A DNA stretch of 64,000 nt from Agromyces archimandritae (lineage in GTDB: Bacteria > Actinomycetota > Actinomycetes > Actinomycetales > Microbacteriaceae): the NCBI RefSeq assembly GCF_018024495.1, contig NZ_CP071696.1:62001-126000 (forward strand), in the 5' to 3' direction. How positions within the stretch are numbered: position 1 is the first letter of the stretch; every line of letters begins with the position of its first letter. The notes below the pieces were generated by a model. That model worked only from the letters and a program-made list of their open reading frames with translations, searched no databases and was not told the DNA's origin. The position numbers were made by a program, and so were the translations under genes. Below are positions 1 through 64,000 of this stretch, one piece after another.

Positions 1-237
1 GGCTTCCTCATCACAGCCCGGCGGCTCGCGCCGGGAACCGAGCTGCCGCAGTTGAAGCGGCGCCCCTCGAAGGGCGAGTTCAGCGATGAGGACGTCGAGA
101 TCTGGACGCCGGGGGCCCTCGGCGAACGCCAGGTGAGCGCGAAGAGCCTCCGCAAGCGCGCCCGGGCCGCCTCCGCGGCCGCCGCACAGGTCGAGCACGG
201 CCGGGACGAGGCGTCGCCCTCCGATGAGGCGCGTTAG
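1..237 (+). CDS. trmI: tRNA (adenine-N1)-methyltransferase TrmI, C-terminal end (5' partial)
   Basis: The frame is open from base 1 and ends at TAG 235-237, giving the last 78 residues of a protein that starts outside the window. The ending (GFLITARRLAPGTELPQ, then a basic RRPSKGE segment and WTPGALGERQVSAKSLRKR) resembles the C terminus of actinobacterial TrmI, which methylates A58 in the tRNA T-loop using S-adenosylmethionine. The catalytic Rossmann domain is not visible here, so identity rests on the tail and on position: trmI commonly sits just upstream of the paf/tat genes in actinobacteria. An internal ATG at 52 exists but is not the real start. Confidence 0.7.
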   Translation, partial: GFLITARRLAPGTELPQLKRRPSKGEFSDEDVEIWTPGALGERQVSAKSLRKRARAASAAAAQVEHGRDEASPSDEAR

Positions 238-240
238 GCT
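235..240 (+). promoter_or_regulatory. -10 element TAGGCT of the FKBP gene
   Basis: TAGGCT overlaps the trmI stop codon. Transcription would begin near 247, downstream of the GTG at 241 and upstream of the GTG at 286, which supports 286 as the start of the FKBP lipoprotein. Confidence 0.45.
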
Positions 241-285
241 GTGCTGGGTCCGTTCCCATCCGTCCGAACGAAGAATCGAGGATCT

Positions 286-1209
286 GTGCGCTCGAAGATC
301 GCCGCGCTCGCCGGCATCGGCCTGATCGCCGCCGCTCTCACGGGGTGTGCGACCGCTTCCGCAGACTCCGCGCCGGGTTCCTCGTCCGAGGCCGTCACGG
401 CCACCGGCGAGTTCGGCACCGCGCCCGAGGTCGAGTTCCCGACGCCGCTCATGTCGAGCCGCACCGAGTGCAGCGTCCTCATCGAGGGCGACGGGGAGCC
501 GATCACGGGCACGCAGTACGTGCAGGGCGCGGTGACGTTCCTGAACGGTGCGACGGGGCAGGTCATCCAGGCCGCCGGCTACGACGACGCCCCGGTCGAG
601 CTGCCGCTCGGGCAGTTCCCGCCCGGAGTCGCCGACGGCATCTCCTGCGGCAGCGAGGGCGGCCGCGTCGCGATCGTGATCCCGCCGGACGAGGGCTACG
701 GCCCGCAGGGCATGCAGCTCGGCCTCGACACGGAGGATCGCCTCGTCCTCGTCGTCGACATCGTCCAGGCGTTCCCGCCGCGGGCCGACGGCGCCGTGCA
801 GCTTTCGAAGGACGGCTTCCCGGCGGTCGTGCTCGCGCCCGACGGGCGCCCGGGCATCACGGTGCCGAAGAAGGATGCGCCGGAGGAGTTCGACTCCGAG
901 GTGCTGAAGGCCGGCGACGGCGAGACCGTGCAGGACGGCGACCGCGTCGTCGTGCACTACACGGGTGTGCTGTGGGACGACAACACGGTCTTCGACTCCT
1001 CGTGGGAGGACGGTGCGCCGGTCGCGTTCCAGGTCGGCGAGAACGGCGAGGTCGTCCCGGGGTTCTCGAAGGCGATCGTCGGGCAGCAGGTCGGTTCGCA
1101 GGTCGTGGCGATCATCCCGCCCGAAGACGGCTACGGCGATCAGGTCGCCGGATCCATCCCGGCCGGCTCGACGCTCGTCTTCGTCATCGACATCCTCGGC
1201 ATCGCCTGA
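286..1209 (+). CDS. FKBP-type peptidyl-prolyl cis-trans isomerase, lipoprotein
   Basis: A secreted lipid-anchored proline isomerase thought to help fold exported proteins. From GTG 286 the product is 307 residues and begins with a basic n-region, a hydrophobic segment and the lipobox LTGC. The C-terminal ~100 residues form a recognisable FKBP domain (GDRVVVHYTGVLWDDNTVFDSSW, then PGFSKAIVGQQVGSQ and IIPPEDGYGDQ). Residues ~60-190 look like a second, degenerate FKBP copy (VIPPDEGYGPQG). The in-frame GTG at 241 is rejected because the -10 TAGGCT ends at 240; GAGGA at 278-282 lies just before 286, although the 3-nt spacing is short. It sits between trmI and pafB, where other actinobacteria carry the Pup-proteasome genes. 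Confidence 0.85.
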   Translation: MRSKIAALAGIGLIAAALTGCATASADSAPGSSSEAVTATGEFGTAPEVEFPTPLMSSRTECSVLIEGDGEPITGTQYVQGAVTFLNGATGQVIQAAGYDDAPVELPLGQFPPGVADGISCGSEGGRVAIVIPPDEGYGPQGMQLGLDTEDRLVLVVDIVQAFPPRADGAVQLSKDGFPAVVLAPDGRPGITVPKKDAPEEFDSEVLKAGDGETVQDGDRVVVHYTGVLWDDNTVFDSSWEDGAPVAFQVGENGEVVPGFSKAIVGQQVGSQVVAIIPPEDGYGDQVAGSIPAGSTLVFVIDILGIA

Positions 1210-1256
1210 TTCCCACCTCGCCCGGGGCTTTCGGGCCGCAGACGGCCGCGGTTCAG

Positions 1257-1262
1257 TAGGAT
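1257..1262 (+). promoter_or_regulatory. Leaderless -10 TAGGAT of pafB
   Basis: TAGGAT followed by 7 nt and then the pafB GTG at 1270. No Shine-Dalgarno sequence is present, so the transcript probably begins at the start codon. Confidence 0.55.
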
Positions 1263-1269
1263 CGCTGCT

Positions 1270-2286
1270 GTGTCGGAGTCCAGGTCCGCCGAGCCTCGCA
1301 TCGCCGTCGAGGATCGGCTCTTCAGCCTCGTGCTCGCGCTGCTCGCGACCGAGTCGGGGCTCGTGAAGTCCGAGATCCTCCGCACCGTGCGCGGCTACGC
1401 GGAGCGTTACGACGAGCGCGGCCGCAATGAGAGCCTCGAGCGGCAGTTCGAGCGCGACAAGGACGATCTGCGCGAGCTCGGCATCCCCCTCGAGACGGTC
1501 GAGGCTCCCGACCGGCCGGGCGACAACCAGGCGCTCAGGTACCGCATCCCGAAGCGCCTCTACGATCTGCCCGAGTCGCTGACGTTCACCCCCGAGGAGT
1601 TCGCCCTGCTCGGCCTGGCCGCCGAAGTGTGGCGCGAGGCCTCCCTCTCGGCGGACTCGCAGCGCGCCCTGACCAAGCTGCGTTCGCTCGGCGTCGAGCC
1701 GCGCGAGCCCGTGATCGGCTACGCGCCGCGCCTGCGGGTGCGCGAGGCGTCGTTCGAACCGTTGCGGCAGGCCCTCGACCGTCGCCAGGCGGTGCGCTTC
1801 GACTATCTGAAGCCGGGGGAGGCTCAGCCGCGCCGCCGCACGGTGGAGCCGCATGCGCTGGTGCTGCACGAGGGTCGCTGGCACCTGCACGGTCTGGACC
1901 GCGAGGCGAAGGCGCCGCGCACCTTCCTCCTGTCCCGCATCGTGGATGCCGTCCATCCGGTGCCCGGTCAGGCGGCCGGGTTCGACGCCCCGCCGGCCGG
2001 CGTCGAGCGCCGCGTGATCGACGAGCTCGAGGAGATCCGCCTCGGCAACGTCGCCGAGCTCGAGGTGGAGGCGGGCAGCGATGCGGCCGTGCGCCTCGGC
2101 AAGCGTGCGGGGGCGGATGCCGGGGCGGATGCGATCAGCCTGCACTACACGGACGAGGCGATCCTCGCCGACGAGCTCGCCGGCTTCGGCCCCGAGGTGC
2201 GGGTGGTGTCGCCGGCGAGCCTGCGGGATGCGGTCGTGGAGCGGCTGCGTGCGGTCGCGACCGCCGCGGACGGGGGCGGCGTATGA
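1270..2286 (+). CDS. pafB: WYL-domain transcriptional regulator PafB
   Basis: PafB and PafC together activate the RecA/LexA-independent DNA-damage response of actinobacteria. The 338-residue product has an N-terminal winged HTH (about 1-85; RLFSLVLALLATESGLVKSEILRTV), a central WYL domain (WHLHGLD with DFY-like RFDYLKPG upstream, about 150-235) and a C-terminal WCX region. The GTG start at 1270 is fixed by the -10 TAGGAT 7 nt upstream. The stop overlaps the pafC ATG (ATGA at 2283-2286), as expected for translational coupling of the two partners. Despite the name (proteasome accessory factor), no Pup ligase or proteasome gene is present nearby. Confidence 0.9.
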   Translation: MSESRSAEPRIAVEDRLFSLVLALLATESGLVKSEILRTVRGYAERYDERGRNESLERQFERDKDDLRELGIPLETVEAPDRPGDNQALRYRIPKRLYDLPESLTFTPEEFALLGLAAEVWREASLSADSQRALTKLRSLGVEPREPVIGYAPRLRVREASFEPLRQALDRRQAVRFDYLKPGEAQPRRRTVEPHALVLHEGRWHLHGLDREAKAPRTFLLSRIVDAVHPVPGQAAGFDAPPAGVERRVIDELEEIRLGNVAELEVEAGSDAAVRLGKRAGADAGADAISLHYTDEAILADELAGFGPEVRVVSPASLRDAVVERLRAVATAADGGGV

Positions 2287-3278
2287 ACCGGCGGCCGGCG
2301 AAGGCGGCCGACAAGCTCGTCTTCGTGCTCTCCCTCGTGCCGTACCTCCTCGAGCAAGGGGTGGTCGACGTCGCCGAGGCCGCCGAGCATTTCGGCGTCG
2401 CCGAGGAGGAGATCCGCGACGCCGTGCGCCTGATCGCGACCTCGGGGCTGCCGGGGGAGACGAGCACCTACCTGCCGAACGACCTCTTCGACATCGACTG
2501 GGATTCCTTCCTCGACGACGATGTGATCGTGATCGTGCACCATGTCGCGATCGACGACACGCCGCGGCTGTCGGCGCGCGAGGCGGCGGCGCTCATCGCG
2601 GGCCTGCAGTACCTGTCGGCGCTGCCGGAGAACGTGGGGCATGCCGGGCTCGGCTCGCTCATGGCGAAGCTCACCGAGGGGGCTTCTGCGGCCCCGTCGC
2701 GCCTCGCGGTCGCCGAGACCGCGTCGGATGCGGGGCTCGGGATCATCCGCGAGGCGGTCGGGCGCGGCCGGCAGATCGAGTTCGACTACGTCAACGGCGT
2801 CGGCGAGCGGATGCGGCGGCGCGCCGATCCCGTGCACATCGCCTCGCTGGGGCAGGACTGGTACGTGCAGGCGTACTGCCATCTGCGCGAGGACTTCCGG
2901 GTCTTCCGGCTCGATCGGATGAGCGGTCTGGCGCTCACCGACGAGCCGATCGGCGACCATACGGATCGCCCGCCGCTGCCGGAGGCGATCTTCCGGGGCT
3001 CCGACAGCGACCTCCGGGTCGTGGTGGACGTCGCGCCGGGGGCGCTCACGCTCTTGTCGGATTATCGGGCGGATCGCAGCGCCGAACAGGTCGACGGCCT
3101 CACCCGCGTCACGCTCCGCGTCGCCCACTACCACGGGCTGAAGCGGCTGGTGGCGGGGCTGCCGGGGCTCGTGACGGTGGTCGCGCCCGAGGAGGCGCGG
3201 CGAGCCGTCGCGGAGTGGGCGCGGGCCGGACTCGAGCGCTACGGCTTGCCCGGTGCCTCGCACGGGTCGAGCGGGTAG
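2283..3278 (+). CDS. pafC: WYL-domain transcriptional regulator PafC
   Basis: Partner of PafB in the mitomycin-responsive DNA-damage regulon. The product is 331 residues with an N-terminal HTH (DKLVFVLSLVPYLLEQGVVD, recognition part AEAAEHFGVAEEEIRD), a WYL domain (IEFDYVNGVGERMRRR, SLGQDWYVQAYCHLRED, FRVFRLDRM) and a WCX tail. In this copy the WYL signature reads WYV. The ATG at 2283 overlaps the pafB stop. Its own stop codon lies within the TAGACT -10-like element for tatA (3276-3281). Confidence 0.9.
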   Translation: MNRRPAKAADKLVFVLSLVPYLLEQGVVDVAEAAEHFGVAEEEIRDAVRLIATSGLPGETSTYLPNDLFDIDWDSFLDDDVIVIVHHVAIDDTPRLSAREAAALIAGLQYLSALPENVGHAGLGSLMAKLTEGASAAPSRLAVAETASDAGLGIIREAVGRGRQIEFDYVNGVGERMRRRADPVHIASLGQDWYVQAYCHLREDFRVFRLDRMSGLALTDEPIGDHTDRPPLPEAIFRGSDSDLRVVVDVAPGALTLLSDYRADRSAEQVDGLTRVTLRVAHYHGLKRLVAGLPGLVTVVAPEEARRAVAEWARAGLERYGLPGASHGSSG

Positions 3279-3314
3279 ACTGGCCCAAACCTCCCCGAGC
3301 ATTGGACGGACCTC

Positions 3315-3587
3315 ATGTTGCAAGGCTTTACCGGTTTGCATGCGCTGATCATCCTCGTGGTGATCCTGCTGCTCTTCGGCGCGCCGAAGCTCCCCGCGCT
3401 CGCCCGCAGCCTCGGGCAATCGATGAAGATCCTGAAGAACGAGGTGCGCTCCGACGGCGGCGACGACGCGGCCGCGGAGGGCGAGCCCGGCGCCGAGGCC
3501 GGCACCGGCTCGAAGAAGCTCGCGAACGGGTCCGCATCGGCGACCGACGCGAAGAAGCCCGGCGGCGAGCCGGGCTCGAACGCCTGA
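3315..3587 (+). CDS. tatA: Sec-independent protein translocase subunit TatA
   Basis: Forms the pore-like component of the twin-arginine export system in the cytoplasmic membrane. The 90-residue product has a short N-terminal transmembrane helix (GLHALIILVVILLLFG), the conserved FGAPKLPALARSLGQS hinge and amphipathic helix, and a charged unstructured tail. It follows pafC by 36 nt; TAGACT at 3276-3281 could give it a promoter with a ~27-nt leader. tatC follows 4 nt after the stop, so the two form an operon. No tatB is seen nearby, as is usual for actinobacteria where tatB is elsewhere. Confidence 0.93.
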   Translation: MLQGFTGLHALIILVVILLLFGAPKLPALARSLGQSMKILKNEVRSDGGDDAAAEGEPGAEAGTGSKKLANGSASATDAKKPGGEPGSNA

Positions 3588-3591
3588 CCCC

Positions 3592-4404
3592 GTGACGGCC
3601 ACGCGTGCGCGCGGGGCGAAGAATCCCGAGCGGCGGATGTCGCTCGGCGACCACCTGCGCGAACTCCGCAAGCGGCTGTTCATCGCCGCGGCCGCGATCC
3701 TCGTCGGTGCCGGCGTCGGCATCTGGCAGGCCGATCTCATCCTCGATGCGATCCGCGCACCGCTCGAGAGGATCGCGGCGACCCATCCCGACGCCGACGT
3801 CGACTTCTCGCTGTTCTACGGCACGATCACCGGATCCTTCGACCTGCGCATGCAGGTCGGCCTGACCGTCGGCGTCGTCATCACGAGCCCCGTCTGGCTC
3901 TACCAGGTCTTCGCCTTCCTCGTCCCCGGGCTGAAGCGGCGGGAGCGTCGCTTCACGCTCGCCTTCTTCATCTCGGCGGTCCCGTTGTTCATCGCCGGAT
4001 GCGCGGCCGGCTGGTTCGTGCTTCCGAACATCGTGCGGCTCATGCTCGGCTTCGTGCCGGCCCAAGACATCCCGCTGCTCGACGCCAAGCTCTACTACGA
4101 CTTCGTGCTGAAGCTCGTGCTGGCCGTCGGCATCGCCTTCGTCGTGCCGGTGTTCATCGTGCTGCTGAACTTCGCCGGCATCCTGAGCGCGGCCGCGATC
4201 ATCAAGGGCTGGCGCGTCGCGGTGCTCACGATCACGCTCTTCACCGCGATCGCGACGCCCGCCGCCGATGTGATGTCGATGTTCCTGCTGGCCGTGCCCA
4301 TGGTGGTGCTGTACTTCGCGGCCTGGTTCATCGCCTGGTTGCACGACCGCCGGGTCGCCAAACGCCAGCGCGCCGAATTCGGCACCGCCTTCGCCGAGGG
4401 ATGA
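3592..4404 (+). CDS. tatC: Sec-independent protein translocase subunit TatC
   Basis: The twin-arginine signal-peptide receptor. The 270-residue product starts with GTG 4 nt after tatA and shows the family hallmark MSLGDHLRELRKRL at the N terminus, then about six transmembrane segments (e.g. LFIAAAAILVGAGVGIW, VGLTVGVVITSPVWLYQVF, VLTITLFTAIATPAADV). PGLKRRERR precedes the third helix as in other TatC proteins. Length and topology match the family. Confidence 0.95.
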   Translation: MTATRARGAKNPERRMSLGDHLRELRKRLFIAAAAILVGAGVGIWQADLILDAIRAPLERIAATHPDADVDFSLFYGTITGSFDLRMQVGLTVGVVITSPVWLYQVFAFLVPGLKRRERRFTLAFFISAVPLFIAGCAAGWFVLPNIVRLMLGFVPAQDIPLLDAKLYYDFVLKLVLAVGIAFVVPVFIVLLNFAGILSAAAIIKGWRVAVLTITLFTAIATPAADVMSMFLLAVPMVVLYFAAWFIAWLHDRRVAKRQRAEFGTAFAEG

Positions 4405-4438
4405 CCGCGGCGGGCGCCGCATCGCGGCGCATGCCCCG

Positions 4439-4444
4439 TAGGCT
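4439..4444 (+). promoter_or_regulatory. Leaderless -10 TAGGCT of the helicase gene
   Basis: TAGGCT, 6 nt (GGAGGC), then GTG 4451. The GGAGG is only 1 nt from the start codon, too close to serve as a ribosome binding site, which favours a leaderless mRNA. Confidence 0.5.
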
Positions 4445-4450
4445 GGAGGC

Positions 4451-6880
4451 GTGACGAGCCTTTCGCCGGCCGAACGGTACGCCCTATCGAAGCAGCGGTC
4501 GCGGCAACCGCGCGTGCAGGACTTCGCGGCCGGCCTCCGCTTCGACCTGGACCCCTTCCAGCGAGCGGCGTGCACCGCGCTCGACGAGGGCCGCAGCGTC
4601 CTCGTCGCCGCCCCGACGGGCGCCGGCAAGACGATCGTGGCCGAGTTCTCCGTGTACCTCGCGATGCAGACGACGAACGACAAGGTCTTCTACACGACGC
4701 CCATCAAGGCCCTGTCGAACCAGAAGTACCAGGAGTTCGTCGAGGCGTGGGGGGCGGATGCCGTGGGGCTCCTCACGGGCGACACGAACATCAACTCGGG
4801 TGCCCGCATCGTCGTCATGACGACCGAGGTGCTGCGCAACATGCTCTACGCCGATTCGCCGCTGCTCGACCGCCTCGCCTACGTCGTCATGGACGAGGTG
4901 CATTACCTCGCCGACCGCTTCCGCGGTGCGGTGTGGGAGGAGGTCATCATCCACCTCCCCGAGGCGGTGCGGCTCGTCTCCCTGTCGGCGACCGTCTCCA
5001 ACGCGGAGGAGTTCGGCGACTGGCTGCAGGCCGTCCGCGGCGACACCGACGTCATCGTCTCCGAGGATCGCCCGGTGCCGCTCGAGCAGCACGTGCTCGT
5101 GCAGGAGAAGCTGCTGGACCTCTTCGACGGCTCGGGTGCGAATGCCGCGAACCGGGTGAATCCCGAACTGCAGCGCCTGGCGCGCACCACGCGCTCCCTC
5201 GGCCAGCGTTCCCAGCGCGGCCGCCGCGGCAGCGACCGCGGGCGTTCGCACCGCGTCGAGGGCCGGCGCCGCATCGACCGGCCGGAGGTCGTCGCCCTGC
5301 TGCAGGGCAAGAACCTGCTGCCGGCGATCGTGTTCATCTTCTCGCGGGCCGGATGCGATCAGGCCGTGCGCCAGGTGCTGCGCAGCGGCATCCGCCTCAC
5401 CGACACCGCCGAGCGGGAGGAGATCCGCGGCATCGTCGAGGAACGGGCGCGCCTGCTCCGCGATGAGGATCTCGCCGTCCTCGGGTACTGGGACTGGCTC
5501 GAAGCGCTCATGCGCGGCGTCGCCGCCCATCACGCCGGTATGCTGCCGGCGTTCAAGGAGGTCGTCGAGGAGCTCTTCCAGAAGAAGCTCTTGAAGGTGG
5601 TCTTCGCGACCGAGACGCTCGCCCTCGGCGTCAACATGCCGGCGCGCAGCGTCATGCTCGAAAAGCTCGAGAAGTTCAACGGCGAGGCGCGGGTGCCGAT
5701 CACGCCGGGGGAGTACACGCAGCTGACCGGCCGCGCCGGTCGGCGCGGCATCGATGTCGAGGGGCACTCGGTCATCCAGTGGGTCGACGGGCTCGACCCC
5801 GAGGCCGTCGCCGCCCTCGCCTCGCGGCGCAGCTACCCGATGAACTCGAGCTTCCGGCCGACGTACAACATGGCCGTGAACCTCATCGAGCAGTTCGGGC
5901 GCGAACGCACCCGGCAGGTCCTCGAACAGTCCTTCGCGCAGTTCCAGGCCGACCGGGCCGTCGTCGACCTGGCCCGAACCCTCCGCAAGCAGGAGGATTC
6001 GCTCGCCGGCTACGAGCAGGCTATGCAGTGCCATCTCGGCGACTTCGGCGAGTACGCCGCGATCCGCCGCCGCATCGGCTCGCTCGAACGCGAGCATTCG
6101 AAGGGGAACACGAGCCACGCCAAGCGGGAGCGTCTGCAGCGCGAGCTCGGCGCCGAGCGCAAACGCATGCGGGCCCACCCGTGCCACGGCTGCGCCGAAC
6201 GCGAGGCGCATGCCCGCTGGGCCGAACGGTGGTGGCGCCTGAAGCAGGAGCACGATGCCCTCGCCGGGCAGATCCGTTCGCGCACCGGCCAGGTCGCGAA
6301 GGTCTTCGACCGCGTCACCGAGGTGCTGCAGGAGCTCGGCTACCTGCAGCGCGCCGACGACGGCGCCCTCGCGCCGACGGCGGCCGGCCGCACCCTGCGA
6401 CGTATCTACGGCGACCGCGACCTGCTCGTGGCCGAATGCCTGCGCCGCGGCATCTGGAACGGGCTCGACACGGCATCCGTCGCCGCCATGGCCGCCGCAC
6501 TCGTCTACGAACCGCGCCGCGAAGACGCCCATGTCGACCCCCGGAGCCTGCCGCGCGGCCGCTTCCGCGAGGCGTTCGACCGCACCCTCGACGCCTGGGT
6601 CGAGCTCGACGACGTCGAGCATGCGCACCGGCTGCCGGGCACCGAGCAGCCCTCGCCGGCGCTGGCGGGCCCGATGCACTCGTGGGCGAGCGGAGCCGGG
6701 CTCGGCGCCGTGCTCGACGAGGCCGAACTGGCGGCCGGAGACTTCGTGCGCTGGACGAAACAGGTCATCGACCTGCTCGATCAGATCTCGATCGTCGCCG
6801 ATGCCGAGCTCGGTGCGACCGCCCGCGCCGTGATCGACGCGGTGCGGCGCGGCGTCGTCGTCGACCTCGTCGCAAGCTGA
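4451..6880 (+). CDS. helY: Ski2/Mtr4-like DEVH-box RNA helicase (HelY family)
   Basis: An ATP-dependent helicase of superfamily 2, 809 residues. Visible motifs in order are a Q-motif region (FDLDPFQRAACTALDEG), Walker A APTGAGKT, TTPIKALSNQK (Ia), MDEVHYL (II), SLSATVSN (III), FATETLALGVNMPARSV (V) and QLTGRAGRRGID (VI). A basic linker (RSLGQRSQRGRRGSDRGRS) lies between the two RecA-like lobes, followed by a C-terminal DSHCT-type helical domain. The tatC-helY order is conserved in actinobacteria. The RNA substrate is unknown; a role in RNA turnover is inferred from the Ski2/Mtr4 family. Confidence 0.9.
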   Translation: MTSLSPAERYALSKQRSRQPRVQDFAAGLRFDLDPFQRAACTALDEGRSVLVAAPTGAGKTIVAEFSVYLAMQTTNDKVFYTTPIKALSNQKYQEFVEAWGADAVGLLTGDTNINSGARIVVMTTEVLRNMLYADSPLLDRLAYVVMDEVHYLADRFRGAVWEEVIIHLPEAVRLVSLSATVSNAEEFGDWLQAVRGDTDVIVSEDRPVPLEQHVLVQEKLLDLFDGSGANAANRVNPELQRLARTTRSLGQRSQRGRRGSDRGRSHRVEGRRRIDRPEVVALLQGKNLLPAIVFIFSRAGCDQAVRQVLRSGIRLTDTAEREEIRGIVEERARLLRDEDLAVLGYWDWLEALMRGVAAHHAGMLPAFKEVVEELFQKKLLKVVFATETLALGVNMPARSVMLEKLEKFNGEARVPITPGEYTQLTGRAGRRGIDVEGHSVIQWVDGLDPEAVAALASRRSYPMNSSFRPTYNMAVNLIEQFGRERTRQVLEQSFAQFQADRAVVDLARTLRKQEDSLAGYEQAMQCHLGDFGEYAAIRRRIGSLEREHSKGNTSHAKRERLQRELGAERKRMRAHPCHGCAEREAHARWAERWWRLKQEHDALAGQIRSRTGQVAKVFDRVTEVLQELGYLQRADDGALAPTAAGRTLRRIYGDRDLLVAECLRRGIWNGLDTASVAAMAAALVYEPRREDAHVDPRSLPRGRFREAFDRTLDAWVELDDVEHAHRLPGTEQPSPALAGPMHSWASGAGLGAVLDEAELAAGDFVRWTKQVIDLLDQISIVADAELGATARAVIDAVRRGVVVDLVAS

Positions 6881-6939
6881 CGGCGACCGCTCCGGATCCA
6901 CCCGGTAGGTGCCCGATCCGACGCACAGCGTTCCCCGTC

Positions 6940-6945
6940 TACGCT
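6940..6945 (+). promoter_or_regulatory. Leaderless -10 TACGCT of lnt
   Basis: TACGCT followed by 6 nt (GGATCC) and the GTG at 6952. Confidence 0.5.
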
Positions 6946-6951
6946 GGATCC

Positions 6952-8586
6952 GTGCCCCTCACCCCCTCCCCGTTCCCCGGCCCGCGGCTGCCGCTCTGGG
7001 TCGCCCTCGTGCTCGCCGCAGGCTCCGGCGTCGCCTTCGACGCGGCCTTCCCCGATCGGGCCTGGTGGGCGCTCGCGCCCCTCGCGCTCGTGGGGTTCTT
7101 CGTCGCGCTCACGGGTCGCGGTTTCTGGTCGGGGGCGCTGACCGGTCTCGTCGGCGCCGGGGCCTTCTGGCTCGTGCACATCGAGTGGCTGACCCTGTAC
7201 CTCGGGCTCGTGCCGTGGCTGGCCCTGGCCGTCGTGCAGACCCTCTTCTACGCGGTCGGCTTCGGCCTGATCGCCCTGCTGCTCACGCGCGGGCAGCTCG
7301 TGTTCTCGGGCCGCGGCGGCCGGCTGCTGCTCCTGCCGGTGCTCGTCGCCGGGCTCTGGACGGGCATCGAGGGGCTCACGGCGGTCTGGCCGTACGACGG
7401 CTTCGCATGGGGCCGGGTGGCCGCCTCGCAGACCGAGGGGGCGTTCGCCTCGCTCCTCGGGTGGATCGGCCCGGCCGGTACGGGCTTCGTGCTCGCCTGG
7501 GTCGCGGCGTTCGCGGTGCAGCTCGGCCGCGAGACGATCCGCGAGCGGATGCCGTCGCTCGCTGCGACCGAAGCGCCGGCCGGGGCGTTGCGCGGCCGGC
7601 ATCCGTTCACGGGCACTCCCGGCACCCGTGGGCGACTGCTGGTGCGTCTCACGGGGCTCACCGCGGCGGTGGCCGTGCTCGCGGTGTTCCCGGCGTGGCC
7701 TGCGCCGACCGAGGGCACCCTGAAGCTCGCCGCCGTGCAGGGCGGCGTCGACGCCTCGCTGTTCAGCGCGACGCCGTCGAACGAGATCATGCAGGCGCAC
7801 ATCGATGAGACCGTGCGCGGCGTCGACGAGGACGTCGAGCTCGTCGTGTGGCCCGAGAACGGCGTCGCCCTCGACCCCGAACGCGTGCCGGCATCCGCCG
7901 AGGTGCTCGACTCGCTCACCGAGCGCTACGGCGCCGCGTTCACGGGCGGCACCATCCAGGAGCGCGACGGCGAGTTCTTCAACACCTCGCTGCTGTGGGA
8001 GGAGGGCGCGGGCCTCACGGACCGCTACGACAAGGCGCATCCCGTGCCGTTCGCGGAATATATGCCGGATCGGGCATTCTGGCGGCCCTTCGCGCCCGAG
8101 CTCATCGACATGGTCACGCGCGACTACACGAAGGGCACGCGCGACAACGTCTTCGACGTCGCCGGCATCGTCGCCGGCGTCGCGATCTGCTTCGATATCG
8201 CAGACGACCACCTCGTGCACACGATGATCGACGACGGCGCGGAACTCATCCTCGCGCAGACGAACAACGCCGATTTCGGGCACACGGACGAGAGCCTGCA
8301 GCAGCTGGCGATCGCGCGCATGCGGGCGATCGAGACCGGTCGTTCGGTCGTGAACATCTCGACGGTCGGCACGAGCGCGATCATCCGCCCCGACGGGTCG
8401 ACGATGGCGGATCTGCCGACGTGGCAGCCGGGCACCATGATCGAGGCGGTTCCGTTGGCGACCACCGTGACGCCGGCGAGCCTGCTCGGCCGTCAGATCG
8501 AGCAGCTCGTCTCGTTCTTCGCCCTCGCCGGCGCCCTCATCGTCATGCTGCGGCGGAACCCCGGCGCGGAGCGGGGCTCCCGCTGA
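6952..8586 (+). CDS. lnt: Apolipoprotein N-acyltransferase
   Basis: Adds the third acyl chain to the N-terminal cysteine of lipoproteins at the membrane. The product is 544 residues from GTG 6952, chosen because the -10 TACGCT lies 6 nt upstream. The N-terminal ~220 residues form a hydrophobic multi-pass region (LPLWVALVLAAGSGVAFDAAF, GLVPWLALAVVQTLFYAVGF and others). The C-terminal half is a carbon-nitrogen hydrolase domain with the Glu region VVWPENGV, the Lys region YDKAHPVPFAEYMP and the Cys region VAICFDIADD. The residue two after the catalytic Cys is Asp here, where E. coli Lnt has Glu. A final transmembrane helix follows. It is not fused to a dolichol-phosphate mannose synthase as in some actinobacteria. 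Confidence 0.9.
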   Translation: MPLTPSPFPGPRLPLWVALVLAAGSGVAFDAAFPDRAWWALAPLALVGFFVALTGRGFWSGALTGLVGAGAFWLVHIEWLTLYLGLVPWLALAVVQTLFYAVGFGLIALLLTRGQLVFSGRGGRLLLLPVLVAGLWTGIEGLTAVWPYDGFAWGRVAASQTEGAFASLLGWIGPAGTGFVLAWVAAFAVQLGRETIRERMPSLAATEAPAGALRGRHPFTGTPGTRGRLLVRLTGLTAAVAVLAVFPAWPAPTEGTLKLAAVQGGVDASLFSATPSNEIMQAHIDETVRGVDEDVELVVWPENGVALDPERVPASAEVLDSLTERYGAAFTGGTIQERDGEFFNTSLLWEEGAGLTDRYDKAHPVPFAEYMPDRAFWRPFAPELIDMVTRDYTKGTRDNVFDVAGIVAGVAICFDIADDHLVHTMIDDGAELILAQTNNADFGHTDESLQQLAIARMRAIETGRSVVNISTVGTSAIIRPDGSTMADLPTWQPGTMIEAVPLATTVTPASLLGRQIEQLVSFFALAGALIVMLRRNPGAERGSR

Positions 8587-8629
8587 CACGGGGCGCCGCC
8601 GAAGGCGCCGGAAGCCTCCGCCGACACGA

Positions 8630-8666
8630 CGAAGCCGGGCGGTGCCTTCGCAACCGTCCGGCTTCG
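8630..8666. terminator. Bidirectional hairpin between lnt and rbpA
   Basis: Arms 8630-8643 and 8653-8666 pair over 14 bp with one G.U, around a 9-nt loop, between the converging lnt and rbpA genes. There is no U-tract. Confidence 0.6.
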
Positions 8667-8680
8667 GGGGGGTCTCGGTG

Positions 8681-9076
8681 TCAGGCGCCGATCTTCTCGC
8701 GCCCGTTCGAACTCTTCTTCGCGGGCTTCTGACCGCGGCGGGCCCGCAGGTACTGCAGGCGCTCTTCGAGGAGTTCTTCGAGCTCGGGGATCGTGCGGCG
8801 CTCGAGCAGCATGTCCCAGTGGGTGCGGGCGATCTTGTCGCCGGAGTGGTCGACGGCCAGCGGCTTCGAGTCGACGATGAGCGATGCGGTGCCGCCGCAG
8901 TGGCGGCATTCCCAGGTCTCGGGGATCTCGGCTTCGCTCGAGAAGACCATCGAGGTGTCGCGCCCGCAGACCTCGCAGCGGTAGGTGTATTCGGCGCGTT
9001 CGGCGAATACCACGCCCTCTTCACTCTGCAGGCTCTGCGCACCGATCCGCATGCCCCGAAGGCTCCGATCTGCCAT
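8681..9076 (-). CDS. rbpA: RNA polymerase-binding protein RbpA
   Basis: An actinobacterial transcription factor that binds RNA polymerase and the principal sigma factor and stabilises open complexes. The 131-residue product begins MADRSLRGMRIGAQSLQSE, the conserved N-terminal tail, followed by the zinc-ribbon-like core with two CxxC pairs (CEVCGRD and CRHCGG), and a C-terminal sigma-interaction helix (THWDMLLERRTIPELEELL). The ATG at 9076 is preceded by a strong GAGGAGAAGG; an upstream in-frame start at 9103 lacks such support. It converges on lnt. The primary sigma factor it would partner is encoded at 54063-55376. Confidence 0.93.
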   Translation of the reverse strand: MADRSLRGMRIGAQSLQSEEGVVFAERAEYTYRCEVCGRDTSMVFSSEAEIPETWECRHCGGTASLIVDSKPLAVDHSGDKIARTHWDMLLERRTIPELEELLEERLQYLRARRGQKPAKKSSNGREKIGA

Positions 9077-9205
9077 GGCCTTCTCCTCTCGACTCGTCCT
9101 CATGTATAAACGATCAAGCTGGGCATTCCCTTGCCGGCGCCTCGGTTGTTGTCGGGGGATTCTCAGTTTCGCTCGGGCGTGCTCCGACCGGAGGCGGCGC
9201 GGTGC

Positions 9206-9955
9206 TCAGCCGCGCACGAGGGGGAGGGCGAGATCCGCGCGATCCGTCACGAGCCCGTCGACCCCGAGGCCAAGCAGGCGGCGCATGTCGGCCGGCTCGT
9301 TCACCGTCCAGACGTGGACCTCCACGCCGGCGGCATGCGCGGCACGGATGAGACGGGGCGTGACGACGCGCAGGGAGCCGGCGTGCTCCGGCACCTGCAG
9401 GGCGGATGCCCCGCGCACCGCCCGGCGGAGGGCCCGGCCGCCGAACGGGGCGGCGAGGATCGACCCGATCACGCCGGCGCGTCCGGCCGAAGTGGCCACG
9501 CCCGGCAATGCCGCCGCGATCCGGCGCCGGCGCGCATCGGAGAAGGAGGTGAGCAGCACCCGTTCCTCGGCACGGACGGCGCGCACGGCATCCACGGCGG
9601 GCCCGAGGGCAGCCTCGTGCTTGACGTCGATGTTGAACCGCGTCTCGCCGAAGGCGTCGAGCGCCTCCGCGAGCGTCGGGAACGACTGCCCGGCGCCGAG
9701 GTCGACGCGCGCCAGCTCATCCCGGGTGAAATCGCCGACCCGACCCGCGAGGCCGGCGACGCGGTCGAGCTCCTCGTCATGGCTCACGATCGCGACGCCG
9801 TCGCGCGAGGCGTGCACATCGGTCTCGATGTAGTCGGCGCCGGCGGCGATCGCATGCACGAACGCGAGCATCGTGTTCTCGGGGGCTTCGAGCGCGAGGC
9901 CGCGGTGCGCGAGCACACGCGGCCGCGGCGCGTCGAAGTATGCCGAGACGCTCAC
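9206..9955 (-). CDS. Glycerophosphodiester phosphodiesterase family protein
   Basis: Predicted to hydrolyse glycerophosphodiesters to glycerol-3-phosphate and an alcohol. From GTG 9955 the product is 249 residues and shows the GDPD TIM-barrel signatures: VLAHRGLALEAPENTMLAF near the N terminus with the catalytic His-Arg, YIETDVHASRDGVAIVSHD (metal-binding Glu and Asp plus second His), FNIDVKHE, and VHVWTVNEPADMRRLLGLG near the end. There is no signal peptide, so it is probably cytoplasmic. A longer reading from 10042 would overlap the SPFH gene and add a basic non-homologous tail, so 9955 is preferred. It lies 10 nt after the SPFH stop, as third gene of that operon. Confidence 0.85.
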   Translation of the reverse strand: MSVSAYFDAPRPRVLAHRGLALEAPENTMLAFVHAIAAGADYIETDVHASRDGVAIVSHDEELDRVAGLAGRVGDFTRDELARVDLGAGQSFPTLAEALDAFGETRFNIDVKHEAALGPAVDAVRAVRAEERVLLTSFSDARRRRIAAALPGVATSAGRAGVIGSILAAPFGGRALRRAVRGASALQVPEHAGSLRVVTPRLIRAAHAAGVEVHVWTVNEPADMRRLLGLGVDGLVTDRADLALPLVRG

Positions 9956-9965
9956 CGGGTCCGGG

Positions 9966-10934
9966 TCAGCTCGCCGGGGTGGGTGCCGAACCGCCGGCGC
10001 TGCCCGCGGCATCCGCACCCGGAACGACGGCCGTATGCGCACCCGCCTGGCCCGGCGTGAAAGCCCGGCCGATGCCCTTCAGGGCCTCGGTGAGCTCGCT
10101 CGGCACGATCCAGAGCTTGTTGGCCTGGCCGTCGGCGAGCTTCGGCAGCATCTGCAGGTACTGGTAGCCGAGCAGCTTCGGGTCCGCATCGCCCTTGTGG
10201 ATGGCGTCGAAGACCGTGAGGATCGCCTCCGCCTCGCCCTGGGCGCGGAGCACCGCGGCCTTCGCATCGCCCTCGGCCTCGAGGATCGCCGCCTGCCGGG
10301 CGCCCTCGGCGGTGAGGATCGCGGACTGCTTCGTGCCCTCGGCGGTGAGGATGAGCGCGCGACGGTCACGCTCGGCGCGCATCTGCTTCTCCATCGAGTC
10401 CTGGATGGACACGGGCGGGTCGATCGCCTTCAGCTCGACGCGGCTCACGCGGATGCCCCATTTGCCGGTCGCCTCGTCGAGGACGATGCGGAGCTGCCCA
10501 TTGATGTTGTCGCGGCTCGTGAGGGCCTCTTCGAGGTTCATGCCGCCGACCACGTTGCGGAGGGTCGTCGTCGTCAGCTGCTCGACGGCGCCCAGGTAGT
10601 TCGCGATCTCGTAGGTGGCCGCACGGGCATCCGTCACCTGGAAGTAGACGACCGTGTCGATCGAGACGACGAGGTTGTCCTCGGTGATCACCGGCTGCGG
10701 CGGGAACGAGACGACCTGCTCGCGCATGTCGACGAGGGGGCGCAGCCGGTCGATGAACGGCACCAGGATGTTCAGCCCCGGCGAGAGGGTCTTGTGGTAG
10801 CGGCCGAGGCGTTCCACGATGCCCGCATAGGCCTGCGGGATGATGCGGATCGACCTCGCGATCACCACGATCACGAAGATGACGATCGCGATGATCACGA
10901 TCGTCAGGACGATGGCGCCGATATCGACGTTCAT
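9966..10934 (-). CDS. SPFH/Band 7 (stomatin-like) membrane protein
   Basis: A 322-residue stomatin/paraslipin homologue. One N-terminal transmembrane helix (IVLTIVIIAIVIFVIVVIA) is followed by the SPFH domain (IIPQAYAGIVERLGRYHKTL, PGLNILVPFIDRL, VVYFQVTDARAATYEIANYL) and a coiled-coil, Ala/Glu-rich stretch with repeated AEG units (LILTAEGTKQSAILTAEGAR). The ATG at 10934 overlaps the stop of the upstream NfeD gene (ATGA), the classic partner pair. Members organise membrane microdomains and modulate membrane proteases; no substrate can be inferred here. Confidence 0.92.
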   Translation of the reverse strand: MNVDIGAIVLTIVIIAIVIFVIVVIARSIRIIPQAYAGIVERLGRYHKTLSPGLNILVPFIDRLRPLVDMREQVVSFPPQPVITEDNLVVSIDTVVYFQVTDARAATYEIANYLGAVEQLTTTTLRNVVGGMNLEEALTSRDNINGQLRIVLDEATGKWGIRVSRVELKAIDPPVSIQDSMEKQMRAERDRRALILTAEGTKQSAILTAEGARQAAILEAEGDAKAAVLRAQGEAEAILTVFDAIHKGDADPKLLGYQYLQMLPKLADGQANKLWIVPSELTEALKGIGRAFTPGQAGAHTAVVPGADAAGSAGGSAPTPAS

Positions 10935-11401
10935 TCGGGCTTCCTCTCGAGGGGGACGACGACGGCGGTGGCTCCGTCGATACCGGTGACGAGCACGGCC
11001 TCGCCGACCGGCACGTCGCGCTGTTCGGTGATGGGGGACAATCGCGCGGTCCAGACCTCGCCGTTGCTCAGGCGTACCTGGCCGCCGACGGAGGAGACCG
11101 TGCGCACCACGCTGCCGTCGGCGCCGATCAGGGCGTCGATATTGCTGCGCGTCGGATCGCCGCCTTTGCGGAGGGCTTTCAGCAGCGGCGGCCGGAGGGT
11201 CATGATGAGGGCGACGGCGATGACGGCGGCGACGATGAACTGCGCCCACCACGGGATGCCGAAGAGCCCCGAAAGCAGGCCGCCGACGCTTCCGAGCGCG
11301 AGCATCAGGAAGGTCATCTCGAGCGTGAAGATCTCGATCGTCGCGAACAGGAGGATGAGCACGATCCAGCCGATCCACGCGTACTGCGTCAGCACATCCA
11401 C
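10931..11401 (-). CDS. NfeD-like membrane protein
   Basis: A short NfeD1b-type protein without the serine-protease domain: three or so transmembrane helices (IGWIVLILLFATIEIF, MTFLMLALGSVGGLLSGLF, QFIVAAVIAVALIM) followed by an OB-fold domain (LIGADGSVVRTVSSVGGQVRL, AVLVTGIDGATAVV). The GTG at 11401 is chosen because GGGAG lies 5 nt upstream; the GTG at 11407 would overlap that site. The product is 156 residues. It is co-translated with the SPFH protein, with which such proteins interact. TAGTTT on the minus strand just upstream of the ribosome binding site may be the operon -10. Confidence 0.88.
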   Translation of the reverse strand: MDVLTQYAWIGWIVLILLFATIEIFTLEMTFLMLALGSVGGLLSGLFGIPWWAQFIVAAVIAVALIMTLRPPLLKALRKGGDPTRSNIDALIGADGSVVRTVSSVGGQVRLSNGEVWTARLSPITEQRDVPVGEAVLVTGIDGATAVVVPLERKPE

Positions 11402-11463
11402 GGGCACTCCCTCGTTCGTCCCTTGAAAACTAGCAGGAACGCGCGGGCGTCGGGACTGGTTGA

Positions 11464-11469
11464 TAGTCT
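11464..11469 (+). promoter_or_regulatory. -10 element TAGTCT of the SDR gene
   Basis: TAGTCT gives a ~42-nt leader that contains GAGGAG at 11503-11508, 9 nt before GTG 11518. It is back-to-back with the NfeD operon promoter. Confidence 0.4.
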
Positions 11470-11517
11470 CGGTGCGCGCGACCGCGCGCCATCCGCACCC
11501 CCGAGGAGCCGAACCAC

Positions 11518-12282
11518 GTGACCACCCCCCTCGCCCCGTCCTCGCTCGCCGGCCGCACCGCCCTCGTCACCGGGTCCTCCCGCGGCATCGGCGCCGACAC
11601 GGCCCGCTCCCTCGCCGCGGCCGGCGCGAACGTCGTCGTGAACTACCGCAGCAAGGCGCCCCGCGCCGACAAGGTCGTCGCCGAGATCACCGAGGCCGGC
11701 GGCAGCGCGATCGCCGTCGGTGCCGACCTCACGAACCCCGACTCGGTCGAGGCCATGTTCATCGGCGCCGAGGCCGCCTTCGACAAGATCGACATCCTCG
11801 TGCTGAACGCCTCGGGCGGCATGGAGACCGGCATGGGCGAGGACTACGCGATGCGGCTGAACCGCGACGCGCAGCTGAACGTCGTCGAACGCGCGCTTCC
11901 GCACCTCGCCGAGGGGGCGCGCATCGTCTTCGTCACGAGCCACCAGGCACACTTCATCCGCACCACCCCGACCATGCCCGAGTACGAGCCCGTCGCCCTC
12001 TCCAAGCGGGCCGGCGAGGACGCGTTGCGGGCGCTCGTGCCCGAGTTCGACGCCGCCGGCATCGGCTTCGTCGTCGTCTCGGGCGACATGATCGAGGGCA
12101 CCATCACCGCGACCCTGCTCGAGCGGGCGAACCCCGGCGCCATCGCCCAGCGCAAGGAGGAGGCGGGCAAGCTCTACAACGTCGCCGAGTTCGCCGCCGA
12201 GGTCGCCCGCGCCGCCGTCGACCCGATCCCGGCCGACCGCACCCGCTACGTCGGCGACGTCACCGGCTTCGCCGCCGAGTAG
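11518..12282 (+). CDS. Atypical short-chain dehydrogenase/reductase (SDR)
   Basis: A 254-residue Rossmann-fold protein with the glycine-rich cofactor motif TGSSRGIG at residues 18-25 and the NAG-like LNASGG at about 97. Ser141 of VFVTSHQ occupies the catalytic serine position. The YxxxK motif is altered: the lysine is K163 (VALSK), and the tyrosine position is V159; the nearest tyrosine is Y156 in PEYEPVALSKRAGED. Normal SDR chemistry is therefore doubtful unless Y156 substitutes. The GTG start is supported by GAGGAG. It stands alone, converging on the DUF308 gene with a strong hairpin between them. The substrate is not predictable. Confidence 0.85.
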   Translation: MTTPLAPSSLAGRTALVTGSSRGIGADTARSLAAAGANVVVNYRSKAPRADKVVAEITEAGGSAIAVGADLTNPDSVEAMFIGAEAAFDKIDILVLNASGGMETGMGEDYAMRLNRDAQLNVVERALPHLAEGARIVFVTSHQAHFIRTTPTMPEYEPVALSKRAGEDALRALVPEFDAAGIGFVVVSGDMIEGTITATLLERANPGAIAQRKEEAGKLYNVAEFAAEVARAAVDPIPADRTRYVGDVTGFAAE

Positions 12283-12287
12283 GCGCA

Positions 12288-12333
12288 CGCACGGAGCGGG
12301 GCGGGATGGCATCCATCCCACCCCGCTCGTGCG
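12288..12333. terminator. Bidirectional terminator hairpin
   Basis: Arms 12288-12309 and 12313-12333 pair almost perfectly (one bulged G, one G.U) around a CAT loop between the convergent SDR and DUF308 genes. Confidence 0.75.
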
Positions 12334-12360
12334 TTCGGCCGCGGCCGGCGCGCGAGGCCG

Positions 12361-12963
12361 TCAGGCCGTGACGCCCCGCCCGAAGGTGAAGGCGCGCACG
12401 ATCTGCACGATGCCGAGCACGATCAGCGAGATCCCCGCGACGAGGAAGAGCACGACGGCCCCCCACAGCGGCGAGAACAGCAGGATGATGCCGGCGATGA
12501 GGCTCAGGATGCCGAAGAAGATCGTCCACCCCTTCGACCCCGAGTCGCCGGACTGGACGAGCGCGACGATGCCCTCGACGATCCACAGGATGCCGATGAA
12601 CACGCCGAGGAAGATGCCGAGCACGAGGGCCGAGGCGCGCGGATCCATGAACACGATCACGCCGGCGATGACGAACAGGATGCCGAGGATGATGTCCAGC
12701 GCCCTGGCCCCGCCGCCGATGCCCTTCGCGAAGATGCCGATCCCGACATACGCGATGCCCGCGATGATGAAGTAGATCCCGAGCAGGATCACGATGACCT
12801 GCGCGGATTCGCGCGGCCAGAACGAGATCAGGATCCCGAAGATCAGCGCGGCCGCACCCGAGAGCCCGAGGCCGACCCGGATGCTGTTGATCGTCGACTT
12901 CGCGAGCCCGCGGGAATCGAGCGTGAACGCGGCGAATCCGCCGCCCGAGGGTGTGTCGGACAT
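12361..12963 (-). CDS. HdeD/DUF308 family membrane protein
   Basis: A 200-residue, very hydrophobic protein with about six transmembrane helices arranged as repeated pairs ([101 protein letters not shown]). This repeat pattern with an acidic/Pro turn after every second helix is typical of DUF308/HdeD. E. coli HdeD is linked to acid resistance, but no function can be claimed here. The ATG at 12963 is preceded by GAGGAGA. Confidence 0.85.
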
Positions 12964-13132
12964 TGCCGTCTCCTCACCGGGCCGGCGAGCACGCCCCACC
13001 CGTGTCTCAACCGCGGCGCCCCCTGCACCGCTTGCTCCGATTCTGGCCCGGTCCTGGGCCGGGGGCAAGGGCCGCGGGCTCCGGCGTGTCGACGGGCACG
13101 GCCGGAGGCGCGCGCGCTGCCATGCTGGGGGC

Positions 13133-13483
13133 ATGACCACCGCACGCATCGCGATCCTCTTCGTCCTCGCCGCGATCGCCGAGATCGGCGGCGCCTGGCT
13201 CGTCTGGCAGGCGGTGCGCGAAGCGCGGCCATGGTGGATCGCGGGCCTCGGCGTGCTCGCGCTCGGCGCGTACGGCTTCCTCGCCGCGATGCAGCCCGAT
13301 GCGAACTTCGGTCGCGTGCTTGCCGCGTACGGCGGCGTGTTCATCGCCGGCTCGCTCGCCTGGGGCGTGATCGTCGACGGCTTCACGCCGACGACATGGG
13401 ACGTGGTGGGCGCGTCGGTCGCGCTCGTCGGCGCGGCGATCATCATCCTCGCGCCGGGCGGCGGTGCCTCCGACCCGGCGTGA
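13133..13483 (+). CDS. YnfA/UPF0060 family small membrane protein
   Basis: A 116-residue four-helix membrane protein resembling small-multidrug-resistance transporters. Family hallmarks are [22 protein letters not shown] at the N terminus, [25 protein letters not shown] in the middle and the [23 protein letters not shown] [17 protein letters not shown]. The ATG at 13133 is preceded by GGGGGC and CATGCT (13121-13126), consistent with a weak leaderless -10. Transport substrate unknown. Confidence 0.88.
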
Positions 13484-13542
13484 GCCGGGGCCCGGGCGGA
13501 GGCCGCTGGACAGCGACCGCGCGGCCGTGGCACGATCGCGGC

Positions 13543-13986
13543 GTGGGGAGTGCTTCAGCGGACGAGCGGCGCCTGCGCGATCTCGCGGTGCTGCGCCGGG
13601 TCCGCGACCGGATCGACCGGGAGTACGCGCAGCCGCTCGATGTCGAGGCGCTCGCGCGCGGGGCGAACATGTCGTCGGGGCACCTCAGTCGGCAGTTCCG
13701 GCAGGCGTTCGGCGAGTCGCCGTACTCCTATCTGATGACGCGTCGCATCGAACGGGCGATGGCGTTGCTGCGCCGCGGCGACCTGAGCGTCACGGAGGTG
13801 TGCTTCGAGGTCGGCTGCTCCTCGCTCGGCACCTTCAGCACGCGCTTCACCGAGCTCGTCGGGATGCCGCCGAGCGCTTACCGCGAGCTGCCCGACGACC
13901 CCACGGCGGGTGTGCCGACGGCGCTGTGGAAGTACGCCACGAGACCGGTCAGGAATCGAGAAGCCACCGGTCGGCGGGGCCAATAG
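13543..13986 (+). CDS. AraC-family transcriptional regulator
   Basis: A 147-residue DNA-binding protein consisting essentially of one AraC-type double HTH (about residues 8-110): RIDREYAQPLDVEALARGAN, MSSGHLSRQFRQAFGESPY, ERAMALLRRGDLSVTEVCFE, VGCSSLGTFSTRFTELVGMPPSAYR. It lacks a separate ligand-binding domain. The C-terminal ~30 residues continue with TALWKYATRPVRNREA. GTG 13543 is chosen; CACGAT sits 6 nt upstream. A VOC protein begins 10 nt after its stop but has its own -10, and the pair is probably functionally linked. Confidence 0.88.
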   Translation: MGSASADERRLRDLAVLRRVRDRIDREYAQPLDVEALARGANMSSGHLSRQFRQAFGESPYSYLMTRRIERAMALLRRGDLSVTEVCFEVGCSSLGTFSTRFTELVGMPPSAYRELPDDPTAGVPTALWKYATRPVRNREATGRRGQ

Positions 13987-13989
13987 CGT
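13984..13989 (+). promoter_or_regulatory. Leaderless -10 TAGCGT of the VOC gene
   Basis: TAGCGT, which includes the stop codon of the AraC gene, then 7 nt and ATG 13997. Confidence 0.5.
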
Positions 13990-13996
13990 GGGCGGC

Positions 13997-14407
13997 ATGG
14001 ACATCACGATTCAGTACACCTTCCTTCCGCACACCGACCCCGAGGCCTCGCTCGCGTTCTACCGCGACCGCCTCGGCTTCGAGCTGCGCAACGACGTCGG
14101 CCAGGGCGAGATGCGCTGGCTGACCATCGGCCCGGCCGGCCAGCCCGACACCGCGGTGGTGCTGACGCCGCCGTTCGCCGACCCGGGCATCACCGAGGGC
14201 GAACGGCGCACGGTCTCCGAGATGATGGCGAAGGGCACCTATGCGGGCATCGTCCTCGCCACCGAGGATGTCGACGGCGCGTTCGCGGCGCTGCAGGGCG
14301 GCGACGTCGAGGTCGTGCAGGAACCCATCGATCAGCCGTACGGGGTGCGCGACTGCGCCTTCCGCGACCCGGCGGGCAACATGGTCCGCATCCAGCAGCA
14401 GCGCTGA
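13997..14407 (+). CDS. VOC (glyoxalase/bleomycin-resistance fold) protein
   Basis: A 136-residue vicinal-oxygen-chelate protein with two beta-alpha-beta-beta-beta halves. HTDPEASLAFYRDRLGFEL is typical of the first module and YGVRDCAFRDPAGNMVRIQQ of the last strand, where Asp/Gly-Asn-Met are conserved. Such proteins include lyases, dioxygenases and binding proteins; substrate cannot be assigned. The neighbouring AraC-type regulator may control it. Confidence 0.85.
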   Translation: MDITIQYTFLPHTDPEASLAFYRDRLGFELRNDVGQGEMRWLTIGPAGQPDTAVVLTPPFADPGITEGERRTVSEMMAKGTYAGIVLATEDVDGAFAALQGGDVEVVQEPIDQPYGVRDCAFRDPAGNMVRIQQQR

Positions 14408-14409
14408 GC

Positions 14410-14454
14410 GGATGCCGTGGGGGCGCCGAACCGGCCGGGCGCCCCGCGGCATCC
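14410..14454. terminator. GGATGCC-armed hairpin after the VOC gene
   Basis: Arms 14410-14427 and 14438-14454 begin and end with GGATGCC/GGCATCC and pair with one bulge and one mismatch. The right arm is part of a repeat also found at 26852-26879. Confidence 0.6.
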
Positions 14455-14465
14455 ACACCCGAACC
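14438..14465 (+). repeat. Dispersed 28-nt intergenic repeat, copy 1
   Basis: Matches the minus strand of 26852-26879 at 27 of 28 positions (core GCGGCATCC then CACCCGAACC). The next ~15 nt extend the CCCGAA motif into a short tandem array. Both copies lie just upstream of a gene's ribosome binding site. Confidence 0.6.
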
Positions 14466-14495
14466 CGAACCCGAACCCCGAGAATCGGAGCCACG

Positions 14496-16850
14496 ATGAG
14501 CACCCCGCACGCCGCCGACGCCCACGAGCTGATCCGGGTGCGCGGCGCCCGCGAGAACAATCTGAAGAACGTCGACGCGGATCTGCCGAAGCGGCGGCTG
14601 ACGGTGTTCACGGGGGTGTCGGGGTCGGGCAAGAGTTCGCTCGTGTTCGACACGATCGCCGCCGAGTCGCGCCGCCTCATCGACGAGACCTACAGCGCGT
14701 TCGTGCAGGGGTTCATGCCGTCGGTGCCGCGGCCCGACGTCGACGTGCTCGAGGGGCTGACGACGGCGATCATCGTCGACCAGGAGCGGCTGGGGGCGAA
14801 TCCGCGGTCGACGGTCGGCACCGTCACGGATGCGAACGCAATGCTGCGCATCCTGTTCTCGAAGCTCGGGGAGCCCTACATCGGCGGGCCGACGGCGTTC
14901 TCGTTCAACATCCCGACCCAGAAGGCGAGCGGGGTGATGACGGGCCCGAAGGGCGAGAAGAAGATCGTGAAGGATGCGATCTACCTCGGCGGCATGTGCC
15001 CGCGCTGCGAGGGGCGGGGCACGGTCTCCGAACTCGACCTCGCGCAGATCGTCGACGAGTCGAAGTCGCTCGAGGAGGGCGCGATCATGGTGCCCGGGTA
15101 CACGGCCGACGGCTGGATGGTGAAGGGCTTCTCGGCATCCGGCTTCTACCCGGCCGACCGGCCGATCGCCTCGTTCACCGAGAAGCAGCGGCACATGTTC
15201 CTGTACGGCGAGGTCACGAAGGTCAAGATCTCCGGCATCAACATGACGTACGAGGGGCTCATCCCGAAGATCACGAAGGCGATGCTCTCGAAGGATCCGG
15301 CGGCGTTGCAGCCGCACATCCGCGCCTTCGTCGAACGCGTCGCGACCTTCGCGACGTGCCCCGAATGCGACGGCACCCGTCTCACCGAGGGCGCGCGTTC
15401 GTCGAAGATCGGCGGCGTCGGCATCGCGGACGCCTGCCGCATGCAGGTCACGGATCTCGCCGAGTGGATCCACACCCTCGACCGGCCCGAAGCCGGCCCG
15501 CTGCTGGCGGCCCTCGGTGCGAATCTCGACGCCTTCGTCACGCTCGGCCTCGGGTACCTCTCGCTGGAACGCCCGTCGGGCACCCTGTCGGGCGGGGAGG
15601 CGCAGCGCATCAAGATGCTCCGCCATCTCGGCTCCTCGCTCACCGACGTCACCTACGTCTTCGACGAGCCGACGATCGGCCTGCACCCGCACGACATCCA
15701 GCGCATGAACACGCTGCTCGAACAGCTGCGCGACAAGGGCAATACGGTCCTCGTCGTCGAGCACAAGCCCGAGACGATCGAGATCGCCGACCATGTCGTG
15801 GATCTCGGACCGGGCGCCGGGCAGGGCGGCGGGGAGATCACCTTCGAGGGCACCGTCGAGGGGCTGCGGAAGAGCGACACGCTCACGGGGCGTCACCTCG
15901 GGGACCGTGCCCGGCTCAAGGAGACGCTGCGCGAGCCGACCGGCGCGATCGAGGTGCGCGGGGCGTCGGCGCACAATCTGCAGGATGTGGATGTCGACAT
16001 CCCGCTCGGGGTGCTGACGGTCGTCACGGGGGTCGCCGGCTCGGGCAAGAGCTCCCTCATCCACGGGTCGGTCGCCCCGCGCGAGGGTGTCGTGGCGATC
16101 GATCAGGGGGCGATCAAGGGGTCGCGGCGCAGCAACCCGGCGACGTACACGGGCCTGCTGGAGCCGATCCGCAAGGCGTTCGCGAAGGCGAACGGGGTGA
16201 AGCCGGCCCTGTTCAGCGCGAATTCCGAGGGCGCGTGCCCGACGTGCAAGGGTTCGGGGGTGATCGTCACCGAGCTCGGTTTCATGGACACGATCGAGAC
16301 GCCGTGCGAGGACTGCGGCGGCAAACGGTTCCAGGCGGCGGTGCTGGAGTACAAGCTGGCCGGCCTCGATATCACGGAGGTGCTCGAGTTGCCGGTGGCC
16401 CGTGCGCGCGGGTTCTTCTCCGAGGGCGAGGCGAGCATCCCGGCGGCTGCGGAGATCCTCGGCAGGCTGGAGGACGTCGGGCTCGGCTATCTCACGCTCG
16501 GGCAGCCGCTTTCGACCCTGTCGGGCGGTGAACGTCAGCGCCTGAAGCTCGCGATCGCGATGGGGGAGGACGGGGAGGTGTACGTGCTCGACGAGCCCAC
16601 GACGGGCCTGCACCTGGCGGATGTCGAGCACCTTCTCGGGCTTCTGGATCGCCTGGTGGACGCGGGAAAATCGGTGATCGTCATCGAGCACCACCAGGCC
16701 GTGATGGCCCACGCCGACCGGATCATCGACCTCGGGCCCGGCGCCGGCCACGACGGCGGCCGGGTCGTGTTCGAGGGCACCCCGGCCGAGCTCGTGGATG
16801 CCGCGTCCACCCTCACCGGGCAGCACCTGGCGGAGTACGTGCGGGGGTGA
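14496..16850 (+). CDS. UvrA-like ABC ATPase (drug-resistance type)
   Basis: A 784-residue UvrA paralogue with two ABC cassettes. Walker A motifs are GVSGSGKSS near residue 44 and GVAGSGKSS near 513; ABC signatures are LSGGEAQRIKML and LSGGERQRLKL; Walker B/D-loop regions read VFDEPTIGLHP and VLDEPTTGLHL. Zinc-binding CxxC pairs are present (CPRCEGRG, CPECDGTRL, CPTCKGSG, CEDCGGKRF). It is shorter than genuine UvrA (~950 residues) and resembles the DrrC-like group linked to resistance to DNA-intercalating drugs. A role in self-protection or DNA repair is inferred, not shown. GGAG precedes the ATG at 14496. Confidence 0.88.
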   Translation: MSTPHAADAHELIRVRGARENNLKNVDADLPKRRLTVFTGVSGSGKSSLVFDTIAAESRRLIDETYSAFVQGFMPSVPRPDVDVLEGLTTAIIVDQERLGANPRSTVGTVTDANAMLRILFSKLGEPYIGGPTAFSFNIPTQKASGVMTGPKGEKKIVKDAIYLGGMCPRCEGRGTVSELDLAQIVDESKSLEEGAIMVPGYTADGWMVKGFSASGFYPADRPIASFTEKQRHMFLYGEVTKVKISGINMTYEGLIPKITKAMLSKDPAALQPHIRAFVERVATFATCPECDGTRLTEGARSSKIGGVGIADACRMQVTDLAEWIHTLDRPEAGPLLAALGANLDAFVTLGLGYLSLERPSGTLSGGEAQRIKMLRHLGSSLTDVTYVFDEPTIGLHPHDIQRMNTLLEQLRDKGNTVLVVEHKPETIEIADHVVDLGPGAGQGGGEITFEGTVEGLRKSDTLTGRHLGDRARLKETLREPTGAIEVRGASAHNLQDVDVDIPLGVLTVVTGVAGSGKSSLIHGSVAPREGVVAIDQGAIKGSRRSNPATYTGLLEPIRKAFAKANGVKPALFSANSEGACPTCKGSGVIVTELGFMDTIETPCEDCGGKRFQAAVLEYKLAGLDITEVLELPVARARGFFSEGEASIPAAAEILGRLEDVGLGYLTLGQPLSTLSGGERQRLKLAIAMGEDGEVYVLDEPTTGLHLADVEHLLGLLDRLVDAGKSVIVIEHHQAVMAHADRIIDLGPGAGHDGGRVVFEGTPAELVDAASTLTGQHLAEYVRG

Positions 16851-16903
16851 GGGCCTGCAGCGGCCCGGTCGGGTCGCTCGTTCGACGTCGATCCGGCTCG
16901 GGG

Positions 16904-16909
16904 TAGCCT
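16904..16909 (+). promoter_or_regulatory. Leaderless -10 TAGCCT of the GNAT gene
   Basis: TAGCCT, 7 nt, then GTG 16917. Confidence 0.5.
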
Positions 16910-16916
16910 CGGTGAC

Positions 16917-17351
16917 GTGGCCGATACTCCTCGAATCGAGACACTCGACGTACTCACCGACGCCGACGCCGCAGCGATCGAGCATCTGCTCGGGCAGCTG
17001 TCTTCATCGGCCGTCTACGATCGGGCCCGGATCGAGCTGATGCTCCGCCACGATGCGACCGAGCTGCTGGTGTCACGTCTGAACGGGCGGATCGTGGGGA
17101 TGGCGACCCTGGTTTCGTTTCCGCTGCCCACGGGGCTCCGCGGATTCGTCGAGGATGTGGTCTCGCACGAATCGGTTCGCGGACAGGGCGTCGGGCGAGG
17201 CCTGCTGACGGCGATGATCGATATCGCCGTGGCACGCGGCTTCCGCTCGTTGGAGCTGACATCGCGGCCGTCCCGCGAGGCGGCGCTGCGACTCTACGAG
17301 TCGGTCGGTTTCGTCCGCAGGGACACCAACGTGCTGCGATTCACCCCCTGA
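16917..17351 (+). CDS. GNAT-family N-acetyltransferase
   Basis: A 144-residue single-domain acetyltransferase. The acetyl-CoA pyrophosphate-binding motif A is VVSHESVRGQGVGRGLLTAMI (Q/RxxGxG/A as RGQGVG), followed by motif B LELTSRPSREAALRLYESVGF, which is typical of small-molecule or amine acetyltransferases. The acceptor substrate is unknown. The start follows from the leaderless -10 upstream. Confidence 0.88.
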   Translation: MADTPRIETLDVLTDADAAAIEHLLGQLSSSAVYDRARIELMLRHDATELLVSRLNGRIVGMATLVSFPLPTGLRGFVEDVVSHESVRGQGVGRGLLTAMIDIAVARGFRSLELTSRPSREAALRLYESVGFVRRDTNVLRFTP

Positions 17352-17505
17352 CCAGCTCTTGAAATTTCCTGATCAGAGCACTTTTTATCGATCTAGCGCT
17401 TTTAAGCATCGCGGAGCGACGGCTCCACGGCTCAGATCGGCGCTGAACGCGGGGGAGAGGTGGATGCGGGCCGGCGACGGGCCGCGGAGCCGACATGATG
17501 GGTGG

Positions 17506-17994
17506 ATGCCGATCGATCGCTCGTACATCCGCGTCAAAGCCATGCTGATCGCCCCGAACGAGGATCGCTCGCATCATCTGGTCAGCGTGAACGCGCCGAG
17601 CCGCGAGAATCCGCACGGTTTCCATCGTCTGATCGGCGGCGGCGTCGAACTGGGGGAGACGCACCGGGAGGCCATCGTCCGCGAGATCGACGAGGAGCTC
17701 GGCGCGCACATCCACGACCTCGCGCACCTCGGGATCGTCGAGAGCATCTTCCGCTTCGACGGGGGGCTCGGGCACGAGATCGTCGCCCTGTACACGGGAC
17801 GCCCGGATCCTGCACCCGGACGCGGGGGAGGAACGCTCATCGAGTCGAACGGTACCGTCGTGCCCGTCGTCTGGCGCCCGTTCGACGATGCTCATCTCGA
17901 CGTGCCGCTCTATCCGTCGGCTGCGAACGACTGGATCCGCCGACTCGCGACTGCGCCGTCGGCGGTTGAGCCTTCACCGGGCGCAGCATTATGA
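17506..17994 (+). CDS. NUDIX hydrolase
   Basis: A 162-residue protein with a complete Nudix box (GGGVELGETHREAIVREIDE then ELG; pattern GX5EX7REUXEEXGU). Nudix enzymes cleave nucleoside diphosphates linked to another group; the substrate is not evident. ATG 17506 is selected because CATGAT (17494-17499) lies 6 nt upstream; an in-frame ATG at 17359 would add 49 residues unlike the family. The region between this gene and the upstream GNAT gene (17352-17505) is slightly less GC-rich than its surroundings. Confidence 0.85.
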   Translation: MPIDRSYIRVKAMLIAPNEDRSHHLVSVNAPSRENPHGFHRLIGGGVELGETHREAIVREIDEELGAHIHDLAHLGIVESIFRFDGGLGHEIVALYTGRPDPAPGRGGGTLIESNGTVVPVVWRPFDDAHLDVPLYPSAANDWIRRLATAPSAVEPSPGAAL

Positions 17995-18003
17995 CAATAC
18001 GAG
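17987..18003 (+). repeat. Imperfect 17-bp repeat, copy 1
   Basis: CATTATGACAATACGAG spans the NUDIX stop region and matches 18207-18223 at 15 of 17 positions. This AT-rich word is unusual in the window and may be an operator half. Confidence 0.4.
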
Positions 18004-18198
18004 GTTCGCTGCGTTGAGAAGCGACAGGAGCGGCCCGATATTGCCGAACGAATTCTTCGACCACCGGTACCACTGCGAACATCAGGACGTCGCAACCGGC
18101 ATCCACTGCGACACTCGACGAAGGGCAACGGCGTGACTGCACGAACGCCAAACTGCGCGGTGAAAATGCCTCCGCATCAGCCATTTCCTACTTGGCCG

Positions 18199-18212
18199 AT
18201 AATGCGCATTAT
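18199..18212. promoter_or_regulatory. Perfect palindrome ATAATGCGCATTAT
   Basis: A 14-bp perfect inverted repeat in an AT-poor genome, overlapping repeat copy 2. It looks like a dimeric repressor site, but no cognate regulator is adjacent. Confidence 0.35.
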
Positions 18213-18223
18213 GTCAATATGAG
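18207..18223 (+). repeat. Imperfect 17-bp repeat, copy 2
   Basis: CATTATGTCAATATGAG, two mismatches from 17987-18003. Confidence 0.4.
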
Positions 18224-18306
18224 AAGCGCGGACCCGTGGGTACGACTCCCCTCGGGGGGCGCGGCCCATTCTGCGGCCCCGCCATTTCATCCGCGGACCC
18301 CTACGT

Positions 18307-18780
18307 TCATTCCCCGGCTGCCGGAATCGCATCGGCATCGGCCAGGATGCGTGCGACGTACGGCTGGGTGTCGAGCGCCGCGATCTCGGCCGCGGTGAAC
18401 CACGCCGCTTCGCGCAGTTCCTCCGCTTCGAGGGCGAAGGCGCCAGGCGCGAGCCGGCACTCGTAGGCCACCGTCACGTAGGCGCAGCGGTCGCCGTTCG
18501 GGTAGGTGATCAACATCCCTTCGCCGCCGTATGCGCCGATGATGCGACCGATATCCGCCTCGACACCGAGTTCCTCGCGGATCTCGCGGGCGATCGCGGA
18601 TGCCGGCTCCTCCCCCGGCTCGAGTCCGCCGCCGATGAGCGCCCACTGCTCGTCGTCCTGGGATCGCGCGAGCAGGATCCGCCCATTCTCGTCGCGGATC
18701 ACGGCGGAGACGGCGGGGAGCAGCAGCAGGTCGTGACCGATGCGCTCGCGCAGGGAGGTGAGGTACGGCGACATCGGCAT
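18307..18780 (-). CDS. NUDIX hydrolase (MutT-like)
   Basis: A 157-residue protein with HDLLLLPAVSAVIRDENGR at the N terminus, the WALIGGGLEPGE strand-loop and the Nudix box ending REIREELGV. The fold and length fit MutT/ADP-ribose pyrophosphatase-type enzymes; substrate unknown. The ATG at 18780 is chosen because TACGCT lies exactly 7 nt upstream on the minus strand; a GTG at 18786 is two codons further upstream. It converges with the other NUDIX gene. Confidence 0.88.
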   Translation of the reverse strand: MPMSPYLTSLRERIGHDLLLLPAVSAVIRDENGRILLARSQDDEQWALIGGGLEPGEEPASAIAREIREELGVEADIGRIIGAYGGEGMLITYPNGDRCAYVTVAYECRLAPGAFALEAEELREAAWFTAAEIAALDTQPYVARILADADAIPAAGE

Positions 18781-18787
18781 GCGCACC

Positions 18788-18793
18788 AGCGTA
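18788..18793 (-). promoter_or_regulatory. Leaderless -10 TACGCT of the NUDIX gene
   Basis: TACGCT on the minus strand, 7 nt, then ATG 18780. Confidence 0.5.
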
Positions 18794-18875
18794 CGTGGCG
18801 ATCGCGCCCGCGCGGGCGATCCGTTCTGCCGCTTCCGGGGTCTAGTCTGACCGCAGGCGGGCGAAGGAGGCCGGT

Positions 18876-19781
18876 ATGGATGCGGGCGATGCGGTGATCC
18901 GGGTCGAGGGGCTGAAGAAGTCGTACGGCCGGTTCCACGCGTTGAAAGGGCTGGATCTCACGGTCGAACGCGGCCATGTGCACGGCTTCCTCGGTCCGAA
19001 CGGCGCTGGCAAGTCGACCGCGATCCGAGTGCTGCTCGGCCTCCTCCGAGCGGACGGCGGCACGGCGACGGTGCTCGGCGCCGATCCGTGGAAGGACGTC
19101 GTCGAACTGCACCGGCGGCTCGCGTACGTGCCGGGCGACGTCTCCCTCTGGCCGGGCATGACGGGCGGCGAAGCCATCGACCTGCTGGGTTCGCTGCGCG
19201 GCGGACTCGACGAGCGGCGCCGGGCCGAACTCGTCGAACGGTTCGAGCTCGACCCCACCAAGCGGGGCCGGCAGTATTCGAAGGGCAATCGTCAGAAGGT
19301 CGCCATCGTCGCCGCGCTCTCCTCCGACGTCGAGCTGCTGGTGCTCGACGAGCCGACGAGCGGCCTGGATCCGCTCATGGAGAACGTGTTCCAGGAGGTG
19401 ATCGGCGAAGCGCAGGCCCGCGGAACCTCGGTGCTGCTCTCCAGTCACATCCTCGCCGAGCTCGAGACTCTCGCCGACCGGCTTTCGATCATCCGCGACG
19501 GTCGAATCGTGCAGACCGGCAGCCTGATCGAACTACGCGGGGAGGCCCGAACCGCCGTCCACGCCACGTTCGCGACCCCGCCGGCAGCCGAATCGCTGAC
19601 GGCGTTCCACGACGTGCATCTCGACGGCGCCCGGCTCACCGCGACCGTCGAGTCGTCCCACATCGGCGAGGCGATGGGCCTGCTGACGCCGCACGGCATC
19701 ACGTCCCTCACCGTCGAACCGCCTTCACTCGAGTCCCTCTTCCTGCGACTGTATGGCTCCGATGGGGAGCCCGCGGCGTGA
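18876..19781 (+). CDS. ABC transporter ATP-binding protein (ABC-2 exporter)
   Basis: The ATPase of a two-gene exporter. The 301-residue product has Walker A GPNGAGKST, the signature region YSKGNRQKVAIVAALSSD (a degenerate LSGGQ), Walker B LLVLDEPTSGLDPLME and the switch histidine in LLSSHILAEL. The C-terminal ~90 residues form the extra domain seen in drug/bacitracin-type exporters. GAAGGAGG precedes the ATG; TAGTCT at 18843-18848 is a plausible -10. The stop overlaps the permease start (GTGA). Substrate unknown; antimicrobial efflux is an inference from family. Confidence 0.9.
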   Translation: MDAGDAVIRVEGLKKSYGRFHALKGLDLTVERGHVHGFLGPNGAGKSTAIRVLLGLLRADGGTATVLGADPWKDVVELHRRLAYVPGDVSLWPGMTGGEAIDLLGSLRGGLDERRRAELVERFELDPTKRGRQYSKGNRQKVAIVAALSSDVELLVLDEPTSGLDPLMENVFQEVIGEAQARGTSVLLSSHILAELETLADRLSIIRDGRIVQTGSLIELRGEARTAVHATFATPPAAESLTAFHDVHLDGARLTATVESSHIGEAMGLLTPHGITSLTVEPPSLESLFLRLYGSDGEPAA

Positions 19782-21367
19782 GCGCGATCACCGGCGCCCC
19801 TCCCCTGTTGCGCGCGACCGTCAGGCACGACGGGCGCCGCTTCGCGCCCTGGATCCTCATTACGGCGGCCCTGTCGACGTCTTCGGTGCTGGTGTACCCG
19901 TGGATCTTCCCCAGTGAAGAGGATCGCCTGGCGCTCGCCGCGGCCATCGGCGCGAACCCCGCCCTCGGCCTCATCTTCGGGCCCGCATACGACCTGTCGA
20001 CGGTCGACGGTTTCAACGCGTGGCGTTCACTCGCGCTCGGCGGCTTCCTCACCGCCCTCGGCGTCGTCTTCCTCGTGACCCGCGCGACCCGCGCGCAGGA
20101 GGACTCGGGGCAGGCCGAACTCCTCGCATCCGGCGTCATGGGCCGTGCCGCACGCCTCATGGTCGCGGTGTGGATGGGGCTCGCGCTCTCCGTACTGCTC
20201 GGCATCGTCGTCGGCGTCGCGACCGCGCTCTGCGGCGGCGAGTGGATCGCGTCGATGCTGTTGGCGGCGACGATGACGGCGACGGGGTGGATGTTCACGG
20301 GCATCGCCGCGATCACCGCCCAGCTCGGCTCGGAGGCCCGCACGGCGAACTCGATCGCGATCGGCACGCTCGGCGTGCTGTACCTGCTGCGCGGGGTCGC
20401 GTTCGCCATGGAAGCGCCCGCATGGCTGGTGTGGATCAATCCGCTCGGGTGGATGACCGAGACGCGTCCGGCCGTCGATGACGACTGGTGGCCGCTCCTG
20501 CTCGCCGTCGCCCTCACGATCGTGCTGCTCGTCGTCGCCTTCCTGCTGCAGGCCCGGCGGGACTTCGGCGTCGGCGCGATCGCCCCGCGGCCCGGGCCGG
20601 CCCGCGGCCGCGACCGTTCGGTCTGGCGGCTGGCGGTCCGCGTGAACCGTGCGCCGCTCATCACCTGGGCGCTCGCGTTCGTCGTGCTCGGTTTCGTCTT
20701 CGGATACTTCGCGACCTCCGTGAAGGACCTCCTCGCCGGCGACTCTGGCGTGCAGCAGGTCCTGGCCGCCGGGGCGACATCCGCCGACGACCTCGTCGCG
20801 GCGTTCATCGTCACGATCCTCTCCCTCGTCGGCATCCTCGCATCCGTTCCGGGCGTGCAGGTCATGCTGAAGCTGCGCGCCGAGGAGCTGGAGGACCGCC
20901 TGGAACCCGTCATCGCCACCGCCGCGACGCGTCCGCGCACCTTCGCGAGCTCCGTCGTCATCGCGCTCCTCGCATCCGCCGTCTCCGTCCTCATCGCCGG
21001 CACGCTCATCGCCGCCCTGGCCGCTGCCGCCGACATCGGCGTCTCGTTCGGCGACACCCTGCTGCAGGCCGTGGTGACGGTTCCGGCGGTGTGGACGGTG
21101 GTGGCGCTCGCCGTCTTCGTCGTCGGCGCCCGGCCCCTCGTGAGCCTCGCCGCCTGGGCGGGGGTGTTGATCTCCTTCGCGCTCACCATCCTCGGGCCGA
21201 CGTTCAAGCTCTGGGAGTGGATCCTCGCGATCAGTCCGTTCTGGCACGTCCCCGACGTCGGCGTGGCCGACCCGGACTGGATGGGCCTGGTGTGGATCGG
21301 ATTGGTCGCCCTGTTCTTCGTCGCCCTCGGCTTCGTCGGCTTCCGCCGCCGCGATCTCGCGCGGTAG
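19778..21367 (+). CDS. ABC-2 type exporter permease
   Basis: A 529-residue membrane protein with about twelve transmembrane segments in two similar halves (residues ~1-260 and ~285-529), separated by a basic cytoplasmic linker (RRDFGVGAIAPRPGPARGRD). The start GTG overlaps the upstream ATPase stop. Two-half permeases of this size paired with a single DrrA/TipC-like ATPase are common in actinobacteria as antibiotic exporters. Nothing in the sequence identifies the cargo. A decayed region follows immediately. Confidence 0.87.
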   Translation: MSAITGAPPLLRATVRHDGRRFAPWILITAALSTSSVLVYPWIFPSEEDRLALAAAIGANPALGLIFGPAYDLSTVDGFNAWRSLALGGFLTALGVVFLVTRATRAQEDSGQAELLASGVMGRAARLMVAVWMGLALSVLLGIVVGVATALCGGEWIASMLLAATMTATGWMFTGIAAITAQLGSEARTANSIAIGTLGVLYLLRGVAFAMEAPAWLVWINPLGWMTETRPAVDDDWWPLLLAVALTIVLLVVAFLLQARRDFGVGAIAPRPGPARGRDRSVWRLAVRVNRAPLITWALAFVVLGFVFGYFATSVKDLLAGDSGVQQVLAAGATSADDLVAAFIVTILSLVGILASVPGVQVMLKLRAEELEDRLEPVIATAATRPRTFASSVVIALLASAVSVLIAGTLIAALAAAADIGVSFGDTLLQAVVTVPAVWTVVALAVFVVGARPLVSLAAWAGVLISFALTILGPTFKLWEWILAISPFWHVPDVGVADPDWMGLVWIGLVALFFVALGFVGFRRRDLAR

Positions 21368-21401
21368 CGCAGTGCCGACTGCGTTCCGGGGAGACCACCG
21401 A

Positions 21402-21600
21402 CGCACGAGTTCCACCGTGAGTTGAAGCTCGCGAGATTCATGCCCAACGTCCGGTATACGAACTGGTACGCGCGTCTGATGCAGCGCATCCATCACCGGC
21501 AGTCGTGCTCCGGAGGGCATGAGCATCCGGAACGTCGAGGTCCCCGGGACCGCCGGCTCGCCGCCGGTGCGGCTGCGCGTGTTCCTCGGCGGGTCGCGCT
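21402..21600 (+). pseudogene. Fragment of an alpha/beta-hydrolase N terminus
   Basis: Two frames carry consecutive protein-like segments: EFHRELKLARFMPNVRYTNW in one and, after a frame change near 21505, MSIRNVEVPGTAGSPPVRLR in the other. Together they resemble the N-terminal ~60 residues of HSL-type alpha/beta hydrolases, whose HG and GDSAG motifs never appear downstream. The identification is tentative; the decay (frameshift plus truncation) is clearer than the family. Confidence 0.35.
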
Positions 21601-21748
21601 CCCCCGCACATCGCCGAGATCCTCCGGCTCACGTGGGACACGCCGGGTTTGTGCATCGCGCCTCGACCGGCCCCCGACGGAAGACGCCGGCTTCGTCGAT
21701 GCGTTGCGGTCGCAGCGTCAGGCGTTCGGTCACCTGCGCACCGCCCCG

Positions 21749-21925
21749 TCAGTCCCCGTCGCCGGACCCGTCCGCGTCGCCCGCTTCCACCGCGGAGGGT
21801 TCGCAGTCCTCCAAGATGACGGCACTCGTGCCGCCGAGCGCATCGCCGGCGCGCAGCTGTGCCGCCTCGAGCGCGCGCTGGATCGTGAGATCCACCTCTT
21901 CTTCGACGCCGTTCCCGTTCGACAT
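21749..21925 (-). CDS. Small hypothetical protein (58 aa)
   Basis: A short open frame from ATG 21925 to TGA 21749 encodes 58 residues starting MSNGNGVEEEVDLTIQRALE and ending in an acidic tail (GDADGSGDGD). GGAGGT at 21931-21936 is 5 nt upstream of the ATG, an ideal ribosome binding site, and TAACGT (21944-21949 on the minus strand) is a plausible -10. A helix followed by an acidic disordered tail is predicted by eye. I do not recognise the family. It lies in an otherwise decayed region just downstream of a broken nucleotidyltransferase. Confidence 0.55.
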   Translation of the reverse strand: MSNGNGVEEEVDLTIQRALEAAQLRAGDALGGTSAVILEDCEPSAVEAGDADGSGDGD

Positions 21926-21949
21926 GGCACACCTCCGAGCGTCACGTTA

Positions 21950-22276
21950 GCCCGGCGTCGACAGCCTGTCCAGGCTTCAGAGCCCGGCGATGCAGTGATG
22001 TCCGGGTGCGACCGGCCGCGCATGAACCCGACGAAGGCGGGCACGTCGCGGGTGAGGATCGACATGTCCGTGTCCTCGTGCTCGCGTCTGAGGCCGGTGG
22101 CCGCTTCGACAGCCCAGCCGCCGACGATCCACCACGGCCGCTCGAAGCCCCGCATCTCGTCGGGGGGGGGTGAGCGGCGCCCACGCCCCGTACCGGGAGA
22201 GGAATGCATCCTCGTCCGCCTGCTCCTCGCGGTCCTTCGGATCGGCTGCCGTGCGTCCGCACTCGGAGCCCTGCAC
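21950..22276 (-). pseudogene. Truncated, frameshifted nucleotidyltransferase (AadA/AAC-like)
   Basis: Reading leftwards from GTG 22276, one frame gives REEQADEDAFLSRYGAWAPL and, after the G9 run at 22162-22170, another frame continues FERPWWIVGGWAVEAATGLR then REHEDTDMSILTRDVPAFVG. The WWIVGGWA...REHEDTD motif is the catalytic core of aminoglycoside/lincosamide nucleotidyltransferase-like proteins. Homology stops after about 30 more residues, so the C-terminal half is missing. The homopolymer may be a sequencing error, but the 3' truncation would remain. CAGGCT lies 7 nt upstream of the GTG. Confidence 0.6.
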
Positions 22277-22318
22277 ACCTGCGAGCCTGGCACATCCCGG
22301 CTGCGGTCGGCGCACGGC

Positions 22319-23062
22319 GTGTGGTTCGATGGCCGGGTGCTGCATATCGAACAGACCGGCGACGGCCCGGAAACCGTGGTGCTGCTGCACGGCATGATGG
22401 GCTCGGCCGAGGGCTGGTGGCGGGTCGCGTCGCTGCTCGCGGAACGTGGATGCCGGGTGCTGGCCCTCGATCTGCCGGGTCACGGCCGCTCTGGCCCCGA
22501 CCACGGGCTGACCGTCGAGCGTGCGGCGGATGCCGTCGCGCGCACCCTCGAGGCGGCGTCGGCCATGCGGCCGGCGGTCGCGATGGGCCATTCGTTCGGC
22601 GGCACCGTGCTGGCCGCCGCGGCCGGCCGCATCGAGCCCGGGCTCGCGGTCTTCGTCGACCCGCCGTTCACGATCGAGGGCGGGGAGGATCGTGAGCCGG
22701 CGCTCGCCGAGTACGCCTCCGGCAGCGCCGCGCGCACCGTCGAGGGGTTGCGCGTCTCGCGCCCGCACTACGGCGAGCGGGATCTCGTGGCGGAGGCGAC
22801 CGCGGCCGAGCGATTCGACCCGGCGACCGCGGCGGCGCTCGCCGCCGGGCCGGGCGGGACATGGCTGCCGGCCCCGGGGGCGATCGTGCTCCGGGCGGAT
22901 CCGAGCGCGTTCGTCGATGACGAGCAGGCAGCCGCGCTCGTGCGCCGGGGGGTCGAGGTGCGCAGCATCCCGGGTGCGGCGCATTCGGTCTGGTACAGCC
23001 ATTTCGACGGATTCGTCGCCGCGTTGCCGGAGGTGTTCGCCCCGGCATCCGCCCGCGCATGA
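22319..23062 (+). CDS. Alpha/beta hydrolase
   Basis: A 247-residue hydrolase with the oxyanion motif VVLLHGMMGSAEGWW, the nucleophile elbow GHSFGG (Ser), the segment LALDLPGHGRSGPDHG typical of the fold, and a catalytic His in PGAAHSVWYSHFDGF. The acid is probably Asp in IVLRADPSAFVDDE. Substrate unknown (esterase, lipase or haloperoxidase-like all possible). The GTG at 22319 gives the usual strand-1 start VWFDGRVLHIEQTGDG; a GTG at 22337 is an alternative. Confidence 0.85.
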   Translation: MWFDGRVLHIEQTGDGPETVVLLHGMMGSAEGWWRVASLLAERGCRVLALDLPGHGRSGPDHGLTVERAADAVARTLEAASAMRPAVAMGHSFGGTVLAAAAGRIEPGLAVFVDPPFTIEGGEDREPALAEYASGSAARTVEGLRVSRPHYGERDLVAEATAAERFDPATAAALAAGPGGTWLPAPGAIVLRADPSAFVDDEQAAALVRRGVEVRSIPGAAHSVWYSHFDGFVAALPEVFAPASARA

Positions 23063-23095
23063 GCAGCGCCCCGGGATCGGCACCAGGATGGACGG

Positions 23096-23488
23096 GTGAG
23101 CGAACCCGGGACCCTGCATCATGTCGAACTGCGCGTGCGCGACCTCGCGGCCGCCGTCGAGGATTGGGGGTGGCTGCTCGGCGAGCTCGGCTACGAACCG
23201 TTCCAGGAGTGGCCCGACGGCCGGAGTTGGCGGCTCGGCCCGAGCTACCTCGTCGTCGAGTCCACACCCCTCGGCGGTGGCCACGACCGCCGGATGCCGG
23301 GGCTCAGCCACCTCGCGTTCCACGCCGGCACCCGCGCCGAGGTCGACCGCCTCTGGCAGGCTGCACCCGCTCACGGCTGGTCGCAGCTCTACTCCGATCG
23401 CCACCCCTTCGCCGGCGGCGAGGAGCACTACGCAGCCTTCCTCGAGAACGCGGAGCGCTTCAAGGTCGAGCTGGTCGCCGAAGGGTGA
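23096..23488 (+). CDS. VOC (glyoxalase-fold) protein
   Basis: A 130-residue VOC-superfamily protein. TLHHVELRVRDLAAAVEDWG opens the first module and LSHLAFHAGTRAEVDRLW the second; His in HHVEL and HLAFHA and Glu in FKVELVAEG are the usual metal ligands. Function not predictable. CAGGAT (23084-23089) stands 6 nt before GTG 23096, consistent with leaderless expression. Confidence 0.85.
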   Translation: MSEPGTLHHVELRVRDLAAAVEDWGWLLGELGYEPFQEWPDGRSWRLGPSYLVVESTPLGGGHDRRMPGLSHLAFHAGTRAEVDRLWQAAPAHGWSQLYSDRHPFAGGEEHYAAFLENAERFKVELVAEG

Positions 23489-23504
23489 AGTGGGCATGGT
23501 TCAT

Positions 23505-23520
23505 TAGAACATACATTCGA
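23505..23520. promoter_or_regulatory. LexA/SOS-box-like operator
   Basis: TAGAACATACATTCGA matches 10 of the 12 fixed positions of the actinobacterial SOS box (TCGAAC-N4-GTTCGA). It lies just upstream of the -10 TAGGAT (23530-23535) of the HNH nuclease gene, where a bound repressor would block RNA polymerase. Confidence 0.6.
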
Positions 23521-23529
23521 ATCTCATGC

Positions 23530-23535
23530 TAGGAT
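23530..23535 (+). promoter_or_regulatory. Leaderless -10 TAGGAT of the HNH nuclease gene
   Basis: TAGGAT, 6 nt (CGAGGC), then ATG 23542. There is no separate Shine-Dalgarno sequence. Confidence 0.55.
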
Positions 23536-23541
23536 CGAGGC

Positions 23542-25047
23542 ATGTCCCCCACCGATGCCGAGCTCGCCGTCGCAGAGATGCCGTCGCCGTATGCGATGGC
23601 GCACGACGATCTCGGAGTGCTGGTGGATGCCGTGGCGCGGTCGCGTCGGATGAAGGCCATGCAGTACTCGATCGAGGTCCTGATGGTGCACACCGCCGTC
23701 GCGTTCACGGTGCAGAACGCGGATGCGTTCACGTCACCGACGCTGTCGCCGGAGCGGCGCCACGAAATGGCCCGCCGCACGGTGACGGCCGAACTCGGAA
23801 CGACGCTTCGGATCGCCGAGCAGACGATGTCGCGTCTCATCGATGAGGCCGAGATGCTCTGCACGGTCCTCCCGGCGACTCTGGCAGCGCTCCGCGACGG
23901 GGAGATCGACGAGGCGCACGTTCGCGTCATCGTCTCGGCCACCGTCGACCTCGGCGATGAGCCCGAGACCCTGGCTTCCCTCGACGAGAAGCTCGCAGAA
24001 CGCGCCCGGGAGCTGAGCCCCGCCCGACTGCGTCGGGTCGCACACCGCCTCCGCGAGGAGACGCGTGCCGAAACCCTCGCCGAACGACACGCGCGCGCTC
24101 TGGCCGAACGGCGCGTCGAACTGGAACCCGCCGAAGACGGCATGGCATGGCTCCACCTCTACCTCGAAGCATCCGACGCCCTGCTCATCCACGATCGTCT
24201 CAGCGGCATCGCTCGTGCCGACGCCCAGGGCGCCTGCGCCGCGCGCACCGATCTCGAACGCACCGATCTCGAACGTACCGATCTCGAACGTACCGATCTC
24301 GAACGTACCGATCTCGAACGTACCGATCTCGAACGCACCGAACTCGAACACACCGGGCGCGCCGAATCCGACGGCACCGACTCCGGCACTGGCACCGACA
24401 TCGGCATCCGCACGCCGGCGCAGCGACGTGCGGATGCTGCGCGCGACCTGCTCCTCGAGGGCACGACGACCGACGGCGCCGCGGCATCCATCCGGCCGAC
24501 CGTGCATGTGACCGTCCCAGTGCTCACCCTGCTCGGGCACGATGAAGGGTCGCGCGAGGAACCTGGCGAACTCGACGGATATGGCCCGATCCCCGCCGCG
24601 ACGGCTCGCCGACTCGCCGCGCACGCGCCGTCGTTCACCCGTCTCCTCACGCACCCGGTGTCCGGTACGGTGCTCGATGTCGATCGCACCGTGTACCGCC
24701 CGCCGGCCGATCTCACCGCCTGGCTCCGCGTTCGCGATGAGACATGCCGGTTCCCCGGCTGCAACCGCCGCGCCTCCGGCTGCGACCTCGATCACACCCG
24801 CGCCTTCGCGGACGGTGGCACGACCTCTTTCGACAACCTCGCGCACCTCTGCCGCAAGCACCACACGCTCAAGCACGAGAGCACCTGGCGCGTCCGCGCC
24901 CACCGCGACGGCGAACTCAGCTGGACGTCGCCGACCGGCCGCATCCACCGCACCACGCCCGCCCGCGCGATGCAGCACCCCGAGGCCTCGGCGCGTGCGG
25001 CCGTCTCACCCGGTCATCTCCACGACGACGATCCGCCGCCCTGGTGA
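23542..25047 (+). CDS. DUF222 / HNH endonuclease (REP13E12-like)
   Basis: A 501-residue protein with an N-terminal DUF222 helical domain (about 1-220; RRTVTAELGTTLRIAEQTMS, ATLAALRDGEIDEAHVRVIV) and a C-terminal HNH nuclease motif at about 400-443 (CRFPGCNRRASGCDLDHTRA, then FDNLAHLCRKHHTLKH) with the paired Cys and His ligands intact. Residues 236-270 are a seven-unit TDLER repeat encoded by a 15-bp tandem array. This family is abundant and mobile in actinobacteria, and mycobacterial REP13E12 members belong to the LexA regulon; the operator upstream suggests the same here. Confidence 0.9.
   Translation: MSPTDAELAVAEMPSPYAMAHDDLGVLVDAVARSRRMKAMQYSIEVLMVHTAVAFTVQNADAFTSPTLSPERRHEMARRTVTAELGTTLRIAEQTMSRLIDEAEMLCTVLPATLAALRDGEIDEAHVRVIVSATVDLGDEPETLASLDEKLAERARELSPARLRRVAHRLREETRAETLAERHARALAERRVELEPAEDGMAWLHLYLEASDALLIHDRLSGIARADAQGACAARTDLERTDLERTDLERTDLERTDLERTDLERTELEHTGRAESDGTDSGTGTDIGIRTPAQRRADAARDLLLEGTTTDGAAASIRPTVHVTVPVLTLLGHDEGSREEPGELDGYGPIPAATARRLAAHAPSFTRLLTHPVSGTVLDVDRTVYRPPADLTAWLRVRDETCRFPGCNRRASGCDLDHTRAFADGGTTSFDNLAHLCRKHHTLKHESTWRVRAHRDGELSWTSPTGRIHRTTPARAMQHPEASARAAVSPGHLHDDDPPPW
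24247..24351 (+). repeat. 15-bp in-frame tandem repeat (7 units)
   Basis: Seven contiguous units of ACCGATCTCGAACGY, six nearly identical and the last diverged (ACCGAACTCGAACAC). They encode TDLER x6 then TELEH, a charged helix. Unit length is a multiple of three, so copy-number change by slippage keeps the frame. Confidence 0.95.
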
Positions 25048-25077
25048 CCGCGTGGTGACCGTGGTGACCGGCCTTCG

Positions 25078-25689
25078 CTACTCCGCCCCGCCCACGAGCC
25101 CGGCGGCGCGGAACGCCCGACCGTAGATCTCCCGGATCAGGGCTTCCTTGCGGGCGTTGTACTGCATGACCGTTTCACCCCGCTCGGTCGCGGCAGCCGC
25201 CGCTTCTCGTTTCAGCTCCGCGTAGCGTTCGCGATCCGCCCGATCGGCCCGCAGGCGGTCTCGGAAGATCCGGTGCCGCCACGGCTCGGGGCGGTCCGGC
25301 CCGAAGACGTGCAGGTTCGCGCGCGGCGAGGCCAGTTGCAGACAGCGATGCTCGTGCCACCAGGATTCCCGCACCGTCAGCACGAATCCGGCCTGCTCGA
25401 GCGGCGGCAGCCATCCCGCCTCATCGGCGGGATCGGCGACGATCAGATCGAGGTCGATGACGGGTTTCGCCGGCAGGCCCGGCACCGAGGTCGAACCCAC
25501 ATGCTCCAGCTGCAAGGCGCGAGTACCGAGCACGTCCTGCACCATCCCCGTGATCGCCGCGGCCGTCGTCGGCCAACGCTCGTCGGCGGGCACGACCTCG
25601 ATCGCTTGCACCCGCGGGCGGACCACCCACGGCGACGCCCCCGCCGGCGGCGCGTCCGAGAAGCTCATGATGTCATGGGCCGTCGGCAT
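25078..25689 (-). CDS. GrpB/UPF0157 family protein (nucleotidyltransferase fold)
   Basis: A 203-residue protein of the GrpB family: LQLEHVGSTSVPGLPAKPVI followed by DLDLIV is the diagnostic nucleotidyltransferase-like motif (GST with acidic DLD), and HRCLQLASPRANLHVFGPD plus WRHRIFRDRLRADRADRERYAELK complete the domain. GrpB-like domains also occur fused to CoaE. The biochemical role is unknown. The ATG follows a TATCCT -10 by 6 nt. Confidence 0.87.
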   Translation of the reverse strand: MPTAHDIMSFSDAPPAGASPWVVRPRVQAIEVVPADERWPTTAAAITGMVQDVLGTRALQLEHVGSTSVPGLPAKPVIDLDLIVADPADEAGWLPPLEQAGFVLTVRESWWHEHRCLQLASPRANLHVFGPDRPEPWRHRIFRDRLRADRADRERYAELKREAAAAATERGETVMQYNARKEALIREIYGRAFRAAGLVGGAE

Positions 25690-25695
25690 GCGGTC

Positions 25696-25701
25696 AGGAT
25701 A
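25696..25701 (-). promoter_or_regulatory. Leaderless -10 TATCCT of the GrpB gene
   Basis: TATCCT on the minus strand, 6 nt, then ATG 25689. Confidence 0.5.
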
Positions 25702-25740
25702 CCGGCGGGCACGGCGCCGGACAGCACCGACGCCGCCCCC

Positions 25741-26181
25741 TCACCCGCGGACGATGAGCTCGACGAGCGACTCCGGGTAGAACGGCTCCGCCGAGGTCCG
25801 CAGCTCCTCGATCGACCACCACCGCGATTCGACCATGACCTCGCGCTCCAACTCGGTCCAGCCGTCGTCGACGACGGCGAACGTGCTCGTCCGCACCACG
25901 AAGAAATGCTCGTGCTGCCGGTGCAGCACCCCGCCGAAACTGAACTCGATGTCCTGCTCGTACACGGGCCCGGCGAGCTCGGTCGGCACGAGCCCCGTCT
26001 CCTCGCGCAGTTCGCGGCGCGCGGCATCCACCGGCGACTCGTCGCCCTCGATCCCGCCGCCGGGTGTGAACCACCATGTGCCCGCCTCGGGTCGGGCCGG
26101 GTCGCCGCCGCGGAACAGCAGCACCCGCCCCGCCTCATCGATCACGAGCACACGTGCGGCACGGCGAAGCAGGACATCCAC
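25741..26181 (-). CDS. NUDIX hydrolase
   Basis: A 146-residue Nudix protein: VLVIDEAGRVLLFRGGDPAR, then WWFTPGGGIEGDESPVDAAR and RELREETGL complete the Nudix box. The C-terminal WSIEELRTSAEPFYPESL is common in the group. Substrate not evident. The GTG at 26181 is preferred (GAGGA lies 7 nt upstream; the domain begins three residues later); a start at 26322 would add 47 low-complexity residues. Confidence 0.85.
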   Translation of the reverse strand: MDVLLRRAARVLVIDEAGRVLLFRGGDPARPEAGTWWFTPGGGIEGDESPVDAARRELREETGLVPTELAGPVYEQDIEFSFGGVLHRQHEHFFVVRTSTFAVVDDGWTELEREVMVESRWWSIEELRTSAEPFYPESLVELIVRG

Positions 26182-26432
26182 CCCGGAATCCTCGCGCGCA
26201 TGGCGGGCGCCGGTCAAGGCGCCGGTCGAGACGCGCGGCTCGAGGCGCGCCGAGGACGCGGGCGCCCCGTCACCGCCAGCGGTGGCAGGTTCGAAGGGAG
26301 CCCGGGGAACGGCAGCCGGCACGGGGGCGGATGTGGAACTCGGGGTCGCCGACGTCGCCCGGCACGCCGACCGGCTGCCTCTCGACGAGGCCGGCGCGAG
26401 CCCGACCGAGCCCGACCGAGGCCGAGGCGGCG

Positions 26433-26585
26433 GTGCGGATCAACACCGACACCCGCCTCGGCGCCCTGAAGATCTGGCTTCTGATCCTCGCCGGCGTGAG
26501 CGCGATCGCGATCCTTCCGGCGACGCGGCTGCCCGCGTACCGGCCGGAGGAGATCCCCGACCCCTCGCCGGAGGATGCCGCCTGA
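26433..26585 (+). CDS. Possible small single-pass membrane protein (50 aa)
   Basis: GTG 26433 opens a 50-residue frame with a hydrophobic helix (ALKIWLLILAGVSAIAILPA) and an acidic, Pro-rich tail ending EEIPDPSPEDAA at TGA 26585, one base before the tusA-like stop on the other strand. Codon use looks like a real gene, but the ribosome binding site is weak and I do not recognise a family. The upstream 250 nt (26182-26432) contains direct repeats of AGCCCGACCG near 26400 and no other gene that I can see. Confidence 0.4.
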   Translation: MRINTDTRLGALKIWLLILAGVSAIAILPATRLPAYRPEEIPDPSPEDAA

Positions 26586-26813
26586 TCAGGCCTTCTGCAC
26601 CGTGATGGTCCAGGATGCGTCGCCGACGCGATCGAAATGGGTCACCGGATAGCCCTGTTCGGCCGCCCAGAGCGGCAGCGATTCGGTCGCCTGCGTGCAG
26701 TCGAATCCGATGACGAGTTCGTCGCCGGGCGCGAGTCCGTCCATCGCGGCCTTCGCCTCGACGAGCGGGAACGGGCACACCTGGCCCTCGGTCTCGAGCA
26801 CCTTCGTGGCCAT
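26586..26813 (-). CDS. TusA-like sulfur-carrier protein
   Basis: A 75-residue SirA/TusA-family protein. The N-terminal CPxP motif VCPFPLVEAKAAM contains the sulfur-carrying cysteine; a second Cys is in GFDCTQATESLPLWA. TusA proteins relay persulfide sulfur in tRNA thiolation and other pathways. AAGGAGAT precedes the ATG. It follows the YeeE/YedE transporter gene by 109 nt in the same direction, the usual thiosulfate-uptake pairing (TsuA/TsuB in other bacteria). Confidence 0.9.
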   Translation of the reverse strand: MATKVLETEGQVCPFPLVEAKAAMDGLAPGDELVIGFDCTQATESLPLWAAEQGYPVTHFDRVGDASWTITVQKA

Positions 26814-26851
26814 GCTGATCTCCTTCGTTCGGGGGTGAGGGGGTGGGGATC

Positions 26852-26879
26852 GGTTCGGGTGCGGATGCCGCGGGGCGCC
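26852..26879 (-). repeat. Dispersed 28-nt intergenic repeat, copy 2
   Basis: Minus-strand copy of the element at 14438-14465, 27 of 28 identical, between the YeeE/YedE gene and the TusA-like gene. Confidence 0.6.
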
Positions 26880-26922
26880 GACATCGCGCGCACGCCTCGC
26901 GGCGGCGCGGCGGCGCGGCGAC

Positions 26923-27996
26923 TCAGCCGACGGTGCTTCGCGCGCCCGGGGCGCCCGCTGCGGCCGCGGCGGCGAGCCTGCGGCCGCCGGTGCGGATGGT
27001 GAGTTTCACCGCGATGCCGGCGCCGAGGAGCATGAACGCGGTCGATACCCAGCCCTGGTAGCTGAACTGGGCAGTGGCGACCATGCTGTTGCCGACGGTG
27101 CAGCCGCCGGCGATGGCCGCGCCGACGCCCATGAGGGCGCCGCCGGCGATCGACTTCAGGATCGTGGCCGCGTCGGGCACGCGGACCCGGAACTCGTGGG
27201 AGGCGAGGGCGGAGAGGAACGAGCCGAGGAGGATCCCGAGCACGAGGAACACGCCCCAGTCGACGAGTTCGACGTCGCCCGTGACGAGGTAGCTCGCGAT
27301 GTTGGCCGACGGGGTGGTGATGCCGAGGCCGGCGTTCCGGCCGGTCGCCGCCGACAGCGGCCAGGCGATGACGCCGACGACGCCGATGAGGGCGGCGACG
27401 AGGAACGGGTTCAGGCGCTTCTCGAAGAGCACGTGCGCGAGGCCCGTGCGGCGTGCCGGCAGGGTCGCGACGGGCGCCTTCAGCCTCCGCCGGTCGCGCA
27501 CGATCAGCCAGACGGCGACGGCGGCCAGCACGGCGACGAGCACCCAGGGCGACACGTTCAGCGTCTCGTAGACGGTGCCGTCGGGGATCGTGACGCCACG
27601 GATGCCGGCGGTGAACTCGGCGAGCGGGCCGGTCTTGGAGATCGCAGCGAACAAGGCGTAGAAGACGAGCGCGAACCAGCTGCCGACGAGCCCCTCGCCG
27701 GCACGGTAGTAGGTGCCGGTCGCGCAGCCGCCGGCGAGGATGATCGCGAACCCGAACACGAGCCCGCCGACGATCGATGCGAGCCACGGGAACGGCCCGG
27801 TGCCGAGCTGGATGACCCCGGCCGACTGCAGGGCGAACAGCCCGACGGCGTGCACGGCGATGACGACGACGAGGGCCGACAGCATCCGCGTGCTGCCCGA
27901 CAACCACACGTCGCGGAACGCGCCGGTCACGCAGAACCGCCCGCGCTGGAACAGGTAGCCGAGGATGACGCCGATCACGAGACCGGACACGAGCAT
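26923..27996 (-). CDS. YeeE/YedE (TsuA) family thiosulfate transporter
   Basis: A 357-residue membrane protein with about nine to ten helices in two homologous halves. Conserved cysteine motifs line the family's thiosulfate path: GRFCVTGAFRD near the N terminus, IILAGGCATGTYYRAGEG in the first half and AAIAGGCTVGNSMVATAQ in the second. TsuA relays thiosulfate through the membrane by these cysteines, for cysteine synthesis in the cytoplasm. GGAGG sits before the ATG. It leads the operon with the TusA-like gene, which probably accepts the sulfur. Confidence 0.92.
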   Translation of the reverse strand: MLVSGLVIGVILGYLFQRGRFCVTGAFRDVWLSGSTRMLSALVVVIAVHAVGLFALQSAGVIQLGTGPFPWLASIVGGLVFGFAIILAGGCATGTYYRAGEGLVGSWFALVFYALFAAISKTGPLAEFTAGIRGVTIPDGTVYETLNVSPWVLVAVLAAVAVWLIVRDRRRLKAPVATLPARRTGLAHVLFEKRLNPFLVAALIGVVGVIAWPLSAATGRNAGLGITTPSANIASYLVTGDVELVDWGVFLVLGILLGSFLSALASHEFRVRVPDAATILKSIAGGALMGVGAAIAGGCTVGNSMVATAQFSYQGWVSTAFMLLGAGIAVKLTIRTGGRRLAAAAAAGAPGARSTVG

Positions 27997-28020
27997 GGGG
28001 GAACCTCCGTCGCGTAGGAC

Positions 28021-28037
28021 GGCCCCGTTCAGGGGCC
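28021..28037 (-). other. Hairpin at the 5' end of the yeeE/yedE transcript
   Basis: GGCCCC (28021-28026) pairs with GGGGCC (28032-28037) around a 5-nt loop. It lies between the -10 and the ribosome binding site, so it would form at the very 5' end of the mRNA. Confidence 0.45.
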
Positions 28038-28044
28038 GCCCGCC

Positions 28045-28050
28045 ACGCTA
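28045..28050 (-). promoter_or_regulatory. -10 element TAGCGT of the yeeE/yedE operon
   Basis: TAGCGT on the minus strand predicts initiation near 28038 and a leader of about 40 nt ending in GGAGG before ATG 27996. Confidence 0.4.
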
Positions 28051-28153
28051 GGGGACGGTGGATGCCGCCCGCAGCCGTATGACGCACATGGTCACCGTGC
28101 GACGCCGTGTGACGGCGCCGTGCCTGTGGCGGTGCCGACGGGCAGGCTGCTGC

Positions 28154-28483
28154 TCAGCGCGCCCGCGCCGCCTCGTAGCGTTCGAGGCGGCGGCCGGAGG
28201 CGGGCATCCCGAGCTCGTTGAGGGGCCCGACCTCGCTGCGTTCGGCGAGCCGGTCGGGAACGGGGCAGACGAGCACGGAGTCGGAGCTCGTGCGTTGCAC
28301 GCTGTGCTCGAACATGGGGCGCCCGCAGACGGGGCAGGGCGCGGCGTCGATGGGGCCGCTCCGCCCCTCCCCTTCGGTGATCGGCGGCGGGCCGAACACG
28401 GGCTCGAGCGCCCGGTCGATCCGGTCGAAGAATCTGACGAATGCGTTGTGGTCCGCGGCCCGGCCCGCGCTCTGACGTGCCAT
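28154..28483 (-). CDS. Hypothetical protein with CxxC zinc-ribbon-like motif
   Basis: A 109-residue protein I do not recognise. The N-terminal part reads AFVRFFDRIDRALEPVFGPP, the middle CPVCGRPMFEHSVQRTSSDS then VLVCPVP, suggesting a small metal-binding knuckle, and the C terminus is GMPASGRRLERYEAARAR. No signal peptide or membrane helix. The ATG at 28483 is chosen because TAGCGT is exactly 7 nt upstream; a GTG three codons earlier lies inside the -10. It sits between the dha operon and the thiosulfate genes. Confidence 0.75.
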   Translation of the reverse strand: MARQSAGRAADHNAFVRFFDRIDRALEPVFGPPPITEGEGRSGPIDAAPCPVCGRPMFEHSVQRTSSDSVLVCPVPDRLAERSEVGPLNELGMPASGRRLERYEAARAR

Positions 28484-28490
28484 GTTCGTC

Positions 28491-28496
28491 ACGCTA
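28491..28496 (-). promoter_or_regulatory. Leaderless -10 TAGCGT
   Basis: TAGCGT on the minus strand, 7 nt, then ATG 28483 of the zinc-ribbon-like protein. Confidence 0.5.
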
Positions 28497-28537
28497 CCGC
28501 GGGTCTTCCGCCCGCGCCAGCATTCAGTGACGACCGC

Positions 28538-29298
28538 TCATGTTTCGCCGAAGCCCGACTCGGTGAGCTCGGCCAGCGCATCCACCGCCGCCCGCCCCTC
28601 CGGATCCTCGCTCGCGATCGTGACCTCGGCCCCCTTCGTGAGCCCGAGCGACATGATCCCGAGCAGGCTCTTCGCATCCTTGCCGTTGACGGTCACCTTC
28701 GGCGTGAACGTGCTCGCGAGCTTCACGAAGTCCGCGGCGGGCCGCGCGTGCAGGCCGGCCGGGTTCACGAGCCGCACGGTGCGCGAGTATCCCGCAGTGG
28801 ATGCCCCGGCGCCCTGCCCCCGGCGGTCGCCGCCGCCCCCGAGCCGCCCGCGACCGCGTCCCCGCCGCCGCCGTCCCCGCTGCCTTCGTCCCGGGCCGCG
28901 CCCCGCGCCGACTCGGCCGCCGCGAGCACCTCCTCGAGCGGGGCCCCCGACTCCGCGGCGACCGCGCCGGCCACCCCGCCCTCCACGAGCGGAGCGTCCG
29001 CGATCCGCACCCGCGCGCGCACCTCGTCGTCGAGGAAGTCGAGCGCCGTCTCCGCTGTGAGGATCGCGGACCCCAGGTCGCAGCACACCACGACGCCGGC
29101 GCCGGCGTCCGCCTTCGCGATCCCCGCGCTGACCAGCTCGAAACTCGTGCCGATCCGGCCATCGTCGGTGCCGCCGGCGGCCACCAGTGTCGTGTTCCCG
29201 GCCATCTGCCCGGCGAGTTCCACGAGCCCCTCGGCGATCTTCGCCGAGTGCGAGACGAAGACGAGGCCCACCCGGGCCCCGCCGGCAGCGCCGCTCAC
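28538..29298 (-). CDS. dhaM: DhaM: dihydroxyacetone kinase phosphoryl-donor subunit (EIIA-HPr), frame-interrupted
   Basis: DhaM passes phosphate from the PTS to DhaL-bound ADP. The N-terminal EIIA(Man)-like domain is read from GTG 29298 (VGLVFVSHSAKIAEGLVELA with the active His, LVAAGGTDDGRIGTSF, CDLGSAILTAETALDFLDD). The HPr-like domain (RTVRLVNPAGLHARPAADFV with active His, KDAKSLLGIMSLGL) is in the -1 frame and ends at 28538. The EIIA frame stops at 28765 without HPr. The total span of 761 nt is one short of 254 codons, and one extra G in the G5 run of the linker would join the frames. This is either a deletion, a sequencing error or -1 frameshifting. The GTG overlaps the dhaL stop. Confidence 0.8.
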
Positions 29299-29942
29299 GA
29301 TCCGGTCGCCGCTGCGGCGGAATCGGCGGCGGCCCGCAGCAGCAGCGCACTCGACTCGGCGCCCGGGTCGCGATGCCCGACCGCACGCTCACCGAGGTAG
29401 CTCGCCCGCCCCTTCCGGGCCACGAGCGGTTCGGTCGCGACCGCACCGCGCTCGGCCGCGTCGGCGGCGGCGTCGAGCACCGTCGCGGCGTCCTCGCCGG
29501 CCTCGGCGGCGTCGCGGGCGGCATCCACCGCCGGCGTCCACGCATCCACCATCGTCTTGTCGCCGGGCTCCGCCTTGCCGCGGGCGACGATGCCGTCGCG
29601 GGCGGCCGCGAGCACGTCGGCCAGCTCCTCCGGCCCGAGCGAGACCGCCGGGCCCGCCGCCGTCGCCGCACGCAGGTACGCGGTGCCGTACAGCGGGCCC
29701 GCCGCACCGCCGACGGTGGAGATGAGGGTCGTCGCCACGAGCTTCAGCACGTCGCCGGGAGTCGACCCCGCCGGCAGGTCGTCGAGCTTCGGCAGCACCG
29801 CCTGGAAACCGCGGTCCATGTTCTCGCCGTGGTCTCCGTCGCCGATCGCACGGTCGAGCTCGATGAGCTCCATCCGGTGCTCGGCGATGACCTGCGCGCT
29901 CCGACGCACCCAGTCGACGGCCCAGGTGATGTCCAATCCCAC
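29295..29942 (-). CDS. dhaL: Dihydroxyacetone kinase subunit DhaL (ADP-binding)
   Basis: The nucleotide-binding subunit, 215 residues, all-helical. The Mg-ADP site is the conserved aspartate motif IGDGDHGENMDRGF near residue 33, with TVGGAAGPLYGTAYL and GDKTMVDAWTPAV further on; the end has the YLGERAVGHRDPGAESS motif. Bound ADP is phosphorylated in place by DhaM and then phosphorylates DHA on DhaK. Start GTG 29942, preceded by GGGAGGGG. It lies 12 nt after dhaK and overlaps dhaM by GTGA. Confidence 0.94.
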   Translation of the reverse strand: MGLDITWAVDWVRRSAQVIAEHRMELIELDRAIGDGDHGENMDRGFQAVLPKLDDLPAGSTPGDVLKLVATTLISTVGGAAGPLYGTAYLRAATAAGPAVSLGPEELADVLAAARDGIVARGKAEPGDKTMVDAWTPAVDAARDAAEAGEDAATVLDAAADAAERGAVATEPLVARKGRASYLGERAVGHRDPGAESSALLLRAAADSAAAATGS

Positions 29943-29954
29943 CGTTGCCCCTCC

Positions 29955-30956
29955 CTACCGGCCCCAGCGCAGCGACGGCGTCTGCACGGGTGCGTCCCAC
30001 AGCTCGATCATCTCGTCGTCGAGCTTCACGAGCGTGATCGACATGCCCTGCATCTCGAGCGAGGTGATGTAGTTGCCGACGAGGTCGCGTTCGACCGCGA
30101 TGCCGCGCCCGTCGAGCACGGCGGCGGCGTGCCGATAGGCGATGTAGAGCTCCATGAGCGGGGTGCCGCCCATGCCGTTGACGAAGAGCAGCACGCGGTC
30201 GCCGGATGCGTACGGCAGGTCTTCGAGGATCGGGTCGAGCAGGCGCTCCACGAGCGCGTCGGCCGGCTCGAGTTTGATGCGTTCGCGGCCGGGTTCGCCG
30301 TGGATGCCGATGCCGATCTCGACCTCGTCGTCGGCGAGCTCGAAACTCGGCTCCCCCGCATGGGGGACGGTGCACGGGGTGAGGGCCAGGCCCATCGAGC
30401 GGGCGTTCGCGTTCACACGCTCCGCGATCGCGGCGACCTCGTCGAGCGAATCGCCGCGTTCGGCGGCCGCACCGGCGATCTTCTCGACGATGACCGTTCC
30501 GCCGACGCCGCGGCGGCCGGCGGTGTAGAGCGAGTCCTTCACGGCGACGTCGTCGTTCGTGACGACCGCCTTGACCTCTATGCCGTCGGCGGCGGCGAGT
30601 TCGGCGGCGGTCTCGAAGTTCAGCACGTCGCCCGTGTAGTTCTTCACGATGTGCAGCACGCCGGCACCGCCGTCGACGGCTTTGGTCGCTGCGAGGATCG
30701 GATCGGGCGTGGGCGAGGTGAACACGGCCCCGGGCACGGCAGCGTCGAGCATCCCGAAGCCGACGTAGCCGGCGTGCAGCGGTTCGTGCCCCGACCCGCC
30801 GCCGGAGACGAGCCCGACCTTGCCTGCGATCGGCGCATCCGCCCGCACCACGTACAGCGGATCCGTCTCCACCCGCACGAGATCCGCATGCGCCCGGCCG
30901 AAGCCGTCGACGGACTCGCCGACGACGTCTTTGGGATCGTTGATGATCTTCTTCAC
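29955..30956 (-). CDS. dhaK: Dihydroxyacetone kinase subunit DhaK (substrate-binding)
   Basis: Binds dihydroxyacetone covalently as a hemiaminal on a histidine. The 333-residue protein shows [20 protein letters not shown] (DHA pocket), [14 protein letters not shown], and GIGIHGEPG, which carries the active-site His. Product DHA-phosphate enters glycolysis. GTG 30956 starts [12 protein letters not shown], the usual N terminus, with GGGGAAG upstream; longer in-frame readings have no family similarity. First gene of dhaKLM; TAGCTT at 31030-31035 on the minus strand is a candidate -10. It is transcribed away from glpF. Confidence 0.95.
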
Positions 30957-31190
30957 GACTTCCCCTTCCCCTCGAGCTGCGAGAGCCGTGCGCCCCATGC
31001 GCGTCCGCTCCGACGCAGCACCCCCGCCCAAGCTACGCCCTCGGCACGGCCGAAGGTAAGGGGGCACGGCGGCTTTCGCGTCGGACGATTGCCCGCGCGC
31101 CCATTTCCCGCGAGGCCGTTGGTCGGTATCGTGAGCAATGATCCGCCCGGGGGGCGCGGCCCGTCGGGCATGGCGAAGGGGGTAGTCCAA

Positions 31191-31949
31191 GTGAATCTCG
31201 GTACCGTGTTCGTTTCCGAGCTCGTGGGCACGGCGATGCTCGTGCTCCTCGGGTGCGGGGTCGTGGCGAACGTCGCGCTCATCAAGACCAAGGGCTACGA
31301 GGGCGGCTTCCTCATGGTCAACGTCGGCTGGGGCCTCGCGGTCTTCGCCGGTGTGATCGTGTCGTACGCCTCCGGCGCCCACATCAACCCGGCCGTCACC
31401 CTCGGCCTCGCGCTGAACGGCGGCGTCGCCGGCAACACCGAGTTCGTGCCCGGGATCCCGATCGATTTCCTGTCGATCCTCGTGTACATCCTCGCGCAGA
31501 TGATCGGCGCGATCCTCGGCGCCGTCTTCGTCTGGCTCGCCTACAAGCAGCACTTCGACCAGGAGCCCGACCCGGGCGCCAAGCTCGGCGTGTTCTCGAC
31601 GGGCCCCGCGATCCGCTCCTACGGCTGGAACTTCGTCACCGAGGTCATCGGCACCTTCGTCCTCGTGTTCGTCATCATCGGCTTCACGAACGGCGGCACG
31701 CCGGCCGAGCTCGGTGCGATCCCGGTCGCCTTCCTCGTGCTCGTCATCGGCACGTCCCTCGGCGGGCCGACCGGCTATGCGATCAACCCGGCCCGCGACC
31801 TGGGTCCGCGCATCGCGCACGCATTCCTGCCGATCCACGGCAAGGGGTCCAGCGACTGGGCCTACTCGTGGGTGCCGGTCTTCGGGCCGGTCGCGGGCGG
31901 CCTCCTCGCGGGCCTGGCAGCCGTGCCGCTGCTGCCGATCCTCGCCTGA
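31191..31949 (+). CDS. glpF: Glycerol facilitator / aquaglyceroporin
   Basis: A 252-residue major-intrinsic-protein channel with six helices and two half-helices carrying NPA motifs: [17 protein letters not shown] and [18 protein letters not shown]. Asp after the second NPAR is characteristic of glycerol-permeable members. The GTG at 31191 has AAGGGGG 8 nt upstream; an in-frame ATG at 31170 is an alternative. It precedes glpK and is divergent from dhaKLM, so imported glycerol can be used by kinase and, after oxidation to DHA, by the PTS-linked kinase. Confidence 0.93.
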
Positions 31950-32000
31950 CGCCGGTGGATGCCGGGGGTCGCCGCCCACGGCGCTTCCGGCATCCCGGCG
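31950..32000 (+). terminator. GGATGCC-armed hairpin between glpF and glpK
   Basis: Arms 31950-31965 and 31987-32000 (GGATGCCGG / CCGGCATCC core) pair with one bulge. TACCAT follows at 32001-32006 as a possible -10 for glpK, so the hairpin may attenuate read-through from glpF. Confidence 0.5.
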
Positions 32001-32059
32001 TACCATCATCCACCACCACGCCGACGTGGACGTCGGCATCCACTCCGTGAGAGGACGAC

Positions 32060-33574
32060 ATGGCCGACTACATCCTGGCGATCGACCAGGGCACCACATC
32101 CACCCGCTCCATCATCTTCGACAAGGCCGGCTCGATCGTCGCGACCGGGCAGATGGAGCACGAGCAGATCTTCCCCAAGGCCGGCTGGGTCGAGCACGAC
32201 CCCGCCGAGATCTGGCGGAACACGCGGGAGGTCATCGGCCTCGCGCTGGGGCGGGCGAACCTGACCCGCCACGAGATCGCCGCGGTCGGCATCACGAATC
32301 AGCGCGAGACCGCCGTCGTCTGGGACAAGACGACGGGCGAGCCCGTCTACAACGCGATCGTCTGGCAGGACACGCGCACCCAGCCGATCGTCGACCGCCT
32401 CGCCGCCGACGGAGGCGTCGAGCGGTTCAAGGACATCGTCGGGCTGCCGCTGGCCACGTACTTCTCCGGCACGAAGATCGTGTGGATCCTCGAGAACGTC
32501 CCGGGCGCGCGCGAGAAGGCCGAGGCCGGCGAACTGCTGTTCGGCACGACCGACACCTGGGTGCTCTGGAACCTCACCGGCGGCCCGGAGGGCGGCGTGC
32601 ACGTCACCGACGTCACGAACGCCAGCCGCACCATGTTCATGGATCTCGAGACCCTCACGTGGCGCGACGACATCCTCGAGGCCTTCGGCGTTCCCAAATC
32701 GATGCTGCCCGAGATCCGCTCCTCGTCCGAGGTGTACGGCACCGTCGAACCGTCCAGCCTGCTGCGCGAGACGCCCGTGGCCGGCATCCTCGGCGACCAG
32801 CAGGCCGCCACCTTCGGGCAGGCCGCGTTCGAGACCGGCGAGTCGAAGAACACGTACGGCACCGGCAACTTCCTGATCTTCAACACGGGCGAGGAGATCA
32901 TCCACTCGAAGAACGGGCTGCTCACGACCCTCGGCTACAAGCTCGGCGATGCGAAACCGCACTACGCCCTCGAGGGTTCGATCGCGGTCACCGGTTCGCT
33001 CGTGCAGTGGATCCGCGACAATCTCGGGCTGATCTCCTCCGCCCCCGAGATCGAGACGCTCGCCAAAACCGTCGACGACAACGGCGGCGCATACTTCGTG
33101 CCGGCGTTCTCGGGCCTCTTCGCGCCGTACTGGCGACCGGACGCGCGCGGGGCGCTCGTCGGCCTCACCCGCTACGTGAACAAGGGGCACATCGCCCGTG
33201 CGGTGCTCGAGGCGACCGCGTTCCAGACCCGCGAGGTGCTGGATGCCGTCAACGCCGACTCGGGGGTGGATCTCACCGAGCTCAAGGTCGACGGCGGCAT
33301 GATCGCCAACAACACGCTCATGCAGTTCCAGGCCGACATCCTCGGCGTGCCGGTCGTCCGGCCGGTCGTCGCCGAGACGACGGCCCTCGGCGCCGCCTAC
33401 GCGGCCGGGCTCGCGGTCGGATTCTGGTCGGACCTCGAAGAGCTCCGTCGCAACTGGCAGGAGGATTCCCGCTGGGAGCCGGAGATGGACGAGGCCGAGC
33501 GGGCGCGTCAGCTGCGCCTTTGGAAGAAGGCGGTCACGAAGACCTTCGACTGGGTCGACGACGACGTGCGGTGA
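32060..33574 (+). CDS. glpK: Glycerol kinase
   Basis: Phosphorylates glycerol to glycerol-3-phosphate. The 504-residue FGGY-family protein shows the N-terminal phosphate loop [43 protein letters not shown], the adenosine/phosphate-2 region [13 protein letters not shown] and the C-terminal FGGY-type signature [20 protein letters not shown]. Length equals E. coli GlpK. The ATG has GAGAGGA upstream. A GGATGCC hairpin terminates it at 33592-33626. Confidence 0.96.
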
Positions 33575-33591
33575 TCGCGTCATCCGCGAGT

Positions 33592-33626
33592 GGATGCCCC
33601 GCGCCGGCAGGCGGTGCGGGGCATCC
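33592..33626. terminator. Bidirectional GGATGCC-armed terminator
   Basis: Perfect 11-bp arms (33592-33602 and 33616-33626) around a 13-nt loop between the convergent glpK and trpD. Confidence 0.7.
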
Positions 33627-33707
33627 GTGCGCTCAGGCCTTCGTGGCTGCGAGCTCGGCCGTCGGCGACGGCCGGCGCTTCGCGGACCGGAGCGCGGACG
33701 TCGGGGA

Positions 33708-34760
33708 TCAGCGCTTCGTGGCCGAGATCCATTCGGCGAGCTTGGCGGCGGCGGCGCCGCTGTCGATCGCCTCGGCGGCGACGGCCATCTTCTCGCGGAA
33801 GCGCTCGAGGATGTTCCGCTGGAACTCCTCGGGATCCTCGGCGAGGGCGTAGGAGACGAGTCCGGCGGCGGCGTTCAGGACGACGATGTCGCGCACCGGC
33901 CCCGGTTCGCCGGCCAGGGTGCGGTGCACGATCTCGGCGTTGTGGGGGGCATCGCCGCCGATGAGATCGTCGATCTTCGCGCGGGCGAGACCGAGATCGC
34001 GCGGATCGAGGTCGTGCTCGCGCACGGTGCCGCCCGAGACCTCCCACATGTGGCTGTGGCCGGTCGTCGACAGCTCGTCGAGGCCGTCGTCGCCGCGGAA
34101 GACGAGCGCCGTGGCGCCACGGGTCTGGAAGACGCCCACGATGAGGGGCACGCGATCCAGGTGCGCGACGCCGACCGCGGAGGCTTCGGGGCGGGCCGGG
34201 TTGCAGAGCGGGCCGAGGAAGTTGAAGACCGTCGGCACGCCGAGGGCGGATCGGACGCCGGCCGCGTGGCGGAATCCCGGGTGGAACGCGCCGGCGAACG
34301 CGAAGGTGATGCCGGTCTCGTCGAGCACGCCCGCGACGCGCTCGGGGGGCAGCGCGAGGTCGATCCCGAGCGCGGCGAGCACGTCGGAGGAGCCGCTGGC
34401 CGAACTTGCGGCGCGGTTGCCGTGCTTGACGACCGGCACGCCCGAGGCCGCGGCGATCACCGAGGCCATGGTGGAGACGTTGACGGTGCCGAAGCGGTCG
34501 CCGCCGGTGCCGACGATGTCGAGCGCCATGGGATCCACCGGCAGCGCGACGGCGTGGTCCAGCACCGCGTCGCGGAAGCCGACGATCTCATCGACGGTCT
34601 CGCCCTTCATCCGCAAGGCCACGAGGAATCCGGCCAGTTCGGCGTCGCCGGCCTCGCCCGTCATGACCCGTTCCATGGCCCAGGCGGCATCGGCGACGGA
34701 GAGGTCTTCGCCGTCCATGAGCGCGGAGATGAGGGTCGGCCAACGGGTCTGCTCGGGCAT
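33708..34760 (-). CDS. trpD: Anthranilate phosphoribosyltransferase
   Basis: Second step of tryptophan synthesis: anthranilate plus PRPP gives phosphoribosylanthranilate. The 350-residue product has the helical N-terminal domain, the glycine-rich PRPP loop DIVGTGGDRFGTVNVSTMAS, VVKHGNRAASSASGSSDVL and FAGAFHPGFRHAAGVRSALG, then VFNFLGPLCNPARP. All are canonical. It is not next to other trp genes, common in actinobacteria. The ATG at 34760 follows TAGGAT by 6 nt. Confidence 0.96.
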   Translation of the reverse strand: MPEQTRWPTLISALMDGEDLSVADAAWAMERVMTGEAGDAELAGFLVALRMKGETVDEIVGFRDAVLDHAVALPVDPMALDIVGTGGDRFGTVNVSTMASVIAAASGVPVVKHGNRAASSASGSSDVLAALGIDLALPPERVAGVLDETGITFAFAGAFHPGFRHAAGVRSALGVPTVFNFLGPLCNPARPEASAVGVAHLDRVPLIVGVFQTRGATALVFRGDDGLDELSTTGHSHMWEVSGGTVREHDLDPRDLGLARAKIDDLIGGDAPHNAEIVHRTLAGEPGPVRDIVVLNAAAGLVSYALAEDPEEFQRNILERFREKMAVAAEAIDSGAAAAKLAEWISATKR

Positions 34761-34766
34761 GGATCG

Positions 34767-34772
34767 ATCCTA
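34767..34772 (-). promoter_or_regulatory. Leaderless -10 TAGGAT of trpD
   Basis: TAGGAT on the minus strand, 6 nt (CGATCC), then ATG 34760. Confidence 0.55.
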
Positions 34773-34886
34773 GTCGTTGGATTCACGGTGGATTCGCGGG
34801 CGAAACTCGGCGGCGATTAGGCTTGCATCAGCATCCGCAGTGGCGGCACACGTTCCGCCTGATCAAAAACCGCTGGGAGTTTCGGC

Positions 34887-34892
34887 CATAAT
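34887..34892 (+). promoter_or_regulatory. Leaderless -10 CATAAT of ctaE
   Basis: CATAAT, 7 nt, then GTG 34900. This makes GTG 34900 a better start than the ATG at 34891, which overlaps the hexamer. Confidence 0.5.
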
Positions 34893-34899
34893 GGGAAAC

Positions 34900-35529
34900 G
34901 TGACGAGCACCTCAATCACTCATCAGGCGAGTGCGCCCCTGATCAATCGACCGAACACCGTCGCGGTGGGAACGATCGTCTGGCTCGGCAGCGAGGTGAT
35001 GTTCTTCGCCGGTCTGTTCGCGATCTACTTCACCCTGCGCGCCATGTCGCCGGAGCTCTGGACCTTCGAGGCCAACCGTCTGAACGTCACGTTCGCGGCG
35101 ATCAACACCACGGTCCTGGTGCTCTCCTCCTTCACCGCGCAGTTCGGCGTCTTCGCGGCGGAGAAGATGAAGCCGTACGCCTCGGGCTGGAAGCCGACCC
35201 AGTGGGGCATGGTCGAGTGGTTCTTCCTGAGCTTCGCGATGGGCGCCGTCTTCGTCGCCGGCCAGGTCATGGAGTACGCGCAGCTCGTCGGCGAGGGCAT
35301 CGCGATCGACTCCAACAGCTACGGCTCCGCGTTCTACCTGACGACCGGCTTCCACGGCCTGCACGTCACAGGCGGTCTGCTCGCGTTCCTCTTCGTCATC
35401 GGCCGCGCCTTCGCCGTCAAGACCTTCGGCCACAAGGAGGCGACGAGCGCGATCGTCGTCTCGTACTACTGGCACTTCGTCGACGTCGTGTGGATCGGCC
35501 TGTTCGTCGTCATCTACATCCTCAGATAA
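34900..35529 (+). CDS. ctaE: Cytochrome c oxidase subunit III
   Basis: Subunit III of the aa3-type oxidase, 209 residues, five transmembrane helices. Family features are [20 protein letters not shown] (with the conserved Glu), [20 protein letters not shown] and [20 protein letters not shown]. It heads the ctaE-qcrC-qcrA-qcrB operon that supplies the bcc-aa3 supercomplex typical of actinobacteria. The leaderless -10 fixes the start. Confidence 0.95.
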
Positions 35530-35574
35530 CCCGGGAGCGAGCAACACAGCATGACTGCGAACAGGAAGAGATCT

Positions 35575-36366
35575 ATGACCCGCTCGAAGCGCCGCACCGG
35601 ACGCCGGCATCCGCTCGCCACCGTCGCGCTCCTCGCGCTCGGGCTCGTCTTCACGGGCGGCGCGTACGCCGCCTTCAGCACCGGCACCGCTCAGGCCGAG
35701 GCCGACCTCAGCTCCCAGCAGACGATCGAAGAGGGCAAGAAGCTCTTCCAGGCGAACTGTGCGACCTGCCACGGGCTCGAGGCCCAGGGCACCGGCGACG
35801 GCCCGAGCCTCGTCGGCGTCGGCGCCGCATCCGTCGACTTCCAGGTCGGCACCGGCCGCATGCCGATGCAGATGCAGGGACCTCAGGCCGAGCAGAAGCC
35901 GGTGCAGTTCACCGACGACCAGGTCAAGCAGCTGGCCGCCTACGTCGCCTCGCTCGGCCCCGGCCCCGAGATCCCCGAGGAGCACCTCGTCAACGGCGGC
36001 GGCGATGCCGCGAACGGCGCCGAGCTCTTCCGCATCAACTGCGCCATGTGCCACAACGTCGCCGGTGCCGGCGGTGCCCTGACCGAGGGCAAGTACGCGC
36101 CGGCCCTCACCGACGTCTCGGGCGTGCACATCTACGAGGCCATGGTCACCGGCCCGCAGAACATGCCGGTCTTCAACGACCTGAACATCAGCCCGGAAGA
36201 CAAGCGCGACATCATCACGTACCTGAAGTACGTGCAGGACAACCGCTCCCCCGGCGGGTTCGAGCTCGGTTCGCTCGGCCCGGTCGCGGAGGGTCTGTTC
36301 ATCTGGATCTTCGGTCTCGGCGCCATCGTGGCGATCACCGTGTGGATCACGGCGAAGTCGAACTGA
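35575..36366 (+). CDS. qcrC: Cytochrome bc1 complex diheme cytochrome c subunit
   Basis: A 263-residue membrane-anchored dihaem cytochrome c. A basic N terminus and one helix (ATVALLALGLVFTGGAYAA) precede two class I haem domains with CATCH and CAMCH; the C-terminal helix (GLFIWIFGLGAIVAITVWI) anchors it. The two haems replace a soluble cytochrome c, linking complex III to complex IV directly. ATG 35575 has AGGAAGAG close upstream; ATG 35551 is an in-frame alternative 8 codons earlier. Confidence 0.94.
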   Translation: MTRSKRRTGRRHPLATVALLALGLVFTGGAYAAFSTGTAQAEADLSSQQTIEEGKKLFQANCATCHGLEAQGTGDGPSLVGVGAASVDFQVGTGRMPMQMQGPQAEQKPVQFTDDQVKQLAAYVASLGPGPEIPEEHLVNGGGDAANGAELFRINCAMCHNVAGAGGALTEGKYAPALTDVSGVHIYEAMVTGPQNMPVFNDLNISPEDKRDIITYLKYVQDNRSPGGFELGSLGPVAEGLFIWIFGLGAIVAITVWITAKSN

Positions 36367-36407
36367 CCGCGTCCGCACCGAAGCAGCAGCTCTAACAGAG
36401 GAGAACC

Positions 36408-37487
36408 ATGGCACAGGACGACAACAGCGGCGCTGAACTCGCCGCCGTCGACCCGTCGCACGCCGCGAACGAACTCGTCCCGTCCGGGACCGCGGTCATC
36501 GATCCGGATGCGTTCGAGAACCCCGGCTTCCCGCCGCACCGCCCCCGCGTCACGGACGAGAACCCGAAGCGCGAGAAGCGCGCGCAGCGCACCGTCTACA
36601 CGCTCTTCTACCTGTCGATCCTCGGCAGCGTGTGGGCGATCGCGGCATACATGCTGTTCCCGATCGAGTCGAACGACGTCGGCGCCGTCCGGCTGAACAA
36701 CCTCTTCATCGGCATCGGTTCGGCCCTGGCCCTCCTCGCGCTCGGCTTCGGCATCGTGCACTGGGGCAAGGCCGTCATGAAGGACGTCGAAGTCGTCGAC
36801 GAGCGCCACCCGGTCGGCGGCAACGTCGACAACCGCGAGGCCGCGATCAAGGTGTTCAAGGATGCCGACGAGGAGTCGGGCTTCACCCGGCGTTCGGTCA
36901 TCCGCAACAGCCTCATCGGCGCACTCGTGGTCTTCCCGCTGCCGGCCCTCGTGCTCTTCCGCGGGTTCGCCCCGCAGGACCAGCTGCCGGCCGAACTGCT
37001 CAGCCACACCATGTGGAAGAAGGGTTCGAGGCTCGCCCTCGACCCGTCCGGCGTGCCGATCAAGGCCTCCGATGTCACGATCGGCAGCGCCTTCCACGTC
37101 ATCCCCGAAGAGCTGAAGGACGTCAGCCACTCGCACGGCTACCTCGAGGAGAAGGCCAAGGCCGCAGTCCTCCTCATGCGTCTGAACCCCGAGGACCTCA
37201 CGGAGCAGGCCGACCGCAAGGACTGGTCCTACAACGGCATCGTCGCCTACTCGAAGATCTGCACCCACGTCGGCTGCCCGGTCGCCCTGTACGAGCAGCA
37301 CACGCACCACCTGCTCTGCCCCTGCCACCAGTCGCAGTTCGACGTCACGAACCACTGCGAGGTCATCTTCGGCCCGGCGAAGCGGCCGCTGCCGCAGCTG
37401 CCCATCACCGTCGACGACGAGGGTTACCTCGTCGCGCAGAGCGACTTCACCGAACCCGTCGGCCCGAGCTTCTGGGAGCGCCATTGA
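36408..37487 (+). CDS. qcrA: Cytochrome bc1 complex Rieske iron-sulfur subunit
   Basis: A 359-residue Rieske protein with an unusually long N-terminal part carrying three membrane helices (TLFYLSILGSVWAIAAYMLF, NNLFIGIGSALALLALGFGI, LIGALVVFPLPALVLF), as in other actinobacteria. The [2Fe-2S] ligands are CTHVGCP and CPCHQSQFD. GAGGAGA precedes the ATG. Its stop overlaps the qcrB TTG start. Confidence 0.95.
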   Translation: MAQDDNSGAELAAVDPSHAANELVPSGTAVIDPDAFENPGFPPHRPRVTDENPKREKRAQRTVYTLFYLSILGSVWAIAAYMLFPIESNDVGAVRLNNLFIGIGSALALLALGFGIVHWGKAVMKDVEVVDERHPVGGNVDNREAAIKVFKDADEESGFTRRSVIRNSLIGALVVFPLPALVLFRGFAPQDQLPAELLSHTMWKKGSRLALDPSGVPIKASDVTIGSAFHVIPEELKDVSHSHGYLEEKAKAAVLLMRLNPEDLTEQADRKDWSYNGIVAYSKICTHVGCPVALYEQHTHHLLCPCHQSQFDVTNHCEVIFGPAKRPLPQLPITVDDEGYLVAQSDFTEPVGPSFWERH

Positions 37488-39088
37488 GCACCGCAACGTC
37501 CACTGCGCCGAAGAAGCGCTCGTTCACCGCGGCGGCGTCGAGCTACATCGACGAACGCACGAGCGTCTCGACCTTCGTCAAGGAGCTCGGCCGTAAGGCC
37601 TTCCCCGATCACTGGTCGTTCCTGCTCGGCGAGGTCGCGCTCTACAGCTTCGTCGTCATCCTCATCTCGGGCACGTTCCTGACCTTCTTCTTCCAGGCCT
37701 CCATGGCCGAAGTCCACTACGAAGGCTCGTACGTCCCGCTCAAGGGCGTCGAGATGTCGGCGGCCATGGCCTCGACCCTCGACATCTCCTTCGACATCCG
37801 CGGCGGCCTCTTCGTCCGTCAGATGCACCACTGGGCCGCCCTGCTGTTCGTGGCCTCCATCGGCCTGCACATGCTGCGCATCTTCTTCACGGGTGCGTTC
37901 CGGAAGCCGCGCGAGCTGAACTGGGTGATCGGCTTCACGCTCTTCATCCTGGCCATGGCCGAGGGTTTCACGGGCTATTCGCTCCCCGACGACCTGCTCT
38001 CGGGCAACGGCCTTCGCATCATCGACGGCATGGTCAAGGGCATCCCGCTCATCGGCACCTGGACCTCGTTCCTGCTCTTCGGCGGCGAGTTCCCGGGCAC
38101 GGCGATCGTCGGCCGCCTCTACTCGCTGCACATCCTGCTGCTGCCCGCCATCATCGTCGCGCTCATCGCGCTGCACCTGCTGTTCGTCGTCGTGCACAAG
38201 CACACGCAGTACGCCGGGCCCGGCAAGACCGAGAAGAACGCGGTCGGCCCGCCCGTCCTGCCCGTATACGCGGCCAAGGCCGGTGGCTTCTTCTTCATCG
38301 TCTTCGGCGTCATCGCGCTGATCGCGTCCCTGTTCACGATCAACCCGATCTGGAACTACGGACCGTACGACCCCTCCCCCGTGTCGGCCGGTACGCAGCC
38401 GGACTGGTACATCGGCTTCGCCGACGGTGCGCTGCGCCTCGTGCCCCCGGGCTGGGAGTTCGTGTGGCTGGACCGCACTTGGTCGTTCAACATCATCGCG
38501 CCGATCCTGGTGCTCGGCGGGTTCATCGTCACCGTGCTCCTGTACCCCTTCATCGAGGCGTGGATCACCGGCGACAAGCGCGAGCACCACATCGCCGACC
38601 GCCCCCGCAACGCCCCGACGCGCACCGCGATCGGCGCCGCCGGCGTCACGTTCTACGCCGTGCTGTGGGCCGCTGCGAGCTCCGACCTCATCGCGACGCA
38701 CTTCCGCCTCACGATGGAGGGGGTCATCCACTCCCTGCAGGCGCTGCTCATCCTCGGCCCGATCATCGCGTACTTCGTCACGAAACGCGTCGCCATCGCG
38801 CTGCAGAAGAAGGATCGCGAGATCGTGCTCCACGGGTACGAGTCGGGTCGCATCGTGCGTCTGCCCGGCGGCGAGTTCATCGAAGTGCACCAGCCGCTTG
38901 ACGAGTACGACCGCTGGCGCCTGGTGAGCTACGTGGATCACCAGCCCGTCATGCTCCGCCCCAACGAGCAGGGCAAGATCACCGGTCGCATGCGTTTCCG
39001 CGCAGCACTCACCCGCTGGTTCTTCGAGGACCGCATCGCCCCGGTCAGCCGCGGCGAACTCGAGCAAGGCGAGCACGGGCACCACTGA
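37484..39088 (+). CDS. qcrB: Cytochrome bc1 complex cytochrome b subunit
   Basis: A 534-residue cytochrome b with about nine helices. Haem-ligand histidines are in RQMHHWAALLFVASIGLHML and LYSLHILLLPAIIVALIALH; the Qo-site motif is PDWYIGFADGALR with PPGWEF in place of PEW-type sequence. The C-terminal extension carries a charged tail with many histidines. The only plausible start is TTG 37484, which overlaps the qcrA stop (TTGA), so translation is probably coupled. This subunit is the binding site of Q203-type inhibitors in mycobacteria. Confidence 0.94.
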   Translation: MSTATSTAPKKRSFTAAASSYIDERTSVSTFVKELGRKAFPDHWSFLLGEVALYSFVVILISGTFLTFFFQASMAEVHYEGSYVPLKGVEMSAAMASTLDISFDIRGGLFVRQMHHWAALLFVASIGLHMLRIFFTGAFRKPRELNWVIGFTLFILAMAEGFTGYSLPDDLLSGNGLRIIDGMVKGIPLIGTWTSFLLFGGEFPGTAIVGRLYSLHILLLPAIIVALIALHLLFVVVHKHTQYAGPGKTEKNAVGPPVLPVYAAKAGGFFFIVFGVIALIASLFTINPIWNYGPYDPSPVSAGTQPDWYIGFADGALRLVPPGWEFVWLDRTWSFNIIAPILVLGGFIVTVLLYPFIEAWITGDKREHHIADRPRNAPTRTAIGAAGVTFYAVLWAAASSDLIATHFRLTMEGVIHSLQALLILGPIIAYFVTKRVAIALQKKDREIVLHGYESGRIVRLPGGEFIEVHQPLDEYDRWRLVSYVDHQPVMLRPNEQGKITGRMRFRAALTRWFFEDRIAPVSRGELEQGEHGHH

Positions 39089-39138
39089 TCGACGCAGCCG
39101 AATCCGGGCACCGCACCCTCTCCGACCTCTCGGAATGG

Positions 39139-39990
39139 GTGCGGTGCCCGAACTGCTTCCTGGATCTCGAGCCGCTGGGCGAACGCACCCTCGGATGCGC
39201 GAACGGGCACCGCTTCGATCTCCATCGCCACGGATACGCCACGCTGCTCCCGCCACGGGCACCCGCGCATCGCGGTGACACCCGTGACATGCTCGTCGCC
39301 CGCGACGCCGTCCTCGCGTCCGGGCTCTACGCTCCGATCGCGGATGCGGTGGCGGAGGCCGCCTCCCCGGCGCTCCACGGCCCCTCTGCGGCGCTCATAG
39401 ACCTCGGGTCGGGTACGGGGCATTATTCGGGAGTCGTCGCCGCACACGCCCGCTCGCGGCCGCGCATGCTCATGGCCGACCGATCCCCCGCCGCAGTGCG
39501 CTGGAGCATGCTCGCCGAGCGCGGCTCCGACGGTGTCGTCCTCGACACCTGGGCACCGCTTCCGATCCGGGATGCGGTCGCCGACGTCGTCCTCGACGTC
39601 TTCGCACCGCGGAACCCGCCCGAGTTCGCCCGAATCCTCCGCCCCGGCGGCAGGCTCATCGTCGTCGTCCCCCGCCCTGAGCACCTCCGGGAGCTCCGCA
39701 CGGGCGGCAGGATGCTCGATGTCCCCGGCGGCAAGGCCACGGCCGTGCTCGAGCAGTTCTCGGGTCTTCTGCACGCCCTCGAGCCCCGCCACATCCATGC
39801 CATCGTCCGGCCCACGCCCGCGCAGGCGGCCGCCCTGCACGACATGGGCCCGTCAGCGCATCACGGCAGCCCCGAAGACGGCCATTCCGGAGCCGACGAC
39901 ACGAACGGCACCGATCACGCGAACGGTACCGCCCGCACCGTCGATGGCATCACCGTCTCCGTAGACGTCCTGACGTTCGTCGCACGGTAA
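39139..39990 (+). CDS. RlmA-like 23S rRNA (guanine-N1) methyltransferase
   Basis: A 283-residue protein. An N-terminal zinc ribbon (CPNCFLDLEPLGERTLGCAN then GHRFDLHRHGY) is followed by a class I SAM-methyltransferase domain (LIDLGSGTGHYSGVVAAHA, DRSPAAVRWSM, ILRPGGRLIVVVPRPEHLREL). This arrangement matches RlmA I/II, which methylate G745/G748 of 23S rRNA; members can affect macrolide susceptibility. The exact target cannot be told. The His/Asn/Thr-rich stretch near the C terminus looks like a variable linker. It is only 50 nt downstream of qcrB, likely in that transcript. Confidence 0.82.
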   Translation: MRCPNCFLDLEPLGERTLGCANGHRFDLHRHGYATLLPPRAPAHRGDTRDMLVARDAVLASGLYAPIADAVAEAASPALHGPSAALIDLGSGTGHYSGVVAAHARSRPRMLMADRSPAAVRWSMLAERGSDGVVLDTWAPLPIRDAVADVVLDVFAPRNPPEFARILRPGGRLIVVVPRPEHLRELRTGGRMLDVPGGKATAVLEQFSGLLHALEPRHIHAIVRPTPAQAAALHDMGPSAHHGSPEDGHSGADDTNGTDHANGTARTVDGITVSVDVLTFVAR

Positions 39991-40000
39991 GAACGCAGAA

Positions 40001-40024
40001 GGCCGGCTCCCGAAGGAGCCGGCC
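40001..40024. terminator. Bidirectional terminator hairpin
   Basis: A perfect 10-bp stem (GGCCGGCTCC / GGAGCCGGCC) with a CGAA tetraloop, between the rRNA methyltransferase gene and ctaF, which converge. Confidence 0.85.
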
Positions 40025-40047
40025 CTGTGCCTGCGTGCGGTATTCGC

Positions 40048-40470
40048 TCAGCGCGCGAAGTTGCCGCGGTAGTACTCGTACACCCAGCCGACGAGGCAGA
40101 TGATCCCGAGGACGGCACCGATGAAGGCGATCCAAACGCCGACCGCGAGACCGAGCATCAGGAGAGCGGCAGCACCGGCGAGCGCAATCGGCCACCAGCT
40201 CCACGGGCTGAAGAAGCCGAGCTCGGGGTCCCCGTCATCGATGTTCGCATCGAGGCGGTCCTCAGGCAGTTCAGCGCCTTGCGCCCGGTGAACTCGCCCC
40301 AGGTAGAAGGCGATGAATCCACAGAGAACCGCACTCAGCGCAACTGCGAGCGAGCCCGCCCACTCAGGGTGCGTCCAGTTGTTCTCGGCCAGGGTCCACA
40401 CCGCATATACAACGGCGACCGCTGCCATGAAGACCGCAATGATCCAGAAGATAACGACATTGGCGCGCAT
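40048..40470 (-). CDS. ctaF: Cytochrome c oxidase subunit IV (actinobacterial)
   Basis: A 140-residue small subunit of the aa3 oxidase with four helices: VVIFWIIAVFMAAVAVVYAV, SLAVALSAVLCGFIAFYLG, WWPIALAGAAALLMLGLAVG and IAFIGAVLGIICLVGWVYEY, with the actinobacterial motif DPELGFFSPWSWWP between. It begins 3 nt after ctaD, completing ctaC-ctaD-ctaF. Confidence 0.93.
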   Translation of the reverse strand: MRANVVIFWIIAVFMAAVAVVYAVWTLAENNWTHPEWAGSLAVALSAVLCGFIAFYLGRVHRAQGAELPEDRLDANIDDGDPELGFFSPWSWWPIALAGAAALLMLGLAVGVWIAFIGAVLGIICLVGWVYEYYRGNFAR

Positions 40471-40473
40471 GGC

Positions 40474-42207
40474 TTACTTGACCTCTTCCGTCGACGCGTC
40501 GTAGGTGAGGGCATCGGGCGCGTCCTTGACCGGGCCGACGCCGACCGGCATCCCGGCCTCGGGATGGTTCAGGTCGAACGCCGGGCGCTCCGAGCGGATG
40601 CGCGGGATCGACGTGAAGTTGTGCCGCGGCGGCGGGCAGCTCGTCGCCCACTCCAGCGATCCGCCGTAGCCCCACGGGTCGTTGACCGTGACCTTCGGCG
40701 CCTTGCGGGCCGTGATGTACACGTTCAGGAAGAACGGGATGAGCGAGACGGCGAGGATCGCCGCACCGATCGTCGAGAGCTGATTCATCCAGGTCACGCC
40801 GTCTTCGGGCAGGTACGAGTAGTAGCGGCGGGGCATGCCGACGACGCCGATCCAGTGCTGGATGAGGAAGGTCATGTGGAACCCGATGAACAACAGCCAG
40901 AAGTGCCACATGCCGAGCTTCTCGTTCAGCATCTTGCCCGTCCACTTCGGCCACCAGAAATAGAAGCCGGCGAACATCGCGAAGACGACCGTGCCGAAGA
41001 CCACGTAATGGAAGTGCGCGACGACGAAGTACGTGTCGGAGACGTGGAAGTCGAGCGGAGGGGAGGCGAGGATGACGCCGGTGAGGCCGCCGAAGACGAA
41101 GGTGATGAGGAAGCCGAGCGACCACACCAGCGGTGTCTCGAAGGTCAGCGAGCCGCGCCACATGGTGCCGATCCAGTTGAAGATCTTCACACCCGTCGGA
41201 ACGGCGATGAGCATCGTCATGAGCGCGAAGAACGGCAACAGCACCGAACCGGTCACGTACATGTGGTGCGCCCACACCGTGACCGACAGGGCCGCGATCG
41301 CGATCGTCGCGTAAATGAGGGTCTTGTACCCGAAGATCGGCTTGCGGCTGAAGACGGGGAAGATCTCGGAGACGACGCCGAAGAACGGCAGGGCGAGGAT
41401 GTAGACCTCGGGGTGGCCGAAGAACCAGAAGAGGTGCTGCCAGAGGATCACTCCGCCATTGGCGGGATCGTAGATGTGCGCGCCGAAGACGCGGTCGGCA
41501 GCCGCGGCGAGCATCGCGGCCGCCAGCACGGGGAACGCCATCAGCACGAGGATCGACGTCACGAGGGTGTTCCACGTGAAGATCGGCATGCGGAACATCG
41601 TCATGCCGGGCGCACGCATCGTGATGATCGTCGTGATGAAGTTCACGCCGCCGAGGATCGTGCCGAAGCCCGAGAGACCGAGTCCGAGCATCCACAGATT
41701 GCCGCCGACGCCCGGTGAGAAGGTCGTAGACGCAAGCGGTTGATAGGCGAACCAGCCGAACGAGGCTGCACCCTGCGGCGTGAGGAAGCCGGCGACGGCC
41801 ATGAGCGAACCGAAGTTGAACAGCCAGTAGGAGAACGCGTTCAGTCGCGGGAATGCGACGTCGGGCGCGCCGATCTGCAGCGGCATGAGCGTGTTCGCGA
41901 AGCCGAAGAAGAGCGGCGTCGCGAACATGAGCAGCATGATCGTGCCGTGCATGGTGAACAGCTGGTTGTACTGCTCACGCGTCTGCACGATCTCCAGCCC
42001 GGGCTCGAAGAGCTGGGCGCGGATGACGAGCGCCATCACGCCCGCGATGCAGAAGTAGATGAACGAGGTGATCAGGTACATGTACCCGATGACCTTGTGG
42101 TCGGTGGAGGTGATCCACTTGACCAGGATGTTGCCCTTGCGCTCCACCTTCGAGGAGCCGAGCGGCGAAGTGCGGGGCGGCCGAGCTGGTGCGGTCGTGG
42201 TGCTCAT
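40474..42207 (-). CDS. ctaD: Cytochrome c oxidase subunit I
   Basis: The catalytic subunit with low-spin haem and the haem-CuB centre; 577 residues, twelve helices. Key motifs are [11 protein letters not shown] (haem a His), [17 protein letters not shown] (CuB His with the cross-linked Tyr), WAHHMY (two CuB His) and [11 protein letters not shown] (haem ligands). The N-terminal [20 protein letters not shown] tail is typical of the group. The ATG overlaps the ctaC stop (ATGA). Confidence 0.97.
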
Positions 42208-43106
42208 TCGGCTTCGTGCTCCTCTTTCAGTTCCGGCTCGCCGGTGCCGGGCAGGTTCTGGTTGCGGTCGAACTCGTCGGAGAGCTGGCCCTCCTGACCG
42301 GCGGCGCGCAGCGACTCGATGTAGTCCTCGTACTCGGCCTGCGAGACGACCTCGACGTTGAAAAGCATGAGCGAGTGGTACTCGCCGCAGAGCTCGGCGC
42401 ACTTGCCGGCGTAGGTGCCTTCGCGCTCGGGCACGAACGACATGTAGTTGTCCTTGCCCGGGTACATGTCCTTCTTGTACAGGAAGTCGACGACCCAGAA
42501 GGAGTGGATCACATCGCGCGACTTCAGCTCGAGCTCGACGTTCGCGCCCACCGGGAGGACGAGGGTCGGCAGCTGCGACTGGTCGACGGCACCCGGCTCG
42601 CCGCCCTCGTCGAGCTGGCCCTGGATGCCCGGCTCGTAGACGTCCTCATCGACGTAGTTGAAGTCCCACGCCCACTGTTTGGCGATGACCTCGACGTGCA
42701 CGTCGACCTCGTCGGCGGCGAAGCGCTCCTCGATCGCGGCCTGGTCGCGCGCTGTGAAGGCGAAGAAACCGAGGACGAGGATGAGGGGCACGACCGTGTA
42801 GAAGATCTCGATCGGCATGTTGTACCGCAGCTGAACCGGCAGGCCGGTCTGGCCCTTGCGACGGCGGTAGGCGATGACAGCCCAGATCGTCAGCCCCCAG
42901 GTGATGACGCCGACGACGAGGAGCACGATCCAGGAGGTGACCCACAGGCCGGAGATGCGCTCCGTGTGGTTCGTCACCGGGGACTCGCCTTCGACGAATC
43001 CCGGAAGGAATCCGTTCAGCTGAGCCTGAGTGCAGCCTGCGAGGACGAGGCTGAGTGTCGCTGCAATCGGAATAGCAGCCCATCGGAGACGGCGATTGTG
43101 GCGCAC
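42204..43106 (-). CDS. ctaC: Cytochrome c oxidase subunit II
   Basis: A 300-residue lipoprotein subunit that receives electrons at the CuA centre. The signal peptide ends with lipobox LAGC; two helices follow ([38 protein letters not shown]). The CuA ligands are in the C-terminal cupredoxin domain: HSFWVVDFL and [20 protein letters not shown] precedes the GTG start. First gene of ctaCDF, transcribed toward the other respiratory block. Confidence 0.96.
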
Positions 43107-43247
43107 CGGTGACCTTTCGGGAGACTCGAAGACGCTTCACGGAGAAGCGCGTTGATCGTCACTTAGCCTACTCCCACTCCCCCGCCGGGATGTGCAACGG
43201 GCACGCGCTTCGTCCCCGTTCGACGACGGATCCGCGCCGTCATCTGG

Positions 43248-43287
43248 GGAAAGAAAACGGGGAGCCTGCATGTTGCAGGCCCCCCGT
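43248..43287 (-). terminator. Rho-independent terminator of erpA
   Basis: Read on the minus strand, 14-bp arms (43257-43270 and 43274-43287) with one G.U and an ACA loop are followed by TTTTCTTT, one of the few classical U-tracts in the window. Confidence 0.9.
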
Positions 43288-43302
43288 CGACGGGTTCTCG
43301 GC

Positions 43303-43653
43303 TCAGTGGAACGAGTCGCCGCACGCGCACGAACCCTGCGCGTTGGGGTTGTCGATCGTGAAACCCTGCTTCTGGATGGTGTCCTCGAAGTCGATCGCGG
43401 CGCCGTCGAGGTAGGGCACGCTCATCTTGTCGACCACGACCTCGACGCCGTCGAAGTCCGCGACCGCGTCGCCGTCGAGCAGCCGCTCGTCGAAGTACAG
43501 CTGGTAGATGAGACCCGAGCATCCGCCGGGCTGCACGGCCACGCGCAGGCGCAGGTCGTCGCGACCCTCCTGGTCGAGCAGGCTCTTCACCTTCGCGGCC
43601 GCCGTGTCGCTCAGGAGCACGCCATGGGTGGCTTCGCTGATCGTCTGGGTCAT
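43303..43653 (-). CDS. erpA: Iron-sulfur cluster insertion protein (HesB/IscA/ErpA)
   Basis: An A-type Fe-S carrier of 116 residues. The three conserved cysteines are in QPGGCSGLIYQLYFD and the C-terminal SCACGDSFH. It delivers clusters to apo-proteins, plausibly including the Rieske protein encoded upstream. GAGGAGTGAG precedes the ATG. It is transcribed in the same direction as ctaC but is separated from it by a terminator on its downstream side. Confidence 0.93.
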   Translation of the reverse strand: MTQTISEATHGVLLSDTAAAKVKSLLDQEGRDDLRLRVAVQPGGCSGLIYQLYFDERLLDGDAVADFDGVEVVVDKMSVPYLDGAAIDFEDTIQKQGFTIDNPNAQGSCACGDSFH

Positions 43654-43765
43654 CTCACTCCTCGATGCGATCGAAATCGGTATGGACGGTCGCCGATGGC
43701 ACCGTCTTGGCCGAGTCTAACCCCGTTCCCCGGGCGGTTGCTCGGAGAACGGCGGGCGGGGCGGA

Positions 43766-45175
43766 TCAGGCCCCGCGGGCCTCGAGGCGCGCGAAGAGCA
43801 GTGCCTCGGCCAGCAGTGCCTTCTTGAAGACGCCGAGGTGCAGCGACTCGTTCGGGCTGTGCGCCCGCGTGTCGGGGTCCTCGACGCCGGTCACAAGGAT
43901 CTGGGCGCCGGGGAACTCCTCGACGAGCTCGGCGATGAACGGGATCGACCCGCCCACCCCGGTGTCGACGGGATCCACACCCCAGGCCTCGGCCATGGCC
44001 GCACGCGTCTCGGCGACCGCCCAGCCGCTCGTGTCCACGAGGAACGGCTGGCCGAGATCCACTCCTTCGAAGCCCAGGTGCGCCCCGAACGGGGCATTCG
44101 CCTCGAGATGCGCGCGCAGTGCCTCGAACGCCTCGCCGGCGTCCTGGCCGGGCGCGATGCGCGCGCTGATGCGCACGCGGACGCTCGGCAGCAGGGTGTT
44201 GGAGGCGTTGGCGACGTCGGGGGCGTCGATGCCGGTCACGGTGATCGACGGCTGCGCCCACACGCGGGAGAGCAGGCTGCCCCGCCCGATGAGGCCGACG
44301 CCGTCGAGCACGCCGGCTTCCTCGCGCATACGGGCCGTGTCGTAGTCGGGGGTGTCGAGGGCGGCCGTCTCGAGACCGGCGACGGCCACGGTGCCCGCCT
44401 CGTCCCACATCGTGCCGAGCAGACGCACGGCCGCGAGCATCGCGTCGGGCACGACACCGCCGTATGCGCCCGAATGCGAGGCGTGGTCGAGGGTGTCGAT
44501 GCGGAGGTTGAAGGCGACCGCGCCGCGCAGGGCGACGGTGATCGCCGGGGTCTCCACATCCCAGTTGTGGGAATCGGCGACGATGATGGCGTCGGCCTCC
44601 AGCACGTCGCGGTTCTCGCGGAGGAAGTTGCCGAACGAGCGCGACGCCCACTCCTCCTCCCCCTCGATGAAGACGGCGAGCCCCAGATCGAAGTCGCCGG
44701 CCGCCTCGGCGAACGCGCGGATCGCCCCGACGTGGGCCATGACGCCGGCCTTGTCGTCTGCGGCGCCGCGGCCGAAGAGCCGATCGCCGCGCTGCGTCGG
44801 CTCGAACGGGTTCGTCTCCCAGTCCTCGTCCTTGCCGGGGGGCTGCACGTCGTGGTGCGCATACAGCAGCACGGTCGGCCGCCCGTTGCGCGCGGCGCGT
44901 TTGGCGACGACCGCCGGCTGACCGAGCTCGGAGCCGTCCTCGACGGCCGCCCGGCGCACGTCGACGAGTTCGAACACGCCCGTCTCGCGGAGCAGGGCCG
45001 CCACGGCCTCGGCGCTCTCGGAGACATGCGCCGGGTCGAAGGCCGGCCACGAGACGGACGGGATCCGCACGAGCCGGGAGAGCTCGGCCACGGCGGCCGG
45101 GAACCCTTCGTCGACGGCGGAGCGGACGCTGGTGGCGAGGGATGCGCTCCCCGGGGCGGGTGTCGGGTCGGTCAT
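43766..45175 (-). CDS. M20-family metallopeptidase (dipeptidase)
   Basis: A 469-residue zinc aminoacyl-peptidase. Metal-binding motifs in order: LLYAHHDVQPPG (His, and Asp two residues on), LFGRGAADDKAGVMAHVGAI (bridging Asp), VFIEGEEEWAS (general-base Glu then ligand Glu), and HSPNESLHLGVFKKALL (final His). The lid/dimerisation domain lies between (about residues 190-310). Probably cytosolic; substrate range unknown (dipeptidase or carnosinase-like). TAAGAT 7 nt upstream fixes the ATG at 45175. Confidence 0.92.
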   Translation of the reverse strand: MTDPTPAPGSASLATSVRSAVDEGFPAAVAELSRLVRIPSVSWPAFDPAHVSESAEAVAALLRETGVFELVDVRRAAVEDGSELGQPAVVAKRAARNGRPTVLLYAHHDVQPPGKDEDWETNPFEPTQRGDRLFGRGAADDKAGVMAHVGAIRAFAEAAGDFDLGLAVFIEGEEEWASRSFGNFLRENRDVLEADAIIVADSHNWDVETPAITVALRGAVAFNLRIDTLDHASHSGAYGGVVPDAMLAAVRLLGTMWDEAGTVAVAGLETAALDTPDYDTARMREEAGVLDGVGLIGRGSLLSRVWAQPSITVTGIDAPDVANASNTLLPSVRVRISARIAPGQDAGEAFEALRAHLEANAPFGAHLGFEGVDLGQPFLVDTSGWAVAETRAAMAEAWGVDPVDTGVGGSIPFIAELVEEFPGAQILVTGVEDPDTRAHSPNESLHLGVFKKALLAEALLFARLEARGA

Positions 45176-45180
45176 GCGGG

Positions 45181-45188
45181 TAATCTTA
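45181..45188. promoter_or_regulatory. Overlapping divergent -10 elements (TAATCTTA)
   Basis: The same 8 bp contain TAATCT on the plus strand (for the DUF3043 gene) and TAAGAT on the minus strand (7 nt before the M20 peptidase ATG), giving a symmetrical bidirectional promoter. Confidence 0.55.
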
Positions 45189-45214
45189 AGGGGATCCCGA
45201 CTGCAAGGAACCCC

Positions 45215-45799
45215 GTGGCCAAGAACGCGAACAACACCGAACCGAGCGGCGAATCCCTCGAGGAGACCCAGGCTCGACTGAAGGAGTCCGGCAAAGGCGC
45301 CCCGACCCCGAGCCGGGCCGCCCAGGAGGCCGCCCGCAAGCGGCCGCTCGTGCCGAACGACCGCAAGGAAGCGGCCAAGCAGGCCAGGGCGCAGGCGCAG
45401 ACCGCGCGGGAGCGCGCCCGGGTCGGCATGGCCAACGGCGAGGAGAAGTACCTGCCGGTGCGCGACCGCGGCCCGCAGAAGAAGTACGTGCGCGATTACG
45501 TCGACGCGCGCTTCGGCATCGGCGAGTTCCTCGTTCCGGTCATGTTCCTCGTCATCATCCTGACGCTCGTGCCGAGCTACGAGGTGCAGTCGCTGGCGAT
45601 CCTCGTGCTCTGGGCCTTCTTCCTCATCGCCGTCGTGGACGTCATCGTCCTCGGCTTCAGCGTCCGCCGCCGCCTGGCGGCGAAGTACGGCGCCGACAAG
45701 GTCGAGCGCGTGCGCTGGTACGCGGCCATGCGCGCCCTGCAGATGCGCTTCCTCCGCCTGCCGAAGCCGCAGGTCAAGCGCGGCCAATACCCGCAGTAA
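45215..45799 (+). CDS. DUF3043 family membrane protein
   Basis: A 194-residue actinobacterial protein of unknown role. The N-terminal ~100 residues are charged and disordered (KGAPTPSRAAQEAARKRPLV, RKEAAKQARAQAQTARERAR), then the conserved PVRDRGPQKKYVRDYVDARF segment, two helices (FLVPVMFLVIILTLVPSY, LAILVLWAFFLIAVVDVIVL) and the basic tail VRRRLAAKYGADKVERVRWY. Start GTG 45215 with AAGGA 5 nt upstream. Confidence 0.88.
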   Translation: MAKNANNTEPSGESLEETQARLKESGKGAPTPSRAAQEAARKRPLVPNDRKEAAKQARAQAQTARERARVGMANGEEKYLPVRDRGPQKKYVRDYVDARFGIGEFLVPVMFLVIILTLVPSYEVQSLAILVLWAFFLIAVVDVIVLGFSVRRRLAAKYGADKVERVRWYAAMRALQMRFLRLPKPQVKRGQYPQ

Positions 45800-45826
45800 G
45801 GCAGTACCCGCAGGAGCCGGCGCCGC

Positions 45827-46975
45827 TCAGCCGCGTGCGAACGCGCCGAGCCGGATGAGGGGCACGCGTCGCTCCTCATCGGAGAGCGATCCGTGCTGGC
45901 CGATCATGGCCTGCGCCTTCGGATCGACCGCCGGGCTCTCGTAGTACGCGACGCCCGAGCGCACGGCGATCAGGATGTCGCCGATCCGCTCCTCGGCCGC
46001 AGGCGTCACGACGGGGCCGTACAGTCCGGCGTCGATCGCCTCGGCGCGCGAGAGCACCCAGGCCCGGGACCCCTCCGCCTCCCGCCAGCCGTCGAGCAGG
46101 CGCTCGCGCTCGGCCGGGCCGAGGCCGGGTTCGAGATAGAGGGCGATGCAGCGCGGCTCGCCGCCGACGTGGCGCACGCCGGAACGCAGCTCCGGGCGGC
46201 CGGAGAGGAACACATGCCGGTGCTCCGGCACGTCGACGACGCCGTGGTCGGCCGTGACGACGAGGCCGGTGGATCGCGGCATCCGCCGCCGCAGCTCGCC
46301 GATCGCCCGGTCGGCCTCCTCGAGGCGGGCGAGCCACCGATCCGACTCCCAGCCGTCCTTGTGGGCGGCCTGATCGAGCTCCGGGATGTACAGGTAGCAG
46401 AGCGACGGGCTCGCCGAGACCCGCTCGAGCGCGGCGTCGACGCGCGCCTCCATCGCATCGGCGGCCACGTACTCCGCACCGCGCAGCACCGCGCGGGTGA
46501 AGCCGCTCGTCGCGTACTTGCCCTGCCCGATCGCGTATACGGGCACGCCGGCCGCCCGTGCCTCCTCGAACACCGTCGGCACGGGCTGCCAGCTCTCCGG
46601 CCGCATCCCGGCATCCCATCCCGAGAGCTGGTTGACCATGCGATCGTGGGCCGCGTCGAGGACGCGGTAGCCCACGAGGCCGTGCTCTCCGGGCATCCGC
46701 CCCGTCGTGAACGAGGCGAGGGCCGCGGCCGTCGTCGACGGGAACGTCGTCAGCGCGACGTCGCGCCGACCGTGGGCTGCCGAAAGCGTGCGGGCGTGGC
46801 CGGCCCGCGCGCGGAGGTTCGCGGATCCGAGGCCGTCGACGAGGACGACGACGACGGATGCCGCGGCCGGGAACCCGAGCGGATTCGCCGCCCCGGAGAG
46901 GGCCGCGAGGGCCGACGGCATCACCTCGGTGAGCCGCGCCGCGCCGTCGGGGGCGACGGGTAGCATGGCAGACAT
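45827..46975 (-). CDS. Type I phosphodiesterase / nucleotide pyrophosphatase (alkaline phosphatase superfamily)
   Basis: A 382-residue enzyme of the alkaline-phosphatase superfamily. [14 protein letters not shown] supplies the first metal Asp, [15 protein letters not shown] the catalytic Thr, [15 protein letters not shown] further Asp/His ligands, and [15 protein letters not shown] the last Asp-His pair. There is no signal peptide, so probable cytoplasmic or peripheral location. Substrate unknown (nucleotide or phospholipid diesters). ATG 46975 is chosen over 46966; GAGACT is 7 nt upstream. Confidence 0.87.
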
Positions 46976-47059
46976 CGCGCCAAGTCTCGCACAGGCCGGG
47001 CGCACTCGACTCCCGGCGGCACGCGCCGCACGACCCGATCCCTTCGACAGAGACGACGG

Positions 47060-49531
47060 ATGACCCGAGCACGCACCCAGCCCGACGACGATTTCGCAGA
47101 GCGCATCGAAGACGTCGATGTCTCGACCGAGATGCAGGGGTCATACCTCGAATACGCGTACTCGGTGATCTACTCGCGCGCGATCCCCGACGCCCGCGAC
47201 GGGCTGAAGCCCGTGCAGCGCCGCATCCTCTTCGGCATGTCGGAGATGGGGCTTCGGCCCGACCGCGGCCATGTGAAGTCCTCGCGCGTCGTCGGCGAGG
47301 TCATGGGCAAGTTCCACCCGCACGGCGACAGCGCCATCTACGACGCGCTCGTGCGCATGGCGCAGGCCTTCACGCTGCGCGTGCCCCTCGTCGACGGGCA
47401 CGGCAACTTCGGCTCCCTCGACGACGGCCCGGCCGCATCCCGGTACACCGAGGCGCGCCTCGCCCCGCCGGCCCTGGCGATGACCGAGAGCCTGGACGAG
47501 GACGTCGTCGACTTCGTCCCGAACTACGACAACTCCTTCCAGCAGCCCGAGGTGCTGCCCTCCGCGTTCCCGAACCTGCTCGTCAACGGCGCGAGCGGCA
47601 TCGCCGTCGGCATGGCCACGAACATGGCCCCGCACAACCTGATCGAGGTCGTGCAGGCGGCGCGCCACCTGATCCACCACCCCGACGCATCCCTCGACGA
47701 GCTCATGGAGTTCGTGCCCGGCCCCGACTTCCCCTCCGGCGGCACCATCGTCGGCCTGGCCGGCGTGCGCGACGCCTACGCGACCGGCCGCGGATCCTTC
47801 AAGACCCGCGCCAAGGTCTCCGTCGAGCAGATCACCGCCCGCAAGGCCGGCCTCGTCGTCACCGAACTGCCCTACCTCGTCGGCCCCGAGAAGATCATCG
47901 AGAAGATCAAGGACGGTGTCCAGGCCAAGCGCATCACGGGCATCTCCGACGTCACCGACCTCACCGACCGCAAGCACGGCCTCCGCCTCGTCATCGGCAT
48001 CAAGACCGGCTTCAACCCGCAGGCCGTGCTCGAGCAGCTCTACAAGCTCACCCCGCTCGAGGACTCCTTCAACATCAACAATGTCACCCTCGTCGACGGC
48101 CAGCCGCAGACCCTCGGGCTGCGCGAACTGCTCTCGGTCTACATCGGCCACCGGGTGCGCGTCGTCACCCGTCGCAGCACCTACCGCCTGCAGCGCAAGC
48201 GCGAACGCCTCCACCTCGTCGAGGGGCTCCTCATCGCCATCCTCGACATCGACGAGGTCATCCAGGTGATCCGCTCGAGCGACGACGCCGAGACCGCGCG
48301 CACGCGCCTGCAGGACGTCTTCGATCTCAGCACCGTGCAGGCCGAGTACATCCTCGAACTGCGCCTGCGCCGTCTCACGAGGTTCTCGCGCATCGAGCTC
48401 GAGACCGAGCGCGACGAGCTCCTCGCCGACATCGCAGCCCTCGAGACCCTCCTCGCCAGCGACGAGCGGATCCGCGAACTCGTCTCCGACGAACTCGGCT
48501 CGGTCGCCGAACGCCACGGCACCCCGCGCCGCACCCTGCTCACCGAGGCCAAGGCGCTGCCGGCCGGCTCCAAGAAGCGGACCATCGCGACCATCTCCCT
48601 CGAGCACGCCGACACCCCCTGCCGGGTGTTCCTCAGCACGAGCGGCCGCATCGCCCGCGTCGACCGCCCCGCGGATGCGGAGGCGCTGCAGATCGCCGTG
48701 CCGTCGCGGCGCAGCACACACGACGCCGTGGCCTCCTCGCTCGACACCACGAGCCGCAGCGAGATCGGCGCCGTCACGAGCCGGGGCCGGCTGATCCGCT
48801 TCTCCCCCGTCGATCTGCCCGTGCTTCCGCCGAACTCGGTGCAGCTCGGCGCAGGCGTGCGGATCCACGACTATCTGGCGCTCGGCGACCGCGGAGAGGC
48901 GATCCTCGCCCTCGTCTCGCTGACCGCCGATGCCCCGATCGTGCTCGGCACCGCCCAGGGCGTGGTCAAGCGCGTCGCGCCCGGCGGCTACCCGAACCGC
49001 CCCGACTTCGAGGTCATCTCCCTGAAACCCGGGGACGAGGTCGTCGGCGCCGCCCAGGGCGGGGACGATGACGAACTCGTCTTCATCGCCGGCGACGCGC
49101 AGCTGCTCCACTTCTCCGCCTCGCAGGTGCGGCCGCAGGGCTGCTCGGCCGGCGGCATGGCCGGGATCAAGCTCGGCGCAGGGGTGCGCGTCGTCTCGTT
49201 CACGGCGATCCCGGCGTCCGCGGTCGACGGCGCGGTCGTGGTGACCATCGCATCCGGCGGGGCGACGCTCGCCGGAACCGACCCGGGCACCGGCAAGGTC
49301 TCCGCCTTCGCCGAGTTCCCGGCCAAGGGCCGCGCGACGGGCGGTGTCCGCGCGCAGCGCTTCCTGAAGGGCGAGGACGCCCTGGCCGTCGCCTGGGCCG
49401 GCCCGGCCCCCGCGCTCGCCCTCGGAGCCGACGGCACGCCCCGGGCGCTGCCGGACTCGGATGCGAAACGCGACGCCTCGGGTCAGCCGCTCGACGCCGT
49501 GGTCGCGACGATCGGCCGACGCGTCGCCTGA
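47060..49531 (+). CDS. parC: DNA topoisomerase IV subunit A (ParC-like)
   Basis: Breakage-reunion subunit of a type IIA topoisomerase, 823 residues. N-terminal [20 protein letters not shown], the quinolone-resistance region [20 protein letters not shown], and the active tyrosine in [14 protein letters not shown] are clear. The [16 protein letters not shown] form and the absence of a C-terminal GyrA box (QRRGGKG type) favour topoisomerase IV over gyrase. The C-terminal half forms the beta-pinwheel (blades such as [12 protein letters not shown]). It converges with its partner parE 36 nt downstream. Confidence 0.9.
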
Positions 49532-49567
49532 GCCCGGCGGGCCGCCCGGGCCCGGCCGGAGATCCGG

Positions 49568-51646
49568 CTATGCGTCGATGCGGTCCCGTGAGAGCCCGGC
49601 GGCGCTCTCGACGATGAACTCCTTGCGCGGGGCGACCTCGTTGCCCATGAGGAGCTCGAAGACCCGTCCGGCCTGCTCCGCGTCCTCGACCCTGACGCGC
49701 CGCAGCGTCCGATGCCGTCGATCCATCGTCGTCACCGCGAGCTGTTCCGCATCCATCTCGCCGAGGCCCTTGTACCGCTGGATCGGATCCTGGTACTTGC
49801 GGCCGCGCTTCTTCAGATCGGCGAGCACGGCGTTCAGCTCCGCCTCCGAGTACGTGTAGATCGTCTCGTTCGGCTTCGAACCCGGGTGCTGGACGACGAC
49901 CCGGTGCAGCGGGGGCACCGCGGCGAACACCCGCCCGTCCTCGATCATCGGACGCATGTAGCGGAAGAAGAGCGTCAGCAGCAACGTGCGGATGTGAGCG
50001 CCGTCGACATCGGCGTCGCTCATGATGATGACCTTGCCGTAGCGAGCCGTCGACAAGTCGAAGGTGCGACCGGAGCCGCCGCCGACGACCTGGATGATCG
50101 AGGCGCACTCGGCGTTGCCGAGCATGTCGGGCAGACTCGCCTTCTGCACGTTCAGGATCTTGCCGCGGATCGGCAGGAGCGCCTGGTGTTCGCTGTCGCG
50201 GGCGAGCTTGGCCGTGCCGAGCGCCGAGTCGCCCTCCACGATGAACAGCTCGGAGTCGGCGACGTCGTTCGACCGGCAGTCGACCAGCTTCGCGGGCAGG
50301 GTCGAGGACTCGAGGGCGTTCTTGCGCCGCTGCGTCTCCTTGTGCGTGCGTGCGGAGATGCGCGCCTTCATCTCGGCGACGATCTTCTCGAGGACGAGCG
50401 AAGTCTGGGCCTTGTCGTCGCGCTTCGTCGACGAGAAGCGCTCGCCGAGCGCCTTCGCGACGACCTTCGTCACGATCGCGCGCACCGCCGGGGTTCCGAG
50501 GACCTCCTTCGTCTGCCCTTCGAACTGCGGCTCCGGCAGGCGGACGGTGAGCACGGCGGTGAGACCGGCGAGCACATCGTCCTTGTCGATCTTGTCGGTG
50601 CCGGCCTTCAGGCGCCGGGCGTTCTGCTCGACTTGGGCGCGCATGAACTTCAGCAGGCCCTGCTCGAAGCCGGCGAGGTGCGTGCCGCCCTTCGGCGTCG
50701 CGATGATGTTCACGAAGCTCTTCACGATCGTGTCGTAGCCCGTGCCCCAGCGCAGGGCGATATCGACCTCGCATGTGCGCTCGACCTCGGTCGAGATCAT
50801 CGCCCCGCCCTCGGTGAGCACGGGGACGTTCTCCGTGAAGGTGCCCGAGCCGGTGAGGCGCCAGACGTCGGTGACCGGGCTGTCCATCGAGAGATGCTCG
50901 ACGAACTCGGAGATGCCGCCCTCGAAGTGGAAGCGGTGCTCCTCGGGTTCGTCGCCGCGCTCGTCCACGATCGTGATCGCGAGCCCCGGCACGAGGAAGG
51001 CCGTCTGCCGGGCGCGCCCGACGAGCTCCTCCAGTTGGAACTCGGCGCCCTTCGTGAAGATCTGCCGGTCGGCCCAGTAGCGCACGCGGGTGCCGGTGAC
51101 GCCCTTGGCGACCTTGCCGGCGACGGCGAGCTCGCTCGAGCGTTCGAAGGGCGCGAACGGGGCATCCGGGCTCGGAGCCCCCTCGTCGGCGAAGCGGCCC
51201 GGCTCGCCCCGGTGGAACGACATCGCCCACGTCTTGCCGCCCCGGTCGACCTCGACGTCGAGGCGCTCCGAGAGGGCATTGACGACCGAGGCGCCGACGC
51301 CGTGCAGGCCGCCGGAGGCCGCGTAGGAGCCCGAGCCGAACTTGCCGCCGGCGTGCAGCTTCGTGAACACGACCTCCACGCCGCTGAGGCCCGTCTTCGG
51401 CTCGACGTCGACCGGGATCCCGCGGGCGTGGTCGCGGACCTCGACGCTGCCGTCGGCGTGCAGCACGACCTCGATCTCCGAGCCGTGGCCGGCGAGGGCC
51501 TCGTCGACGGAGTTGTCGATGATCTCCCACAGGCAGTGCATGAGCCCGCGCGAGTCGGTCGAGCCGATGTACATGCCGGGTCGTTTGCGGACGGCCTCGA
51601 GCCCCTCGAGGACGGAGAGATGCCGGGCGGAATAGTCACTGCTCAC
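49568..51646 (-). CDS. parE: DNA topoisomerase IV subunit B (ParE-like)
   Basis: ATPase subunit, 692 residues. GHKL ATP-binding motifs are EIIDNSVDEALAGHG, VRDHARGIPVDV and SGGLHGVGASVVNALSE; the TOPRIM metal site is FIVEGDSALG with MSDADVDGAHIRTLLL; the C-terminal KGLGEMDAEQL is conserved. Start: GTG 51646 is preferred because TAGGCT lies 8 nt upstream; the TTG at 51655 overlaps that hexamer. A gyrase pair is expected elsewhere in the genome. Confidence 0.92.
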   Translation of the reverse strand: MSSDYSARHLSVLEGLEAVRKRPGMYIGSTDSRGLMHCLWEIIDNSVDEALAGHGSEIEVVLHADGSVEVRDHARGIPVDVEPKTGLSGVEVVFTKLHAGGKFGSGSYAASGGLHGVGASVVNALSERLDVEVDRGGKTWAMSFHRGEPGRFADEGAPSPDAPFAPFERSSELAVAGKVAKGVTGTRVRYWADRQIFTKGAEFQLEELVGRARQTAFLVPGLAITIVDERGDEPEEHRFHFEGGISEFVEHLSMDSPVTDVWRLTGSGTFTENVPVLTEGGAMISTEVERTCEVDIALRWGTGYDTIVKSFVNIIATPKGGTHLAGFEQGLLKFMRAQVEQNARRLKAGTDKIDKDDVLAGLTAVLTVRLPEPQFEGQTKEVLGTPAVRAIVTKVVAKALGERFSSTKRDDKAQTSLVLEKIVAEMKARISARTHKETQRRKNALESSTLPAKLVDCRSNDVADSELFIVEGDSALGTAKLARDSEHQALLPIRGKILNVQKASLPDMLGNAECASIIQVVGGGSGRTFDLSTARYGKVIIMSDADVDGAHIRTLLLTLFFRYMRPMIEDGRVFAAVPPLHRVVVQHPGSKPNETIYTYSEAELNAVLADLKKRGRKYQDPIQRYKGLGEMDAEQLAVTTMDRRHRTLRRVRVEDAEQAGRVFELLMGNEVAPRKEFIVESAAGLSRDRIDA

Positions 51647-51654
51647 GTCGGTCA

Positions 51655-51660
51655 AGCCTA
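51655..51660 (-). promoter_or_regulatory. Leaderless -10 TAGGCT of parE
   Basis: TAGGCT on the minus strand, 8 nt, then GTG 51646. Confidence 0.45.
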
Positions 51661-51784
51661 CTGAGCACCGGCGACGTCCGCGGCCCGGCGCTACGCGCTG
51701 AGCGAAATGCTCCGCCGCACGGCATAGGACCGGCCCGCACCGTGTTTACATTGATGAACAGTCACACGCGACGGAGGAGGAGCA

Positions 51785-52021
51785 ATGACCCAGTTCGCCG
51801 AGACCACCGGAACCGCAGTCGAGACCGAGACCGCCTACGAGTTGACCGCCCTCGACCGCTGCGATGCCTGCGGTGCGCAGGCGTACATCCGGGTGCAGGT
51901 CGCCAACGGCGAACTCCTGTTCTGCGCCCACCACGGCCGGAAGCACCAGGAGAAGCTCTCCCAGATCGCCCACAGCTGGCACGACGAGTCCGCCAGGCTG
52001 CTCGCCGATACCGCGCGCTGA
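51785..52021 (+). CDS. DUF7455 family small zinc-ribbon-like protein
   Basis: A 78-residue actinobacterial protein. ALDRCDACGAQAYIRVQVANG then ELLFCAHHGRKH shows a CxxC plus CxHH pattern, consistent with one metal site; the rest is helical. Function unknown; it is commonly found close to sigA or topoisomerase genes in actinobacteria. GGAGGAGG precedes the ATG, with TACATT near 51745 as a possible -10. Confidence 0.85.
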   Translation: MTQFAETTGTAVETETAYELTALDRCDACGAQAYIRVQVANGELLFCAHHGRKHQEKLSQIAHSWHDESARLLADTAR

Positions 52022-52035
52022 CCTCCGAACGCCCT

Positions 52036-52054
52036 GCCCCGCAAGGGACGGGGC
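52036..52054. terminator. Terminator hairpin between DUF7455 and gatD-like genes
   Basis: GCCCCG (52036-52041) and CGGGGC (52049-52054) pair around a 7-nt loop, followed by GTTTCG on the plus strand. Confidence 0.65.
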
Positions 52055-52073
52055 GTTTCGCATGCGGCCCCGG

Positions 52074-52802
52074 CTATTCGCCGAGCGACTCGGCGGCCAG
52101 GATGGCGGCGCGAGCCTGCCGTGCATGGATATCCGCCCGAAGGGCCTCCTCGCCCGGCTCGTAGACGAGACCCGCCCGGGCCGCCATCGTGCCGAGCAGG
52201 GCGTCGGCGAACGCAGGGTTCTTGGCCAGCACCGGCCCGTGCAGATGCGTGCCGAACGTTTCGCCCATGACGACGCCCTCCTGCGCCGATCCACGGCCGT
52301 TGCCGACCCCGGCGAGCACCCGGCCGAGCGGCGAGCCCTCGGCCTGAACGTAGTCGCGGTGCCGGTTCTCGAAGCCGACGAGGGTGCCGAAGCGCGGGCT
52401 CTTCACGACGAGATCACCCGTCGTGCGGGCGCTGCGAGGCACCGCGCGCCCGGGAAGGATCCCCAGCCCCTCGACGACGGAGCCGTCGGCGAGCTCGATG
52501 CCCCACGACAGCAGTTCCCAGCCGGTGCCGATCGCGAGGATCGGCACGCCGACGGTCGACCACTCACGGAGTCGCTGCTGCATGCCGTGCAGCACTTCGG
52601 CGCACGCGGCGAGCGATGCATCGCTGCCCGATCCGATCACTACCGCGTCCGCATGCTCCGGCAGCGCGGTCGCATCCGACACCCGCACGACGGCCGCGTC
52701 GAGCCCGGCCCAGCGTGCACGTGCCGCGAGGACCTTCGCATTCTGCGCGTCGCCGTTCGCGTCGAGCAGCTCCGGCAGGATCGAGACGATCTCGAGGGTC
52801 AT
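52074..52802 (-). CDS. GatD-like glutamine amidotransferase lacking the catalytic cysteine
   Basis: Canonical GatD is the glutaminase partner of MurT and supplies ammonia to amidate lipid II D-Glu. This 242-residue protein keeps the family framework: VVIGSGSDAS (for IGGGQD), ADGSVVEGLGILPGRAV, TLVGFENRH and FGTHLHGPVLAKNP with the catalytic His (H186). The nucleophile elbow, normally V-C-G-G-Y-Q, reads AIGTGWELL, so Gly92 stands at the Cys position; the only cysteine is C67. Glutaminase activity is therefore not expected. The ATG overlaps the murT-like stop (ATGA). It could be a scaffold or a repurposed subunit. Confidence 0.88.
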   Translation of the reverse strand: MTLEIVSILPELLDANGDAQNAKVLAARARWAGLDAAVVRVSDATALPEHADAVVIGSGSDASLAACAEVLHGMQQRLREWSTVGVPILAIGTGWELLSWGIELADGSVVEGLGILPGRAVPRSARTTGDLVVKSPRFGTLVGFENRHRDYVQAEGSPLGRVLAGVGNGRGSAQEGVVMGETFGTHLHGPVLAKNPAFADALLGTMAARAGLVYEPGEEALRADIHARQARAAILAAESLGE

Positions 52803-54055
52803 TCCGCTCCCGTCAATCCGAGGTGGGCGCGCGTGCGGCGCATGGAGTCGGCGGTGAAGACGATCGTCTTGACGCCGCGCGACGGCGCCGGCAGCGCGAG
52901 GAAGTCATCGATCGCGCGCCCGAGATCCGGCTCAACCCGGTCGATGCGCACGCCGTCGTAGGCGAGCATGAGGGCCGCCTCGGCCGACTTGGATCCGGTG
53001 ACGATCGCGACTCGGCCGAGCGAGGAAGCATCCACCGGCCAGAAATAGCTCGGGTCGCGCACGTCGGAGCCGATCGCGAAGAGCACCTGCTCGGTTCCAG
53101 GCTCGAGGCCGTCGATGTTCAGCTGATAGCTCGCCGGGTTCTGCACGAGCACGAACTCGACCTCGTGGCCGCGCACGGTGCGCCGCTCGCCGCGGCCGAA
53201 CACGGCCGGAATGGCGCTCAGGGCGTCGGCGGCCCGCGGCCGGTCGAAGCGGTCGCCGAGCACGGCCCGGGCCGTCGCATAGGCGGCCGCGGCATCGACC
53301 GCGTAGTGGATGCCGCGCGCCGGCAGACCGACCTCGACGAGCGTCCCGCGATCGTCGAGCACCGCATCGCGGCCGGCGGTGCGGACGACGCGGACCCCCT
53401 CGCGCTCGGGCAGACGCGTCGCGGCCGTCCTCGCGTAGCCGAGCCCTCGCGGCGCCGCGGCGAGCACCTGTTCGGAGACGCCGTAACGACCCGTCCTGAC
53501 GCCCTCGGCCAGCCCGGCCGCGAGCTCCTCGAGATACGCGTCGTCGGCGTTCACGATGACCTTCTCGGTGGCCCGGGCGGCGATCTTCGCCAGCATCCCG
53601 GCTACCATCTCGGAATCGTGGAAGCGGTCGATCTGATCGACCATGACGTTGGTCAGACAGACGATGCGCGCATCCACACCCTGCATCACGAGCGCGCCGT
53701 GACCCTCGTCCATCTCGAGCACGGCGACGTCGCCCGGCACCCGGCCGCGCCAATCGGCCTGCTCGAGCAGCGCGGAGGTGAGCCCCTGGCTGATGTTCGC
53801 CGTCGACGGGTTCGTGAAGACGTCGACGCCGTGCGCGCGCAGGATCGCGACGAGCATCTTCGTCGTCGTCGACTTGCCGCTCGAGCCCGACACCACGACC
53901 AGGCCCTGCGGGAAGCCGGAGAGGGTCTTCCGCAGGTATCCGGGCGCGATCTTGTTCACGACGAGGCCCGGAACGGCCGAACCGCCGCCGGGCTTCCGGA
54001 GCCGGGCGAGGAACCTGACGAATCTGCCGACGGCGATCGCCGGCGCGTAGCGCAC
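52799..54055 (-). CDS. MurT-like Mur ligase without the zinc ribbon
   Basis: A 418-residue Mur ligase. N terminus RFVRFLARLRKPGGGSAVPG is MurT-like; the ATP loop is VVSGSSGKSTTTKM (residues ~55-67), with NPSTANISQGLTSALL, VLEMDEGHGA, NVMVDQIDRFHD and VIVNADDAYLEEL following, and a C-terminal ligase domain (VFGRGERRTV, LNIDGL, RDPSYFWPVDASSL). Canonical MurT has a Cys4 zinc ribbon in the middle domain; here the corresponding stretch (RYGVSEQVLAAAPRGLGYAR onwards) has no cysteine, and the protein has only one Cys overall. GTG 54055 begins 7 nt after sigA. The likely acceptor is a muropeptide D-Glu alpha-carboxyl. Confidence 0.88.
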   Translation of the reverse strand: MRYAPAIAVGRFVRFLARLRKPGGGSAVPGLVVNKIAPGYLRKTLSGFPQGLVVVSGSSGKSTTTKMLVAILRAHGVDVFTNPSTANISQGLTSALLEQADWRGRVPGDVAVLEMDEGHGALVMQGVDARIVCLTNVMVDQIDRFHDSEMVAGMLAKIAARATEKVIVNADDAYLEELAAGLAEGVRTGRYGVSEQVLAAAPRGLGYARTAATRLPEREGVRVVRTAGRDAVLDDRGTLVEVGLPARGIHYAVDAAAAYATARAVLGDRFDRPRAADALSAIPAVFGRGERRTVRGHEVEFVLVQNPASYQLNIDGLEPGTEQVLFAIGSDVRDPSYFWPVDASSLGRVAIVTGSKSAEAALMLAYDGVRIDRVEPDLGRAIDDFLALPAPSRGVKTIVFTADSMRRTRAHLGLTGAE

Positions 54056-54062
54056 CGGCGGC

Positions 54063-55376
54063 CTACTCGAGGTAGTCGCGCAGCGACTGCGAACGGGACG
54101 GGTGGCGGAGCTTGGCCATCGTCTTCGACTCGATCTGGCGGATCCGCTCGCGCGTCACCCCGAAGGTGTCGCCGATCTGGTCGAGGGTCTTCGGCATCCC
54201 GTCGCCGAGGCCGAAGCGCATGCGGATCACGCCCGCCTCGCGCTCGGAGAGCGAGTCGAGCAGGCTCTCGAGTTGCTTCTGCAGCATCGTGAACCCGACC
54301 GCGTCGGCCGGCACGACCGCCTCGGTGTCCTCGATGAGATCGCCGAACTCGCTGTCGCCGTCCTCGCCGAGCGGGGTGTGCAGCGAGATCGGCTCGCGGC
54401 CGTACTTCTGCACTTCGACGACCTTCTCGGGCGTCATGTCGAGTTCCTTCGACAGCTCCTCGGGCGTGGGCTCGCGGCCCAGGTCCTGCAGCATCTGCCG
54501 CTGCACGCGGGCGAGCTTGTTGATGACCTCGACCATGTGCACGGGGATGCGGATCGTGCGCGCCTGGTCGGCCATCGCACGCGTGATCGCCTGGCGGATC
54601 CACCACGTCGCGTACGTGGAGAACTTGAAGCCCTTGGTGTAGTCGAACTTCTCGACCGCGCGGATGAGGCCGAGGTTGCCCTCCTGGATGAGATCGAGGA
54701 ACTGCATGCCGCGACCCGTGTAGCGCTTGGCGAGGCTCACCACGAGGCGGAGGTTCGCACCGAGCAGGTGGCTCTTGGCGCGCTGGCCGTCGCGGGCCAC
54801 CCACTGCAGCTCGCGACCGAGCTTCGTCCGCTTCTCGGAGTCGGCCATGTGCGAGAGCTTCTCTTCGGCGAAGAGACCCGCCTCGATACGCATCGCGAGC
54901 TCGACCTCTTCGGCCGCGTTCAGCAGCGCGACCTTGCCGATCTGCTTCAGGTAGTCCTTGACGGGGTCGGCCGTGGCGCCCGTGATCGTCGTCGAGTAGA
55001 CGGGGACGTCGTCGTCCTCGTCGACCGCGCGCAGCACGAGCGCACCGGTCGGATGCGGCTCGACGGCCGGCTTCGTCTTGTCGTCGTCGCCCGAGTCTGC
55101 CGCGTCGTCGGAGTCCGTGTCGATGTCGACCTCGACCTCTTCCTCCTCGGCAGCCTCGTCGGCCTGCTTGCCCTTGGCCTTCGTGGAGGTGCGCTTGGCG
55201 CCCTCCTTCGCCGTGCCGGCCGTCTTCTTCGCGGCGGGCTTGGCCGCAGGCTTGGCGGCGGCCTTCGCGGTCGACTTCGCGGGCGCCGCCTTCGCGGCAG
55301 CCGACTTCGCGGCCGCGGTGCCCTTCGCCGCCTCGGTCTTGGTCTCTTCGGCCTTCGTACTCGTCCGACTCGCCAT
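54063..55376 (-). CDS. sigA: Primary RNA polymerase sigma factor SigA/RpoD
   Basis: The housekeeping sigma-70 factor, 437 residues. A Lys/Ala-rich, then acidic N-terminal region (~110 residues) precedes region 1.2 ([20 protein letters not shown]), region 2 ([40 protein letters not shown] for -10 recognition), region 3 and region 4 ([40 protein letters not shown]). All are canonical. It would read the TANNNT -10 elements seen throughout the window with help from RbpA. It leads an operon with the murT- and gatD-like genes. Confidence 0.96.
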
Positions 55377-55530
55377 CGCTGCACCCTCTCATCGCCGCCG
55401 TCGGGCGGCTGTCGCGACCGCGCCGCGGCCGTCGATCCGATCGTTTTCGGACATTGCAAGGACCCATGTCAAGTCGGAAGCGCCGGTCGATGCGATCGAC
55501 CTGGCCGACGAGAACGGGTCCGGTCCCCCA

Positions 55531-55536
55531 ATTATA
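55531..55536 (-). promoter_or_regulatory. -10 element TATAAT upstream of sigA
   Basis: A perfect TATAAT on the minus strand ~155 nt before the sigA ATG, the best -10 match in the window. No clear -35 is present. It would give a long leader. Confidence 0.5.
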
Positions 55537-55625
55537 CCGCGACACGCCGCACCGGCGTGCGCGGAACAGGGCGATCCGTCGTCTTCACGAATGTGAAACG
55601 CCGGGTCGGCCGCGAGAATTCCCGC

Positions 55626-56549
55626 TCAACCCGTGGGCGGCTGCTCGCCCTGGCCCCGCCGGTACGCGAGGAACTTCTCGAGTTCGGCCGCGATGTCGTC
55701 GGCGCTCGGCAGTTCCCCGTCCTCGTCCGTCAGCGGCGAGCGGAGCGAGGTGCCGGCCATGTAGTCGTCGTGGCGGGCCTCGAGCGTGCCGACGAGCTTC
55801 TGCAACTCGGCGTTGCCGGCCACCTGCTCTTCGATCTTCGCCATGAACTCGCGCCCCTGCTCGCGCAGTTCGTCGGTCGGGAAGATGAGCCCCGTCGCCG
55901 CGCTCACGCACTCGAGAGCCGCGATCGCCGCCTGCGGATACTCGGTATCGGCCAGATAGTGCGGGATCAGGAGGACGAAGCCCGTGGAGGGATGCTCGCT
56001 CTCCTGCAGCCGGTACTCGACGAGATGCAGCGCATTGCCCGGCACCTGCGTCGTCGGCCGCCACACCGACATCGAATCGATGAGCTCCGAACGGTTGCCG
56101 CTGACGGTCACGCTGATCGGCCTGGTGTGCGGCACCGGCATCGGAATCGCGTGCAGCCAGGTCGTCGAGGCCACCTCGAAGCGCTCGATGAGGTCGAGCA
56201 CCGCCCGCCCGAAGCGCTCCCACTGGAAGTCGGGCTCGAAGCCGGACAGCAGCAGGAACGGCCGGCCGAGCTCGTCGCGGGCCAGATCGATCGTCAGCTT
56301 CGCCGGCTTGTACTCGGCGAGGTGGTCGCCGTCGAAGAGCACGATCGGGCGTCTGGCCCGATAATCGAGCAGTTCGTCCGCATCGAACTCGACGACGGTG
56401 CGGGCATCCATCGTCGTGCGCAGATACTCGGTGAACTGTGCGACCGCCGATCCGGCGTCGGCGAAGCCGGTGATGCCGGCCACGAGAGGCAGCCCGGCGG
56501 GCACCTCGACCTGCTCGTCGACGGTGTACAGATCACGTGGATCGCGCAT
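55626..56549 (-). CDS. PAC2 family protein
   Basis: A 307-residue protein of the PAC2 (proteasome assembly chaperone 2-like) family, widespread in actinobacteria whether or not they have a proteasome. Recognisable segments are LPLVAGITGFADAGSAVAQF, VVEFDADELLDYRARRPIVL, LLLSGFEPDFQWERF and HYLADTEYPQAAIAALECVS. The biochemical role is unknown. ATG 56549 follows TAGCAT by 6 nt. It is divergent from pepA. Confidence 0.9.
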   Translation of the reverse strand: MRDPRDLYTVDEQVEVPAGLPLVAGITGFADAGSAVAQFTEYLRTTMDARTVVEFDADELLDYRARRPIVLFDGDHLAEYKPAKLTIDLARDELGRPFLLLSGFEPDFQWERFGRAVLDLIERFEVASTTWLHAIPMPVPHTRPISVTVSGNRSELIDSMSVWRPTTQVPGNALHLVEYRLQESEHPSTGFVLLIPHYLADTEYPQAAIAALECVSAATGLIFPTDELREQGREFMAKIEEQVAGNAELQKLVGTLEARHDDYMAGTSLRSPLTDEDGELPSADDIAAELEKFLAYRRGQGEQPPTG

Positions 56550-56555
56550 GCTTCC

Positions 56556-56561
56556 ATGCTA
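56556..56561 (-). promoter_or_regulatory. Leaderless -10 TAGCAT of the PAC2 gene
   Basis: TAGCAT on the minus strand, 6 nt, then ATG 56549. Confidence 0.5.
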
Positions 56562-56634
56562 ATCAGCGGGCGCGGCGGCCCCGCCGGTGCGAGCATCCCG
56601 GCTCGACGCCCAGAGCGAACAGCGCCGGGCCACG

Positions 56635-56640
56635 TACGAT
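56635..56640 (+). promoter_or_regulatory. Leaderless -10 TACGAT of pepA
   Basis: TACGAT, 7 nt, then ATG 56648. It is divergent from the PAC2 promoter 75 nt away. Confidence 0.55.
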
Positions 56641-56647
56641 CCTGTGC

Positions 56648-58120
56648 ATGGCCATCGCAGATCTCTCCCTGTCGCACGCACCCGCCCACGAGGCGGAAGC
56701 CGACGTCCTCGTCCTCGCCGCAGTGAAGGCCCCCGACGGCCCCGCCGTCGAAGCCCCCGACGGCTACGAGTGGGTCGAGGACGACCTCATCGCCGTCGGC
56801 GCCAGCGGTGCGGCAGAAGAACTCACGCGCCTGCCCGCACGCAACGGCGGGCCGCGCATCGTCGCCGTCGTCGGCCTCGGATCCGGGATCGACGCCGCCT
56901 CCCTGCGCCGCGGCGCCGGGACCGCGGCCCGGCGGCTGGCCGGAACCGCCTCCGCGGCGTTCGCCCTGCCGCACGACAGCGCCGAGGAGGCTGCCGCGAT
57001 CCTCGAAGGCGCCGCACTCGGCGCCTACGCCTTCTCGGAGTTCCGATCCGCACCCGGCAAGGTCCCGCTGGCCGGCATCACCCTCCTCACCGCGTTCGAT
57101 GCCGAAGCCGTCGACGTCGACCGCGTACGCGCGGTCGCCGAGGCGGTCACGCTGGTCAAAGACCTCGTGAACACCCCGCCGGCCGAGCTCTCGCCGGCCG
57201 CGTTCGCCGAGCGCGCGCTCGCCGAGACCTCCGGACTCGGGATCGAGGCCACCGTGTGGGACGAGGCCGCCCTCGCCGAAGACGGCTTCGGCGGCATCCT
57301 CGGCGTCGGCAGCGGCTCCTCCCGGCCTCCGCGCCTCGTCAAGGTCGACTACGCGCCCGCCGACGGCGGATTCCACCTCGCGATCGTCGGCAAGGGCATC
57401 ACCTTCGACTCCGGGGGGCTCTCGCTGAAGCCGATGATCTCGATGGCCGGCATGAAGAGCGACATGGCCGGCGCGGCCGCCGCCCTGGCCGCCGTCGTCG
57501 CCGTCGCGCGGCTCGGCCTGCCCATCCGCGTCACCGCCTGGCTCTGCATGGCCGAGAACCTGCCCTCCGGAACCGCCGTGCGGCCGAACGACGTGCTCCG
57601 CATCCACGGCGGCAAAACCGTCGAAGTGCTGAATACCGACGCCGAAGGGCGTCTCGTGCTCGCCGACGGGCTCGTCGCCGCGAGCGAGGAACGGCCCGAT
57701 GCCATCGTCGACATCGCGACCCTCACCGGAGCGCAGATCGTCGCGCTCGGCAACCGGACGGGCGGCGTCATGGGCGACCCCGCCTTCGGGCGCGTCGTGC
57801 TCGACGCGGCGGATGCCGCCGGAGAACCGTTCTGGCCCATGCCGATGCCCGAGGAGATCCGCCCGCTGCTCGACTCGGACGTGGCCGATCTCGCCAACGC
57901 GAAGCTCGGCAACACGGCCGGCGGGATGCTCTTGGCCGCGATCTTCCTCCGCGAGTTCGTCGGCGACACCGCCCAGGGCGAGCCCATCCCGTGGGCCCAC
58001 CTCGACATCGCCGGCCCCTCGTTCAACAGCGGGAGCGCCTGGGGGTTCACGGGTTCGGGCGGCACGGGCGCGGGCGTACGCACCCTCATCCGACTGAGTC
58101 AGCAGCTCTCCGGCAGGTAG
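56648..58120 (+). CDS. pepA: Leucyl aminopeptidase (M17)
   Basis: A cytosolic di-metal aminopeptidase of 490 residues. The N-terminal domain (~1-160) is variable; the catalytic domain has the metal-binding Lys and Asp in VGKGITFDSGGLSLKP, GMKSDMAGAAA and the signature NTDAEGRLVLADGLVA (Asp, Glu, Arg). Hexameric members process peptides and glutathione conjugates; some also bind DNA. The leaderless -10 fixes ATG 56648. Confidence 0.95.
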   Translation: MAIADLSLSHAPAHEAEADVLVLAAVKAPDGPAVEAPDGYEWVEDDLIAVGASGAAEELTRLPARNGGPRIVAVVGLGSGIDAASLRRGAGTAARRLAGTASAAFALPHDSAEEAAAILEGAALGAYAFSEFRSAPGKVPLAGITLLTAFDAEAVDVDRVRAVAEAVTLVKDLVNTPPAELSPAAFAERALAETSGLGIEATVWDEAALAEDGFGGILGVGSGSSRPPRLVKVDYAPADGGFHLAIVGKGITFDSGGLSLKPMISMAGMKSDMAGAAAALAAVVAVARLGLPIRVTAWLCMAENLPSGTAVRPNDVLRIHGGKTVEVLNTDAEGRLVLADGLVAASEERPDAIVDIATLTGAQIVALGNRTGGVMGDPAFGRVVLDAADAAGEPFWPMPMPEEIRPLLDSDVADLANAKLGNTAGGMLLAAIFLREFVGDTAQGEPIPWAHLDIAGPSFNSGSAWGFTGSGGTGAGVRTLIRLSQQLSGR

Positions 58121-58216
58121 TAAGGTCGTAGGGGCGAAGCGTTCGCCCCTACAGCCTGCCCCGAAGACCCTCGCGGGCGGCTCGGCCGCAGATCCAGCGC
58201 GCAAGGGAGATTCCGG

Positions 58217-59590
58217 TTGTCCGAGCAGAACTTCGACATTGTCATCCTCGGTGGCGGGAGCGGCGGGTACGCGGCGGCATTGCGTGCCGTCGAACTCGGC
58301 TTCACCGTCGGCCTCATCGAGAAGGACAAGCTCGGCGGCACGTGCCTGCACCGCGGCTGCATCCCCACGAAGGCGCTCCTGCACGCCGCCGAGGTCGCCG
58401 ACACCGCCAAGGAGTCGGCGAAGTTCGGCGTCCAGGCCGCGTTCCAGGGCATCGACATCAACGCGGTCACCGCATACCGCGAAGAGGTCGTCACCAGCAA
58501 GTGGAAGGGCCTGCAGGGTCTCATCAAGGCCCGCGGCATCACCGTCATCCAGGGCGAGGGCCGCCTCGTCGCGCCGAACGCCGTGCAGGTCGGCGACGAC
58601 CGCATCGTCGGCAAGAACGTCATCCTCGCGACGGGTTCCTACTCCCGCTCGCTGCCCGGCCTCGAGATCGGCGGCCGCGTCATCACGAGCGAGCAGGCCC
58701 TCCAGCTCGACTTCGTGCCGAAGAAGGTCGCCGTGCTCGGCGGCGGCGTCATCGGCGTCGAGTTCGCGAGCGTGTGGCGCTCCTTCGGCGCCGAGGTCAC
58801 GATCATCGAGGCCCTGCCCCACCTCGTGCCCAACGAGGAGGAGTCCGTCTCCAAGCAGCTCGAGCGCGCGTTCCGCAAGCGCGGCATCGACTACAAGCTC
58901 GGCATCCGCTTCCAGAGCGTGACGCAGAACGACGAGGGCGTGACCGTCACCCTCGAGAACGGCGACACCGTCGAGGCGGAGCTGCTGCTCGTCGCCGTCG
59001 GTCGCGGCCCGGCCACCCAGGGCCTCGGCTACGAAGAAGTCGGCATCACGATGGATCGCGGATTCGTCATCACCGACGAGCGCCTCGCCACGAACGTCCC
59101 CGGCGTGTACGCCGTCGGCGACATCGTCCCCGGCCTGCAGCTTGCCCACCGCGGATTCCAGCAGGGCATCTTCGTCGCCGAGGAGATCGCAGGCCTCGAG
59201 CCGATCGTCGTCGAGGACGTCAACATCCCCAAGGTCACCTACTGCGAGCCCGAGGTCGCCTCGATCGGCTACACGCAGGCCAAGGCCGGCGAGAAGTACG
59301 GCGCCGACCGCGTCGAGAGCTACGAGTTCAACCTCGCCGGAAACGGCAAGAGCCACATCCTCGGCACCTCCGGCTCGATCAAGGTCGTCCGCGTGACCGA
59401 CGGACCTGTCGTCGGCGTGCACATGATCGGCGGCCGTGTCGGAGAGCTCATCGGGGAGGCGCAGCTCGCCGTGAACTGGGAGGCGTACCCCGAGGACATC
59501 GCCCCCTTCATCCACGCCCACCCCACGCAGAACGAGGCGTTCGGCGAGGCGATGCTGAAGCTCGCCGGCAAGCCGCTGCACGCCATCTGA
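58217..59590 (+). CDS. lpdA: Dihydrolipoyl dehydrogenase (E3)
   Basis: Re-oxidises dihydrolipoyl groups of 2-oxoacid dehydrogenase complexes. The 457-residue flavoprotein has the FAD loop [16 protein letters not shown], the redox-active disulfide [13 protein letters not shown], the NAD-binding [34 protein letters not shown] and the C-terminal His-Glu pair [12 protein letters not shown]. The start is TTG 58217 with AAGGGAGA 6 nt upstream. It is followed 55 nt later by the E2 gene. Confidence 0.95.
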
Positions 59591-59645
59591 CCGGGCCCAC
59601 GAACGCACACAAGCTCAGATCACGTTCCACGAAGGAGACAAGCCC

Positions 59646-61073
59646 ATGAGCGAATCCGTCAGCCTGCCGGCACTCGGCGAGAGTGTCACGGAGGGCACGG
59701 TCACCCGCTGGCTCAAGAACGTCGGCGACCGCGTCGAGGTCGACGAGCCCCTGCTCGAGGTCTCGACCGACAAGGTCGACACCGAGATCCCCTCCCCGGT
59801 CGCCGGGGTCATCGAGGCGATCCTCGTCCCCGAGGACGAGACCGTCGAGGTCGGCACCGCGCTCGTGACCATCGGCGACGGGTCGGGTGCCGCTGCCGCC
59901 GCGCCTGCAGCGCCGGCCCAGGAAGCCCCGGCCGCCCCGGCTCCCGAGGCACCTGCTGCTCCGGCTCCCGCACCTGCCGCCCCGGCGGCTCCGGCATCCG
60001 AGCCTGCGGTCCCGGCCGCGCCTGCTCCTGCACCCGCGGCTCCGGCTGCCCCCGCCCCTGCAGCCCCGGCCGCACCTGCGGCCCCGGCCGCCCCGACCGC
60101 ACCCGCGGCCCCGGCCCCCGCTCCGGCGGCACCGGCGGCTCCCGCAGCTCCGGTCCAGCCCGCTGCGCCGAGCCGCGGCAGCCACGCCGGCTCCGGGTAT
60201 GTCACGCCGATCGTCCGCAAGCTCGCCAACGAGCAGGGCGTCGACCTTTCGAAGGTGACCGGCTCCGGCGTCGGCGGCCGCATCCGCAAGCAGGACGTGC
60301 TCTCGGCCCAGGGCGGCACCGCGGCGGCGCCGGCGCGCGTCGCGCTCGAGGACTCGCCGCTGCGCGGGACCACGGCCCAGATGACGCGCCTGCGCAAGGT
60401 CGTCGCCGAGCGCGCCGTCGTCTCGCTGCAGTCGACCGCGCAGCTCACCACCGTCGTCGAGGTCGACGTCACGAAGGTCGCGCAGCTGCGCGACCGTGTG
60501 AAGGCCGACTTCCTCGCCAAGACCGGCACGAAGCTCTCCTTCCTGCCGTTCTTCACCCTCGCGGCCGCCGAGGCGCTCCGCGCCTTCCCGGTCATCAACG
60601 CGACCGTGGACGGCGACGCGATCGTCTACCCGCCGACCGAGAACGTCAGCATCGCCGTCGACACCGAGCGCGGACTGCTCACGCCGGTGATCCGGAACGC
60701 GAGCGAGCTCGACATCGCCGGCATCGCCCTGCAGACCGCCGATCTCGCCGAGCGCACGCGGAACAACCAGCTGAAGCCCGACGAGCTCTCCGGCGGCACC
60801 TTCACCGTCACGAACACCGGCTCGCGCGGCGCGCTCTTCGACACGCCGCTCGTGTTCCTGCCGCAGTCGGCGATCCTCGGAACCGGTATCGTCGCGAAGC
60901 GCCCCGTCGTCGTCGGCACCGACGGCAGCGACGCGATCGCGATCCGCTCCATGGTCTACCTCGCCCTCTCGTACGATCACCGCATCGTCGACGGCGCGGA
61001 CGCGGCCCGCTTCCTCACTGCCGTCAAGGCCCGCCTCGAGGAGGGCGCGTTCGAGTCGGACCTCGGCATCTGA
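59646..61073 (+). CDS. sucB: 2-oxoacid dehydrogenase E2 component (dihydrolipoamide acyltransferase)
   Basis: Core acyltransferase, 475 residues. One lipoyl domain (about 1-80; lipoyl-Lys in [14 protein letters not shown]), a ~95-residue Ala/Pro linker, a peripheral subunit-binding domain ([20 protein letters not shown]) and the catalytic CAT-like domain ending in [15 protein letters not shown] with the active His-Asp. Actinobacteria usually label this SucB, but in this phylum the same E2 can serve pyruvate dehydrogenase, so the acyl specificity is uncertain. GAAGGAGA precedes the ATG. Confidence 0.9.
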
Positions 61074-61084
61074 GCAGCTCACGC

Positions 61085-61125
61085 GAATGAGGAAGGCCCC
61101 GCCACCGGCGGGGCCTTCCTCATTC
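61085..61125. terminator. Strong bidirectional terminator
   Basis: A perfect 19-bp inverted repeat (61085-61103 and 61107-61125) with an ACC loop, flanked by A/T at its base on both sides, between the convergent E2 and pseudokinase genes. Confidence 0.92.
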
Positions 61126-61145
61126 CCGGAAGCACTCGTCGCGGC

Positions 61146-62660
61146 TCACGCCGCTCCGAAGATCTCGCGGAGCCGCCACTGCCCGTCCGCTCCGCGGACG
61201 ACGAGGGCATTGCCCTGCGCCTCCCCCTCCGCCGAAACGAGCCCGACGAGCACCGCGTCGCCCATCGATCCCGAAACCCGTCCGGCGACGGCATCGCGCC
61301 CGGCGACCGGGCGCTCCGCCCCCTGCTGCGCGGCCGCGATCGCGGCGATGTCGTCGGCCTCGAGTGCGGACCCCGGTTGATCGGTCTCGGCGAGGCACGA
61401 CGCCTGCAGCGCTTCGAAGCACTCGGCGCGGCGCGCGAGGAGCACCGCGGTCGCGGCGGCCGGGTCCTCGACGGCGGCGGCCGCAAGGGTTCCGCCGGCG
61501 GCCGCGGCCGGTCGAACGGAGCCGTCACCGGCTGCGACGTCGCCGGGTGCGGTTCCGCCCGCCGCGGCCCCCTCGGCCGTCACGGCCTCCCGCACCTCTC
61601 CCGCGCGCTCGTCCGCGCGCGCCCCGCCCGCGTCCGTCGGCGGCGGGGCGAAGGCGAGCACGGCGGCGATCAGAGCGGCCAGGAGTCCGCCGCCGAAGAG
61701 CAGCGGTCGGCGCTTGGCGGCGATGAACCCGCGGAACCGAGCGGCGATGCCGCTCCGCCCGCCCTCCTCGACGGCACGGAGCACGCGGTCGGCGAGCCCG
61801 GCCGGCACGAAGTTCAGGGCGAGCAGCGGATGCGTCGGGCGCGGCTCCGGCTCGGCGATCGCATCGGACGGCTCGGCCGGCAGCACGGGCATCCGCCCCG
61901 GCAGCGCGGATGCGGTGCGTCGCGGCCGCCCGGGCGCCGAGGCGCCGGCGACGGGCAACGGGTCCGCCCAGTCGAAGAGCGCCCGTTCGAGTTCGGTGCC
62001 CGGCACCGTGAACGGGCGTGCCTCGAGCCGGGCCGCGAGGAAGCGCACCGGCTCGGGATCCTCGGCGCCGGGCACGGCGGCGAATACTGTGCGGAAGACG
62101 GCGAGCAGGCGTTCGTACCCGGTGCGGAGCAGCTCCGTCCTGCGCGGGTCCGCGTGCTCCGGCAGCCGGACGAGGGACCCGAGGCCGAGGATCCTCGGCA
62201 TCCCGCGTTCGTCGAAGACGACGTCGGCGGCCTGGAGCCCGGGATGGGCGAAGCCGGCACGGGCGAGCCGAGCGATGCCGTCGATGAGCGGGGCGAGGAT
62301 CGTGACGGCTTCGCCGGCATCCAGACGCCGCTCCCCGAGGATGCGTGCGAGGCCGACGGGTCCGAGGCGCTCGACGGCCAGGCACACCCGGCCGTCGGCC
62401 AGCGCGGCGACGTCGTACAGGCGGGGCAGGGTGGCCGCCCCTGCCTCGCTCATGGCCTCGATCTCCGCGCCGATCGAGGCAGGTGAGACGCCCGCCTCGT
62501 AGACGCGGACGACGACGAGGCCGGGTTCGCCCTCCGGTTCGCGCTCTCCGGCGGCGAGGTAGACGTCGGCGCGATCGCCGCTCGCGATCCGGCGCAGCAG
62601 TCGGTAGCCGGCCAGTCTGGTCTCGTGCAGCGGGGGTGATGGTTCGGTCGAGCGGTCCAT
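61146..62660 (-). CDS. Membrane pseudokinase with extracytoplasmic domain
   Basis: A 504-residue protein. Residues ~15-250 follow a protein-kinase fold (YRLLRRIASGDRADVYLAAG, GFAHPGLQAADVVFDERGMP, ILGLGSLVRLP), but catalytic residues are lost: the HRD motif is HPG, the catalytic Asn position is Asp, DFG is LGLG and the VAIK lysine is Arg (VVVRVYE). A Pro-rich linker, one transmembrane helix (~319-337, LLFGGGLLAALIAAVLAFAP) and an extracytoplasmic ~165-residue domain with a CFEALQASC pair follow. Probably a regulatory scaffold. ATG 62660 follows CATCCT by 7 nt. Confidence 0.8.
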   Translation of the reverse strand: MDRSTEPSPPLHETRLAGYRLLRRIASGDRADVYLAAGEREPEGEPGLVVVRVYEAGVSPASIGAEIEAMSEAGAATLPRLYDVAALADGRVCLAVERLGPVGLARILGERRLDAGEAVTILAPLIDGIARLARAGFAHPGLQAADVVFDERGMPRILGLGSLVRLPEHADPRRTELLRTGYERLLAVFRTVFAAVPGAEDPEPVRFLAARLEARPFTVPGTELERALFDWADPLPVAGASAPGRPRRTASALPGRMPVLPAEPSDAIAEPEPRPTHPLLALNFVPAGLADRVLRAVEEGGRSGIAARFRGFIAAKRRPLLFGGGLLAALIAAVLAFAPPPTDAGGARADERAGEVREAVTAEGAAAGGTAPGDVAAGDGSVRPAAAAGGTLAAAAVEDPAAATAVLLARRAECFEALQASCLAETDQPGSALEADDIAAIAAAQQGAERPVAGRDAVAGRVSGSMGDAVLVGLVSAEGEAQGNALVVRGADGQWRLREIFGAA

Positions 62661-62667
62661 GCCCGAC

Positions 62668-62673
62668 AGGATG
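62668..62673 (-). promoter_or_regulatory. Leaderless -10 CATCCT of the pseudokinase gene
   Basis: CATCCT on the minus strand, 7 nt, then ATG 62660. Confidence 0.4.
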
Positions 62674-62786
62674 CCGCGCCCCCACGGCATCCACGGGGCG
62701 ATGCCGCCGATCTGTGCAGAACGACCTCGCCGCCCGCCCCTGTGGAGGAGGAGTGCACCGCGTCGAATCGCACCCGCCGTCGCCGG

Positions 62787-62792
62787 TATCCT
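62787..62792 (+). promoter_or_regulatory. Leaderless -10 TATCCT of the DUF4191 gene
   Basis: TATCCT, 6 nt, then ATG 62799. Confidence 0.55.
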
Positions 62793-62798
62793 TGAGGC

Positions 62799-63509
62799 AT
62801 GGCACGCAGCAAGGACGCCCCCGCTCAGAAGGAGCCGGGCCGGCTCAAGCAGATGTGGCAGGTCTTCCAGATGACCCGCCGCTACGACAAAGCGGCGCAG
62901 TGGCTCATGCTGGGCGGGTTCCTCGCCCCGATCGCCGTCGCGGTCGTGCTGGCGATCTTCGTCTCGGGCGGTCACTGGCTCTCGTTGATCCTGTGGGTGC
63001 TCGCCGGCGTCCTCTTCGGTGTGCTGCTCGCGATGATCATCCTCGGCCGCCGCGCCGAGCACGCCGCCTACAAGCAGATCGAGGGCCAGCCAGGAGCCGT
63101 CGGCGCGGTGCTCCGAAGCGGCCTGCGCCGCGGATGGGTCGGCAACGAGATGCCGGTGGCCGTGAACCCCAAGACCCAGGACGCCGTGTATCGCGCCGTC
63201 GGCCGCGGCGGGGTCGCCCTCGTCTCCGAAGGTCCCGCATCGCGCACCAAGCGGATGCTCGACGACGAGCGCCGCAAGGTCTCCCGCGTGCTGCCGAACG
63301 TCCCGATCACGATCCTCGCCGTCGGCCGCGATGAGGGCGAGGTGCCGCTCGACTCGCTCGCGAAGTCGCTCAAGCAGATCAAGCGCACGCTCACCAAGCC
63401 CGAGGTCGCCGCGGTCAACAATCGTCTGAACTCGCTGCAGACGCAGCTGCCGATCCCCAAGGGCGTCGACCCGATGAAGGTCCGCCCGCAGCGCGGCAAG
63501 ATGCGCTGA
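62799..63509 (+). CDS. DUF4191 family membrane protein
   Basis: A 236-residue actinobacterial protein of unknown function. The N terminus is RLKQMWQVFQMTRRYDKAAQ, followed by two helices (MLGGFLAPIAVAVVLAIFVS, LSLILWVLAGVLFGVLLAMI), the motif LGRRAEHAAYKQIEGQPGAV and a cytoplasmic domain ending TQLPIPKGVDPMKVRPQRGK. These segments are typical of DUF4191, which is often found near lipoate and glutamine synthetase genes. Leaderless -10 upstream. Confidence 0.88.
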   Translation: MARSKDAPAQKEPGRLKQMWQVFQMTRRYDKAAQWLMLGGFLAPIAVAVVLAIFVSGGHWLSLILWVLAGVLFGVLLAMIILGRRAEHAAYKQIEGQPGAVGAVLRSGLRRGWVGNEMPVAVNPKTQDAVYRAVGRGGVALVSEGPASRTKRMLDDERRKVSRVLPNVPITILAVGRDEGEVPLDSLAKSLKQIKRTLTKPEVAAVNNRLNSLQTQLPIPKGVDPMKVRPQRGKMR

Positions 63510-63518
63510 GCCTCCGCC

Positions 63519-63556
63519 GGCTCGGGTCCGCAGGCTCGACCCGCCGGGCCCGAGCC
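63519..63556. terminator. Hairpin between DUF4191 and RDD genes
   Basis: GGCTCGGG (63519-63526) and CCCGAGCC (63549-63556) are perfect complements separated by 22 nt, between convergent genes. Confidence 0.5.
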
Positions 63557-63564
63557 GCCCGCGT

Positions 63565-63999
63565 TCAGCGGCGGATGAGGACGGTGCCGGCGACCTTGTC
63601 GTGGAAGCCGCGCTGGTCCGAATCCCAGACGAGCGCCGGCACGACGATCACGAGCAGTACCGTCCGCACGACCGGGCGCCAGAGACCCACCCATCCCCCG
63701 GCGATCGGCACCAGCTGCATCCCGAGCAGACGATGGCCGATGCTGCCGCCGATGGTGGGGATGAACACGATCTGCATGACCGCGAACACCGCGAGCGTCA
63801 CGAGCGAATGCGTGGGCGAAGAGTAGGGCGCCCAGAGCAGCGCGATGAGCACGGCGAAGGCGTAGTCGACGAAGAGCGCGGCGATGCGCCGGCCCACCCG
63901 ACCGACCGACGAGGGGCCGGAATCCGGCAGGCCGAGCCGCTCCCCCGGCCACTTGCTCGGTTCGAGTTCTCCGAAGGTCCGGGGGTTCGCATCAGGCAC
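63565..63999 (-). CDS. RDD family membrane protein (start at window edge)
   Basis: A 144-residue protein with three helices and the RDD motif: conserved Arg in VGRVGRRIAALFVDYAFAVL, Asp in the same helix, and the closing DSDQRGFHDKVAGTVLIRR with Asp. PSKWPGERLGLPDSGPSSVG is the N-terminal extension common to the actinobacterial group that neighbours glnA. GTG 63999 is one base from the window end; it looks like a natural start but a longer N terminus cannot be excluded. Confidence 0.85.
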   Translation of the reverse strand: MPDANPRTFGELEPSKWPGERLGLPDSGPSSVGRVGRRIAALFVDYAFAVLIALLWAPYSSPTHSLVTLAVFAVMQIVFIPTIGGSIGHRLLGMQLVPIAGGWVGLWRPVVRTVLLVIVVPALVWDSDQRGFHDKVAGTVLIRR

Positions 64000-64000
64000 C

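Follow-up and report, generated by a model that had tools for sequence, protein, structure and literature searches.

Two adjacent genes on the minus strand of the window (the whole 64,000-nucleotide stretch of Agromyces archimandritae DNA analysed here) encode a GatD-like protein of 242 amino acids (52074..52802) and a MurT-like ligase of 418 amino acids (52799..54055), their open reading frames overlapping by 4 bases. The pair lies in an interval bordered by a sigA-type sigma factor gene (54063..55376, minus strand) and a GyrB/ParE-like gene (49568..51655, minus strand), both named by inspection of their open reading frames. Within the same interval is a small conserved open reading frame of 78 amino acids (51785..52021, plus strand), which we take to be DUF7455 and whose translation finds matches in many sigA intervals.

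The GatD-like protein scores 65.9 bits with PF07685 (cut-off 27), and in a phmmer search it matched Staphylococcus aureus GatD across residues 6-230 (E 8e-31). At the nucleophile column the window reads '..LAIGTGWELL' and S. aureus '..LTICGGYQFL', so that Cys94, the glutaminase nucleophile of lipid II isoglutaminyl synthase, corresponds to Gly92 (codon 52527..52529, minus strand). The alignment thus bears out the initial annotation, which had reported this replacement, as well as C67 as the sole Cys of the protein and family-wide similarity through the motifs IGSGSD, EGLGIL, GFEN and GTHLHGP, all of which were found. Its choice of H186 as the catalytic His was mistaken: the equivalent of S. 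aureus His189 is His188 in HGP (52239..52241, minus strand), which is kept; H186, an additional His within GTHL, occupies a column that is Tyr in all 51 aligned rows that retain the nucleophile (hereafter Cys+).

The MurT-like protein carries the middle domain of Mur-type ligases (PF08245, 48.7 bits, cut-off 24) together with an ATP-binding P-loop, GSSGKST, at residues 57-63 (53867..53887, minus strand), residue 58 of which is Thr in 51/51 Cys+ rows. Its AlphaFold model has a mean pLDDT of 90.4, and a Mur-ligase fold spans residues 1-415 of that model, a fold comparison that says nothing on function. The score with PF08353 (MurT_C) was 22.2, under the cut-off of 25. Neither protein reached the curated NCBIfam scores for lipid II isoglutaminyl synthase (GatD, 120.8 bits, cut-off 450; MurT, 81.8, cut-off 800). 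Asp349 of S. aureus MurT has its equivalent in Asp334 (53054..53056, minus strand). Compared with the 51 Cys+ rows, all 65 rows of the main Cys-less clade have a loop just before this Asp (DNAAD in the S. aureus protein) that is shorter by 3 residues. Residues 309-313 read S-Y-Q-L-N (53117..53131, minus strand); Ser309, Gln311 and Asn313 are found in fractions of 0.97, 0.95 and 1.0 of the 65 main-clade rows, and these columns hold mostly other residues in Cys+ relatives. The Cys4 zinc ribbon of MurT is missing, as had been noted at the outset, with no CxxC in the protein. The A. archimandritae genome was searched for a second, canonical MurT/GatD pair and none was found; there was a single GatD-like match at E ≤ 10 and one further weak MurT-like match (34% over residues 51-192, E 3.4e-8), which is probably another Mur ligase.

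Loss of the nucleophile in Microbacteriaceae

Loss of the nucleophile Cys is a trait of the family Microbacteriaceae. In an alignment of 126 rows (L114, L119, L131 and L139 dropped as duplicates), the Cys was missing in 75/86 Microbacteriaceae rows and present in 40/40 rows of other families. In the protein searches the best 120 matches were listed. The residues that replace it in the 75 Cys-less rows are G, A, H, S, N or T. The catalytic His is present in 44 of these rows and replaced in 31, and all 51 Cys+ rows hold both Cys and His. Because both genes are under purifying selection (median dN/dS 0.30 for the GatD-like and 0.23 for the MurT-like gene; 8 loci, 28 pairs each) and the Cys loss is common to the whole clade, the window pair does not look like one in decay.

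A tree of Cys-less and Cys+ loci was built without 18 loci (mostly near-copies) and with 18 additional named loci. A single origin of the loss was disfavoured (AU p 0.017), and meeting long branches in the tree call for caution. The loss probably arose twice, a reading that the tree favours and does not prove. Ribbon loss, which the initial annotation had proposed to test alongside Cys loss for a link with the group B wall type, was rejected as a marker, since Cys+ relatives share it and the second Cys-less type does not: 40/51 Cys+ rows likewise have no CxxC, and 9/10 rows of the second type carry two. The Cys4 ribbon is not a defining feature because most Cys+ rows do without one, and the S. 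aureus structure paper describes the zinc finger of MurT as confined to a subset (PMC6113224).

The expectation that Cys loss would track the group B wall type proved an oversimplification. For Leucobacter a B-type wall with Dab has been reported (PMC4511665, PMC4804768), yet in the Leucobacter genomes read the pair is Cys+ and the sigA interval is empty; among the Leucobacter proteins in the matches listed, L. exalbidus (L096) is the only one in which presence of the Cys was read. No CofE-like match (see below) was found in the Leucobacter genomes read, and weak ATP-grasp matches (31-32%) occurred in just one of them (G012). A group B wall is therefore possible without loss of the Cys.

Gene content of the sigA interval and the bridge amino acid

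Among 80 fetched Microbacteriaceae pairs, sigA was on the same fetched stretch in 66/69 Cys-less cases vs 0/11 Cys+ cases, and in 63 of those 66 the MurT-like open reading frame began at most 153 bases from the end of the sigA match. We compiled 190 such intervals from the named loci (the best 80 of 453, a biased set in that Cys-less proteins supplied the query), the fetched pairs and 40 genomes selected for having no pair, or only a Cys+, canonical or much-diverged pair; a few duplicates are included. The MurT/GatD-like genes were the sole bridge-type genes, among those searched for, in 93/190 intervals and were combined with an ATP-grasp gene in 5/190. An EctB-type Dab aminotransferase is encoded elsewhere in the A. 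archimandritae genome (53%).

In 19 of the 26 fetched genomes that lack a pair, the sigA interval contains an unrelated, CofE-like ligase gene, and these 19 intervals also carry ATP-grasp (17), racemase (11), EctB-type Dab aminotransferase (2) and MurJ (1) genes. The CofE-like gene scores 50.4 bits with PF01996 (cut-off 25); the one that was read scores 28.2 with NCBIfam CofE, under the cut-off of 180.65. In one genus (g78, which tree placement suggests is Microbacterium) the pair was found in 14 and the CofE-like gene in 65 of 79 genomes, with no overlap and no genome without either. Across the family, CofE-like genes (at least 57% identity) occurred in 21/149 genomes, all among the 32/149 that gave no GatD match, and 7/149 had neither candidate. 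Given these replacements and gaps, and Leucobacter, which has neither the Cys-less pair nor a CofE-like gene, the pair is not universal among the group B members of the family. One interval, L040, contains both kinds. Judged by this exclusion, the CofE-like gene would do the same job as the pair.

Trees of the MurT-like and of the GatD-like protein both group Agreia, Frondihabitans, Frigoribacterium, Curtobacterium, Salinibacterium and Microbacterium (100/100), and the flanking genes group Agreia with Subtercola and Herbiconiux (99/99). The AU test against the flank grouping gave p 1.1e-6 for MurT and 5.9e-7 for GatD; the test of the flanks against the Orn/Lys clade was weak (AU p 0.034; 11 rows, Salinibacterium not included). 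The clade groups were named after a first tree. According to published wall data, the diamino acids of Agreia are L-Dab and D-Orn, that of Frondihabitans is D-Orn and that of Subtercola Dab (PMC5945732, Table 3); Frigoribacterium has D-Lys, Salinibacterium Lys and Orn, and Cryobacterium Dab (PMC7033078, Table 3); the Agromyces wall is B2gamma with Dab (PMC5217419); and Microbacterium species vary between Lys, D-Orn and Dab (PMC10757982). With wall types assigned per genus from published data and not per sequenced strain, 4/4 genera with Orn or Lys fall inside the six-genus clade and 0/4 Dab-only genera (Subtercola, Clavibacter, Cryobacterium and Agromyces) do so; the walls of Curtobacterium, Leifsonia, Herbiconiux and Plantibacter were left out of this count. 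At this genus level the phylogeny of the pair agrees with the bridge amino acid (D-Orn/D-Lys vs Dab) and departs from the flanking genes. The old catalytic His position is Lys, Gln or Gly in 12/12 loci of the Orn/Lys clade and His in 19/23 others.

The interval of Leifsonia aquatica, whose wall we take to contain Dab, carries a racemase pair. Considered as a marker of D-Orn bridges, such a pair is not clean: the interval of Frondihabitans, reported to have D-Orn (PMC5945732), has no such pair.

A candidate ligase for the group B bridge

We infer a reaction, substrate, donor and pocket for the pair as follows. It is probably a group B peptidoglycan ligase that attaches the diamino acid of the bridge, here Dab, to the alpha-carboxyl of D-Glu. 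The GatD-like subunit would no longer hydrolyse glutamine; its retention would reflect that the ligase is active only together with it, and the former glutaminase pocket may accommodate the amino acid to be joined. In S. aureus, MurT without GatD is inactive, and GatD C94G abolishes glutamine-dependent amidation and leaves NH3-dependent activity at pH 8.5; the mutant complex can therefore still ligate an external amine (PMC3266927). The initial annotation had likewise proposed a repurposed pair that joins a bridge residue to D-Glu. That core gains strong indirect support from the locus, the CofE-like exclusion and the clades, which are observed as directly as the residue change and its clade-wide conservation; the points on the ribbon, group B tracking and H186 had to be corrected. 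Counting against the reading are Leucobacter, a reported B-type with a Cys+ pair, the amidated D-Glu reported in Clavibacter michiganensis (PMC9603630), the genomes with neither candidate and the interval L040 with both.

One alternative is that the pair still amidates D-Glu, using free ammonia, with D-isoglutamine on unbridged stems. S. aureus MurT with GatD C94G does amidate with NH3 at pH 8.5 (PMC3266927, Table 2), and amidated D-Glu is among the modifications assigned by mass spectrometry in the muropeptides of Clavibacter michiganensis (PMC9603630); the Clavibacter locus read (L177) is Cys-less, its interval showing only the MurT/GatD-like pair. This touches the initial annotation's own counter-case, the same Cys loss in a species that amidates D-Glu. 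However, the NH3 activity was absent at pH 7.5 (PMC3266927), and an ammonia amidase leaves unexplained the racemase, Dab-aminotransferase and alternative-ligase genes of the interval, the exact CofE-like exclusion seen in one genus and the concordance of clade and bridge; we regard it as unlikely. Slightly less probable again is that the pair adds another residue to D-Glu, for example Gly as the first bridge residue, and that another enzyme adds the diamino acid. Such a two-step bridge would fit the few intervals that combine the pair with ATP-grasp and the presence of ATP-grasp in 17 of the 19 pairless CofE-like intervals, but it sits poorly with the many in which the pair is the only bridge-type gene found, and with C. 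michiganensis, where the reported bridge is a single D-Dab (PMC9603630) and the L177 interval holds only the pair.

We give little credence to a wall enzyme with some other substrate (the residue 3 carboxyl or a polymer), the sigA interval merely gathering wall genes: the clades of the pair agree with the bridge amino acid, and its nearest relatives of characterised function target the D-Glu alpha-carboxyl of lipid II. Least credible of all is glutamine hydrolysis through another nucleophile. C67 exists in the window protein, but a shifted nucleophile was rejected on the alignment, in which the 75 Cys-less rows have no Cys column common to more than 20% of them and just 3 have a Cys within 6 columns of the nucleophile site. 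Moreover, the catalytic His is gone in 31 of these rows, and S. aureus GatD/MurT loses its glutamine-dependent activity with C94S or C94G (PMC6113224, PMC3266927).

On the bridge-ligase reading, the bridge would be set by several cassettes that can replace one another next to sigA, the pair being one of them. A bolder form, to which we give somewhat less than even weight, takes the sigA-gyrB interval of Microbacteriaceae as a site where cassettes for cross-linking the wall are swapped, so that exchange at one locus changes the bridge. At least two unrelated ligase families, MurT/GatD-like pairs (a dead glutaminase with two origins) and CofE-like plus ATP-grasp genes, would have displaced each other there, split racemases and the Dab aminotransferase moving along with the ligase families; the bridge of Agreia may have changed from Dab to D-Orn by such a single-locus exchange, and the pocket that once held L-glutamine may now hold the incoming diamino acid, in keeping with the residue at the old catalytic His position, which differs between the Orn/Lys clade and the other loci.

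Comparison with known systems

Group B peptidoglycan has long been used in the classification of these actinobacteria, and is also known from Erysipelothrix in the Firmicutes. We found no report of an enzyme that loads the group B bridge onto D-Glu in the open-licence literature, which lacks most subscription journals. The present analysis names for this step a candidate gene pair and an unrelated replacement (CofE-like plus ATP-grasp), at a single locus whose content goes with wall type and which could let sequence predict it. If the proposal is true, it is a clear case in which nucleophile loss turned a glutamine amidotransferase into an enzyme that ligates amino acids, a change that probably took place in two lineages.

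MurT/GatD, the lipid II isoglutaminyl synthase (structures 6gs2/6h5e from S. aureus, 6fqb from S. pneumoniae and 9sq9/9sqj from S. pyogenes), normally adds ammonia to a wall building block. The window pair resembles it in its two adjacent genes, its Mur-ligase fold with P-loop, its equivalents of D349 and H189 and its nearly full-length GatD similarity. It differs in having neither nucleophile nor ribbon, in the shorter DNAAD loop, in a new S-x-Q-x-N motif and in its scores under the curated NCBIfam cut-offs. MurC-MurF and cyanophycin synthetase 1 share the fold of the MurT-like protein and use ATP to join an amino acid to a carboxyl through an amide bond, the reaction type proposed for the pair, but are not known to have a GatD-like partner. 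MurE and MurF, unlike the window protein, have an N-terminal UDP-binding domain (PMC6113224, section 11). CofE (F420-0:gamma-glutamyl ligase, PF01996) belongs to another Pfam family than the Mur ligases and to the same one as the alternative gene at the sigA locus. The closest tree relatives of the Cys-less pairs are the Cys+ MurT/GatD of other Micrococcales and of Leucobacter, in which the ribbon is likewise missing; they differ in their intact Cys and His and, in 11/11 Microbacteriaceae examples, in a fetched stretch without sigA.

Residues and constraint in the Cys-less pair

The GatD-like gene (52074-52802; 242 residues) and the MurT-like gene (52799-54055) overlap on the minus strand and occupy what we call the sigA interval. 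Its borders, named by inspection, are a GyrB/ParE-like gene (49568-51655) and, on the other side, one of sigA type (54063-55376). The Staphylococcus aureus GatD alignment covers residues 6-230 of the GatD-like protein (8e-31) and places Gly92 in the column of the nucleophile Cys94, as the initial annotation had it; the HGP histidine, given there as H186, is H188. MurT of S. aureus and of S. pneumoniae both align with the MurT-like protein. Curated models put the two proteins in the GatD and MurT families with scores far under the cut-offs (120.8 bits against 450 and 81.8 against 800, respectively), and MurT_C scores 22.2 bits on the MurT-like protein (cut-off 25). A confident AlphaFold model of the latter (mean pLDDT 90.4) matches Mur-type ligases over residues 1-415, the predicted fold placing CphA1, MurC and MurT jointly at the top. 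The proposed search of the A. archimandritae genome for a second, canonical MurT/GatD pair found none. An EctB-type diaminobutyrate (Dab) aminotransferase is encoded elsewhere in this genome (53% identity) and in 15 of 18 other genomes of the genus.

Both genes are under purifying selection, with median dN/dS values of 0.30 for GatD-like and 0.23 for MurT-like (28 pairs each). Ser309, Gln311 and Asn313 of the MurT-like protein are near-invariant in the main Cys-less clade and mostly other residues in relatives that keep the GatD cysteine (Cys+). The DNAAD loop, which the available text of the S. aureus study connects with substrate binding (PMC6113224), is three residues shorter in 65/65 rows of that clade compared with 51/51 Cys+ rows.

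Spread and origin of cysteine loss

A GatD-like match was present in 117 of 149 Microbacteriaceae genomes (E <= 0.001). We aligned 80 fetched Microbacteriaceae pairs, 20 stretches from the order and 30 further loci, which gave 126 rows once four duplicates were removed. The cysteine column holds C in 51 rows, G in 47, A in 13, H in 8, S in 3, and N and T in 2 each. Each of the 40 rows that represent other families of the order keeps both Cys and His, as do 11 of 86 Microbacteriaceae rows; the catalytic His has also gone in 31 of the 75 rows without Cys. The Cys is thus missing from 75/86 Microbacteriaceae rows versus 0/40 elsewhere, but the proposal that its loss tracks the group B wall oversimplifies: Leucobacter, reported in the available text of two sources as B-type with Dab (PMC4511665, PMC4804768), has a Cys+ pair in the genomes examined. 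At the named loci no GatD-like protein of 79 has the Cys, a biased count since these are the best 80 of 453 matches to a Cys-less MurT query.

Judged from the alignment, ribbon presence is decoupled from Cys presence, because CxxC is absent from 40/51 Cys+ rows, yet present twice in 9/10 rows of a second Cys-less type; ribbon loss is therefore no marker of Cys loss. This second type (loci L034-L043) has His at the Cys site in 8/10 rows (LFTHNALEVLG, GTSLIGP) and Gly in 2, mostly retains its CxxC pairs, and has sigA on the stretch in 9/10; sources of close proteins, among the matches listed, include Glaciihabitans, Schumannella, Galbitalea and Leifsonia sp. Cys loss requires two changes on the tree of MurT (126 rows, 108 with a Cys label). 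A single group of all the Cys-less rows in a 54-row set was rejected at AU p 0.017, a modest value with long branches involved.

Occupants of the sigA interval

Of the 80 fetched pairs, 69 are Cys-less and 11 Cys+; sigA lies on the same stretch in 66/69 and 0/11, respectively, and in 63/66 no more than 153 bases separate the start of the MurT-like ORF from the point where the sigA match ends. Of the three Cys-less exceptions, L055 and L057 are additional copies, their genomes having a sigA-side pair too; L043 is the third. We read the interval in 40 more genomes, chosen because they lack the pair or because the only one they have is Cys+, canonical or much diverged. It is empty in 11/11 genomes with Cys+ pairs only. 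Among 26 genomes without any pair, 19 have in it a gene for a CofE-like protein, an unrelated ligase (the single protein scored matches PF01996 at 50.4 bits), six have no such gene, and in L282 the contig breaks off within the interval, the gene lying on another contig. The 19 CofE-like intervals also hold an ATP-grasp gene in 17 (PF14397 in two tested), racemase genes in 11 (PF00842/PF01168 in three tested proteins), an EctB-type aminotransferase in two (above the NCBIfam cut-off in one tested) and a MurJ gene in one (above cut-off). In 3/40 genomes a MurT-like gene adjoins a strongly diverged GatD-like gene.

Across 190 intervals (named loci, fetched pairs and the 40 selected genomes; a biased mixture with a few duplicates), GatD and MurT occur alone, among the bridge-type genes searched for, in 93, with a racemase in 51, with ATP-grasp in five and with EctB and racemase in two; one has MurT alone, 19 have CofE-like sets, one has both kinds (L040) and 18 have none.

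At family scale, CofE-like genes (at least 57% identity) occur in 21/149 genomes, all within the 32 without a GatD match; three remoter ones (39-40%) occur together with the pair. The remaining 11 of the 32 comprise four with MurT-like (three beside a diverged GatD-like gene, one partial) and seven with neither. In genus g78, by tree placement next to named loci probably Microbacterium, the pair (14/79 genomes) and CofE-like (65/79) are exact complements, 8e-16 under an independence that these genomes do not have; the CofE-like gene adjoins sigA in 8/8 inspected of the 65. The CofE-like protein, which lies at a wall-gene locus and excludes the MurT/GatD-like pair, is a candidate second family of ligases for the peptidoglycan bridge, the amino acid linked to the D-Glu alpha-carboxyl in group B walls.

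Several intervals merit separate mention. CofE-like proteins of about 231 aa adjoin sigA, usually with an ATP-grasp gene, at L245, L247, L250, L260, L263, L283 and L284-L291, and a MurJ-type flippase gene lies in the interval of one CofE-type genome (L246:1529-3115). Racemase-type genes occur in 65/190 intervals; in L187 an alanine racemase is split or duplicated into adjoining genes (7021-7710 and 7710-8768), one chiefly C-terminal domain and the other with the full N-terminal barrel; together they may form a heterodimeric racemase that supplies D-Orn, D-Dab or D-Lys. EctB-type aminotransferase genes lie in 4/190 (L263:745-2064, L244, L157, L181). In L276-L278 (G143, G011, G087; 1.4-1.7 Mb genomes) GatD-like is only 186-192 aa beside a MurT-like neighbour of normal size (403-406 aa), which suggests that the partner is needed even when heavily shortened. 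L262 and L279 (G045, G108), from a genus with neither ligase system, have by inspection an amino-acid-type ABC transporter between sigA and the GyrB-like gene. The record of L205 bears the title Planococcus sp. APC 4015, and its interval is of Microbacteriaceae type; either title or assembly probably carries a wrong label.

Bridge amino acid and proposed reaction

In a tree of the flanking SigA, PAC2 and GyrB-like proteins (35 rows) Agreia groups with Subtercola and Herbiconiux gentiana (99/99). The MurT-like proteins of these loci give a tree that joins Agreia to Frondihabitans, Frigoribacterium, Curtobacterium, Salinibacterium and Microbacterium (100/100); they reject the flank grouping (AU p 1.1e-6). 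The GatD-like tree, a cleaner test because the clade was named from MurT trees, recovers the same 12-row clade (100/100) and also rejects the flank grouping (5.9e-7); the converse test, of the clade (11 rows, Salinibacterium left out) against the flank data, rejects it only at p 0.034. The available text of published sources gives L-Dab with D-Orn for Agreia, D-Orn for Frondihabitans and Dab for Subtercola (PMC5945732), D-Lys for Frigoribacterium, Lys and Orn for Salinibacterium and Dab for Cryobacterium (PMC7033078), a single D-Dab bridge for C. michiganensis (PMC9603630), and Dab (B2gamma) for Agromyces (PMC5217419). With wall types so assigned by genus, the clade therefore contains 4/4 Orn/Lys genera versus 0/4 Dab-only genera (Subtercola, Clavibacter, Cryobacterium, Agromyces). 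Another residue takes the place of the catalytic His in 12/12 clade rows versus 4/23 others.

Beside these observed residues, locus, exclusion and trees, we infer a reaction, donor and pocket. The MurT-like protein would activate the D-Glu alpha-carboxyl with ATP, and the bridge diamino acid (probably D-Dab in A. archimandritae) would attack it through its amine; the GatD-like protein would keep the ligase active, and may hold the amino acid in the old glutamine pocket. Our searches of open-licence literature, without most subscription journals, gave no report of this enzyme. Counting against a bridge ligase are the state of Leucobacter, where the genomes examined combine a Cys+ pair with an empty sigA interval, and D-Glu amidation, listed among the modifications reported for C. 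michiganensis in the available text of PMC9603630. The Leucobacter genomes examined gave no CofE-like match, and weak ATP-grasp matches in one genome only.

S. aureus offers a precedent for a Cys-less GatD. According to the available text of PMC3266927, the engineered change C94G, the same exchange as in the window protein, abolishes glutamine-dependent amidation but retains NH3-dependent amidation at pH 8.5, and MurT by itself is inactive. By analogy, therefore, a GatD without its cysteine can remain the required partner of a ligase that accepts an outside amine.
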